NCBI GenBank assembly: GCA_030539495.1
Contig: JAUNRX010000021.1
Span: 1-36,493, forward strand
Reading direction: 5' to 3'
DNA: 36,493 nt
DNA from: a bacterium
Lineage (GTDB): Bacteria > Bacillota > Clostridia > Lachnospirales > Lachnospiraceae
The position numbers were made by a program, and so were the translations under genes. Under the pieces are notes generated by a model that ran no database searches, had not been told where the DNA came from, and was given only the letters and a program-made list of their open reading frames with translations. This document shows, in pieces, positions 1-36,493 of this stretch. The first letter of the stretch is position 1, and every line of letters begins with the position of its first letter.

Positions 1-127
1 TCATCATTTTGTCATCCAAATTTGTATCGTTAATATTATGTACGAATCCATAGAGCTCAATTTTATCGAACGCCTTCTTATAAGCTCCCTCCAGCTTATC
101 GGTATAAATTGCATAGTTCATTTTCAT
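1..127 (-). CDS. Partial small protein, PadR partner
   Basis: This is the N-terminal part only of a gene that runs off the left edge of the window. The visible start reads MKMNYAIYTDKLEG and 42 codons are present. Its ATG lies one base after the padR stop codon, and its ribosome-binding site (GAGGAGGAG) is inside the end of padR, so the two genes are translationally coupled. Genes placed directly after small PadR regulators are commonly their cognate partners of the DUF1048 or DUF1700/HAAS type. The visible residues are compatible with a DUF1048-like protein, but too few remain to assign a family with confidence. Confidence 0.6.
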   Translation of the reverse strand, partial: MKMNYAIYTDKLEGAYKKAFDKIELYGFVHNINDTNLDDKMM

Positions 128-128
128 G

Positions 129-479
129 TTACTCCTCCTCTTCTTTCGTCGTGATTTCGGTATCCTCGAACAAGATTATAGAAGCCTGTCTCGTAATTGT
201 CTTATAATCGTCTTTGAATTCCTCTAAATACTTAGCTCCGCTCTCCGTGATGGAATAGTATTTTCGGATGGGACCTAGCGGTGATTTTGCCTTACGGCAG
301 CAGATTAGACCTTTCTTATCCAGTCTTGTAAGGACAGGATAGAGAGTTCCTTCCACGAGATTGTGAAATCCATAGCTTTCTAAACAGGATAAAATCTCAT
401 ATCCATAGGTCTCACCTCGGCTGATTATTCCTAATACGCATCCTTCCAGTATTCCCTTCATTAATTGGGTATCGTCCAT
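129..479 (-). CDS. PadR family transcriptional regulator
   Basis: A 116-residue winged-helix regulator of the short PadR type. Residues about 8-80 carry the family pattern: MKGILEGCVLGIIS, then GYEILSCLES, then the signature VEGTLYPVLTRLDKKGLI and a beta wing ending in RKYYSITESG. It is expected to act as a cytoplasmic dimeric repressor, often of its own operon and of an exporter or membrane protein gene. The start is ATG at 479 with GAGGG upstream. A cluster of inverted ACTACTTG sequences at 519-587 precedes it and is the likely autoregulatory operator. The ligand cannot be read from the sequence. Confidence 0.93.
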   Translation of the reverse strand: MDDTQLMKGILEGCVLGIISRGETYGYEILSCLESYGFHNLVEGTLYPVLTRLDKKGLICCRKAKSPLGPIRKYYSITESGAKYLEEFKDDYKTITRQASIILFEDTEITTKEEEE

Positions 480-518
480 ATTCTTTCCCTCGATTGTTTC
501 TATCTATGTATTTACGTG

Positions 519-587
519 TTACTACTTGTTTATACAAGGTAGCTTGCTAGAAGTTTACCATAACTACTTTGCATAAGCAAGTAGTAA
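519..587 (-). promoter_or_regulatory. Putative PadR operator cluster
   Basis: The region upstream of padR contains a perfect 10-bp inverted pair, TTACTACTTG at 519-528 and CAAGTAGTAA at 578-587. Between them lie two imperfect partners: CAAGGTAG at 535-542 and ACTACTTTGC at 563-572. The half-sites form nested dyads, each with one-base irregularities. Location and symmetry fit a multi-site autoregulatory operator. Assignment to PadR is inferred from position. Confidence 0.5.
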
Positions 588-614
588 ATGGATATTTATT
601 CCTTTGTAAATGAT

Positions 615-666
615 AAAAATAGCCTTCAAGTCTACATTACTAACTATAGACTAGGAGGCTATTTTT
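615..666 (-). terminator. Intrinsic terminator of the 684-1259 gene
   Basis: A long stem (615-633 paired with 648-666, two mismatches) has arms beginning AAAAATAGCCT and ending AGGCTATTTTT. It lies just past the stop codon of the ATC-hydrolase-family gene. Since A and T tracts flank both sides, it may also stop transcripts from the other direction. Confidence 0.8.
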
Positions 667-683
667 CCTCTACATCTCAAAGC

Positions 684-1259
684 TTAATTTTTTTTAAAAT
701 GAAAATCACAAATATCATTTCCTCGGCCGATAGATCCGGCACGGGTAAAGGAAATCTTATGAAGGGCACTATAAAGTGTATCGTCACAGGCACAGAATAA
801 TGGCGTAAGCTCAGGGCATCCATATTCTACACAGGTGTCATACCATAAACATTTATGTATATCGATCTGAAATGCATCCGGTTTGCTGGATACCTTTTTG
901 GCAGTCCAGTTGTCGCTGGTCAAAACGATATGGGTAAAGATCCGTTTAAATAAGCCAAAGAAGCAAGGAAGTTTCTCTAGTTTTTGATATTCACGAATAT
1001 TTTCTTCACAAACTTTGCTTTGCAAGTAGTCATTTACTACATCGAGAGCTTTCATCTTGTCCATCTTGCGCTGTAATGTCAGGTATAGGGCAATTCGTGG
1101 AAGAATGGTGTCTTTAAGCGTCTTCTGCTGTGTCTTGCTTGTGGTCGTAATTTCGTTTACAAGCTCTTTCAATGTTCTCTGCTGCATACGGTAAACTCTC
1201 GTTCCTTTTTCCTTCCCATATCTTTCGTTTAAAAAGTCTAACAGATCATTTTGCTTCAA
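684..1259 (-). CDS. ATC hydrolase family protein
   Basis: A 191-residue protein resembling the L-2-amino-thiazoline-4-carboxylic acid hydrolase family (pfam ATC_hydrolase). Members share a C-terminal cysteine-rich segment, and here it reads GCPELTPLFCACDD (about 147-160) and then GRGNDICDFHFKK at the very end, which is the usual C-terminal signature. The N-terminal half is helical and basic. In Pseudomonas one member opens the thiazoline ring during cysteine synthesis; most clostridial members are uncharacterised, so the substrate is unknown. The start is TTG at 1259, preceded by AAGGGGA at suitable spacing. It appears monocistronic, with a terminator at 615-666. Confidence 0.8.
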   Translation of the reverse strand: MKQNDLLDFLNERYGKEKGTRVYRMQQRTLKELVNEITTTSKTQQKTLKDTILPRIALYLTLQRKMDKMKALDVVNDYLQSKVCEENIREYQKLEKLPCFFGLFKRIFTHIVLTSDNWTAKKVSSKPDAFQIDIHKCLWYDTCVEYGCPELTPLFCACDDTLYSALHKISFTRAGSIGRGNDICDFHFKKN

Positions 1260-1372
1260 TTAAATCCCCTTCTTTCAAAAGCATTCACTTCAATAAGTCC
1301 CAAAGACTAAAAGTTGTCTATATTATAAATCTTTCGATGAATAAAAAAAGCTTTTTTATCTTATATATAAGA

Positions 1373-1409
1373 AAAAGGGTCATCCTTAGTGGGCTAAAGA
1401 TGACCTTTT
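1373..1409 (-). terminator. Intrinsic terminator after small protein A
   Basis: A hairpin pairs 1373-1389 with 1394-1409 (arms AAAAGGGTCATCCTTAG and CTAAAGATGACCTTTT, G-U pairs allowed). On the minus strand it is followed by a T-rich tract. It sits immediately after the stop codon of the 1413-1580 gene. The rest of 1260-1372 contains only A/T-rich sequence, including the short palindrome AAAAAAGCTTTTTT near 1344-1357, and no gene. Confidence 0.75.
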
Positions 1410-1412
1410 CTA

Positions 1413-1580
1413 CTACTTTGTGGAATGACTTGAAATAAAATCATCCTTTGCCGAGTTTTTGGCATTTGTAAACATTGCTTTATTTCCCATCTTTCCATTT
1501 CCATTGAAAACTGGTACATGTTCCTGAGGAGCATAATAAGCATTTTTAATCGGTGGCTTCTTGGTTCCAATTCTAGACAT
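1413..1580 (-). CDS. Small hydrophilic protein A (paralogue of 5539-5718)
   Basis: A 55-residue protein of unknown function starting MSRIGTKKPP. The ATG at 1580 was chosen because AAGGAGG lies 8 bases upstream; longer upstream readings lack such a site. It contains PQEHVP near residue 18, then a pattern G-x-K-x-G-x-x-K-A-x-x-x-N-A-x-N-x-A-x-D and a C-terminal SSH. The same features occur in the same order in the protein at 5539-5718, so the two are paralogues. There are no membrane segments or cysteines. Upstream, a CATATACTAA sequence resembles sporulation-sigma -10 elements, so a spore-associated role is possible but unproven. Confidence 0.75.
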   Translation of the reverse strand: MSRIGTKKPPIKNAYYAPQEHVPVFNGNGKMGNKAMFTNAKNSAKDDFISSHSTK

Positions 1581-1767
1581 ACAATTCGCCTCCTTGTCTA
1601 CATTAGTTAGTATATGTAGGCAAGGGAGCAATTTATCATGTAGATTAAGGAAGCTTACTATTCAAATCTATTATCTTTTATCTCTACTTGAGCTTCTGAT
1701 AAATGGAAAAGGAGCGTCGAGGCTTAATCCTAAACTGTGGAGTCGTGTTCGCCTATAAATTATGTAA

Positions 1768-3108
1768 TCAACCGGTAATCGTCACTTTTCGTCCTTCATA
1801 AAGCACATATACAAACGTATAAATGGCCATAACGCCGGAAACAGTTGGTGCAATCATGCCAAGTCGTCCTATATTTCCTGAAAAATGAGTTCCGAAATAC
1901 CAGACAAGAGGAATTCTTAGTAATAACGCACCGGCGCTACAGGAAATCATGGTCCATACCGTCTTCTGGCATCCATTTAAATAGCCATTTAAAATAAATA
2001 CGATGGTGACAAGAATATAATCATAACTACAATACTGAAAGAAAGCTGCTCCCACGGCAATAATATTCTCATCTTTGGAGAATAGTCGGATCATTGTATC
2101 AGGTGCGACTTGTGCCCAAATCCAGAATACAAAGGAAACCATGACAGCAAAGGATAATCCATACCAGAGTGACTTTCTAGCACGCTCCGGCTTTCCAGCG
2201 CCAATATTCTGTGCCGTAATTGCCGCTAGAGCACTTGCAATCGAAGTTCCTGTCAACATGGCAAAGATATCATATTTACTGCTAATTCCCACTACTGCTG
2301 CTGCATACACCCCACATCGGTTCATTACAACCATCAGATATAAAAAGGAGATCCGAACCATAAGCTCCTGAAAGGAAATAGGAATTCCAATCTGTCCAAG
2401 GCGTTTCGTTAAGAAGAGATCCGGCTTAAAACTGGCAGGCTTAAAATCAAAGATAAAGTTTTGTTTTTTTAGCTTTATAATTGCAATAACCATGCTGCTT
2501 CCCTGTGAAATAATGGTAGCCAGTGCAGTACCTGCAACACCTAGTCCACAATACTTTACAAATAAAAAATCAAGAATGATGTTTAGTATACAGGAGATCA
2601 ACACAAAGTACATCGGGCTTTTGGAGTCGCCATACCCTCTAAGAATTGCGCTAATTGCATTATATCCGCATACAAAAACAGTTCCAAATGCACAAATTAG
2701 TACATATTGCATCGTTAGCTCAAAAGATTCCGCTGGTGTACCAAGAATGGTAAGTAGCGGACGTTCCAATACGATCATTAATACAGAGAGAAACACAGCT
2801 ACAAGAAAGAATACGGTGAGTGTCGTTCCAATTGCTTTCTTTACCAGTTCAAACTGCTTGCTTCCCGTATATTCGGCAATTAATATGGTACTTCCCAAGG
2901 TAAGGCCTGTGACAAGGCTAGTAACGATCTGGGTCACTTGTGTGCCCGTAGAGACTGCTGCAACGCTTTCCGGAGAAGAATACCGTCCTATCACAAATAA
3001 ATCGACTGCTCCATATAAGGATTGAAGGATATTTGCAATCATAAAGGGGACAGCAAATAGGATTAATGTTTTTAATATACTGCCTTCGGTAATACTCTTT
3101 TGATTCAT
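1768..3108 (-). CDS. MATE family efflux transporter
   Basis: A 446-residue multidrug and toxic compound extrusion protein with about 12 hydrophobic membrane spans. Family hallmarks include ILKTLILFAVPFMIANI at the N-terminus, GAVDLFVIGRYSSPESVAAVS (here the GRY replaces the more usual GR-F/L) and the second-half match GISSKYDIFAMLTG. It probably exports cationic compounds with Na+ or H+ antiport in the cytoplasmic membrane. The start is ATG at 3108, with AGAGAGGAAG nine bases upstream; a TTG three codons earlier would leave no spacing to this site. It lies 35 bp after the adenosine-deaminase-like gene, so the two may share a transcript. The 186 bp downstream to 1581 show no gene and no clear terminator. 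Confidence 0.92.
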   Translation of the reverse strand: MNQKSITEGSILKTLILFAVPFMIANILQSLYGAVDLFVIGRYSSPESVAAVSTGTQVTQIVTSLVTGLTLGSTILIAEYTGSKQFELVKKAIGTTLTVFFLVAVFLSVLMIVLERPLLTILGTPAESFELTMQYVLICAFGTVFVCGYNAISAILRGYGDSKSPMYFVLISCILNIILDFLFVKYCGLGVAGTALATIISQGSSMVIAIIKLKKQNFIFDFKPASFKPDLFLTKRLGQIGIPISFQELMVRISFLYLMVVMNRCGVYAAAVVGISSKYDIFAMLTGTSIASALAAITAQNIGAGKPERARKSLWYGLSFAVMVSFVFWIWAQVAPDTMIRLFSKDENIIAVGAAFFQYCSYDYILVTIVFILNGYLNGCQKTVWTMISCSAGALLLRIPLVWYFGTHFSGNIGRLGMIAPTVSGVMAIYTFVYVLYEGRKVTITG

Positions 3109-3143
3109 CTTTATCAACTTCCTCTCTAGTGTATAGGTATAGT

Positions 3144-4124
3144 CTATCGTTTTTGAGTACGTGGAGTCAATAGATACGCTTGGTTTATAGTATTAGTTAA
3201 TCCATTTAATCGTATCCGATTTAACTCTTCAGCCGTAAGGCATCCACTTTGAAATAAACGTAAGTATTCCTTGGTTACGTCCGAATTAAATATCAAAATA
3301 TCATCGGAATTAACTGTAACATCAATTCCATATCGATATAGCGTTGCAATTGGATGCTTGGACATATTCTTTACTCTTCCCAGTAATACATTGCTTGATG
3401 GAGTAATATTTAATCGAATTTGCTTCTCTTTCAAATAGTCCATAGCCTCATTCGATTCAATGGCTGAAATTCCATGTTGTACCTCATCAAGATGTAACAC
3501 TTCTACTGCTTCCACTATATCCGATGCCGTTCCCCATTCTCCAACATGTGCCTTTCGACAAAGTCCATTCTCTGCAGCTTTTTCATAGATTGGGATAAAG
3601 TTTTCAATCGGTTGTGCAAACTCATCGCCATATAAATCAATGGAATAGAATTCCTTATGTCCAAAAAAATGTTGAAGACAATTCTCTAAGTACTCAATGG
3701 GGCAATGTCTGGATAGCCCAATTTGCAATCTAAGCTCCATATTGGGTGCTATTCTTTCTCTTGCACCATAAAATACATCGATTAGTTCGTGGATGTCATT
3801 ATGGAAAAACTCCTTTAAGCCCCAAACATCTTCCCCGATTTCTAAGATAGAAACACCGTCCTCTGCTGCTTGTTTGATAGTTGCCTCAATTAAAAATCTC
3901 CTCATTTTAGGGGTATTGAAATAGGGTCCAATATACTGCTGAGTCCAAGCATCCATTTCTTTCATTGACTGGAGTGGATGAGTTAAAGGCTTAATATCAA
4001 TCCCTGTTTTTTCCCTTATGTATTTTCTTGATCCGCCAAGAGCAAAGTGATTATGTACGTCGGATTTTGGAATCTTTTTAAGCTCTTCTATATTGCCTTG
4101 TTGTAACGCATCTATGAAATTCAT
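3144..4124 (-). CDS. Adenosine deaminase-like metal-dependent hydrolase
   Basis: A 326-residue cytoplasmic TIM-barrel hydrolase of the adenosine/AMP deaminase superfamily. The metal and catalytic residues are recognisable in order: H24-N-H26 in DVHNHFALGG (canonical H-x-H), H193-x-x-E196 in HVGEWG (canonical HAGE), H217 in VQHGIS, TPSSNV (canonical CPxSN) and D274-D275 in VNSDDI. Departures from classical Add motifs (HVGE, ITPSSN) suggest a divergent member, so the substrate may be adenosine, a related purine or another amine. The start is ATG at 4124 with AAAGGAA upstream. A perfect inverted repeat overlapping a TATAAT box lies at 4241-4270. Confidence 0.82.
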   Translation of the reverse strand: MNFIDALQQGNIEELKKIPKSDVHNHFALGGSRKYIREKTGIDIKPLTHPLQSMKEMDAWTQQYIGPYFNTPKMRRFLIEATIKQAAEDGVSILEIGEDVWGLKEFFHNDIHELIDVFYGARERIAPNMELRLQIGLSRHCPIEYLENCLQHFFGHKEFYSIDLYGDEFAQPIENFIPIYEKAAENGLCRKAHVGEWGTASDIVEAVEVLHLDEVQHGISAIESNEAMDYLKEKQIRLNITPSSNVLLGRVKNMSKHPIATLYRYGIDVTVNSDDILIFNSDVTKEYLRLFQSGCLTAEELNRIRLNGLTNTINQAYLLTPRTQKR

Positions 4125-4240
4125 TTGTTATATTCCTTTCTGTATAACATGCTTTTTATGCTATCTTCGAATTGTTTTATATTCTCCGACAATTCATTTG
4201 CCTTATTTGTCTGAATGAATTTTTGGACTATATGTACGTT

Positions 4241-4270
4241 CGTTTACTTTATTATATACTAAAGTAAACG
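4241..4270 (-). promoter_or_regulatory. Palindromic operator over the -10 of the deaminase-like gene
   Basis: CGTTTACTTT at 4241-4250 and AAAGTAAACG at 4261-4270 form a perfect 10-bp inverted repeat with a 10-bp spacer. On the minus strand the spacer contains TATAAT (4251-4256), a consensus -10 box pointing at the deaminase-like gene; the matching -35 is weak. A repressor bound here would occlude RNA polymerase. The regulator is unknown. Confidence 0.55.
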
Positions 4271-4285
4271 GATTGAAATCAACTA

Positions 4286-4446
4286 AGAAGTTTCTTAAGC
4301 CGTTTACAAAGTAAATGAACACACACTTTGCCCGCGCCGAAGCTGGTCGCATTAGCGACTAATCCTTGCAGCTGAGTGTGCATCGTGCACCCGTTTTTCA
4401 GGGTGCTTTTTTTAATTATTAGGTGATTTCGAGAGAATTTTCCTAA
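4286..4446. other. Gene-free stretch with serial hairpins
   Basis: The 466-bp gap 4125-4590 holds no credible gene; the longest reading frame (4279-4500) has no ribosome-binding site and crosses repeats. Instead several inverted repeats follow one another: CACACT/AGTGTG around 4322-4379 enclosing GTCGC-atta-GCGAC, then GTGCA-tcg-TGCAC, then a plus-strand terminator at 4387-4413, then TTATTAGG/CCTAATAA at about 4416-4449. Elements such as GCGCCGAAG and GACTAATCC resemble pieces of the hairpin array at 22196-22370. Confidence 0.5.
4387..4413 (+). terminator. Plus-strand intrinsic terminator without an upstream gene
   Basis: GCACCC at 4387-4392 pairs with GGGTGC at 4401-4406 and is followed by seven Ts. 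This is a textbook Rho-independent terminator for plus-strand transcription, but no plus-strand gene precedes it. It could end a short untranslated transcript made from the hairpin-rich region. Confidence 0.65.
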
Positions 4447-4447
4447 T

Positions 4448-4501
4448 AACGAGAAGAAACACACTCTGCGAGTTTCTCTCGTTATCGCGACAGTCGCCAA
4501 G
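4448..4501 (+). repeat. Truncated copy of the 85-bp structured element
   Basis: This 54-bp segment begins AACGAGAAGAAAC and ends GCGACAGTCGCCAAG. It matches the complement of the elements at 5455-5539 and 23590-23674 over their hairpin part, with only scattered changes. Two hairpins are visible: AACGAGAAGAAAC pairing with GTTTCTCTCGTT, and GCGAC-a-GTCGC. The third hairpin of the full copies is missing here. Confidence 0.8.
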
Positions 4502-4590
4502 AGTTTTATTACTACACAATGGCTATTATAGTTCCTTCTTAAATTAAAAACATAGTCTGTAGGCCACAGAGTAAAAGCAATCTTATTAAT

Positions 4591-5070
4591 TCACTCCTTC
4601 TCCTTTATTGGCAGCCAGAATTCTACGTACACATCCTCTGTTTCTGGATATACTTCCAGTTCCGGTCTGAAATCATGGATATAGTCAGAATTGGGAAGCC
4701 AGTTCATGAAAGCCTCCATCTCTGCTCGAATCAATGCCATTGCATCCTTCCCGTCTCCGGTAAATATTGCCCATTTTCCTGCTTTGATCTGAAATACTTC
4801 AAAGCCCTCCACATTTTCCGACTCTGATGCGATATAGAAATCAAATGCACGATTGTCCGGATCTTCTTCTACTCTTGAAATGCCCATGATTCTGCTCTGT
4901 GTAACGTTTTCCATTGGATCAGTCGATGCTTTCTTTAATGTATCGGTTGTTCCATTTTCATTGCATTCCTGCCAGAACCTGCCGAATAATTCATTATCCT
5001 GACCGGAAATCCACACCTTCGTTCCACTAACTGTAAATTCTGGTTTCTCTTCAATTCTTACATTAATCAT
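4591..5070 (-). CDS. GyrI/Cass2-like effector-binding protein
   Basis: A 159-residue stand-alone effector-binding domain of the AraC E_b / GyrI-like fold (integron Cass2 type). The pattern is visible: the opening VRIEEKPEFTVSGTKVWIS, then LFGRFWQECNENG, a central RIMGISR, then AFDFYIASE, the KAGKWAIFTG strand and a C-terminal PETEDVYVEFWLPIKE. Such proteins bind amphipathic or cationic ligands in the cytoplasm without a DNA-binding domain and may sequester drugs or act as regulators. Its ATG overlaps the last 8 bases of the upstream 2H-type fragment, implying translational coupling. AAGGTGAT is the ribosome-binding site. Confidence 0.82.
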   Translation of the reverse strand: MINVRIEEKPEFTVSGTKVWISGQDNELFGRFWQECNENGTTDTLKKASTDPMENVTQSRIMGISRVEEDPDNRAFDFYIASESENVEGFEVFQIKAGKWAIFTGDGKDAMALIRAEMEAFMNWLPNSDYIHDFRPELEVYPETEDVYVEFWLPIKEKE

Positions 5071-5353
5071 ATACTACATCACCTTTCTTATTTGATAATT
5101 CAATGCTATAGATTTCTTCTACTGGAAAAGATATTTTTACTAACCCTATAGAAACAAACGTTCCACTCATTTTTCTAAACTCATGTAACATTAGATCACT
5201 GGCCTTATAAAAAGCATCTTCTTTATCTTCTTGGGTCATGGCTAATGTGCAGTGTGGTACCCAACTGTTTGGACAATACCACTCCCATCCTGTTGTATCA
5301 AATTCTTGTAAGCATTTATGTAATTCTCTCTGGAATTGAAACTCTAAGTACAT
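5063..5353 (-). pseudogene. N-terminally truncated 2'-5' RNA ligase-like (2H phosphoesterase)
   Basis: A 96-residue fragment resembling the C-terminal half of bacterial 2'-5' RNA ligase family (2H phosphoesterase) proteins. The second active-site motif is clear in SWVPHCTLAM (H-x-T), preceded by a tryptophan-rich segment and followed by the usual beta strands. Complete members are about 170-190 residues and need two H-x-T motifs; the first is absent. An in-frame TAA lies seven codons upstream of the ATG, there is no good ribosome-binding site, and only about 40 bp separate it from a terminator, so the N-terminal half appears deleted. It still overlaps and may couple translation to the effector-binding gene. 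Confidence 0.65.
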
Positions 5354-5411
5354 GATAGTATAGATCTCATTTATTTACAATGAACTAACGGACTCTTCTC
5401 CAATTATATAC

Positions 5412-5445
5412 AAAAAAGACCTCCATTTTCAAATGGAAGCCTTTT
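5412..5445 (-). terminator. Intrinsic terminator after small protein B
   Basis: The arms AAAAGACCTCCATTT and AAATGGAAGCCTTTT form a hairpin with a two-base loop and T-rich tail on the minus strand. It lies downstream of the 5539-5718 gene, with the 85-bp element between the stop codon and this hairpin. Confidence 0.75.
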
Positions 5446-5454
5446 GATTTACTT

Positions 5455-5539
5455 GAACAACGAGCCAAAGTCTTGATTGCACGACCTTGGCGACTGTCGC
5501 GATAACAAGAGAAACTCGCAGAGCATGTTTCTTCTCGTT
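5455..5539 (-). repeat. 85-bp structured element, copy in 3' UTR of small protein B
   Basis: A full copy of the element, 85 bp, sharing nearly all bases with 23590-23674. Read on the minus strand it begins AACGAGAAGAAAC at the stop codon of the gene, followed by hairpin 1 (pairing with GTTTCTCTTGTT), hairpin 2 (GCGAC-a-GTCGC), hairpin 3 (GCCAAGGTC with GACTTTGGC) and a terminal CTCGTTGTTC. The loop of hairpin 3 differs from the other copy while its base of stem is kept, which suggests selection on RNA structure. Confidence 0.85.
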
Positions 5540-5718
5540 TAGTCTTTATCGTGATGACTACTCTTATAATTATCCCTAGCCCAGTTCGGTGCATTGATAG
5601 GGCCTGCTTTTTCATGCCCTCTCTTTGCTGAGCCTTGAATTTCTGGTACATGCTCCTGTGGATCGTAAGGTTCTGGATCATGATTATCGCCTGGGCGTCT
5701 CATTCCTGCTTTAGCCAT
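5539..5718 (-). CDS. Small hydrophilic protein B (paralogue of 1413-1580)
   Basis: A 59-residue protein of unknown function starting MAKAGMRRPGDNHDPEPYD. The ATG at 5718 is preferred because AGGAGG lies 10 bases upstream; an ATG three codons earlier is only one base from that site. It shares PQEHVP, G-x-x-K-x-G, K-A, N-A-x-N-x-A-x-D and a C-terminal SSH with the 55-residue protein at 1413-1580. It is charged, lacks cysteines and has no membrane span. CATACTA about 30 bases upstream matches the -10 of forespore-type sporulation promoters, with a TCATA 17 bases further upstream, so a spore protein is possible but unproven. Confidence 0.75.
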   Translation of the reverse strand: MAKAGMRRPGDNHDPEPYDPQEHVPEIQGSAKRGHEKAGPINAPNWARDNYKSSHHDKD

Positions 5719-5779
5719 TCTAAACATTCCTCCTAATCAGAATTTCTATTAGTATGTGGAGAAATGTCCAAAATATGAC

Positions 5780-6322
5780 TTAGTACTTAATTGATTTTAC
5801 TGGTAATCCTGTTTTCTCTTCCACGTACTTTCGAAATAAGCTGCAGTTATAGTTACCAAGATTACTCTTTTTAATGGAATGAGCGTTCATATTGGTAAGA
5901 TACAAGAAGAAAAACTTGCTAGTTTCTACTACTTCAATGATTTCATTGTAATGATTTTGATTTCTTGTATTGCTTGTCTCAATATCCATATGGTCAGGGT
6001 AAAACGTATAACGAATCGATGCATTGGGATCATTGCAAAACATCATTGCTCGCTTTGCCAGGCGTCGTGCCACTGATTTCGTATTACAACGAAATATGAA
6101 AAAGACAGTGGTTGTAATCAGCAGAATGGAGCCCATTCCAAGAATAAACCACCCATCTTCATTCATAAAAAATAGGATTGACAGATAACATAAGATTAGG
6201 CTTACGCTAGATATACAGTATGCAATTGTTTTTTTCTTTCGATACAGAATATAGGAAGCTGCATTTAAATGCTCATAGAGCTCTTCGGATACCTGGGTAA
6301 TTACTTGTAACTCCTGATTCAT
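5780..6322 (-). CDS. YcxB-like membrane protein
   Basis: A 180-residue protein with two membrane segments (about residues 31-53 and 58-79) and a C-terminal soluble domain resembling the YcxB-like family. The typical strand pattern is present: YTFYPDHMDIETSN, then YNEIIEVVETSKFFFLYLTN and a C-terminal FRKYVEEKTG. The function of the family is unknown. The ATG at 6322 has AAAGGAGAG upstream. It lies 12 bases after the GNAT gene, so the two form an operon. Confidence 0.75.
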   Translation of the reverse strand: MNQELQVITQVSEELYEHLNAASYILYRKKKTIAYCISSVSLILCYLSILFFMNEDGWFILGMGSILLITTTVFFIFRCNTKSVARRLAKRAMMFCNDPNASIRYTFYPDHMDIETSNTRNQNHYNEIIEVVETSKFFFLYLTNMNAHSIKKSNLGNYNCSLFRKYVEEKTGLPVKSIKY

Positions 6323-6334
6323 GCAATCTCTCCT

Positions 6335-6820
6335 TTATTCGCAATGCTGATATGCGATTCGTTCTGAGCCATCGGCTAGCTTGATTTCTCCACAATATGC
6401 AAAGCCATTTTTCTCTAATGTCTTTTGCATTGCAATATTATTTTTATGAGTGTCAATCTTTACGTTTGGATATTGCTCATATGCCCAGTTTAAGCAGAAG
6501 GATGCCACGCCAAGTCCTTTCTGGTCAACTGCCACACGGTGTACAACCGCATATTCCTTCTCATTTTTCCAAGCACCGTTATAAATCTGACCGTAAGATG
6601 TATCATTTTCTACTGCAAAATAAAAGGTTCCAACGATCTTGTCCTTATGGAGGCATACATAACTGTTTCCTGCTTCCACATCGGCAGTAATTAATGATAA
6701 GGCTGGGTAATTGTCTCCCCATTGCGTTTCATTTCCAGAGGCTTTCATAAATGCTCTGGCACGACTATAGATTTCCATTAACATGGGTATTTCTTCGATT
6801 GTTGTCTTTCTTATAAGCAT
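6335..6820 (-). CDS. GNAT family N-acetyltransferase
   Basis: A 161-residue acetyltransferase of the GNAT fold. The opening MLIRKTTIEEIPMLMEIYSRAR is strand 1/helix 1, VGTFYFAVEN is strand 4, and VVHRVAVDQKGLGVASFCLNWA is the acetyl-CoA-binding motif (a Q-x-x-G-x-G variant, here QKGLGV). The C-terminal LEKNGFAYCGEI is the usual last motif. The substrate is unknown. The start codon lies just past a 15-bp-stem inverted repeat whose right arm contains the ribosome-binding site GAGGG, so translation may be controlled by RNA folding. Confidence 0.88.
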   Translation of the reverse strand: MLIRKTTIEEIPMLMEIYSRARAFMKASGNETQWGDNYPALSLITADVEAGNSYVCLHKDKIVGTFYFAVENDTSYGQIYNGAWKNEKEYAVVHRVAVDQKGLGVASFCLNWAYEQYPNVKIDTHKNNIAMQKTLEKNGFAYCGEIKLADGSERIAYQHCE

Positions 6821-6826
6821 AATTAT

Positions 6827-6871
6827 CCCTCGTTTACTATATTGTAATGCAATCAGTATACTAAACGAGGG
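6827..6871 (-). promoter_or_regulatory. Inverted repeat sequestering the GNAT ribosome-binding site
   Basis: CCCTCGTTTA at 6827-6836 and TAAACGAGGG at 6862-6871 are perfect complements, and pairing continues inward for four more bases after one mismatch. In RNA from the minus strand, the GAGGG ribosome-binding site of the GNAT gene sits in the 3' arm, seven bases before ATG. It could act as a translational switch, a DNA operator, or a T-poor terminator of the gene at 6897-7100. Confidence 0.5.
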
Positions 6872-6896
6872 ACATTATTTCTAGAGGGTATTGGAA

Positions 6897-7100
6897 TTAT
6901 TCTAATTTTCGGTCCATCCAGACAAGACTGACCGAGGTTAGCACCGATAAAATGCAAAATAGGACTAAAAGTTTATTGCTTATACTACAGTTTACAAAGT
7001 TCATCGTTGGATTTAATTGATCCAGATACCAGAAGATTAGAAACATGCAAGATAACACGATTGTTAAATGAGGAATTACTCGAATTATTTTTCTTATCAT
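6897..7100 (-). CDS. Small two-span membrane protein
   Basis: A 67-residue hydrophobic protein of unknown function. Residues about 9-27 and 43-61 are membrane spans, separated by a short loop with one cysteine (VNCSISN); both ends are basic. AAGGAG lies at good spacing before ATG 7100. It lies between the glycosidase gene and the GNAT gene, all in the same direction. Confidence 0.6.
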   Translation of the reverse strand: MIRKIIRVIPHLTIVLSCMFLIFWYLDQLNPTMNFVNCSISNKLLVLFCILSVLTSVSLVWMDRKLE

Positions 7101-7148
7101 TGAAAAGACTCCTTTTTCGCTTAAATTTAGTACATAATTAGCAAAACA

Positions 7149-8264
7149 TTACGAAGCAACATAGACGATATCGCTGACTTCTCTGCCACCACTGGACGGC
7201 TGGTTAATATAGGAGCCATTATAGATCATTGCAGAGCTGTTGCCTCCATCTAGATTATAGGCTGTCTTACAGCCTTCTAATGACATAAACTGCGCTAATT
7301 CGGTTAAGGAACATCCTCTGGAGTAGCCTTCCTTTCGACCATCCACGACAACCATTACATAATGTCCTGCCTCAACATAGCCAATTGCAGTTCTAGGGTT
7401 ATTACTGTTTAAATAAGAGGTTGTTTGAAAAGAGCTTGCTACTGCGCCGTTTCCATCCAATAAGGAAGGGCCAAAGTTCCAAGCCTGCCATGCGCCTGAT
7501 GCAATTACCGCATCTCCATCAAATTCATTTCCTGCGTAAGTCTTCATTGTACCGTCCTGGAATAATACACAGATATCCGCATCATTTACGTTGGAACGGT
7601 ATAGGACGCCATTTCGGATGACAACGCCTTCTTCACTATTTCCGTAAAAATCACCGTTAATTGCAAGCAATGCATTATTTTCCTGTGCCATCGTCTCTAC
7701 CGTAGTCTTAATGTTCTTACCATACGTATTCTCTGCAAATGCAGACTTAATAGAGGATACATTGGTAACATAAATATCTGCTACATAATAGGTAATCTTG
7801 TCAGATCCACTTCCCACTTCTTTCTTCGTAATCGTTAGATTCGTCGTATCGGAGGTAATCGATTGAAGCTTTGTGGCTGTAATATCAGAAGTCGAAAGGG
7901 TCCCTGTTGCTTCTGAATCCGAAGCTATTTCACTTGTTCCCGTATTTCCCATGCCCTTCTTTCCACCTTTCATGGAATGACTGGTCTTATTAGAGGAGGC
8001 ACTAGAGCTGCCCTCGGATGTTGTGGCTCCACTTGGTGTGGGTGAGGTAGTTTCGGTAGGCAGGGAAAACGTTGCAGAATCCTTTTCGTTGCTGACTACC
8101 GTTGTTCCTTCCAGAGAATAGGTTTGAGGTTTTAAATAGTCAAAATATAGGAATATTCCCATACTCGCAGCTAACATGCCCACGTCAATTAGACACATTT
8201 TTATTATATTCATACGTTTTCGCTTGGGCATTTTCTCTTGATCATGGTCAATTTCTTTCTTCAT
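7149..8264 (-). CDS. Membrane-anchored phosphodiester glycosidase (NAGPA domain)
   Basis: A 371-residue protein with an N-terminal signal anchor (about residues 20-40), a Ser/Thr-rich linker (about 70-130) and a C-terminal NAGPA/DUF2233 domain outside the cell. The domain is marked by AINGDFYG, DGRKEGYSRGCSLTELAQFM and the diagnostic NLDGGNSSAMIYNG. Family members cleave sugar-1-phosphodiesters or act on exopolysaccharides. ATG 8264 is chosen because AGGAGG lies 8 bases upstream; a GTG one codon earlier is also possible. It directly follows the GT2-GtrA gene (3 bp between stop and ATG), so a joint role in cell-surface glycan work is inferred. Confidence 0.85.
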   Translation of the reverse strand: MKKEIDHDQEKMPKRKRMNIIKMCLIDVGMLAASMGIFLYFDYLKPQTYSLEGTTVVSNEKDSATFSLPTETTSPTPSGATTSEGSSSASSNKTSHSMKGGKKGMGNTGTSEIASDSEATGTLSTSDITATKLQSITSDTTNLTITKKEVGSGSDKITYYVADIYVTNVSSIKSAFAENTYGKNIKTTVETMAQENNALLAINGDFYGNSEEGVVIRNGVLYRSNVNDADICVLFQDGTMKTYAGNEFDGDAVIASGAWQAWNFGPSLLDGNGAVASSFQTTSYLNSNNPRTAIGYVEAGHYVMVVVDGRKEGYSRGCSLTELAQFMSLEGCKTAYNLDGGNSSAMIYNGSYINQPSSGGREVSDIVYVAS

Positions 8265-8267
8265 CAC

Positions 8268-9326
8268 TTACGCCTCCTTTTGTTTCTTTTCTATTTCCTT
8301 GTCTTTTCGGAAAACATAGGTCTTTTGTACAAATAAGCTGATTACAAATAGCAACAGCTCCACGAGGATCTTAGCTGCATATTGATTTGCTCCGAATTGT
8401 CCTACGAAAAGAGATAGAAGTCCTGTATTCACAAGTAATAAGGCTGCTGCTAATAAGGCATATTTTAACGCTGATGCAACGATTCCTTCCTTACTTTGAA
8501 ATACGAGTTTCTTATTGATGGTATAATTCACGCTGGCACTGACGATCCTTGCAATTACATTGCTAAGCACCAAGTGATCGGTAATGGTTAGGAGCAAGGC
8601 ATACATGCCATAGTCAATGAAAAATGCCAGCAATGAAGAACAGGAAAACTTTAAGACTTCTTTGTAAATTAAGAGAGAGTCCTTTACTGCCCGAAAATGA
8701 GATGATGCATTATGTTCTTCATATATAGTCATAATAGGCACCTCCTTAATGGTCATCTGGTTTCTAATCGCCTTAAATAGCATTGTCATCTCGTATTCAT
8801 AACGGCTGCCTTCTATATCATAAAACACTGGAATCATGTCGTACGGGATGCCTCGAAGCCCTGTCTGTGTATCCGAAATCCGTTTGCCTGCTACGATCTG
8901 GAAAATTGTTTTGGTGAACTGGTTTCCTAACTTTGAGCGAAATGGTACTTTCCCCTCGAATTTACGACAGCCAAGGATCAAGGTTTCCGGATTTTCCATT
9001 AGTTCTTTCGATACTCGAAGAATATCGTTTACTGTATGCTGGCCATCAGCATCTGCCGTTACCGTACCGTAAGAGCTGTCAAAATGCAGATAGACATATA
9101 AAAGTGCGGTCTTTAGTGCTTCTCCTTTTCCCTGATTGGCTGGATGGGTTAATATGGTCACCTCATGTTCTATTTCTTGAAAATAAGGGATTGTCTCTTT
9201 TGTACTGCCGTCATTTACTACGATGATCGGCTGGTCCGTCTCTGCCTTTAGCTGCTTGATAAGACGAACCAGTTGTTTGGTTGGATTATACGCTGGGATA
9301 ACGATTACTGGGTTCGTTTGTTGCAT
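8268..9326 (-). CDS. Glycosyltransferase family 2 fused to GtrA-like membrane domain
   Basis: A 352-residue fusion. Residues 1-215 are a DPM1/DPG-synthase-like GT2 domain: VIVIPAYNPT, IIVVNDGS, the GKGEAL segment and the divalent metal motif TADADGQH, then GCRKFEG. Residues about 225-340 are a GtrA-like domain with four membrane spans. Together such fusions make and flip polyprenyl-phosphate sugars for surface glycan modification. The start ATG 9326 has AGGAGG eight bases upstream, but this site is buried in a long hairpin (9332-9398), so translation could be controlled. It is followed at once by the NAGPA-domain gene. Confidence 0.9.
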   Translation of the reverse strand: MQQTNPVIVIPAYNPTKQLVRLIKQLKAETDQPIIVVNDGSTKETIPYFQEIEHEVTILTHPANQGKGEALKTALLYVYLHFDSSYGTVTADADGQHTVNDILRVSKELMENPETLILGCRKFEGKVPFRSKLGNQFTKTIFQIVAGKRISDTQTGLRGIPYDMIPVFYDIEGSRYEYEMTMLFKAIRNQMTIKEVPIMTIYEEHNASSHFRAVKDSLLIYKEVLKFSCSSLLAFFIDYGMYALLLTITDHLVLSNVIARIVSASVNYTINKKLVFQSKEGIVASALKYALLAAALLLVNTGLLSLFVGQFGANQYAAKILVELLLFVISLFVQKTYVFRKDKEIEKKQKEA

Positions 9327-9331
9327 ACAAA

Positions 9332-9398
9332 AAGCCTCCTGGTTATCTGATTTAGAAGAGGTACTTCCTTCTTATCAATCAGAATAGCCAAGAGGCTT
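9332..9398 (-). promoter_or_regulatory. Long hairpin carrying the GT2-GtrA ribosome-binding site
   Basis: On the minus strand AAGCCTCTTGG...GAAG pairs over about 27 bases with CTTCT...CCAGGAGGCTT, followed by five Ts. It looks like an intrinsic terminator for the BI-1 gene, yet its 3' arm supplies the AGGAGG of the next gene and its T tract ends three bases before ATG. It may be an attenuator or translational switch between the two genes. No strong promoter lies in the 36 bp between the BI-1 stop and the hairpin. Confidence 0.6.
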
Positions 9399-9434
9399 GA
9401 ACATTGGATGAAAAAAATCGTAAAATTCTGTGAA

Positions 9435-10160
9435 TTAGTTGTCTCCGAATAACTCAAGTAAACGTAAAAAGATATTGATAAAATCAAGATAAAGGGTAAG
9501 GGCAGCGCCAATAGCCAAAGAATTGCTGGAAGACTTGTCACTTGTTCTATAAGCTGACTCTTTTATCATCTGTGCATCATATACCGTAATACCGATAAAT
9601 AAGGCAAGACCTACTACACAGAGTCCTAAATCAAGCCCTGAGCTCTTGATGAAGAATATATTAAGCACCGTTAACAAGATAACGCCAACAAGTCCCATTA
9701 ATCCGATCATTCCAATAGCAGATAAGTCACGTTTTGTAAATGCTCCATAAACCGCAAGGGAAGCAAACATGCCTGCCGTAATAAAGAAGAGGATTAAAAT
9801 GCTGGATAAGTTATATGTGTAGAAAATACTTGCGAGAGTAACGCCATTTACAATGGAGTAGATTAGAAGCATAATGGCTGCAAGTATGGTATGTTTCTTA
9901 ACTGCTGCACATGAACATATAAAGACCACTGCCAGTTCTACCACGCAAAATACCCACCAGGTACCACTTTTCGCAATTGTTTCAAAATAGCCACTACTGT
10001 AACTAAGCCAAGCACTTATGCCAGAGATCATAGTGACTAGTGTCATTAATAAGTAGGATTTTATTACGGTCTGGCGCACAAGTGTGTTATTTCTTGTCTT
10101 TATGTCTTGTGAGCCGATTTCATTGTACGTTATATCATTTGGATTGTTAAATTCGTTCAT
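9435..10160 (-). CDS. Bax inhibitor-1/YccA family membrane protein
   Basis: A 241-residue integral membrane protein with seven hydrophobic spans and the family ending: VYDAQMIKESA (about 195-205), then ALTLYLDFINIFLRLLELFGDN. The N-terminal 30 residues are soluble. BI-1 proteins form pH-sensitive cation/Ca2+ leak channels; the YetJ type in Bacillus is the best-known bacterial example. ATG 10160 was chosen because GGAGGAATTCCT precedes it. Its promoter at 10194-10222 (TTGAAT-17-TATAGT) lies immediately upstream, supporting this shorter start. Confidence 0.88.
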   Translation of the reverse strand: MNEFNNPNDITYNEIGSQDIKTRNNTLVRQTVIKSYLLMTLVTMISGISAWLSYSSGYFETIAKSGTWWVFCVVELAVVFICSCAAVKKHTILAAIMLLIYSIVNGVTLASIFYTYNLSSILILFFITAGMFASLAVYGAFTKRDLSAIGMIGLMGLVGVILLTVLNIFFIKSSGLDLGLCVVGLALFIGITVYDAQMIKESAYRTSDKSSSNSLAIGAALTLYLDFINIFLRLLELFGDN

Positions 10161-10193
10161 AGGAATTCCTCCTGTTCCAATTAGACTATACTC

Positions 10194-10222
10194 ACTATAC
10201 AAGAAGACTGTGCACAATTCAA
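10194..10222 (-). promoter_or_regulatory. SigA-type promoter of the BI-1 gene
   Basis: On the minus strand TTGAAT (10217-10222) and TATAGT (10194-10199) are separated by exactly 17 bp, about 34 bp upstream of the BI-1 start codon. Confidence 0.7.
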
Positions 10223-10325
10223 GAATGTTCTCTATTTTTAAGAAGTTTTTAATTTTCAATTGTAACTAATTGTTATAAAAAGTATGATATTTTTATTAAA
10301 TGCAATAAAATTACACAAAAATAGA

Positions 10326-10354
10326 TTGTTATTTTTTTAGCAATATACTATACT
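10326..10354 (+). promoter_or_regulatory. Promoter of the Fe-alcohol dehydrogenase
   Basis: TTGTTA (10326-10331) and TATACT (10349-10354) are separated by 17 bp and followed by an A/T-rich leader of about 60 bases to the ATG at 10425. No other feature was seen in 10223-10424. Confidence 0.72.
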
Positions 10355-10424
10355 ACGGGTAAGAAATTGCAAATACTGCTATTTTCTGATTTTATATTTT
10401 TTCATAACGAAAGGAGAATTACAT

Positions 10425-11606
10425 ATGTCAAGATTTACATTACCTAGAGATGTTTATTATGGAAAAGATTCTTTGGAAGTTTTAAAAACCATTAAAGGTA
10501 AAAAAGCCATCGTTGTAGTTGGTGGAGGAAGCATGAAACGTTTCGGTTTCCTAGATAAAGTTACTAGCTATTTAAAAGAAGCTGGTATCGAAGTTTCCTT
10601 ATTTGAAAATGTTGAACCAGATCCATCGGTTGAAACTGTTATGCGTGGTGCTAAAGCTATGCAGGAATTTGAACCAGATCTTATCGTTGCTATGGGCGGT
10701 GGTTCACCAATCGATGCTGCTAAAGCAATGTGGACATTCTACGAATATCCTGAAACTTCATTTGAGGATTTGATCACTCCTTTTAGTTTCCCTGAATTAA
10801 GACAAAAAGCTAAATTCATTGCTATTCCTTCTACTTCAGGTACAGCTACAGAAGTTACTGCTTTCGCCGTTATCACTGATTACGAAAAAGGCATCAAATA
10901 TCCTTTAGCTGACTTCAATATCACTCCTGATATTGCAATCGTTGATCCTACTCTTGCTGAAACAATGCCAGCAAAATTAACTGCACATACTGGTATGGAT
11001 GCTTTAACACATGCAATCGAAGCATACGTATCCACTTTACATAGTCCATTTACGGACCCATTAGCTTTACAAGCAATCGAAATGGTTCTTGATTACTTAC
11101 CAGGCTCTTACAGCGGTAACATGGAAGCAAGAGACCAGATGCATTTAGCACAATGTCTTGCAGGTATGGCATTTAGTAATGCTTTACTTGGTATTGTTCA
11201 CTCATTAGCTCATAAGACTGGTGCTGCATTCTCTACAGGACATATTCCTCATGGATGTGCAAATGCTATCTATCTTCCATACGTAATCAAATTCAATGCC
11301 AAAGACAAAGAAGCAAAATCTCGTTATGCTGAAATTGCAAGAAGAATGGGTCTTGACGGCACAAGCGAAGATGCTTTAATCAATTCTTTATGCAGAAAGA
11401 TTGATAGTTTCAATCAACATATGAATATTCCTAAGACTTTACAAGAATTCGGTATCAACGAAGACGAATTCAAAGAAAAAGTAGCTACAATCGCTGCTAA
11501 TGCTGTTGCTGATGCATGTACTGGTTCAAACCCAAGACAACTCACTCCAGCTGAAATGGAAAGATTGTTAACAGCAATCTACTACGGTAAAGAAATCGAT
11601 TTCTAG
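10425..11606 (+). CDS. Iron-containing alcohol dehydrogenase
   Basis: A 393-residue group III (Fe-dependent) alcohol dehydrogenase, full length for the family. The dinucleotide-binding part shows VVVGGGSMKR and MGGGSPIDAAKAMW; IPSTSGTATEVTAFAVI is the usual substrate loop. Metal ligands inferred by comparison with FucO are D192 and H196 (GMDALTHAIEAY), H259 (GIVHSLAH) and H276 (HIPHGCANA). It probably reduces acetaldehyde or butyraldehyde to alcohol in fermentation with NAD(P)H. The codons are strikingly uniform (GAA, AAA, GGT, TTA), suggesting high expression, with a near-consensus promoter and an AAAGGAG ribosome-binding site. It stands alone among minus-strand genes. Confidence 0.95.
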   Translation: MSRFTLPRDVYYGKDSLEVLKTIKGKKAIVVVGGGSMKRFGFLDKVTSYLKEAGIEVSLFENVEPDPSVETVMRGAKAMQEFEPDLIVAMGGGSPIDAAKAMWTFYEYPETSFEDLITPFSFPELRQKAKFIAIPSTSGTATEVTAFAVITDYEKGIKYPLADFNITPDIAIVDPTLAETMPAKLTAHTGMDALTHAIEAYVSTLHSPFTDPLALQAIEMVLDYLPGSYSGNMEARDQMHLAQCLAGMAFSNALLGIVHSLAHKTGAAFSTGHIPHGCANAIYLPYVIKFNAKDKEAKSRYAEIARRMGLDGTSEDALINSLCRKIDSFNQHMNIPKTLQEFGINEDEFKEKVATIAANAVADACTGSNPRQLTPAEMERLLTAIYYGKEIDF

Positions 11607-11682
11607 GAGCTGTCACATCGCTATGTAAGGTATTCGGTAGAATTCCTTACCAAAAGATTAGCTTCCTTAGAATATAAACACA

Positions 11683-11731
11683 AAAAAGAGTTGCTTAACT
11701 AACATGTAGTAATAGTTAAGCAACTCTTTTT
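11683..11731. terminator. Bidirectional terminator
   Basis: AGAGTTGCTTAACT pairs perfectly with AGTTAAGCAACTCT, with A and T tracts on both sides. It ends the alcohol dehydrogenase gene (+) and also the convergent gene at 11741-12457 (-). Confidence 0.92.
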
Positions 11732-11740
11732 ACGTTATAT

Positions 11741-12457
11741 TTATAATGCTTTGCGTTTTCTGGAATTGATGGCTTGGATCTTGTCTAAATTCTTTAGACG
11801 GGTGAACCTTCTCGTCTCTACCGTCTTATAGCCATCAGGCTTTAATGCTAAGGCTAGAAATAAGATGCTTGCTACATAGCAGATAAACTGTACTAATGCG
11901 CTAATATAGTAAATCACATGCTCTTCATAAAATTTAGACTGATAGATGAAGGACGGTTGAACATAAACGTATGGACCGACCTTACAGATGGTCATAATGA
12001 TGCTTGCCACAATCAATAAAACACAAGCAATTTCCAAAGGATATTTCGTCTTGAGCTTACGTTTATTGATAGTCAGGATAAATAAGACAAGGAGTAAAAC
12101 CGAGGAACCAACCTTAAACCATTGGCGAACGATAAACAAGGCATCGCTTTGTATAATGGAATAAATCTCATAAAGCACATAGCTAATTGGCGTTAAAGCG
12201 ATTGGCAACACCAGATATTCAATCTTCTGCTTCGCATAAACAATGGTAAACAAAAACAAGGTGATTGGCACCGTAATGCTTAAAAAGTTAAAAAAGATAA
12301 TAAATGCGTTATCTCCAATCACTGGCGTTGTATAGCCTAGTCCGACTTTTCCGTCAATCCCCTCTAAGTAAATGATACAGGTCAAAAACATAGCGAAACT
12401 AAATGAACAAGTCATAATATGTAAACTGGACTCTTTTGGTATCTTTAAATTGTTCAA
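11741..12457 (-). CDS. Multi-span membrane protein of unknown function
   Basis: A 238-residue protein with about seven membrane spans and a basic C-terminal tail (RRFTRLKNLDKIQAINSRKRKAL). I do not recognise a family. The start is taken as TTG 12457, with GGGGAG ten bases upstream; the longer reading starting near 12544 overlaps the end of the MATE gene and lacks a ribosome-binding site, while the next ATG (residue 15) is less well placed. It lies 86 bp after the MATE gene and may be the last gene of the NudC-MATE unit. Confidence 0.7.
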   Translation of the reverse strand: MNNLKIPKESSLHIMTCSFSFAMFLTCIIYLEGIDGKVGLGYTTPVIGDNAFIIFFNFLSITVPITLFLFTIVYAKQKIEYLVLPIALTPISYVLYEIYSIIQSDALFIVRQWFKVGSSVLLLVLFILTINKRKLKTKYPLEIACVLLIVASIIMTICKVGPYVYVQPSFIYQSKFYEEHVIYYISALVQFICYVASILFLALALKPDGYKTVETRRFTRLKNLDKIQAINSRKRKAL

Positions 12458-12543
12458 ATTATCACATTCTCCCCTCTTATAGTGGTTTATTTGAATATTT
12501 TTACCAATTATTATTATACAATAGAGCAGTTTTATATACAACA

Positions 12544-13890
12544 TTATTTTCCATATTGTAGTAATTTCTCACTTTTCATAACAGGATTACTAAGATATTT
12601 CACGATTAATGGTATTACCATCAGAATCCATACGATTGGTTCCGCTAAAATAATGCCCATATACTTGATTTTAGGTGCTAAAAGAAAGGCAATCAATACC
12701 TTTCCAATCAGTTCAATAAGACTGGAGTAGATCGGTGTCGTGTGGTCTCCAATGCCCTGCATTGTATTACGAATAATTGTAATTAAGGCAGGGACAAAAT
12801 AAAATAAAGTATCAATTCGTAAGTACAGGGTTGCTGTTTGAATAATCTCTTGATTTTCGGTAGCTGTTACCAGCCTTACAAGCTGAGGCGCTATGGTGTA
12901 GCTGGCAATCATGGCACCAAGGGACCAGATCCAGGTATAGATGGTTACCGTGCGAACGCCCTCTTTTATACGTTTAATCTCACCTGCACCATAGTTTTGA
13001 GATGCATAAGTTGCCATAGTCGTACCAAATACGCTAAAGGACAGCATAAAGATTTCGGTAATCTTTCTTGCCGCACCATGTGCCACGATCGTCTCATCAC
13101 TAAACGTATTGATAGCCCCTTGTAGCGCCAAAGTTCCAAGATATACGATTGACAGCATAAATCCCATGGAAATTCCGGTGCTATACAGCTTTTCTACCAA
13201 GTTAAGGTCCATTCGGAAATCTTCTCGTTTTAAATGGAGCATGGGATATTTACGCCATATATACACGATACATAAGATAACCGAAACTGCCTGGCAGATA
13301 ATTGTTGCCTGCGCGGCGCCTTTGACGCCCATATTTAAATTTATAATAAAGAAATAATCTAAGAAGATATTTAAAATAGTAGAGATAATCAAGAAGAACA
13401 ATGGTGCCATGGTATCCCCTATGGCTCTTAAAATACCTGCAAGTACGTTATAAGCCATTGTAATGACCATCCCCAGTAAAATGATGCGGATATAGTCGTA
13501 CGCCTCTCCCATTACCGTATCAGGTGTATTTAGCACATGAAGCAGCGGACGAAGGAAGGTCACACTAAGAATGGTTAGTATAAGCGCTGTAATTACACCT
13601 AATAGAATTGCGCCTGCAGTACTTCTTCTTAATTCCTTTTCATCATTTGCCCCAAAATAGCGGGCAACTAAGATAGCAAAGCCGCTGGCAAGTCCAAGCA
13701 GGAAGCCGACAATCAAGCTGGAAACGGAATTGGTCGCATAAATTGCGGCCAGTGAATTATCTCCTAGCGTCTGTCCAACAATCCTTGAATCGACTAAACT
13801 ATAAAATAACTGACAGATATTTGCCAGAAATACGGGTAACGCAAACTCAAGCAGTAATTTCTTAGGTTTTCCTTTTGTAAGATCTTTCAT
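12544..13890 (-). CDS. MATE family efflux transporter
   Basis: A 448-residue second MATE transporter with about 12 spans, not closely similar to the one at 1768-3108. Hallmarks are KKLLLEFALPVFLANICQLF at the N-terminus, SLVDSRIVGQTLGDNSLAAI and the second-half GAARKITEIFMLSFS. It belongs to the DinF/clostridial branch by general appearance. The ATG has AGGAG about 10 bases upstream. It begins 12 bases after nudC stops, so both are probably cotranscribed. The exported substrate is unknown. Confidence 0.92.
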   Translation of the reverse strand: MKDLTKGKPKKLLLEFALPVFLANICQLFYSLVDSRIVGQTLGDNSLAAIYATNSVSSLIVGFLLGLASGFAILVARYFGANDEKELRRSTAGAILLGVITALILTILSVTFLRPLLHVLNTPDTVMGEAYDYIRIILLGMVITMAYNVLAGILRAIGDTMAPLFFLIISTILNIFLDYFFIINLNMGVKGAAQATIICQAVSVILCIVYIWRKYPMLHLKREDFRMDLNLVEKLYSTGISMGFMLSIVYLGTLALQGAINTFSDETIVAHGAARKITEIFMLSFSVFGTTMATYASQNYGAGEIKRIKEGVRTVTIYTWIWSLGAMIASYTIAPQLVRLVTATENQEIIQTATLYLRIDTLFYFVPALITIIRNTMQGIGDHTTPIYSSLIELIGKVLIAFLLAPKIKYMGIILAEPIVWILMVIPLIVKYLSNPVMKSEKLLQYGK

Positions 13891-13902
13891 TATGTGTATC
13901 TC

Positions 13903-14745
13903 CTAATTAAATTCTTCTGGATGTTTTCTAAAATACTCAATCATTTCGTTGGTCAGACTGATGGTTGACGTTGTTTCCGGAAGGTCTTCACGGGTAAACC
14001 AAGTCGCTTCCTTTAACTCTTCTTCCTGCAGTGTAATGGTAGGATCGCCGTCCACTTCCACAAAGTATCCCATTAACATGGCATTGGAACATGCCCAAGG
14101 TTGACTCTTATAATATCTCATATTTTTCACGGCAAGCCCGACTTCTTCCATTACCTCACGGAATACCGTCTGCTCCACGCTTTCTCCCACCTCAGAATAT
14201 CCGGCAACTAAGGCGTATTTTTTATAAGGACCGTATGCATATTTGGTCAAAAGAAGCTGATTCTTGTTTGTGATTGCCACAATGACAGAGGGGCTGATGG
14301 TTGGATATACTGTCTTATTACAAGTAGTACAGATTACGGCACGTTCCTTCGTACTCTTTATGGTAGGACGTCCACATTGGCCGCAAAATGTATGGCCTTT
14401 ATAAAACTGTCCGATCTGATTACCTACGGTTGCTGCCAAAAGCTGATGCATTGGCCCAAATTCTCGATATACATTCCAATTTATGTACTGATATCCTTGC
14501 TCCTCCTCTAAAATGCTGTCATCATATAAAAAATAACGTGTTTCGTCTACTTTAAACAGATAAGAATACTTGCTTGGATCAGCGCAGATTTCCTTAAGTT
14601 CTTGATAAGTAGGAAACTTAATCTGATTATTTGTTCCATCCATATAAACATCATTTCCACGGATTGCAATAACATAATCGATTTCTCTGACATCGTGGAT
14701 TTCAAATTCATTATAAAATGCGTGTGGTGCAATATCTTGTATCAT
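13903..14745 (-). CDS. nudC: NADH pyrophosphatase (NudC-type Nudix hydrolase)
   Basis: A 280-residue enzyme expected to hydrolyse NADH/NAD+ to NMN(H) and AMP, and possibly remove NAD caps from RNA. The order is complete: an N-terminal divergent domain, a zinc ribbon with C-x2-C pairs (FCGQCGRPT and CTTCNKTVYP, about residues 119-142), the Nudix box GYSEVGESVEQTVFREVMEE followed by VG (about 181-202), and the NudC-specific SQPWACSNAMLMGY. Length fits the family. The ribosome-binding site is weak (AGAGACGAA). No strong promoter was found in the 97-bp gap to the ABC operon. Confidence 0.92.
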   Translation of the reverse strand: MIQDIAPHAFYNEFEIHDVREIDYVIAIRGNDVYMDGTNNQIKFPTYQELKEICADPSKYSYLFKVDETRYFLYDDSILEEEQGYQYINWNVYREFGPMHQLLAATVGNQIGQFYKGHTFCGQCGRPTIKSTKERAVICTTCNKTVYPTISPSVIVAITNKNQLLLTKYAYGPYKKYALVAGYSEVGESVEQTVFREVMEEVGLAVKNMRYYKSQPWACSNAMLMGYFVEVDGDPTITLQEEELKEATWFTREDLPETTSTISLTNEMIEYFRKHPEEFN

Positions 14746-14842
14746 TTCGTCTCTTTTTGCAGCAGATTTGAGTTACTTCTACTACATTTCCTTTCTATTC
14801 ATTCTCCGAATATCGTACCATAACTGTCCTATAATATGCAAA

Positions 14843-15571
14843 TTAATAAAAGGAGTGTTTTGTAAATTGTCGATAAAAGAGGATAATCCATAGAATCGTA
14901 ATCACGACTCCGACTGCTAACCAAGCTCCCTGTCCCGTTGTTACATATTTTCCAATAAAGAAGGATGGTAAAATGACTGCCAGATACTGTACAGAGGAAG
15001 TAATGAAAAATGGTACAAAGATCCCTAGAAGCATAATACCGGAAAGTTTTCCTATTGCCATACCTTCTACCTTATTCGATGACATATTTACAATAAATAA
15101 GCAGATGATTATGCCTAGAAGCGCCGTATAGAACGAAATAATTGCTAGATTCCCGACTGTTAATGTGCTTATTTTAAAGAGTATGCAAAGGATAAATCCA
15201 ATTATTGTGGCAACTATGCTTGGTATAAGGAGTCTTGAGATCAGGTAGCCTTTTTTCCCTAATGGTGTAACCGATAGATAAGAGATAATTCGGTCATCCT
15301 TTTCATCAAGCATCACCATTGCGCTAATAAATCCAATCATTAGCGGTGTAACCATGGCAAGGAGTAAATCAGCTACTTTGTAATATGGGCTTAGAATAGC
15401 ATCCTTATGAAACTGTTTCGTTAAGAGGGTTTCTGCAAATGGAGCTCCAAAATGTATCAGTAGTCCGGCAAGCAATGGAGCAAATACTGCCGCAACCAGC
15501 ATATAATCCTGTGAAATCTGTCTCAGATAGGCCAAAAAGGAATTCCTAACTATAATAGCTGTCGTTTTCAT
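14843..15571 (-). CDS. ABC-2 type transporter permease, second subunit
   Basis: A 242-residue membrane protein with six spans, starting MKTTAIIVRNSFLAYLRQIS. ATG 15571 was chosen because AGGAGG lies upstream and because it overlaps the TGA of the previous permease in an ATGA arrangement; longer readings run into that gene. Features such as MLDEKDDRIISYLSVTPLGKK are typical of ABC-2 exporters in which the cytoplasmic loop after span 2 is conserved. It is the last gene of the TetR-ATPase-permease-permease operon and probably forms a heterodimer with the upstream permease. Confidence 0.88.
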   Translation of the reverse strand: MKTTAIIVRNSFLAYLRQISQDYMLVAAVFAPLLAGLLIHFGAPFAETLLTKQFHKDAILSPYYKVADLLLAMVTPLMIGFISAMVMLDEKDDRIISYLSVTPLGKKGYLISRLLIPSIVATIIGFILCILFKISTLTVGNLAIISFYTALLGIIICLFIVNMSSNKVEGMAIGKLSGIMLLGIFVPFFITSSVQYLAVILPSFFIGKYVTTGQGAWLAVGVVITILWIILFYRQFTKHSFY

Positions 15572-16251
15572 AGTTTTACGCCTCCTAACTTGTAAAACAT
15601 AACGGTGACGGAGTGTTTCGCCAATAGATAAGCACCAAATATCCAGCATATAATGCTAACAAACGCAGCTGGTACATATTCATATTGTCCAGCAAGCAAG
15701 GTGATCATTGCATAGCAAGGATGGATAAGCAATACTGGATTATGTGGCATTACAAGGAACAGTATCATTGGAATAAAGCTAAAGAGTTCAAATGGAACAG
15801 TTGCAATAATATATTGATTGATACTTCGTATATTTGCGCCTACGATTAGCCCACAGAGGGAGAAAAATGCGGAGGATAAGAATAATACGAGTATAGTAAC
15901 CAAATAGTTGTTCTTAACGCTGTACACTGCAAGGATAAGTCCTGCAAGTACGGAAATTAAGCCGATGGACACTACTTTAGAAATAATGTACTCATTTATG
16001 GAGACCGGACTTATTGCAAAGGAATTGGTAATATGCTCGCTTTTCTCAAGTAATATCATGGCTCCCATAAAGAATAATCCCATAGTGGCCGGATCACTAA
16101 AGATCATTACCAGTCCTGTGCTTTCTCGTACCACTCCTTTTAGCAGGGATAATGCGAATACATAAAGAATTACTAATATAATATAAAGAAAATAAAAGCC
16201 ATATTTATATTGAAATTTCATATCACCTTTAATCAGATTACATTGTCTCAT
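15568..16251 (-). CDS. ABC-2 type transporter permease, first subunit
   Basis: A 227-residue protein with six membrane spans. ILLEKSEHITNSFAISPVSINEYIISK is the conserved cytoplasmic loop seen in permeases of fluoroquinolone-type exporters (a segment matched in the partner permease by DEKDDRIISYLSVTPL). It starts at ATG 16251 after GGGAGGGG, 13 bases after the ATPase gene stops, and its TGA overlaps the next ATG. It is expected to pair with the second permease and the ATPase to export lipids, peptides or drugs; the substrate cannot be read. Confidence 0.86.
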   Translation of the reverse strand: MRQCNLIKGDMKFQYKYGFYFLYIILVILYVFALSLLKGVVRESTGLVMIFSDPATMGLFFMGAMILLEKSEHITNSFAISPVSINEYIISKVVSIGLISVLAGLILAVYSVKNNYLVTILVLFLSSAFFSLCGLIVGANIRSINQYIIATVPFELFSFIPMILFLVMPHNPVLLIHPCYAMITLLAGQYEYVPAAFVSIICWIFGAYLLAKHSVTVMFYKLGGVKL

Positions 16252-16264
16252 GGTTTTCCCCTCC

Positions 16265-17125
16265 CTATGCTAATTTTCGACCAGTTATATCGATAAATAT
16301 GTCATTTAAGGTAGGTTCACTGCTATGTATCGAGGTAATCTTATTTGCATTCATTAATGCAGCAAGTCTATGGTCCTTAGACATCTCATGAATTAGACAT
16401 TCTCCTTGTCTTTCTATACCATCCATATAGGTATATTTTACTTTCACTGCACCCTTTCTCATAATCAGGTTATGAGGGCTGTCCAGAGCTTTTACTTTTC
16501 CATCTACGATAAACGCTACACGATCGCAAAGTTCGGTTGCATCTTCCATATTATGAGTTGTAAGGATAACTGTCTTTCCTCTTTTTTTCTCTTCCAATAT
16601 CAAGTCTTTCATAATCCGGCTATTTGTTGGATCTAAACCTGAGGTAGGCTCATCTAAAAATAATAGTTCCGGATCATGAAGTAATGATTTGATAAAATTC
16701 AATCTTGATTTCATTCCTTTGGAGAAATCGGAAACCTTTTTATCTTTGTCTCCTAATAATCCGACTTGTTCTAGTAATTTTTCCGGATTTCTTGTCTTAT
16801 TTTTATAAAGGGAGGCGAAAAACATAAGGTTTTGTAATGCTGTCATCTTTTCATAAAGGCTGGGAAATTCAAAATCTACGCCGATTGTTTCGTAAAAAGA
16901 ATCCGTAATCTTTTTCGTGGAATGCCCATCTACAATGGCTTCCCCATTATATTTTCGTATTATTCCAGTTAGAATTTTCTGTAAGGTAGATTTACCTGCC
17001 CCGGAAGGGCCTAAAAAGCCAAAAATTTCACCATGTTCGACTTCAAACGTTATTTCCTCTAAAAAAGGACGGTTTGTATAACTAAATGAGACATTATTTA
17101 CTTGGATCGTGCTATTCTTTTTCAT
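16265..17125 (-). CDS. ABC transporter ATP-binding protein
   Basis: A 286-residue ATPase. The Walker A motif is GPSGAGKST (about residues 39-47), the signature is FSKGMKSRL (an FSKGM variant of LSGGQ, usual in ABC-2 exporters), Walker B is LLFLDEPTSGLDP and the switch histidine is in TTHNMEDA. The C-terminal extension fits drug-export ATPases. ATG 17125 is preferred over longer readings because AAGGAGG precedes it and the longer version would overlap the TetR gene. It powers the two downstream permeases. Confidence 0.93.
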   Translation of the reverse strand: MKKNSTIQVNNVSFSYTNRPFLEEITFEVEHGEIFGFLGPSGAGKSTLQKILTGIIRKYNGEAIVDGHSTKKITDSFYETIGVDFEFPSLYEKMTALQNLMFFASLYKNKTRNPEKLLEQVGLLGDKDKKVSDFSKGMKSRLNFIKSLLHDPELLFLDEPTSGLDPTNSRIMKDLILEEKKRGKTVILTTHNMEDATELCDRVAFIVDGKVKALDSPHNLIMRKGAVKVKYTYMDGIERQGECLIHEMSKDHRLAALMNANKITSIHSSEPTLNDIFIDITGRKLA

Positions 17126-17136
17126 GCAATTCCTCC

Positions 17137-17724
17137 TTATACAATTTGCATCAACAGCCCCTTGCATAGCATTTTGAAGCTCTCCATATATGTAGCTTCC
17201 CCAATCCCTCGCTGATAAGGAAGGGTTAAAAAGACTGTGCGAAAGGCTCCACTTAAAACATCAATCTTTACTTCTTTTTTCGGCTTCAGCTGCTTTAACA
17301 ACTCAATTGTCATATCGTTGTCTTGTTTCATATGTTCCTCTAATAAATCATTTGGCAGCTTATCCATCAGTAAAACGACTTCACTGTCCATCAGCATCCG
17401 TATAATACAAGTATTCGATGCCTTTGTTACAGCCTCCATAATGATGTCGACATACTCATCTAATGTGGTAGTTGGATCTGTCTGTTTCAGACTTTCTATA
17501 AATTCTCTTTCGATTTTATTATGTATCTGCATGATTACTTCGAAAAACAATCGTTCCTTATTGGGATAGAACAAATAAAAGGTTCCTTTTGGAATTCCCA
17601 CGGTATTTACAAGCAGATCAACAGTCGTTTTCCTTACTCCTCTCTCCATTAGACTGTCATTTGCCGCTTTTCGTAACTTATTCGTGATCTCTTCACGCTC
17701 TTTTGCTGTATATGTCTTTGGCAA
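17137..17724 (-). CDS. TetR family transcriptional regulator
   Basis: A 195-residue repressor. The N-terminal helix-turn-helix is recognisable (GVRKTTVDLLVNTVGIPKGT, followed by FYLFYPNKERLFFEV), and the C-terminal part is a helical ligand-binding domain. It starts with TTG 17724, eight bases after AGGAGG. As first gene of the exporter operon it likely represses its own promoter through the dyad at 17745-17768 and is released by the exported compound. Confidence 0.92.
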   Translation of the reverse strand: MPKTYTAKEREEITNKLRKAANDSLMERGVRKTTVDLLVNTVGIPKGTFYLFYPNKERLFFEVIMQIHNKIEREFIESLKQTDPTTTLDEYVDIIMEAVTKASNTCIIRMLMDSEVVLLMDKLPNDLLEEHMKQDNDMTIELLKQLKPKKEVKIDVLSGAFRTVFLTLPYQRGIGEATYMESFKMLCKGLLMQIV

Positions 17725-17744
17725 CTCGTTTGCCTCCTTTTTAC

Positions 17745-17768
17745 TGACTATATTTTATGTTTTAGTCA
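17745..17768 (-). promoter_or_regulatory. Putative TetR operator
   Basis: TGACTA at 17745-17750 and TAGTCA at 17763-17768 form an inverted repeat between the -10 box and the ribosome-binding site of the TetR operon. The position fits repressor blockage of transcription initiation. Confidence 0.55.
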
Positions 17769-17796
17769 ATATACCATTATATGGAATTTAAGTCAA
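17768..17796 (-). promoter_or_regulatory. Promoter of the TetR-ABC operon
   Basis: On the minus strand TTGACT (17791-17796) and TATATT (17768-17773) are separated by exactly 17 bp. The -10 box abuts the putative operator. The 8-bp inverted pair AGATAATG/CATTATCT at 17807-17838 lies just upstream and has no assigned role. Confidence 0.72.
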
Positions 17797-17913
17797 TCGT
17801 TTTTCCAGATAATGTATAATTTGTTTTTCCCATTATCTGTAATTTTATTTTGTATGTTTTTTCCAGTTCTCCAATATGTGTACGTAATATTATTATGTAA
17901 ACTATTATAGAAA

Positions 17914-17951
17914 AAAATAACAGCCAACTCTTTGAAATTGGCTGTTATTTT
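17914..17951 (-). terminator. Terminator of the recombinase gene
   Basis: AAAATAACAGCCAA and TTGGCTGTTATTTT form a perfect 14-bp stem with a 10-base loop and a T-rich tail on the minus strand, immediately after the recombinase stop codon. Confidence 0.9.
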
Positions 17952-17955
17952 CCAT

Positions 17956-18501
17956 TTATAGTACGAAATCATCCATTGCTTTATCCATAACATCCTGATT
18001 TATACCGATATAACGCAATGTAACACTTGGTGAAGAATGGTTAAAAAGTTCCTGTAATAGGGCTACATCCTTGGTTTTCTGGTAAAAATGATACCCATAA
18101 GTCTTACGTAAAGTATGGGTTCCAATCTCTTCTTTAATCCCTACATTGGCTGCCGCCTTATTTAAGATACGATACGCCTGAACCCTTGTAATTGGCTGAT
18201 TGTAGCCTTTTTGTGAGGAAAATAAGTACTTCTCTTCGTCCATATCTTCAATATAATCATTCAATTCTTCGCTGATTCCGGTGATCTTCAAACGCTTGAT
18301 TTTACTGGTTTTCTTCTCTTTTAACGTAAGGTGTGTCTGGTCTTTTACGTCCTTTACTCTAAGCGTTAATATATCGGAGATACGTAATCCAGTGTTGATT
18401 CCTACTAGAAATAACATATAATTTCGGTATCCTGAGCGTAGTAATTCACGCTTCATTGCTTCTACTTTCTTACGGTCTCTTATCGGTTGTACATATTCCA
18501 T
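17956..18501 (-). CDS. Tyrosine recombinase, catalytic domain only
   Basis: A 181-residue site-specific recombinase consisting only of the catalytic domain. Catalytic residues are visible: R40 in NTGLRISDIL, a lysine in the KEKKTSK hairpin (about 61-67), H129 and R132 in THTLRKTYGY, H155 in LFNHSS and nucleophile Y164 in LRYIGI. Typical XerC/XerD or phage integrases have 290-400 residues with an N-terminal SAM-like core-binding domain; that domain is absent here. ATG 18501 has TTAGGAGAAAACC before it. Two tandem promoters precede it, and TGTAA/ATACAT repeats overlap them. No cargo, excisionase or conjugation genes lie nearby. Confidence 0.9.
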   Translation of the reverse strand: MEYVQPIRDRKKVEAMKRELLRSGYRNYMLFLVGINTGLRISDILTLRVKDVKDQTHLTLKEKKTSKIKRLKITGISEELNDYIEDMDEEKYLFSSQKGYNQPITRVQAYRILNKAAANVGIKEEIGTHTLRKTYGYHFYQKTKDVALLQELFNHSSPSVTLRYIGINQDVMDKAMDDFVL

Positions 18502-18540
18502 GGTTTTCTCCTAATCTACTAAAATGTATCATTTACAATC

Positions 18541-18600
18541 ATTATATTACATTTTATGTATTCATTCAATAATTATAGTACATTTGATTGAAAATTCCAA
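18541..18600 (-). promoter_or_regulatory. Tandem promoters of the recombinase gene
   Basis: Two SigA-type promoters read toward the recombinase. The distal one is TTGGAA (18595-18600) with TATAAT (18572-18577); the proximal one is TTGAAT (18564-18569) with TATAAT (18541-18546). Both have 17-bp spacers. The proximal spacer is almost wholly occupied by ATACATAAAATGTAA (18547-18561 complement), a repeat found again at 18629-18643. Confidence 0.75.
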
Positions 18601-18643
18601 TTTAATCTTATAAATTATGAGTTTTTTGATACATAAAATGTAA
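18547..18643. repeat. 15-bp inverted repeat pair upstream of the recombinase
   Basis: TTACATTTTATGTAT at 18547-18561 recurs in perfect inverted orientation at 18629-18643, 67 bp apart. A second inverted pair, AATGTAACA (18637-18645) and TGTTACATT (18658-18666), overlaps the right copy, and a related ATGTATCATTTA lies at about 18525-18536. They could be regulator-binding sites or recombinase core sites flanking a small invertible segment. Confidence 0.75.
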
Positions 18644-18666
18644 CACAATATGTATTTTGTTACATT

Positions 18667-18890
18667 AAGGCTTATTTCGTGTAAAATAAGCCTTGTTTGC
18701 ATATTTTTCTTGTTTAGAATTAGTGCAAAAAACGACGCCATATTTTAGCCATTTAGGTATGTAAAATGATTTTTATGATAACTTATATACCTATGCATAT
18801 AAAAGCTCTTAAAATCGAAATTATGAGCTTTCTCTTGTTTTTCTCCTATTTTTATCCAAAATTTAAAAATTATAAAATAAAAACGTTAAA
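18667..18890. other. Gene-free stretch with hairpins
   Basis: No credible gene lies here. AAGGCTTATT/AATAAGCCTT (18667-18694) is a perfect 10-bp hairpin, TAGGTAT/ATACCTA (near 18750-18795) and AAAGCTC/GAGCTTT (18802-18831) are further inverted pairs. The base composition is strongly A/T-rich. The roles are unknown; the first hairpin could be an extra terminator. Confidence 0.45.
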
Positions 18891-18917
18891 AAGGACCCGA
18901 CCTCATGTCGAATCCTT
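18891..18917 (-). terminator. Terminator of the RHH coiled-coil gene
   Basis: AAGGACCCGAC at 18891-18901 pairs with GTCGAATCCTT at 18907-18917 (two G-U pairs in RNA) and is followed on the minus strand by TTTTTAACGTTTTTA. It lies just past the stop codon of the 18925-19794 gene. Confidence 0.8.
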
Positions 18918-18924
18918 CTTAGTT

Positions 18925-19794
18925 TTACTTTTCTTCAAGTTGATCTTCTTGTTTTGCTTTTGCTTTTTCAGCTTCGGCTTTTTCTTCATTCGCTTTATGA
19001 AGCTGCTGGATTTGCTGAAGCAATTCCAGATACTTTTCTTGATAACCATCAATCTCTTGTTTTCGCTTATCCTCACTAGCCTGAAGCTTCGCCGCAAACT
19101 CCATTTCTTTCTGTAAAAGCTGGCGTTCATGGGAAAGTTTCGCATGTTCAAACTCCGTCTTTAACGCTTGATAATTGGCCTCTAATTCGCTGTATTCCTT
19201 CTGTAACTGCATACGTTTCGTTGCCATGGCAGTACGTTCTAAATTAGCCTTTTCTAGCTCATTTACGTCCTTTTTATAGCTGTCACAAGCCTCTGTAAGG
19301 GCAGTAATTAACTTCTCTTTTTCCGCTAACATATGGTCATTTACAAGCTCGCTATCCTTAATTTGCTTTGCCAGAGTATCAATCGTTTCTTTATGCTGAT
19401 CTGCTAATTCCTTACTGTTTTCAGCCTCTTCTTGGTATGTTTTTACGTCTTCTTTGGCCTGCTTTACCTTCTCTTGAAGCTCCATGATCGTCTCGTCTTT
19501 TGAGGCTAAAAGTGCCTCAAATTCAGCTTGTACAGTGGTTGTAACGTTCTGATTATCCTCTAAACTAGCCATATACATACGTGTTAAAACGGTTACATAC
19601 TTTTCGAAAGTTTCAATCTCGCCTTTCTTGTCAGAAAGTACTGTTTTTCCCTTCTGAAACTCATAAGTTTCAATCAATTTACTTAGTGTTTGCTGCTGAT
19701 TATTGCCTAATTCTGCGCTAATTCCCTTGAATTTTTCAGCAGTTTCTTCATCTATTCGAAAGGATCTCGGCTTTAATTCTTTTGTTTCAGTCAT
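18925..19794 (-). CDS. Ribbon-helix-helix protein with long coiled coil
   Basis: A 289-residue protein. Residues 8-50 (KPRSFRIDEETAEKFKGISA and following) look like a ribbon-helix-helix DNA-binding domain: a basic strand with alternating hydrophobic residues and two helices. From about residue 85 to the end the sequence is one long, charged coiled coil rich in E, K, Q and A with heptad spacing, ending in an EKAEAEKAKAKQED tail. The architecture recalls plasmid KfrA-like or nucleoid-structuring proteins, but I see no specific family match. Its strong promoter is preceded by three TGTAATACA repeats, likely its own binding sites. It lies 423 bp upstream of the recombinase and may control it. Confidence 0.8.
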   Translation of the reverse strand: MTETKELKPRSFRIDEETAEKFKGISAELGNNQQQTLSKLIETYEFQKGKTVLSDKKGEIETFEKYVTVLTRMYMASLEDNQNVTTTVQAEFEALLASKDETIMELQEKVKQAKEDVKTYQEEAENSKELADQHKETIDTLAKQIKDSELVNDHMLAEKEKLITALTEACDSYKKDVNELEKANLERTAMATKRMQLQKEYSELEANYQALKTEFEHAKLSHERQLLQKEMEFAAKLQASEDKRKQEIDGYQEKYLELLQQIQQLHKANEEKAEAEKAKAKQEDQLEEK

Positions 19795-19831
19795 TTTTTA
19801 TCCTCTTTCTTCTCACTTTTTTCTTACCTTT

Positions 19832-19860
19832 ATTATATACTAATTCGACATATTTTTCAA
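19832..19860 (-). promoter_or_regulatory. Promoter of the RHH coiled-coil gene
   Basis: On the minus strand TTGAAA (19855-19860) and TATAAT (19832-19837) are separated by 17 bp, with a short leader containing AGAGGA before the ATG. It is close to consensus. Confidence 0.8.
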
Positions 19861-19867
19861 GTGTTTA

Positions 19868-19902
19868 TGTAATACAGTACAATGTAATACATTTGTAATA
19901 CA
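19868..19902. repeat. Three TGTAATACA iterons upstream of the RHH gene
   Basis: TGTAATACA occurs at 19868-19876, 19883-19891 and 19894-19902, i.e. 15 and 11 bp apart, directly upstream of the -35 box. The second and third copies also lie inside a dyad bounded by CAATGTA and TACATTG. Short tandem sites of this kind are typical targets of ribbon-helix-helix regulators. Confidence 0.8.
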
Positions 19903-20022
19903 TTGTGTTAGATTACTAAAAAATCAAATCTCAATGTTTGTAAAAAAAGGAGGGACATATAGTAGGAGGGAAATTGTAGTTTGCGATATAATGGAAGAAT
20001 AATTAGTGGAGGACGCTAGTTT

Positions 20023-20208
20023 ATGAAGAAAAAACTTAATCGTTCGGAAAAGAATAAATTGATTTATGGTATATTTAGTTTTATTGCAGTTTATGTCGGC
20101 GCCACTAAAAACGCTTTAGTACATATAGAGCAAAAATATATCGAACCACTACCCAATCTTCCTATTATAATAGAAAACAAGCATCACAAAAAAGTGAAAG
20201 AAATTTAA
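20023..20208 (+). CDS. Small protein with one membrane span
   Basis: A 61-residue protein of unknown function. It begins with a basic MKKKLNRSEKNK, has one hydrophobic segment (about residues 14-28) and a C-terminal tail rich in H, K and P. GGAGG lies ten bases before ATG. TATAAT at 19987-19992 could be its -10 box, though no good -35 was seen; AGGAGGG occurs twice upstream (19950-19973) without an associated reading frame. A weak terminator (20226-20245) separates it from the lipoprotein gene. Confidence 0.55.
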   Translation: MKKKLNRSEKNKLIYGIFSFIAVYVGATKNALVHIEQKYIEPLPNLPIIIENKHHKKVKEI

Positions 20209-20225
20209 AAATAATTTGGTTAGTG

Positions 20226-20245
20226 TGCCATTTGGCATTTTTTTT
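20226..20245 (+). terminator. Short intrinsic terminator
   Basis: TGCC and GGCA form a very short stem with a four-base loop and eight following Ts. The T tract is good but the stem is weak, so read-through to the lipoprotein gene is possible. Confidence 0.5.
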
Positions 20246-20255
20246 AATTTTTATC

Positions 20256-20291
20256 TTTAGTATACTTCGGAAGTAAACGATAATTTTACTT
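20256..20291 (+). promoter_or_regulatory. Promoter and inverted repeat of the BMP lipoprotein gene
   Basis: TTTAGT (20256-20261) and GATAAT (20279-20284) have a 17-bp spacer. AAGTAAA (20271-20277) and TTTACTT (20285-20291) form a perfect 7-bp inverted pair around the -10 box. The half-site AAGTAAACG also occurs at the deaminase-like promoter (4262-4270). Confidence 0.55.
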
Positions 20292-20326
20292 ACAAAAATA
20301 CTATTTACTTAAAAAAAGGAGCAATT

Positions 20327-21409
20327 ATGTTCAAGAAATCATTAAAATTATTTACCGTTGTAGCTGCAATGTCTTTATCACTTATGGCTTGTGGATCTAA
20401 AAATGCTTCCAAAGGTTCTGCTGAACTCGTATTAGTGACAGCAATGAACTCAATCGATGACAAATCCTTTAACCAAGGTTCTTGGGAAGGTTTAAAACAA
20501 TATGGTGATGAAAATGATCAAAACTACAAATATTATGTTTCTCCAGATTCTTCTTCCACTTCCGTTGAAGCTACATTAGAATTAGCAATCAATGGTGGCG
20601 CTAAAGTAATCATCTGTCCAGGTTATTTATTCGAAGTACCTTTATACAATATGCAAGAAAAACATCCTGAAGTGAAATTTATCCTTCTTGATGGTACTCC
20701 AAACGATGGAAATGGTACTGAAAAAATCGGTAACAATGTTGCATGTTATACTTACGCAGAAGAACAAGCTGGTTTCTTAGCTGGTTACGCTGCTGTAATC
20801 GATGGCAACAAGAAATTAGGCTTTATGGGTGGTATCGCTACTCCTGCTGTTTCTCGTTTTGGATATGGTTATGTACAAGGTGCTGAATATGCTGCAAAAG
20901 AATTAAAGCTTAGCAAAGGTGATGTTGCGATCAACTACAACTATGTTGGTAACTTTGAAGCAAACCCTGAAAATCAAGCAAAAGCAGCTGCATGGTACAA
21001 CAATGGTACTGAAGTAATCTTTGGTTGTGGTGGTAACGTTGGTAACTCCGTTATGAGTGCTGCAGAAGCTGTAAACAAAAAAGTAATCGGCGTTGATATC
21101 GATCAATCCAGTGAATCTAAAACTGTTATCTCTTCAGCAATGAAGAACTTAACTAAGACTGTTTACGATGCGTTAAATGAATACAAAGAAGATAAACTTG
21201 AAACTGGCGTGGCTACTCGTCTTGATGTTGCTACAAACAGTGTATTATTACCAATGGAAACATCTGTATTTGAAACATTTGATAAAAACAAATATAATGA
21301 AATCTATAGCGAGTTAGTTGCTGGTAAGATCTCACTTTTAGGAAACAATGATGTGAAGTCTGTAACTGAATTACCAGTTGAACTTGTTACTGTTTCTGAA
21401 ATCAAATAG
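20327..21409 (+). CDS. BMP family nucleoside-binding lipoprotein
   Basis: A 360-residue surface lipoprotein of the basic membrane protein/PnrA family, which binds purine nucleosides for ABC uptake. The signal peptide ends in a lipobox LMAC with Cys22. Family motifs follow: NSIDDKSFNQGSWEGLKQY, VIICPGYLFE, FILLDGTP, AEEQAGFLAGYAAV, KLGFMGGIATPAVSRFGYGY and VIGVDIDQ. Codon use is biased like a highly expressed gene. No nucleoside ABC permease or ATPase gene is nearby, so it either serves a transporter encoded elsewhere or acts as a sensor. AAAGGAG precedes the ATG. A Crp/Fnr-type regulator starts 27 bp after it. Confidence 0.93.
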   Translation: MFKKSLKLFTVVAAMSLSLMACGSKNASKGSAELVLVTAMNSIDDKSFNQGSWEGLKQYGDENDQNYKYYVSPDSSSTSVEATLELAINGGAKVIICPGYLFEVPLYNMQEKHPEVKFILLDGTPNDGNGTEKIGNNVACYTYAEEQAGFLAGYAAVIDGNKKLGFMGGIATPAVSRFGYGYVQGAEYAAKELKLSKGDVAINYNYVGNFEANPENQAKAAAWYNNGTEVIFGCGGNVGNSVMSAAEAVNKKVIGVDIDQSSESKTVISSAMKNLTKTVYDALNEYKEDKLETGVATRLDVATNSVLLPMETSVFETFDKNKYNEIYSELVAGKISLLGNNDVKSVTELPVELVTVSEIK

Positions 21410-21436
21410 TTTTTTAGTGATACAAAGGGGTTATAT

Positions 21437-22150
21437 ATGAGTAAATATGAAGAGGTTCAATCATTAATTGAAACCTTAGATGAAACATCAAAAGAATATT
21501 TAAAAGAGTATTTTAAAAATGCTCCCGCTTGGTTGTATGACTCCCTACAAATTGTAAATTATCCAAGTAATTATACATTCATTGAACAAGGCACTAAAGT
21601 TCAGACGATTACAATTCTTTGTAAAGGACTTGTAAAAGGAACGGATTACCCAATTCTTGGTGCCATGTATGATTTCATGTGGTTCGATCCGGTGAAATGT
21701 TTTGGTTCCCTTGAATATATGGTAAAAGAACCTATGTTCAATGCTTCGTTAATTACTGCTACTCCATGTACTGTGTTACAGCTTCCAATGGCTATCTACG
21801 CAAAGTGGATGCAGCTGGATCTGAATGCCTTATACATGGACTCCTCGTCAAATACGAGTCAGCTCTTGTATGAAATCCGACGAGAACGCATTTACATCTT
21901 TATGCAAGGTACGGATCGTCTCACCTATTTCCTTACGTTATACTATAAGCAGTTTGCCAGTGATGGTACTTGCCATATTACCTTAACGAGACAGGAAATA
22001 TCCGATAGCACTGGCCTTAGCTTAAGAACTGTAAATCGTGGTTTAACAACCTTGATTGAGAACGAATGCATCCTAAAATCAGGAAACAATCTTGTCATTC
22101 ATAAACAACAATATGATCGACTAAATGATATGCTTGCTGATCTTTTATAG
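21437..22150 (+). CDS. Crp/Fnr family transcriptional regulator
   Basis: A 237-residue regulator. Residues about 30-130 form a cyclic-nucleotide-type beta-roll (VNYPSNYTFIEQGTKVQTI, then CKGLVKG), but the phosphate-binding cassette arginine of true cAMP-binding members is not evident, so the effector is unknown. The C-terminal winged helix is clear: ITLTRQEISDSTGLSLRTVN, then RGLTTLIENECILKSG. No FNR-type cysteine cluster is present. AAGGGG lies upstream. Its close position behind the BMP lipoprotein gene suggests the two act together, with the regulator responding to nucleoside status; this is inference. Confidence 0.88.
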   Translation: MSKYEEVQSLIETLDETSKEYLKEYFKNAPAWLYDSLQIVNYPSNYTFIEQGTKVQTITILCKGLVKGTDYPILGAMYDFMWFDPVKCFGSLEYMVKEPMFNASLITATPCTVLQLPMAIYAKWMQLDLNALYMDSSSNTSQLLYEIRRERIYIFMQGTDRLTYFLTLYYKQFASDGTCHITLTRQEISDSTGLSLRTVNRGLTTLIENECILKSGNNLVIHKQQYDRLNDMLADLL

Positions 22151-22164
22151 GCACATAAAAGAAA

Positions 22165-22195
22165 GCCTCTTACCTAATTTGGTAAGGGGCTTTTT
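22165..22195 (+). terminator. Terminator of the Crp-like gene (first copy)
   Basis: GCCTCTTACC pairs with GGTAAGGGGC (one G-U) across a six-base loop and is followed by five Ts. Its 5' arm and loop are repeated exactly 266 bp downstream at 22430-22450. Confidence 0.88.
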
Positions 22196-22370
22196 GCTTG
22201 TCGACAAAGTCGACAAGCTTTGGATGAAATCAGGCTTTCATCCAGCGCCGAAGGAAATGATTAGTGCTCATTCGTGCAAGTCCTTAAAAGACAGGACCTA
22301 TTCGCACTAATCCGATATCCGAAAAGCGCGGTTTCCGGATATCGATTAAAATGAAAACCGATGGTTTTCA
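22196..22370. repeat. Array of five consecutive hairpins
   Basis: In 175 bp there are five hairpins end to end. They are GCTTGTCGAC/GTCGACAAGC (22196-22218), TGGATGAAA/TTTCATCCA (22221-22244), GATTAGTGC/GCACTAATC (22259-22312) with GTCCT/AGGAC nested inside, CGATATCCG/CGGATATCG (22313-22344) and TGAAAACC/GGTTTTCA (22352-22370). All outer stems are perfect over 8-10 bp. No gene is present; 22371-22429 has no further structure seen. The direct repeats on both sides suggest an insertion or a structured RNA. Confidence 0.8.
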
Positions 22371-22430
22371 AACTTTCCCCCAAGTAGTACGCTGGAGAGA
22401 GAACAAAATTTTATTTGTCTACAGTCTGAA

Positions 22431-22461
22431 GCCTCTTACCTAATTTGGTAGGGGGATTTTT
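22431..22461 (+). terminator. Second copy of the duplicated terminator
   Basis: CCTCTTACC pairs with GGTAGGGGG and is followed by ATTTTTC. Twenty-one bases are identical to the first terminator (22164-22184 and 22430-22450). It lies just before the stop codon of the convergent DUF4003 gene, and may serve both directions. Confidence 0.75.
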
Positions 22462-22482
22462 CTTCGACACTTAGTTCTATTG

Positions 22483-23466
22483 CTAATTTGAGGAGGAATT
22501 CGCTGCAGCCGCACTGGCAGCAACTGCCGCACACATAGCGGCTTCTTGTGCTACAATCATGGAGATTGTACCATTTACCACTGCTGTCTGCATCGTCTCT
22601 TGCTTATAATATTCTTTTTGTGCAATCATGCCGGCATACATAAAACGTTGTTTTCTAGTGATACCGCTAAAGAAACCAAATCCTTTTTGCTTTGACAACC
22701 ATTCATCGTTTTCAATCATTTTCCCTACAATTTCATTTAACTCTGCCCCGGACAGAGCAAGTATGCCAAGCGTCGGAAGTTCATATCCGGTACCATATGG
22801 ATATCCTAATTTCTTAAGCAGATCAAAGAGTTCTATTGTTTGGCTGCATTTACGTTCTGCCGAACCATCACAAAGAGCAAGTACGTGGCTCAATGACTGA
22901 ACGGCATTGGAGGAAAAGAACTTTCCTTTTAAAATTTTATAACAATCTTCTACATCTCGCATTAGCACGTCGTCCGATTTTTCTGATACAGCCATTAACG
23001 CGCAGAATGCACTATCTTCTCCAGAGGTTAACCATGGGTGTTCTGCCTTCATGGCATCGTAGAGTTTTCTAGTTCTTAAGGAAATGCGCTCATAATCCTC
23101 CGGCTCAGCCATCTCGGCAATGGACATAGCTGCTAATGGAAGGTAAGTAGAGCTCCAAAAGTTTTTCTTTAATAATTGATAAACAGCTAAGCCCTTTTCC
23201 AGCATCTGCTCCGGATCATCACTGGCTGCCATCATAGTCGCAATTGGAGTACGCGCGGTACTTCTAAATTCTGAAAAAGCTCCTACTTTCTGCTTTAATA
23301 AGTCTCTGCATTTTTTTAATGTTTCTTCTTCTGCAATTTGGCCCTTTGCTGTGAAAATACTTGCACAGGCTAAATGAATTGCCCCACCATCCCAGGCAAA
23401 TACATTTTTTATACACTCTCTATTCCGAAGCAGGTTTTGTAAATGTAGTAGTGTTTCGTCATTCAT
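22483..23466 (-). CDS. DUF4003 family protein
   Basis: A 327-residue soluble, helical protein resembling the DUF4003 family of Firmicutes, function unknown. Recognisable features are FAWDGGAIHLACASIF near the N-terminus, FSEFRSTARTPIATMMAASD, PEQMLEKGLAVYQLL, then CALMAVSE, and GYPYGTGYELPTLGILAL. The C-terminus is alanine-rich (AAVAASAAAANSSSN). ATG 23466 was chosen because AAAAAGGAG lies nine bases upstream; an ATG seven codons earlier (23487) has a weaker site and remains possible. It is converged on by the Crp-like gene. Confidence 0.82.
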   Translation of the reverse strand: MNDETLLHLQNLLRNRECIKNVFAWDGGAIHLACASIFTAKGQIAEEETLKKCRDLLKQKVGAFSEFRSTARTPIATMMAASDDPEQMLEKGLAVYQLLKKNFWSSTYLPLAAMSIAEMAEPEDYERISLRTRKLYDAMKAEHPWLTSGEDSAFCALMAVSEKSDDVLMRDVEDCYKILKGKFFSSNAVQSLSHVLALCDGSAERKCSQTIELFDLLKKLGYPYGTGYELPTLGILALSGAELNEIVGKMIENDEWLSKQKGFGFFSGITRKQRFMYAGMIAQKEYYKQETMQTAVVNGTISMIVAQEAAMCAAVAASAAAANSSSN

Positions 23467-23548
23467 ACTGTTTGTCTCCTTTTTCATAATGAATCCCTAT
23501 TTCCTCAATTATATTTAATTCTCCTTAGGATGCCAAGAGAATTTATAA

Positions 23549-23577
23549 GAAAAAGCCGTATCTGTTAAGATAACGGC
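23549..23577 (-). terminator. Terminator of the anti-sigma-like gene
   Basis: GCCGTATCT pairs with AGATAACGGC (one bulged base) and is followed on the minus strand by a T-rich tract. The 85-bp element lies between this hairpin and the gene's stop codon. Confidence 0.8.
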
Positions 23578-23589
23578 CTTTATTTACGC

Positions 23590-23674
23590 GAACAACGAGT
23601 CAAAGTCATGTATACATGACCTTGGCGACTGTCGCGATAACGAGAGAAACTCGCAGAGCGTGTTTCTTCTCGTT
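23590..23674 (-). repeat. 85-bp structured element, copy in 3' UTR of the anti-sigma-like gene
   Basis: A full copy matching 5455-5539 at the same length. On the minus strand it starts AACGAGAAGAAAC, 11 bases after the stop codon. Hairpin 1 pairs this with GTTTCTCTCGTT (one bulge), hairpin 2 is GCGAC-a-GTCGC, and hairpin 3 is the 12-bp stem CAAGGTCATGTA with TACATGACTTTG. The end CTCGTT complements the start AACGAG, so an alternative closed structure is possible. Confidence 0.85.
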
Positions 23675-23685
23675 ACTCTATTTAA

Positions 23686-24774
23686 TTAGCCTGCGTAAGG
23701 AAGTCCAGCAAATACTTCCCATCCGATCACGGCTTTTCCATCTATAACGAAATTTTCTAAGTCTACTTCTAAATAGCCAGTCTCCCCACTTTCTGCTTGA
23801 AGATAGAGCCATTTACCATCAATAACGTTCAGCGTTTTCGCCTTATCTCCAACTTTTAATTGGGTTGCATAGCCGCCATTGCGATCCATAGATTTATAAA
23901 GCTTGACATCTTTAATTGTCTTTACAGTATATTCAAACTTTATTTTCTCGTCAAAAAGAGTGGTTTCTTCTAAACAGTAGTTTCCTGTAATCTTGGAATC
24001 ACTATGGTTATTCTCAACCATCTGAACCGTAGTTTCTTTCCATGTGCCAAGAATTCCCCCTGGTTGATTGATTTTGAAACTTCCGTCGTCATTTACCTTA
24101 ATGTTATCAACTTCATCACGGAACGTTCCAACCTTTACAAGTTTCTTATTTTCGTAATTATATACGTCTGTTAAGTAATCATCGCTAAAGTATTGGTTCG
24201 TAAACAGCAGTTGTACAGAGTCTGCTTCTTTTGTCAGCGCTGCTGCACGTAGCTTTAAGCCCTCTTCACGATCAACACTTCCCTTGATTGTCTGATCCCC
24301 TAACGTAATTTCAAAATCAACCATACTCGTTCCCGTAGAACTATTTTTAAGTACGATTTCTTCTTTTTCACCATCAAGATCCAAGTCGATGTAGTTCTTT
24401 CCTTCCTTTAACTTATAGAACGTACGATCCGTAACGTTTGTTATAGATGGTTGTGGAGTCTCTGTAATCGTAGCGGCTTGATTTGTTTGGCTTGATTGGT
24501 CAGAGCCACCACGAAGTGCAAGTGCTCCGGCTGCAAGTCCAGCTGTAACAACAAGTGCTGCTGCTGTTCCTTCCATAATCTTTAATAGGTTCCTTTTCTT
24601 ATTAATTAACTGTGTATTCATTCGAATTTCCTCTTTTACCGTTTCGTCCTTTTTGTCTGCTTGATCTGAAGGCTGTTTTTGTACTAATTCCCTCATTAAT
24701 AACTCTTCTGCTTTTTTTGATGTTTCTGCTGGTACTTCTATCTTATCTAACATTTCCATTAATTTGCGTTCCAT
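23686..24774 (-). CDS. Putative anti-sigma factor with SH3-like ectodomain
   Basis: A 362-residue single-pass membrane protein. Residues 1-61 are charged and cytoplasmic (MERKLMEMLDKIEVPAETSK), about 64-86 form the membrane span, then a TxP-rich linker, a calcium-loop-like YIDLDLDGEKEEIV (about 128-141) and a C-terminal bacterial SH3-like segment (VGDKAKTLNVIDGKWLYLQA). Its start overlaps the sigma gene by 16 bases, and the pairing and topology fit an anti-sigma factor that senses the envelope. An internal ATG at 24621 (residue 52) has its own GAGG eight bases upstream and aligns exactly with the start of the paralogue at 26348. The function is inferred from context. Confidence 0.75.
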   Translation of the reverse strand: MERKLMEMLDKIEVPAETSKKAEELLMRELVQKQPSDQADKKDETVKEEIRMNTQLINKKRNLLKIMEGTAAALVVTAGLAAGALALRGGSDQSSQTNQAATITETPQPSITNVTDRTFYKLKEGKNYIDLDLDGEKEEIVLKNSSTGTSMVDFEITLGDQTIKGSVDREEGLKLRAAALTKEADSVQLLFTNQYFSDDYLTDVYNYENKKLVKVGTFRDEVDNIKVNDDGSFKINQPGGILGTWKETTVQMVENNHSDSKITGNYCLEETTLFDEKIKFEYTVKTIKDVKLYKSMDRNGGYATQLKVGDKAKTLNVIDGKWLYLQAESGETGYLEVDLENFVIDGKAVIGWEVFAGLPYAG

Positions 24775-25256
24775 GTGTAGTCCTCCTTCTCTAATATTGT
24801 CTTTAGTTGTTTTTTCGCTCGGAATAAATAGGTTCGTATCGTATTCTGATTTTTACCCATGAGTTCTGCAACTTCCACTAGGGAGTAGCCTTGATAAAAA
24901 TGCAGGTAAATAACTAATTTATAGTTTGGTGGCAGTTGGCGTAAATATGTAAACAGATCCTTTTCGTCTGAAGTCATTGCTGGTAAATCTTCCTCTAATG
25001 CCGTTGTCCTCTGGAACCATGCAGACTTTAATAGACTTTTGCAGCAATTTACAGTTACTCTTATAAACCATGCCTTTTCATGCTCTGCGCTTTCAAAGAC
25101 AGGCGTATGTTTACAGTATCGAAGAAATACCTCCTGAAAAATGTCATCGGCATCGGATTTGTTCTTACAGTATACCATTGCCAATCGGTATACATGATTT
25201 TTGTTACGCTCCACTAATTGGTGGATGCTTTCTGGATTATGTTCGAAAGAACTCAC
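24759..25256 (-). CDS. ECF-type RNA polymerase sigma factor
   Basis: A 165-residue sigma70-family factor of ECF size. Region 2 is visible in VYRLAMVYCKNKSDADDIFQ and EVFLRY, with EKAWFIRVTVNCCKSLLKS at its end; region 4 in LRQLPPNYKLVIYLHFYQGY and SLVEVAELMGKNQNTIRTYL. It has no region 1 or 3. The start is GTG 25256, seven bases after AGGAGG. It overlaps the downstream membrane protein gene, the presumed anti-sigma factor. The unusual element at 25298-25333 upstream is repeated before the paralogue gene, indicating autoregulation and a small regulon. Confidence 0.93.
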   Translation of the reverse strand: MSSFEHNPESIHQLVERNKNHVYRLAMVYCKNKSDADDIFQEVFLRYCKHTPVFESAEHEKAWFIRVTVNCCKSLLKSAWFQRTTALEEDLPAMTSDEKDLFTYLRQLPPNYKLVIYLHFYQGYSLVEVAELMGKNQNTIRTYLFRAKKQLKTILEKEDYTWNAN

Positions 25257-25297
25257 TTTTTGTCCTCCTAAGTTGTTGTAGTATTTTCTGTTCTGTT

Positions 25298-25333
25298 ATA
25301 TATACTTTTGAAATCGTTGTTTCGTTTCAAAAA
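25298..25333 (-). promoter_or_regulatory. Conserved TTTTGAAA-N11-TTTCAAAA promoter element, copy 1
   Basis: On the minus strand TTTTGAAACGAAAC begins the element, and TTTCAAAAGTATATAT ends it, about 42 bp before the sigma gene start. The GAAACG part sits where an ECF -35 would lie relative to a GTATATAT -10-like box, while TTTTGAAA/TTTCAAAA also makes an 8-bp perfect inverted pair. Further TTTCAAAAA motifs follow at 25335-25366. Confidence 0.75.
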
Positions 25334-25427
25334 CTTTCAAAAAGTTTTATAATTTTTCAAAAATAGTTAGTTTACCTTATTTTAAGTATGCTGTCTAGTG
25401 ATTTTTTCATCATAGTATTGGAGTTAT

Positions 25428-26348
25428 CTAACCTGCGTATGGAAGTCCGTCAAATACTTCCCATCCTCTAACAGGTGTTCCATTGATGATAAGATCTTCT
25501 AAGTTTAGTTCTAAGTATCCGTTCTCTCCGCTTTCCGCTTGAAGATAGAGCCATTTACCATCGATAACTTTGATTGTTTTCGCCTTGTCGCCAACTTTTA
25601 ATTCCTTAGCATAGCCACCATTACAATCCATGGATTTGTACACTTTTACATTTTTGATTGCTTTAATGGAGTATTCAAACGGAATTTCTTGATCAAATTG
25701 TGTTATCTCTTCTAAGCAGTAGCTTCCTGTTATCTTGGAGTCAGTATAAGTGTTTTTCACCATATGTACTGTTGAGTCTTTCCATGTACCAAGTATTCCT
25801 CCTGGCTGGTTAATTTGAAAACTTCCGTCATCAGCTATCTTGATCTTGTCTACTTCATCACAGAATGTGCCAACTTTCACTAGTTTCTTATTTTCATAGT
25901 TGTATACATCGGTTAAATAATCATCGCTTAGGTATTGATGGGTAAACATAAGCTGAATGGAATTGGATTCTTTTGTAAGTGCTGCTGCGCGTAATTTTAA
26001 GCCATCTTCACGATCAACGCTTCCCTTGATGATCTGATCACCTAATGTAATTTCAAAATCAACGATGCTTGTCCCTGTGGACTTATTCTTTAATTCAATT
26101 TCTTCCTTTTTGCCATCAAGGTCAAGATCAATGTAGTTCTTTCCTTCTTTTAAACTGTAGATACTTCGATCTGCTGTAAATGATGCCGCTGGAGTTGCAA
26201 TAATACTTGTTGCCTGAGCGAATTTGTTTGTTGTACCACGAAGAGCCAATACTCCGGTTCCAATGCCTGTAGTTACAAGAAGAGCTACTGCACTGCCTTT
26301 CATTATTTTTAGTAAGTTTCCTTTTTTCAATACGAATTGTGAATTCAT
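25428..26348 (-). CDS. Paralogue of the anti-sigma ectodomain without cytoplasmic domain
   Basis: A 306-residue protein almost collinear with residues 52-362 of the protein at 23686-24774, with most residues identical and the same C-terminal GWEVF-x-GLPYAG. It begins MNSQFVLKKGNLLKIM, so only a short basic N-terminus precedes the membrane span, and the 51-residue putative sigma-binding part is missing. It could act as a decoy or competitor in ligand binding, a second sensor, or an envelope protein of the regulon. ATG 26348 follows AGGAGG by nine bases. Two copies of the conserved promoter element lie upstream. There is a 171-bp gap to the sigma gene. Confidence 0.8.
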   Translation of the reverse strand: MNSQFVLKKGNLLKIMKGSAVALLVTTGIGTGVLALRGTTNKFAQATSIIATPAASFTADRSIYSLKEGKNYIDLDLDGKKEEIELKNKSTGTSIVDFEITLGDQIIKGSVDREDGLKLRAAALTKESNSIQLMFTHQYLSDDYLTDVYNYENKKLVKVGTFCDEVDKIKIADDGSFQINQPGGILGTWKDSTVHMVKNTYTDSKITGSYCLEEITQFDQEIPFEYSIKAIKNVKVYKSMDCNGGYAKELKVGDKAKTIKVIDGKWLYLQAESGENGYLELNLEDLIINGTPVRGWEVFDGLPYAG

Positions 26349-26391
26349 TTTTTATGTCCTCCTAATTTTTCGCTTTCATTACTTTCCTGTC

Positions 26392-26427
26392 ATATATACT
26401 TTTGAAATTCATGTTTCGTTTCAAAAA
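26392..26427 (-). promoter_or_regulatory. Conserved promoter element, copy 2
   Basis: TTTTGAAA, an 11-bp spacer beginning CGAAAC, then TTTCAAAAGTATATAT on the minus strand, 44 bp before the paralogue's start codon. It is the same arrangement as copy 1 with the same spacer length. Confidence 0.75.
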
Positions 26428-26488
26428 ATTCATATTTTTTTAAAAAGTACTTTGCGTTTTGTTTTCGCCGGTTTTTTACCGTTCTGCT

Positions 26489-26524
26489 ATATATACTTTT
26501 GAAAGATCGCATTCGTTTCAAAAA
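26489..26524 (-). promoter_or_regulatory. Conserved promoter element, copy 3
   Basis: A third copy, 97 bp upstream of copy 2, with TTTTGAAA, 11 bp beginning CGAA, and TTTCAAAAGTATATAT. It has no separate gene behind it and acts presumably as a second start for the paralogue gene. The remaining gene-free sequence 26525-26660 is A/T-rich with no feature seen. Confidence 0.7.
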
Positions 26525-26660
26525 GTTTTACTTTTTTTCTAATCTAGCGAAACTTTCTATTCTTTGGTCGTACTGCCTATGGTAAAATCATTTTGATAAA
26601 TGTGGAGATACTATTTGTGATTTGAATTGAATAACGGGAGTAATTATACAATTGACGATA

Positions 26661-26735
26661 AAAAAAGCTCTGATATCATATAAGGGACAAGCTTCACTGA
26701 AACTTTCTCCTCTTTTATGATACAGAGCTCTTTTT
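26661..26735 (-). terminator. Terminator of the GH3 gene
   Basis: A stem of about 19 bp joins AAAAAGCTCTGATATCATA (from 26662) to TATGATACAGAGCTCTTTTT (26716-26735), with one bulge, followed on the minus strand by TTTTTTATCG. The long loop is 35 bases. It probably works in both directions. Confidence 0.85.
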
Positions 26736-26760
26736 ATTTATTTCTTATAGAAAAGTAATG

Positions 26761-29322
26761 TTACACTAAGGTTAAGCTGGCAGCGTCCTTACATAACATT
26801 TGGATCTTATTTAACATACGGATTGCACATACCTGTAGTTCTGCACGCGTCAAGTGATATGGATGTGCCTCGTCTTCTAATGCTTTCATAATGTCATTAA
26901 GGTCGGATGCTGCACCTGGCATGATTAAATCATTTCCGGCTTTTACACATCCTGCTGCCGAAGCTTCTTGATGTACGCTTGCTGGATTTTTCATAAGCGT
27001 AGTTGTAACATACCAATCAGTCATAACGATTCCTTGATATCCCCATTCATCACGAAGTACATAGGTCTGTACATCTTTACTTGTACAAGAATGCTCACCA
27101 TTGATTAAATTATAGGAAGTCATAAGGGCATGTGGCTGTGCTTCTTTGACACAAATCTCAAATCCTCTAAGATAGATTTCACGTAATGCACGTTCGCTTA
27201 AAATGCTGTTGGATGTATAACGATTAGTCTCCTGGTTGTTACATGCAAAATGTTTAATCGTCGTACCACAGCCCTTATGCTGTTGCACACCTTTTGTCAT
27301 TGCAGCTGCAATCAGGCCACTTACCAATGGATCTTCGGAATAATACTCGAAGTTACGTCCGCAAAGTGGAGAACGATGAATATTAAGAGCAGGAGCCAGC
27401 CAAAGATGCACGCCGAACTGCTCCATTTCTGCACCCACTATGTCACCACATGTATTTACCACCTCTACATTAAAGGACTGTGCCAAATCAGTTCCAATTG
27501 GAATTGCTACACAATACTGATAGTACTCTGGAGCAGAGCATTCTTCTTCGGAAGGTTTTTCTTGCTGGAATTTTGCCATTTGCTCTGGATCAAACAATTC
27601 CATCATATCTTCGCTCACTGGGGATGACGTTGATCTCACTTCTCCATTTACAACCTTATATGCTGGGCTAATTCGAATTCCTGCAGGACCATCTGCCATC
27701 ACTAAGCTTTCTAAATCATAAGAAGGATCCAAGCGGTTTGTCGTTTCTCCAGCGGCTCCGGCAACTCCAAATGCTGCGGCTCCGATCACGCTGTCTTTTC
27801 TAACTTCATCGGAAAATGCACCAATACAAAGATATGCTAGTTCTTTATTGGATAGAGAGGCTGCAAACTGTTGAACCGTTTTATCTCCTGATTTCACTTG
27901 ATCCCAAGTGATTTTGTCATTATTATGATACTCCTGTGCTTCTGAAGAATAGTTGATTTCCTCTGTAATAATCTTTGTTGCATCGACTGAGAGGATCTTT
28001 GCTTGTGCTCGCTGTTGTTCTTCTTCCTTATAGAAGTTTGTAGTAACCGCAGGCTTTTGTTCCTTTACCTTGTCTCCAACACAGATATTCTTTCGCTTTC
28101 TTACGACTGTAGTTTGTTCTATCGAAATTCCTGCACAAACTTTCGTATGTCTGGAACTATTTCCAACATGAATATAGTAAATACCCTTTTCTAATAGATA
28201 GGAAGCGGTTTCTTCGTCATAGGCTGCCATATCGGTCGTCTTAAAACGAACGGTAAGAGTACAGCTTTCTTTTGGCTGTAATTCTTTTGTCTTTGCAAAT
28301 CCAGCAAGCTCCTGATAAGGGCGGTCTAACTTCTCAGAAGGAGCAGAATAATATACTTGGACTACTTCTTTTCCAGGTGTTTTACCAATATTCGTGACCT
28401 GTACTTGGAGTGTAATCTCATTTTCATCTGCTGTCATTCCTTTTGCTACGACTTCAAATTCAGTATAGCCAAGTCCATAGCCAAATGGATAACTAACCCC
28501 TTTTCCTACTGTGTCAAAATAACGATATCCGACATAAATGCCTTCTTTATAGTAGGTATCGTTCATATCGCCAAATCCCTCTGTGGATGGATAGTCTTCA
28601 ATATTTGTCCAAGTCATTGTCAGTTTTCCTGATGGATAAGATGTTCCAAGCAGAAGGTCTGCAAGCACGTCTCCGGTTGGTGTTCCCAATTGGCCAAGAA
28701 GTAGGATATTTTTCACTTCACTTACTGGTGATAACTCTACCATACCACCGACATTTAAAACTAACATAAATCTTTCATATTTTTCATTTAATGCTAAGAT
28801 ATCGCGTTTTTCTGCCTCTGTTAATTCCATGTCTCCTGATGTAGGCGTACGATCTGATCCTTCTCCTGAGTTTCTTGCCAATACATAGATTGCGACCTCT
28901 CCTTCTCCATCTAATGGAAGTTCATACTCTGGTTCTTGCATTACTCGTCCCATAGCAAGGATCATTGCAGGAATTCCAGCTTGTTTTGCTTCTTTCTTTA
29001 TGCCATTATGGAATGCTTGTCTTGCAGTATCAAACACAAGGTCATATTGATCTAGCCATGAAGTTGTTGTAATCTCAAATCTGGCATTTTTAAGACCTTC
29101 CTCAATCGTTGAAAAATGTCGTACGTTTACATCTCCGGAACCCGTACCACCCTTGATTGTCTTTCTTGCACCATTTCCATAGAGGGCAATCTTACTTGCA
29201 TTATGAAGTGGAAATGTTCCATCCTTCTTTAAAAGCAACGTACATTCTGCTGCTAGGCGGCGTACCTGTTCCCTATGTTCTACTTCAAATGGCTGCACTG
29301 CATTCTCATTAATTCTAATCAT
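26761..29322 (-). CDS. GH3 glycosidase with permuted domain order
   Basis: An 853-residue glycoside hydrolase family 3 enzyme with inverted domain order. The alpha/beta sandwich domain comes first (about residues 15-260; GNGARKTIKGGTGSGDVN), then a fibronectin-III-like domain (about 310-390; GKEVVQVYYSAP), and the TIM barrel last (about 500-850). The nucleophile is Asp769 in IVMTDWYV, and KHFACNNQETNR is the usual substrate-binding motif. Such permuted enzymes are known in rumen clostridia and act as beta-glucosidases or related exoglycosidases. There is no signal peptide, so it acts on imported oligosaccharides. ATG 29322 follows AAAGGAGAG; a longer reading has no ribosome-binding site. It is probably regulated by the AraC-type gene 120 bp upstream. 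Confidence 0.93.
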   Translation of the reverse strand: MIRINENAVQPFEVEHREQVRRLAAECTLLLKKDGTFPLHNASKIALYGNGARKTIKGGTGSGDVNVRHFSTIEEGLKNARFEITTTSWLDQYDLVFDTARQAFHNGIKKEAKQAGIPAMILAMGRVMQEPEYELPLDGEGEVAIYVLARNSGEGSDRTPTSGDMELTEAEKRDILALNEKYERFMLVLNVGGMVELSPVSEVKNILLLGQLGTPTGDVLADLLLGTSYPSGKLTMTWTNIEDYPSTEGFGDMNDTYYKEGIYVGYRYFDTVGKGVSYPFGYGLGYTEFEVVAKGMTADENEITLQVQVTNIGKTPGKEVVQVYYSAPSEKLDRPYQELAGFAKTKELQPKESCTLTVRFKTTDMAAYDEETASYLLEKGIYYIHVGNSSRHTKVCAGISIEQTTVVRKRKNICVGDKVKEQKPAVTTNFYKEEEQQRAQAKILSVDATKIITEEINYSSEAQEYHNNDKITWDQVKSGDKTVQQFAASLSNKELAYLCIGAFSDEVRKDSVIGAAAFGVAGAAGETTNRLDPSYDLESLVMADGPAGIRISPAYKVVNGEVRSTSSPVSEDMMELFDPEQMAKFQQEKPSEEECSAPEYYQYCVAIPIGTDLAQSFNVEVVNTCGDIVGAEMEQFGVHLWLAPALNIHRSPLCGRNFEYYSEDPLVSGLIAAAMTKGVQQHKGCGTTIKHFACNNQETNRYTSNSILSERALREIYLRGFEICVKEAQPHALMTSYNLINGEHSCTSKDVQTYVLRDEWGYQGIVMTDWYVTTTLMKNPASVHQEASAAGCVKAGNDLIMPGAASDLNDIMKALEDEAHPYHLTRAELQVCAIRMLNKIQMLCKDAASLTLV

Positions 29323-29442
29323 CTTTTTCTCTCCTTTACCCTTATATCTATGTAAACTTTTTAGCTTTACCAAGTTGATAAGATTACTATAAGGCTTCTT
29401 TCCTATTCTGTATTTCATTATCTTAATATTTTTTATCACTTT

Positions 29443-30660
29443 TTAACTTTCGTAAAATGTTTTATTCAGGTATTCCTTTTGATATTGTCCGGGCGACTGG
29501 TGCATTACTTTCTTAAAGATTCTTGAAAAATAGCTTTGAGGGGCCATATTCATATACTCTGCTATGCTGGCAATCGATTTTCCTGAATATTTTAATAGTC
29601 TACAAGAAACTTTAATCTTCTCCTGCATAATATAGCTTGAAATTGGCATTTCCATCTGTTCTGAGAATATACGGGATAAGTAGACCGGATGGATCCCAAT
29701 ATCATTTGCAATGTCCTGTAAGGTCATCTTCTCTAATATGTGTTTCGCGATATATTGTTTGCATTGATCAATATAGGGAGATTTTACGTGTTGCTTGGAT
29801 ACGGCTGCTTTAATTAATCGTTCATATTCCTTCATACAGCTATTCATAATACGTTCCATTTCAAGTACCGTCTTAGCTTTGGATAGTGTCTGTAACGAGA
29901 CATCACTAAGAGCATAGGATTCCGTATCGCTGACCCCTGCCATAATTGCATATCTAGTCATTAATGTAATCCAAGCAATATTTTTATACTCAGTTTGCTT
30001 GCTTTGGGATTCAGACAAGATTCCAATGGACTCCTCTGTATATATGTGGGAAACTTCGTTCATTCCTGCATAAAGTTTGTCATACTCTCCACGAATAATA
30101 TAGTCCGCATACCGCTTTTCATCTTGATAAGAAAAATGAATCTTCTCTTCTTCTGATGTATTTAGTAGGTATTCGGTTAGTTGTTTATGTATCGTTTCCT
30201 CTACAGCCTTATTCTCTCGTTCATTTTCAAATAATGTTTCCTGGGACTCATAGTTCTCTGTTAAGATGCCATATACAAAAGAAGTAATCTCCTTTAGGTC
30301 TCTAATATTCATATAAGGAATGGAAAGTGTAGTATTTTGAACCTTATTCCTTGTCAGATAGGCACGGTTGCTATGCTGTATGTTTCTCTCTAGGGAAACC
30401 GGTCCAATAATTACATAATGAATCTCATATTTAAAGATGGTATATAGAAAGCCGTCATCATCACATAACAAACAAATTGCCTTAGAATTCTGATACTGTA
30501 AACGAAGTTCTTTGGATAAGGAGGGGTTGCAGCATAGCGGATCTTGCTGATTAAAACTTTCAAATGGGGTTGTTATTAGATTACCTTTCGAATTCATTAC
30601 TCGAATTCCTATATGATATAACGTATTTATTTTATGTAAGACAAATTCTAGTTTGTTCAT
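29443..30660 (-). CDS. AraC family transcriptional regulator
   Basis: A 405-residue regulator. The last 100 residues are a double helix-turn-helix of the AraC/XylS type: MTLQDIANDIGIHPVYLSRI and then SIASIAEYMNMAPQSYFSRI, closing FKKVMHQSPGQYQKEY. The N-terminal 280 residues form an unusual sensor part with several cysteines (CCNPS, CLLC) and no cupin-like motif. It lies directly upstream of the GH3 gene in the same direction and probably activates it in response to a sugar. The start is ATG 30660 after GGGAGGAG. Confidence 0.9.
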   Translation of the reverse strand: MNKLEFVLHKINTLYHIGIRVMNSKGNLITTPFESFNQQDPLCCNPSLSKELRLQYQNSKAICLLCDDDGFLYTIFKYEIHYVIIGPVSLERNIQHSNRAYLTRNKVQNTTLSIPYMNIRDLKEITSFVYGILTENYESQETLFENERENKAVEETIHKQLTEYLLNTSEEEKIHFSYQDEKRYADYIIRGEYDKLYAGMNEVSHIYTEESIGILSESQSKQTEYKNIAWITLMTRYAIMAGVSDTESYALSDVSLQTLSKAKTVLEMERIMNSCMKEYERLIKAAVSKQHVKSPYIDQCKQYIAKHILEKMTLQDIANDIGIHPVYLSRIFSEQMEMPISSYIMQEKIKVSCRLLKYSGKSIASIAEYMNMAPQSYFSRIFKKVMHQSPGQYQKEYLNKTFYES

Positions 30661-30696
30661 ATACGTTTTCTCCTCCCTAGTTATTCTTTATAGTAC

Positions 30697-30729
30697 ATTA
30701 TAACAAATTAAAGTTGATGTTTTAACTTT
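30697..30729 (-). promoter_or_regulatory. Promoter and dyad of the AraC-type gene
   Basis: On the minus strand TTAAAA (30720-30725) and TATAAT (30697-30702) have a 17-bp spacer. AAAGTT (30710-30715) and AACTTT (30724-30729) are an inverted pair over the -35 region, possibly an operator. Confidence 0.5.
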
Positions 30730-30784
30730 TATTTCTATATAAGAACAGTCTCCGTACAACTAGGATCCCCTATTTGCTGACAAG

Positions 30785-30823
30785 AAAAGGAGATGTCTCC
30801 TATTATTCGAAACCTCTCCTTTT
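30785..30823 (-). terminator. Terminator of the amidohydrolase gene
   Basis: AAAAGGAGA at 30785-30793 pairs perfectly with TCTCCTTTT at 30815-30823 around a 21-base loop that itself can fold (GGAGAC and GTCTCC parts). It lies just after the gene's stop codon. Confidence 0.75.
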
Positions 30824-30842
30824 TTGGTATATTCTGATTCCT

Positions 30843-32021
30843 TTATTCTTTCTTTGGCTTCTCACTATCGTATACAATCTTTCCATCAATAATGGTATAC
30901 CTTACCTTTGTAAATACCTCCATAGGATTTCCGTCAAAAATTGCGATATCCGCATCCTTTCCAACTTCGAGACTGCCAATTCGATCCGATACATTACAGA
31001 TCTCAGCCGCATTGATTGTGATTGCTTTTAACCCTTCTTCAACACCTAATCCTTCTCTTGCTGCAAATCCAGCGCAGATACATAAATCATGAATTCTTGT
31101 AACCGGATGATCAGTCATAATTCCAATCTTAATCCCTGCCTTATGCAAGATTCCTACTGTCTTAAAATCTGAATTCTGTGTCTCTATCTTATTACGAAAT
31201 GCCAGTGATGGGCCTACAATGGCTGGAAAACCGGATGCCTTGATTTCATCCACGATTAAATGCCCTTCCGTACAGTGGTCTAGGGTCATCCTTAGATTAA
31301 ATTCTTTTGCGATACGGATAGCTGTTAAGATATCATCCGTTCTATGCACATGTGCTTTTAATGGAATCTCTCTATTTAGAACGGGAAGCCAGCATTCTTT
31401 TCGAAAGTCCATGTCAAACTGGTCTCCTGCTTTTTTCGCTCTTTCCTTTTTCTCCTTATATTGCTCTGCTTTAAATAATTCTTCTCGTAGAAATGCAGCA
31501 ATTGTCATACGTGTGGATGGCAACATAGATTTTCCATTATAATTAGTTTTAATATTTTCACCAAATGCAATTTTCATTGCAGCAGGTTCTAGGACTACCA
31601 TATCATCAATACATCGTCCATAGGTTTTGATAAAGACAAATTGGCCTCCAACTACATTGGAACTGCCAGGTCCAACCATGGCGCCTGTAATTCCTGCACT
31701 TAAGGCATTATGAAAAGAACTATCCATTACATTTATTCCATCTAATGCTCTAAGATAAGGAGTCAGTGGATGATTTAGCTCGTTACAGTCATCTCCCTCA
31801 AACCCCTTTCTTGCTTCCGTAATTCCCAAATGGCAATGTGCCTCAATAATTCCCGGAAGTACCCAGGAATCTGTAGCATCAATTACTTCTGTAATCTTAC
31901 TTTGATCCTTGGTATACTTTTCTCCAACTTCAATGATTTTTTTATCCTTTATTAAAACATAGCCATGCTCGTATGTTGCACCAGCCATTGTCATTACTTT
32001 TCCGTTCTTGATTAATAACAT
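30843..32021 (-). CDS. Amidohydrolase family metal-dependent hydrolase
   Basis: A 392-residue cytoplasmic amidohydrolase of the imidazolonepropionase/dihydroorotase-like superfamily. Metal-binding H62-C-H64 lies in IEAHCHLGI; further conserved segments are PLKAHVHRTDD, MTLDHCTEGH and GIMTDHPV, and the C-terminal beta-sandwich shows the usual GSLEVGKDADIAIFDG. The substrate is unknown; similar clostridial proteins are annotated as dipeptidase-like or cyclic amide hydrolases. ATG 32021 follows AGGAG by ten bases. The only 79-bp gap to the lyase gene holds that gene's terminator and no obvious promoter, so read-through from the lyase gene is possible. Confidence 0.9.
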   Translation of the reverse strand: MLLIKNGKVMTMAGATYEHGYVLIKDKKIIEVGEKYTKDQSKITEVIDATDSWVLPGIIEAHCHLGITEARKGFEGDDCNELNHPLTPYLRALDGINVMDSSFHNALSAGITGAMVGPGSSNVVGGQFVFIKTYGRCIDDMVVLEPAAMKIAFGENIKTNYNGKSMLPSTRMTIAAFLREELFKAEQYKEKKERAKKAGDQFDMDFRKECWLPVLNREIPLKAHVHRTDDILTAIRIAKEFNLRMTLDHCTEGHLIVDEIKASGFPAIVGPSLAFRNKIETQNSDFKTVGILHKAGIKIGIMTDHPVTRIHDLCICAGFAAREGLGVEEGLKAITINAAEICNVSDRIGSLEVGKDADIAIFDGNPMEVFTKVRYTIIDGKIVYDSEKPKKE

Positions 32022-32053
32022 GATTCGTCAACTCCTCTGCATATAGGATATAC

Positions 32054-32090
32054 AAAAAAACGCCATAATACTCTACGTATTATGACGTTT
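32054..32090 (-). terminator. Terminator of the PL9 lyase gene
   Basis: AACGCCATAATA and TATTATGACGTT pair over 12 bases with one mismatch, followed on the minus strand by seven Ts. It lies just past the lyase stop codon. Confidence 0.85.
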
Positions 32091-32100
32091 TCGTTAATCA

Positions 32101-35100
32101 CTATTTCACTTTAACACTCTTAACTGTGCTATAGCTTCCGTATACTTTCTTACCATTTATTGTTTTGTAAGCTCTTACTCTAACATAAATAGTCTTCTTC
32201 TTGCTTAATTTAGTAATTGTTTTTGATGTTTTCGTTGTATATCCTGCAACTTTATATTTTCCTTTTTTAGAAGTCTTATAGGAAATCTGATATCCGCTTG
32301 CTCCAGTAACTTTCTTGTAGCTTACTGTTGCCGTTCTTGATTTCTTAGAGGAAACTTTAATGCTGCCTACTTTCTTAGGAACAATGTTAAAGTATACTTT
32401 TTTTGTTCCAGTATACTTTCCTTTTCCTTTGATCGTAATAGTTGCTTTACCTGTTTTAACATTGTTTTTATAAGAAACTGTGTAATCTGTTCCTTTTTTC
32501 AGTGCCTTTTTGTTGTACTTTAATGTTACTGCTGGTTTAATTGCTTTACCAGTGTATGTTTTATTACTAATGCTTGATACTTTTACTTTAGTAATTGCTA
32601 CTTTCGTAACTGGTTTCATCGTTGGTTTTACGGTTGGATTTGGAGTTGCAGGTTTTTGTGTTGGTTTTGTTGTTGGTTTAGCTGTTGGTGCTTGTGTAGC
32701 TGGTGTTTCTGTTGGAGTTACCACTGGTTTTGAACCAATTTCTGTTCCAATAACAATTACAGTTGGATTAGCATTTGCAGTAAATCTTGCACCAGTATCA
32801 GCTGCAGCTTTATCTGTTAATTTTAAGAAGTCACCAAGGTTGATCGTTCCATCTTGATTAAACGTTGGAGTTACTGTTTCTGTACTTGCAAACCAAGAAT
32901 CATTTACTGAAACGTCAGCTGCATTTACACCATTTAAGTAATTTGTTGCATCTACAATTGCATCTTGTTCTTTTACTTCGATATAATCTGTTTTTGCTGG
33001 TTTATAAGAAAGGAAACCAGTTACTTCATACTCTGTTTTTGCTGCATTTGTATATAAAGCAAGATTCTCTGCTTGGTTTGCAAATGAAGTTACATTATAT
33101 ACTTTTGGATCAGGACCCGAGTTACTAGTAACCCCTTTTGCAAGGTTGTTAAAGGAAACAGAGTTCTTTAAGATATGGGCACCAGGCATGCTTTCACCAC
33201 CTAGTTTAAATCCATTACCTTCACCAATCTGAGTATTACCGGAATCTTCAGTTAATTTACCATTGCTGTATGCAACACAGGAATCGATTGTTACAGCACC
33301 GATAGAACCGGATGTAGATTTTGCATATAGATCCCAGCCATCATCGATATTGTGGTGAGAAATACAGTAACGGAATACGTTGTTATCACCTACAGTAATC
33401 TTTGCTGCAAAACCGTCAGCATCATTTGCTAAAGGATCACAGCTGTTATATACTTCAACACTTTGAACTAAGTTGTTGCTAGGCCACATTGCGTAGCTTT
33501 CTTCCGATGAACCATTGATTTGTAAACCTGTATCTGCATTGTCATGGATTAATAATTTCTCAGCGATATTATTATTTCCTTGAATATGCATTGGTTTACC
33601 TTGTTTTGTATTCTTGATTTCAAGATTGTAAATATGCCAGTAGTCAGCTTTTAAGATAATACCGCCTGTCGTAGAGTCAGCAAAATTTAATACTGCTTTT
33701 TCACTTGGATCAGACATTAATGTAATACGTTTTTCAGCAGTGCCGTTAAGTCCTCTTGGAATTTCAATTGCACTTGATAACTTGTATTCTCCACCTAAAA
33801 GGATGATTTCTTGTCCTGGCTGTACGAAAGCTACTGCTGTAGAAATGTCTAATGGGCTTGCCTTTGTTCCTTTTCCATTAGCAGTTCCTTGAGGAGATAC
33901 ATAGATTGCATTTTCTTCTGTACCATATGCTTTTACTGTTACTTCCAAAGTAGAAGTAATTGGATCATAAGAAGATAAATCAGTGTATGCAGGTAAGTCT
34001 TGAGCTTCTTTTACAGCTGGCGTAAATGTTACTTTTAATTTATTTGTTCCCTGTGTTAATGTAACAGGGATTTCTTTTCTTTGTTTTGCAAGAACAGGAA
34101 CATCCTTTACAAGGATTTTACCAGCTTGATCAGCAATTTGAATGTTACCTGCTACATTAGAAACAAATACTGGTTTGTAATCCGTACTTGATGTTGTCTT
34201 TGTTGTATCAGATTTGATTGTAGGTTCAATCTTTGTAATTTCTCTTTCTGGTAAAACATAAGGATCTTCTTCTGGTTTTACAGTAGTAAAGGTGTAATCA
34301 GTTACAGTTGCGGTAATCTTACGTCCTACTACAAAACCAACATAGAGTTTGTCAGCATCCTGAGTTAAAAGAGTTTCGTCATAACTAATTAAATTATCAT
34401 ATTTTTCACCATTTTGGTCTTCAAATTGTGCAAGGTAACCACCATTACATCTTTGTAAGGTAAAGGTATATTCTTCACCATCAAAGAAACGTGGAGCATT
34501 TGGAGTTCCAGCTGCATTTGCTTTGTCTAAGTTGAAATTAGGATCAAAGTTCTTAGTTGCATCCATCACACGTTTTCCAGCTTGGGAATCTGTTGGTGCT
34601 TCTGTGTATCCTGTAATCGTACGAAGTCCAGGAATACCATATAAGTATTCTTTATTTACAGGATCAACAGTGAAACGAGTTACCATGGAAGCGACAGAGT
34701 TCATGTATCTTGCATCATTTACAGTGTCTAACGTATCTACTGCCATAATACCGAAGCCAGACTGATTGTCTTTACTAGCGGAATTATCTACTCTAAACGT
34801 TGCAGTTAATGTAAAGTTTTCTTCCTTAGGATCGATTTCTGTATAGTAGTAACTGAATTGATCTTCACTTTCTGCAATTTTACCTGAAGTGTTGTTCATT
34901 GTGATTGTTCCATCGGCATTTACTTTGATTTCACTTCCTTTGGAACCAGAACCTACAAGGCCGGATAACCATCGTTCTGCTTGTTTTTGTATTGTTTTGT
35001 TTATTGTAGCAGTCTTTGTATCTGCCCCTCTCACTGCAGTAACTGTAATTTCATATTCCTTTAATGCAGTTAAGTCTGTCGTGATTACGTATTCAGTATC

Positions 35101-36177
35101 TTTTAACCCTTTTACAACGTCTACTACGTTATCTGTACCTACTTCTTTGTAAGAAATGTTATATGTATCTGCTTCGGACACTTTTTCCCAAGCTAATTGT
35201 AATGATGAATTCTTTCCTGTTAAAGCTTTTGTAATCTCAAAAGAATCTAATGGTCTTACATAATCATTTACTGCTAATTCGGAAGAACTCTTAACCTCTT
35301 CTTCTCCTGCACGGTAAGCATTTACTACAACTTTAAAGTTACCACTCTTGGTTGGTTTTAATGCTATGGAACCTTCATTTCCTTCCGTTCTATATGTAGC
35401 TTTTGTATCTACTTTCCCGTCTGCATCAATAAGCTGTGCTACGACACGATCCGCTCCGCTATTGGAGATATCCATTTTCCAGTTTACTAGTATTTGACTT
35501 GTACTTACTGGATTTACTTTGGCAGATAGTAATTGAGGTGCAGTAACGCTTGACCATTCAGGTCTTTCAGGTTCTGCTATTCCTTCTTTCTCCTCAGCTA
35601 CGTCTAAGTAGAATACATTTACACCGCCACTTGGGGATGCAAAATAATAATCGCCTGCTTCTGTAATCTGGAATGTAATTGGAGTAATTACAGTAGTCGT
35701 ATTAATTGCTACAGGGAATGTGGTTACTACTTCGCCACCTGCTTTGTATAATGCAAAGTTACGTTCTCCTCCACCACTTAATGCATAGAGTGTAACAGTT
35801 GCTGCGCCTTCTGTTTTAAAATGAATGGAGCGTTCCGTTTCTGAACCTGTTCCATTTAATTTAATTGCATTTACAAAGTCCCAGTTTGTCTGTCCCTCTT
35901 TTTCCATGGCAGCAATATCTACTTTTTTTGAAGAAGTTGCATTGATCGTATATCCATCAAATACGGTATTTGCAGCAATTGATTTCACATTTAATTTGGA
36001 TGGATTTAATATACTATGCATCCATACTTTTTGAGCATCTTGCTGTACTGCCATGTTTAAACCGCTTGCATCAATTGCTGGAGATGCATAGACAAGTCCC
36101 ATCTGAGGCATTCCAGTAGCAATTACTGTTACTGTTGCTACAGAAGCAACAGTTCTTTTGAAAAGGTCTTTTCTCAT
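32101..36177 (-). CDS. Secreted multidomain PL9 pectate lyase
   Basis: A 1358-residue secreted enzyme that cleaves polygalacturonate by beta-elimination. Order: signal peptide (1-31, ending VYASPA); a beta-sandwich likely carbohydrate-binding domain (about 60-200); two fibronectin-III-like domains (about 212-395); another beta-sandwich module (about 397-640); a linker domain; then the PL9 parallel beta-helix (about 755-1110), recognised by AIYVSPQGTANGKGTKASPL, the catalytic-lysine segment DADGFAAKITVG (Lys about 926) and SHHNIDDGWDLY. A Pro/Thr linker (about 1146-1197) leads to a lysine-rich C-terminal tail of two small beta domains, which may bind the cell wall. AGGAGGAG precedes the ATG. 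A cre-like palindrome lies upstream. Confidence 0.93.
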   Translation of the reverse strand: MRKDLFKRTVASVATVTVIATGMPQMGLVYASPAIDASGLNMAVQQDAQKVWMHSILNPSKLNVKSIAANTVFDGYTINATSSKKVDIAAMEKEGQTNWDFVNAIKLNGTGSETERSIHFKTEGAATVTLYALSGGGERNFALYKAGGEVVTTFPVAINTTTVITPITFQITEAGDYYFASPSGGVNVFYLDVAEEKEGIAEPERPEWSSVTAPQLLSAKVNPVSTSQILVNWKMDISNSGADRVVAQLIDADGKVDTKATYRTEGNEGSIALKPTKSGNFKVVVNAYRAGEEEVKSSSELAVNDYVRPLDSFEITKALTGKNSSLQLAWEKVSEADTYNISYKEVGTDNVVDVVKGLKDTEYVITTDLTALKEYEITVTAVRGADTKTATINKTIQKQAERWLSGLVGSGSKGSEIKVNADGTITMNNTSGKIAESEDQFSYYYTEIDPKEENFTLTATFRVDNSASKDNQSGFGIMAVDTLDTVNDARYMNSVASMVTRFTVDPVNKEYLYGIPGLRTITGYTEAPTDSQAGKRVMDATKNFDPNFNLDKANAAGTPNAPRFFDGEEYTFTLQRCNGGYLAQFEDQNGEKYDNLISYDETLLTQDADKLYVGFVVGRKITATVTDYTFTTVKPEEDPYVLPEREITKIEPTIKSDTTKTTSSTDYKPVFVSNVAGNIQIADQAGKILVKDVPVLAKQRKEIPVTLTQGTNKLKVTFTPAVKEAQDLPAYTDLSSYDPITSTLEVTVKAYGTEENAIYVSPQGTANGKGTKASPLDISTAVAFVQPGQEIILLGGEYKLSSAIEIPRGLNGTAEKRITLMSDPSEKAVLNFADSTTGGIILKADYWHIYNLEIKNTKQGKPMHIQGNNNIAEKLLIHDNADTGLQINGSSEESYAMWPSNNLVQSVEVYNSCDPLANDADGFAAKITVGDNNVFRYCISHHNIDDGWDLYAKSTSGSIGAVTIDSCVAYSNGKLTEDSGNTQIGEGNGFKLGGESMPGAHILKNSVSFNNLAKGVTSNSGPDPKVYNVTSFANQAENLALYTNAAKTEYEVTGFLSYKPAKTDYIEVKEQDAIVDATNYLNGVNAADVSVNDSWFASTETVTPTFNQDGTINLGDFLKLTDKAAADTGARFTANANPTVIVIGTEIGSKPVVTPTETPATQAPTAKPTTKPTQKPATPNPTVKPTMKPVTKVAITKVKVSSISNKTYTGKAIKPAVTLKYNKKALKKGTDYTVSYKNNVKTGKATITIKGKGKYTGTKKVYFNIVPKKVGSIKVSSKKSRTATVSYKKVTGASGYQISYKTSKKGKYKVAGYTTKTSKTITKLSKKKTIYVRVRAYKTINGKKVYGSYSTVKSVKVK

Positions 36178-36254
36178 AAATAGTTCTCCTCCTTTATAGG
36201 TAGCTATCTGGTCTGTATAAAACCAATCTAACCTTATACTATATATTATCCACA

Positions 36255-36274
36255 GATTGAAAGCACTTTCAATC
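36255..36274 (-). promoter_or_regulatory. cre-like palindrome upstream of the PL9 gene
   Basis: GATTGAAAGCACTTTCAATC is an 8-bp inverted repeat around GCAC. The core TGAAAGTGCTTTCA (minus strand) differs from the CcpA consensus TGWAANCGNTNWCA at one position. The minus-strand TTGAAA inside it may also be the -35 of a promoter with GATAAT 16 bases downstream, so a bound regulator would block transcription. A catabolite-repressed pectinase would fit. The plus-strand T run after it could also let it act as a terminator. Confidence 0.5.
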
Positions 36275-36493
36275 TTTTTTTATCTATTTTTTATATTTTT
36301 TTATGATATAGTGACATATTATTGTCATATTTATATACATTTTTATTAAATCTCTTACAAATTATTCACATTACAGTGTATCCCCCCTTAAAATGTTTTC
36401 TTTTTACATACACATTATACAATATATTGAATAAGCATTTTGTAATTACTTACATTTTATGTAAAACCTATACTTTTCTTTTTTATGTAAAAA
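36275..36493. other. A/T-rich upstream region with no gene
   Basis: No gene or ribosome-binding site is visible. TGACA/TGTCA at about 36312-36327 is a short inverted pair, and TTTTATGTAAAA-like repeats occur at 36456-36493. The region may hold distal control elements of the lyase gene or of a divergent gene outside the window. Confidence 0.5.

Follow-up and report, generated by a model that had tools for sequence, protein, structure and literature searches.

Among the closest described counterparts of the locus studied here is sigmaV-RsiV of Bacillus subtilis. PMC4183432 and PMC5014341 describe an autoregulated ECF sigma-anti-sigma operon with a single-pass anti-sigma factor, whose ectodomain is both receptor and inhibitor of the inducer and whose induced overproduction protects the cell. 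RsiV is a lysozyme receptor as well as a lysozyme inhibitor, and the larger amounts made after induction enable the cell to bind lysozyme (PMC5014341); when lysozyme is bound, signal peptidase cuts RsiV (PMC4183432). In SigI-RsgI of Clostridium thermocellum, according to the portions of PMC4711584 and PMC6056542 consulted, the anti-sigma ectodomain has a module in common with some members of the sigma regulon: RsgI6 carries a GH10 domain, and the targets of sigmaI6 include GH10 xylanase genes. The same portions set the sigma-I factors apart from ECF sigmas, name mainly cellulosomal proteins as targets, and contain no near-copy of a whole ectodomain.

XAC2610 (4qtq) and CarG (4o7j) are also placed among the closest known systems. 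A further comparison is with the BlaR1/M56 receptors, in which the sensor domain resembles the beta-lactamase effector and signalling proceeds by an M56 protease and a repressor, with no sigma factor.

We analyzed a 36,493-nucleotide stretch of a Lachnospiraceae genome (hereafter the window), in which an ECF sigma gene is followed by the gene of a probable anti-sigma factor (long) and preceded by a gene for a second copy of the ectodomain of long (short). Like sigmaV-RsiV, the sigma-long pair appears to be autoregulated, as read from its promoter sequence, and long would be a single-pass anti-sigma factor whose ectodomain may likewise serve two roles. Unlike RsiV, whose ectodomain consists of DUF4163/PdaC and DUF3298, long matched neither model at E values up to 1, the only hit being a subthreshold SH3_16. 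In a further difference from sigmaV-RsiV, a separate gene with two promoters here encodes an ectodomain protein without anti-sigma domain (ASD), and no other target was recognized by the patterns used. By analogy, the double role of RsiV may here be split between two genes. In contrast to SigI-RsgI, long did not match the RsgI model in its N-terminal part at E values up to 1, and its partner sigma fits ECF models. The likeness to BlaR1/M56 receptors lies in one M56-peptidase protein of the family (L013), which ends in the same module as long; another protein, L132, looked M56-like when judged by eye. We found no report of an anti-sigma factor combined with a decoy and an ectodomain, or of an ECF sigma with a decoy receptor, in the open-licence PMC literature. 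For anti-sigma factors with an internal start codon, one paper was found there, on a Geobacter genome.

Organization of the locus

All features lie on the minus strand, in the order P1-P2-short-P3-sigma-long, followed by a terminator-like stem-loop from the terminator scan (23601..23624). The sigma gene (24759..25256) starts with GTG and encodes 165 aa. In the domain search, Sigma70_r2 covered residues 14-80 (4.3e-13) and Sigma70_r4_2 residues 103-151 (2.1e-14), with no region 3 model listed, and the protein scored 85.9 bits against the sigma70-ECF model (cut-off 42.9). Judged by its sequence, it is a plain ECF sigma factor.

The gene for long (23686..24774; 362 aa) overlaps the sigma gene by 16 nt (24759-24774), and its product comprises a cytoplasmic part (residues 1-65), a transmembrane segment (TM, about 69-87) and an ectodomain. 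The short gene (25428..26348; 306 aa), preceded by the Shine-Dalgarno sequence (SD) TTAGGAGG with an SD energy of -10.2, encodes a signal/TM segment and an ectodomain and lacks the ASD. With 19-residue windows of mean hydropathy at least 1.3, each protein has a single hydrophobic stretch, at window starts 63-73 in long (best 1.86 at 69) and 12-21 in short (best 1.75 at 18). Residues 52-362 of long align with residues 1-306 of short at 72% identity (E 2.7e-167). The first 51 residues of long are thus absent from short, whose own first residue is the alignment partner of Met52; in long, the internal ATG of Met52 (24619..24621) stands behind a weak SD, AAGAGG (-6.0). The earlier note, made from the letters alone, had described this overlap with a single-pass membrane protein, the near-duplication of its ectodomain and the exact loss of 51 residues, and our alignment and hydropathy scan bear it out on each point. 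Since no terminator-like site was listed on the minus strand between short and sigma, in a scan that gave 2 sites in the region against 1.9 expected from shuffles, short, sigma and long may be co-transcribed.

The same note had taken long conditionally as an anti-sigma factor. Long is likely to be one, because its position, its overlap with sigma and its single TM all fit the traits of a membrane anti-sigma factor, and the genes are arranged alike in a same-genus relative (G002). The N-terminal comparison was divided: hhalign gave 79% over 16 residues (5-20) against one set of 11 family anti-sigma N-termini and about 1% (residues 62-75) against another set of 12. Of the 29 anti-sigma proteins from outside the window, 23 were in these sets, at least three of them trimmed to a later start, and six were omitted by hand. 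The N-terminal motif of zinc (ZAS) anti-sigma factors is HxxxCxxC; residues 1-65 of long contain neither His nor Cys. A PDB sequence search with the N-terminus returned nothing below 0.26.

Relatives of the sigma-long pair

The sigma-long family occurs in three of the four genus genomes, the window's included. No other genus yielded a full-length family member in draws of 397 and 395 genomes, most of them common to both; the first draw gave partial, module-only matches in five others. A scan of genome contigs found a single relative, apparently contig C51 of G002, and none was found in plasmids by the scans made or in viral contigs (600 pattern matches, 0 relatives). In G002 the order GH3-sigma-long-Crp is syntenic and the short gene is missing.

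We also surveyed 40 other sigma loci: three lie in the window's genome, and 37, chosen as best-ranked sigma matches, are spread over 36 other genomes of the family. Each was examined for ORFs of at least 60 aa (E 1e-3) within about 7 kb in both directions, or as far as the contig reached. None had a second anti-sigma-like ORF, and the window was recovered as positive control. A decoy role, as the earlier note had it, would be contradicted if the short gene never accompanied sigma in homologues. This was half the case: a separate short gene is present in one of the three genomes carrying the family, that of the window, and a second anti-sigma-like ORF accompanies sigma at none of the 40 loci.

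Promoters and recognized targets

Three sites in the window match TTTGAAACG-N17-GTATATA perfectly, all on the minus strand: P1 (26490..26522), distal to short; P2 (26393..26425), proximal to short and separated from its ATG by 44 nt; and P3 (25299..25331), upstream of the sigma-long operon. The claim that short and sigma-long carry the same promoter type therefore holds, with one copy 5' of sigma and two 5' of short. Across the genome of the window (G000; 3.96 Mb in 257 contigs, 91% complete), the pattern gave 13 matches with up to two mismatches, of which four were perfect, none had one mismatch and nine had two, and a reversed-pattern control gave 8; the promoter thus exceeds chance expectation. 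The fourth perfect site lies 5' of a third paralogue on contig C48, and TGAAAC-N18-GTATA recovered the same four genomic sites (control 5).

An autoregulated promoter of the TGAAAC type is an ECF trait, and a sequence matching this type stands 5' of sigma in the window, in G002 (L006) and, more diverged, in G003 (L005). With TTGAAACG-N17-GTATATA and up to one mismatch, the sole match in G002 stood 5' of its sigma gene (control 1). No match was obtained in G001 or in G003, whose own sigma promoter is diverged. A looser pattern gave 5 matches in G002 (control 3), four of them within ORFs of 313-978 codons; 26 nt downstream of one of these intra-ORF matches, a 112-codon antisense frame begins. 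We found no further credible target promoter in G000 or G002 with the patterns used. Within these patterns, which were derived from the copies themselves and applied to incomplete genomes, so that weaker targets are possible, the recognized targets of the circuit appear to be itself and its ectodomain copies. Because perfect promoters stand only 5' of the sigma operon and of the ectodomain copies, the sensor's ectodomain would be the only recognized output.

The third paralogue (C48:10311-11354), absent from the earlier note like the strong internal SD of C48 and G002 and the lack of a short gene in G002, has kept the sigma-type promoter and lost nearly all of sigma. Its 5' end matches the sigma promoter, ribosome-binding site and codons 1-19, which run into a long gene at codon ~11 in a different reading frame. 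Reading from the sigma start, a stop follows after 40 codons; the strong start that comes next is the ATG equivalent to Met52, preceded by AAGGAGG, the alternative being an upstream TTG with a weak SD (-4.5). The stretch 5' of the Met52 equivalent is still 71% identical to long across 41 codons. This identity does not favour an old loss: perhaps the deletion happened recently, or the TTG start is in use. Two of the three copies, short and C48, thus lack sigma and appear positioned for an ASD-less product.

The ectodomain module

The ectodomain module of long (23689..24447) is predicted to be of cell-wall type, with a DxDxDG beta domain (DLDLDG in long) and a C-terminal SH3b-like domain. The ectodomain was assigned the fold of a bacterial SH3b wall-binding domain, and among the best 60 of 95 matches in a PDB sequence search, all were SH3 domain proteins by name (best 0.00039). 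The predicted structure had a mean pLDDT of 63, and residues 1-110 lay mostly below 50, so that its N-terminal helices are untrustworthy. RsiV carries an AXA signal-peptidase site just behind its TM. Long has ALA at 84-86 and short AQA at 44-46; at the place aligned with ALA, short has VLA, C48 GFA and G002 IFA, and G003 has none.

The module is present in 57 of the 392 family genomes searched. We fetched 30 module loci, one being the window's short gene and 29 coming from other genomes (five of these 29 were in the seed alignment). Among these 29 ORFs, 20 were lipoprotein-like and none had a sigma-like ORF in its locus.

A proposed circuit and its alternatives

We tentatively propose, at a little less than an even chance, that ECF sigma and anti-sigma form a self-contained circuit, with the sensor's own ectodomain as its output: an RsiV-like sensor and neutralizer whose neutralizing half has become a separate, sigma-induced protein. 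Long would grip sigma with the ~50 cytoplasmic residues at its N-terminus and display the putative cell-wall-type ectodomain. On meeting a ligand, probably a wall-directed agent, long would be inactivated, presumably by proteolysis, and sigma freed to transcribe the sigma-long operon as well as short, the latter from two promoters in tandem; the copy on C48, behind the same promoter, would be placed for a further ASD-less product. Since short lacks the sigma-holding part, its overproduction need not shut sigma off. It could thus neutralize the ligand while sigma stays free, and once the ligand was removed, long would recapture sigma. The directly observed basis of the circuit consists of the gene anatomy, the common promoter, the absence of other perfect promoter copies, the coding constraint and the module distribution.

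The strongest alternative is that a single gene makes two products. In the genus, long would carry an internal start near Met52 that yields an ASD-less isoform from the same mRNA, and in the window's species promoter and isoform would have been duplicated as the short gene while the internal site decayed. Such a start would account for the N-terminus of short lying exactly at Met52. In-frame ATGs before the TM have SD energies of -12.2 in G002 (Met52), -11.4 in C48 (Met52 equivalent) and -10.7 in G003 (codon 60), the own starts of the three intact long genes standing at -11.6 to -11.7 (G002 -11.6); among 275 background in-frame internal ATGs, taken from 26 ORFs of the window and 5 of L006, 1 reached -10.7 or below. 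An ATG at -10 or below is found in two of the three intact long genes; of 40 other anti-sigma genes, three have one in the stretch from codon 21 to the TM (hypergeometric P 0.03). The region is, however, rich in Lys and Glu, and codon shuffles that keep the protein fixed weaken the signal, with P of 0.05 for G002, 0.10 for C48, 0.08 for G003 codon 60 and 0.38 for the window's long. Moreover, codon 60 of G003 aligns 12 columns downstream of Met52, and the ATG nearest the aligned place, codon 46 (-8.5), gave 0.60. The three intact genes together gave a Fisher value of 0.058, with 0.12 entered for G003 (any ATG in codons 30-65), and four genes gave 0.024, with 0.08 entered for G003 codon 60, for sites that were chosen after being seen and in few, related sequences.

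The evidence for internal initiation in G002 and C48 is no more than suggestive; in the window's own long it is unsupported, at an SD energy of only -6.0. Relatives without a short gene may make the short form from an internal start. We regard the two-product account as possible but on balance doubtful, and as a complement to the proposed circuit, not a replacement. A wider version, which we consider rather unlikely, makes the anti-sigma gene of the genus bifunctional, its two starts giving a sigma-holding sensor and an ASD-less effector or decoy with a common ligand-binding ectodomain; the window's species would twice have freed the short product as a sigma-less, sigma-controlled gene, and the whole regulon would be the circuit's own sensor.

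The earlier note had suggested a decoy role for short. As a pure decoy or adaptation loop, short would compete with long, either for the signal or for an activating protease, raise the threshold and shut the circuit down, the real output lying elsewhere. Short does share ectodomain and promoter with long and lacks the sigma grip, as the note has it, and its two promoters would yield strong negative feedback. The only recognized promoters of sigma, however, drive its own operon and the ASD-less copies, which leaves nothing visible to damp, and the lipoprotein-like form of most module ORFs elsewhere also argues against this reading, which we consider unlikely. The interpretation in the note is thus supported in part, a decoy role being possible but incomplete. 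As short is the only visible output, it is better read as an effector, with signal sequestration as a by-product: a neutralizer also acts as a decoy.

We think it very unlikely that short and C48 are debris of a duplicated sigma-anti-sigma cassette, shaped by deletions and without a distinct role. Neither has its own sigma gene between promoter and ectodomain, C48 carries the out-of-frame fusion, and the layout was not seen at the 40 other loci; yet both ectodomain frames are intact and constrained, and in both genes a perfect promoter is retained, as is a strong SD in front of the ATG equivalent to Met52. From Met52 on, dN/dS of short was 0.08 against long, 0.11 against C48 and 0.08 against G002, at dS 1.3-2.0, and 0.21 against G003 at dS 2.6; all comparisons among the G000 copies and G002 gave 0.08-0.13 at dS 1.0-2.2. 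The copies are old and protein-coding, dN/dS giving no date for the loss of the cytoplasmic part. An assembly duplication was rejected, given a synonymous divergence of 1.0-1.9 among the G000 copies. In a FastTree nucleotide tree the three G000 copies grouped (0.97), as did long and C48 (0.99); a protein tree left the branching unresolved.

It is likewise very unlikely that short, which retains a similar TM segment and juxtamembrane region, acts by forming mixed oligomers with long and altering its proteolysis instead of binding ligand alone. Against this reading stand the 29 relatives examined elsewhere, 20 of them lipoprotein-like and all of them at loci that lack a sigma-like ORF.

Implications

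The usual reading of an ECF regulon is a sensor with a list of different outputs. Here the recognized output is the outer half of the sensor itself, freed from sigma, and this half may be the actual defence. If the proposed circuit is true, receptor and neutralizer have been split, so that the cell could mop up the signal without losing the alarm, and the locus would offer a natural test of decoy versus effector roles. It would also point to an uncharacterized surface module carried by 57 of the 392 family genomes searched.

Ectodomain module in other proteins

The genome of the window holds a second ECF sigma/anti-sigma pair, at locus L082 on contig C109. The sigma gene occupies locus positions 6781-7290, and the anti-sigma ORF, which starts at 7277, encodes a protein of 465 aa whose C-terminal end is the same ectodomain module as in the long protein, the probable anti-sigma factor of the window. 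The module was also found in other architectures (loci L015 and L013), lying C-terminal to PdaC-DUF3298 (RsiV-like) in one protein and to an M56 peptidase in another.

Incomplete sigma genes

The sigma orthologue in G003 (L005:1202-1456), another genome carrying the sigma-long family, lacks 81 internal codons. The gap is in frame and takes in the linker together with the bulk of region 2 and the beginning of region 4; the adjoining long gene is intact. This gap could be genuine or an artefact of the draft assembly. At the third paralogue, on contig C48 of the window genome (L002:1360-1630), the long gene is joined out of frame to the sigma leader and sigma codons 1-19, and most of sigma is missing.

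Other genes in the window

A DUF4003 gene (22483-23487) lies between long and a Crp-like regulator, and is absent from this position in the syntenic relative G002 (L006). The GH3 glycoside hydrolase at 26761-29439 has a reversed domain order, its N-terminal domain following the C-terminal and Fn3-like domains. The 1358-aa protein encoded at 32101-36177 contains an fn3 domain and also matches a beta-helix, though weakly.

Inverted repeat at the promoters

TTTCAAAA is present in the spacer of all four promoter copies in the window genome, three of which are in the window (25299-25331, 26393-26425 and 26490-26522). Together with TTTTGAAA it forms an inverted repeat; the corresponding place in G002 reads TTTTAAAA. 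The repeat is possibly a site for a second regulator, or possibly reflects common descent.
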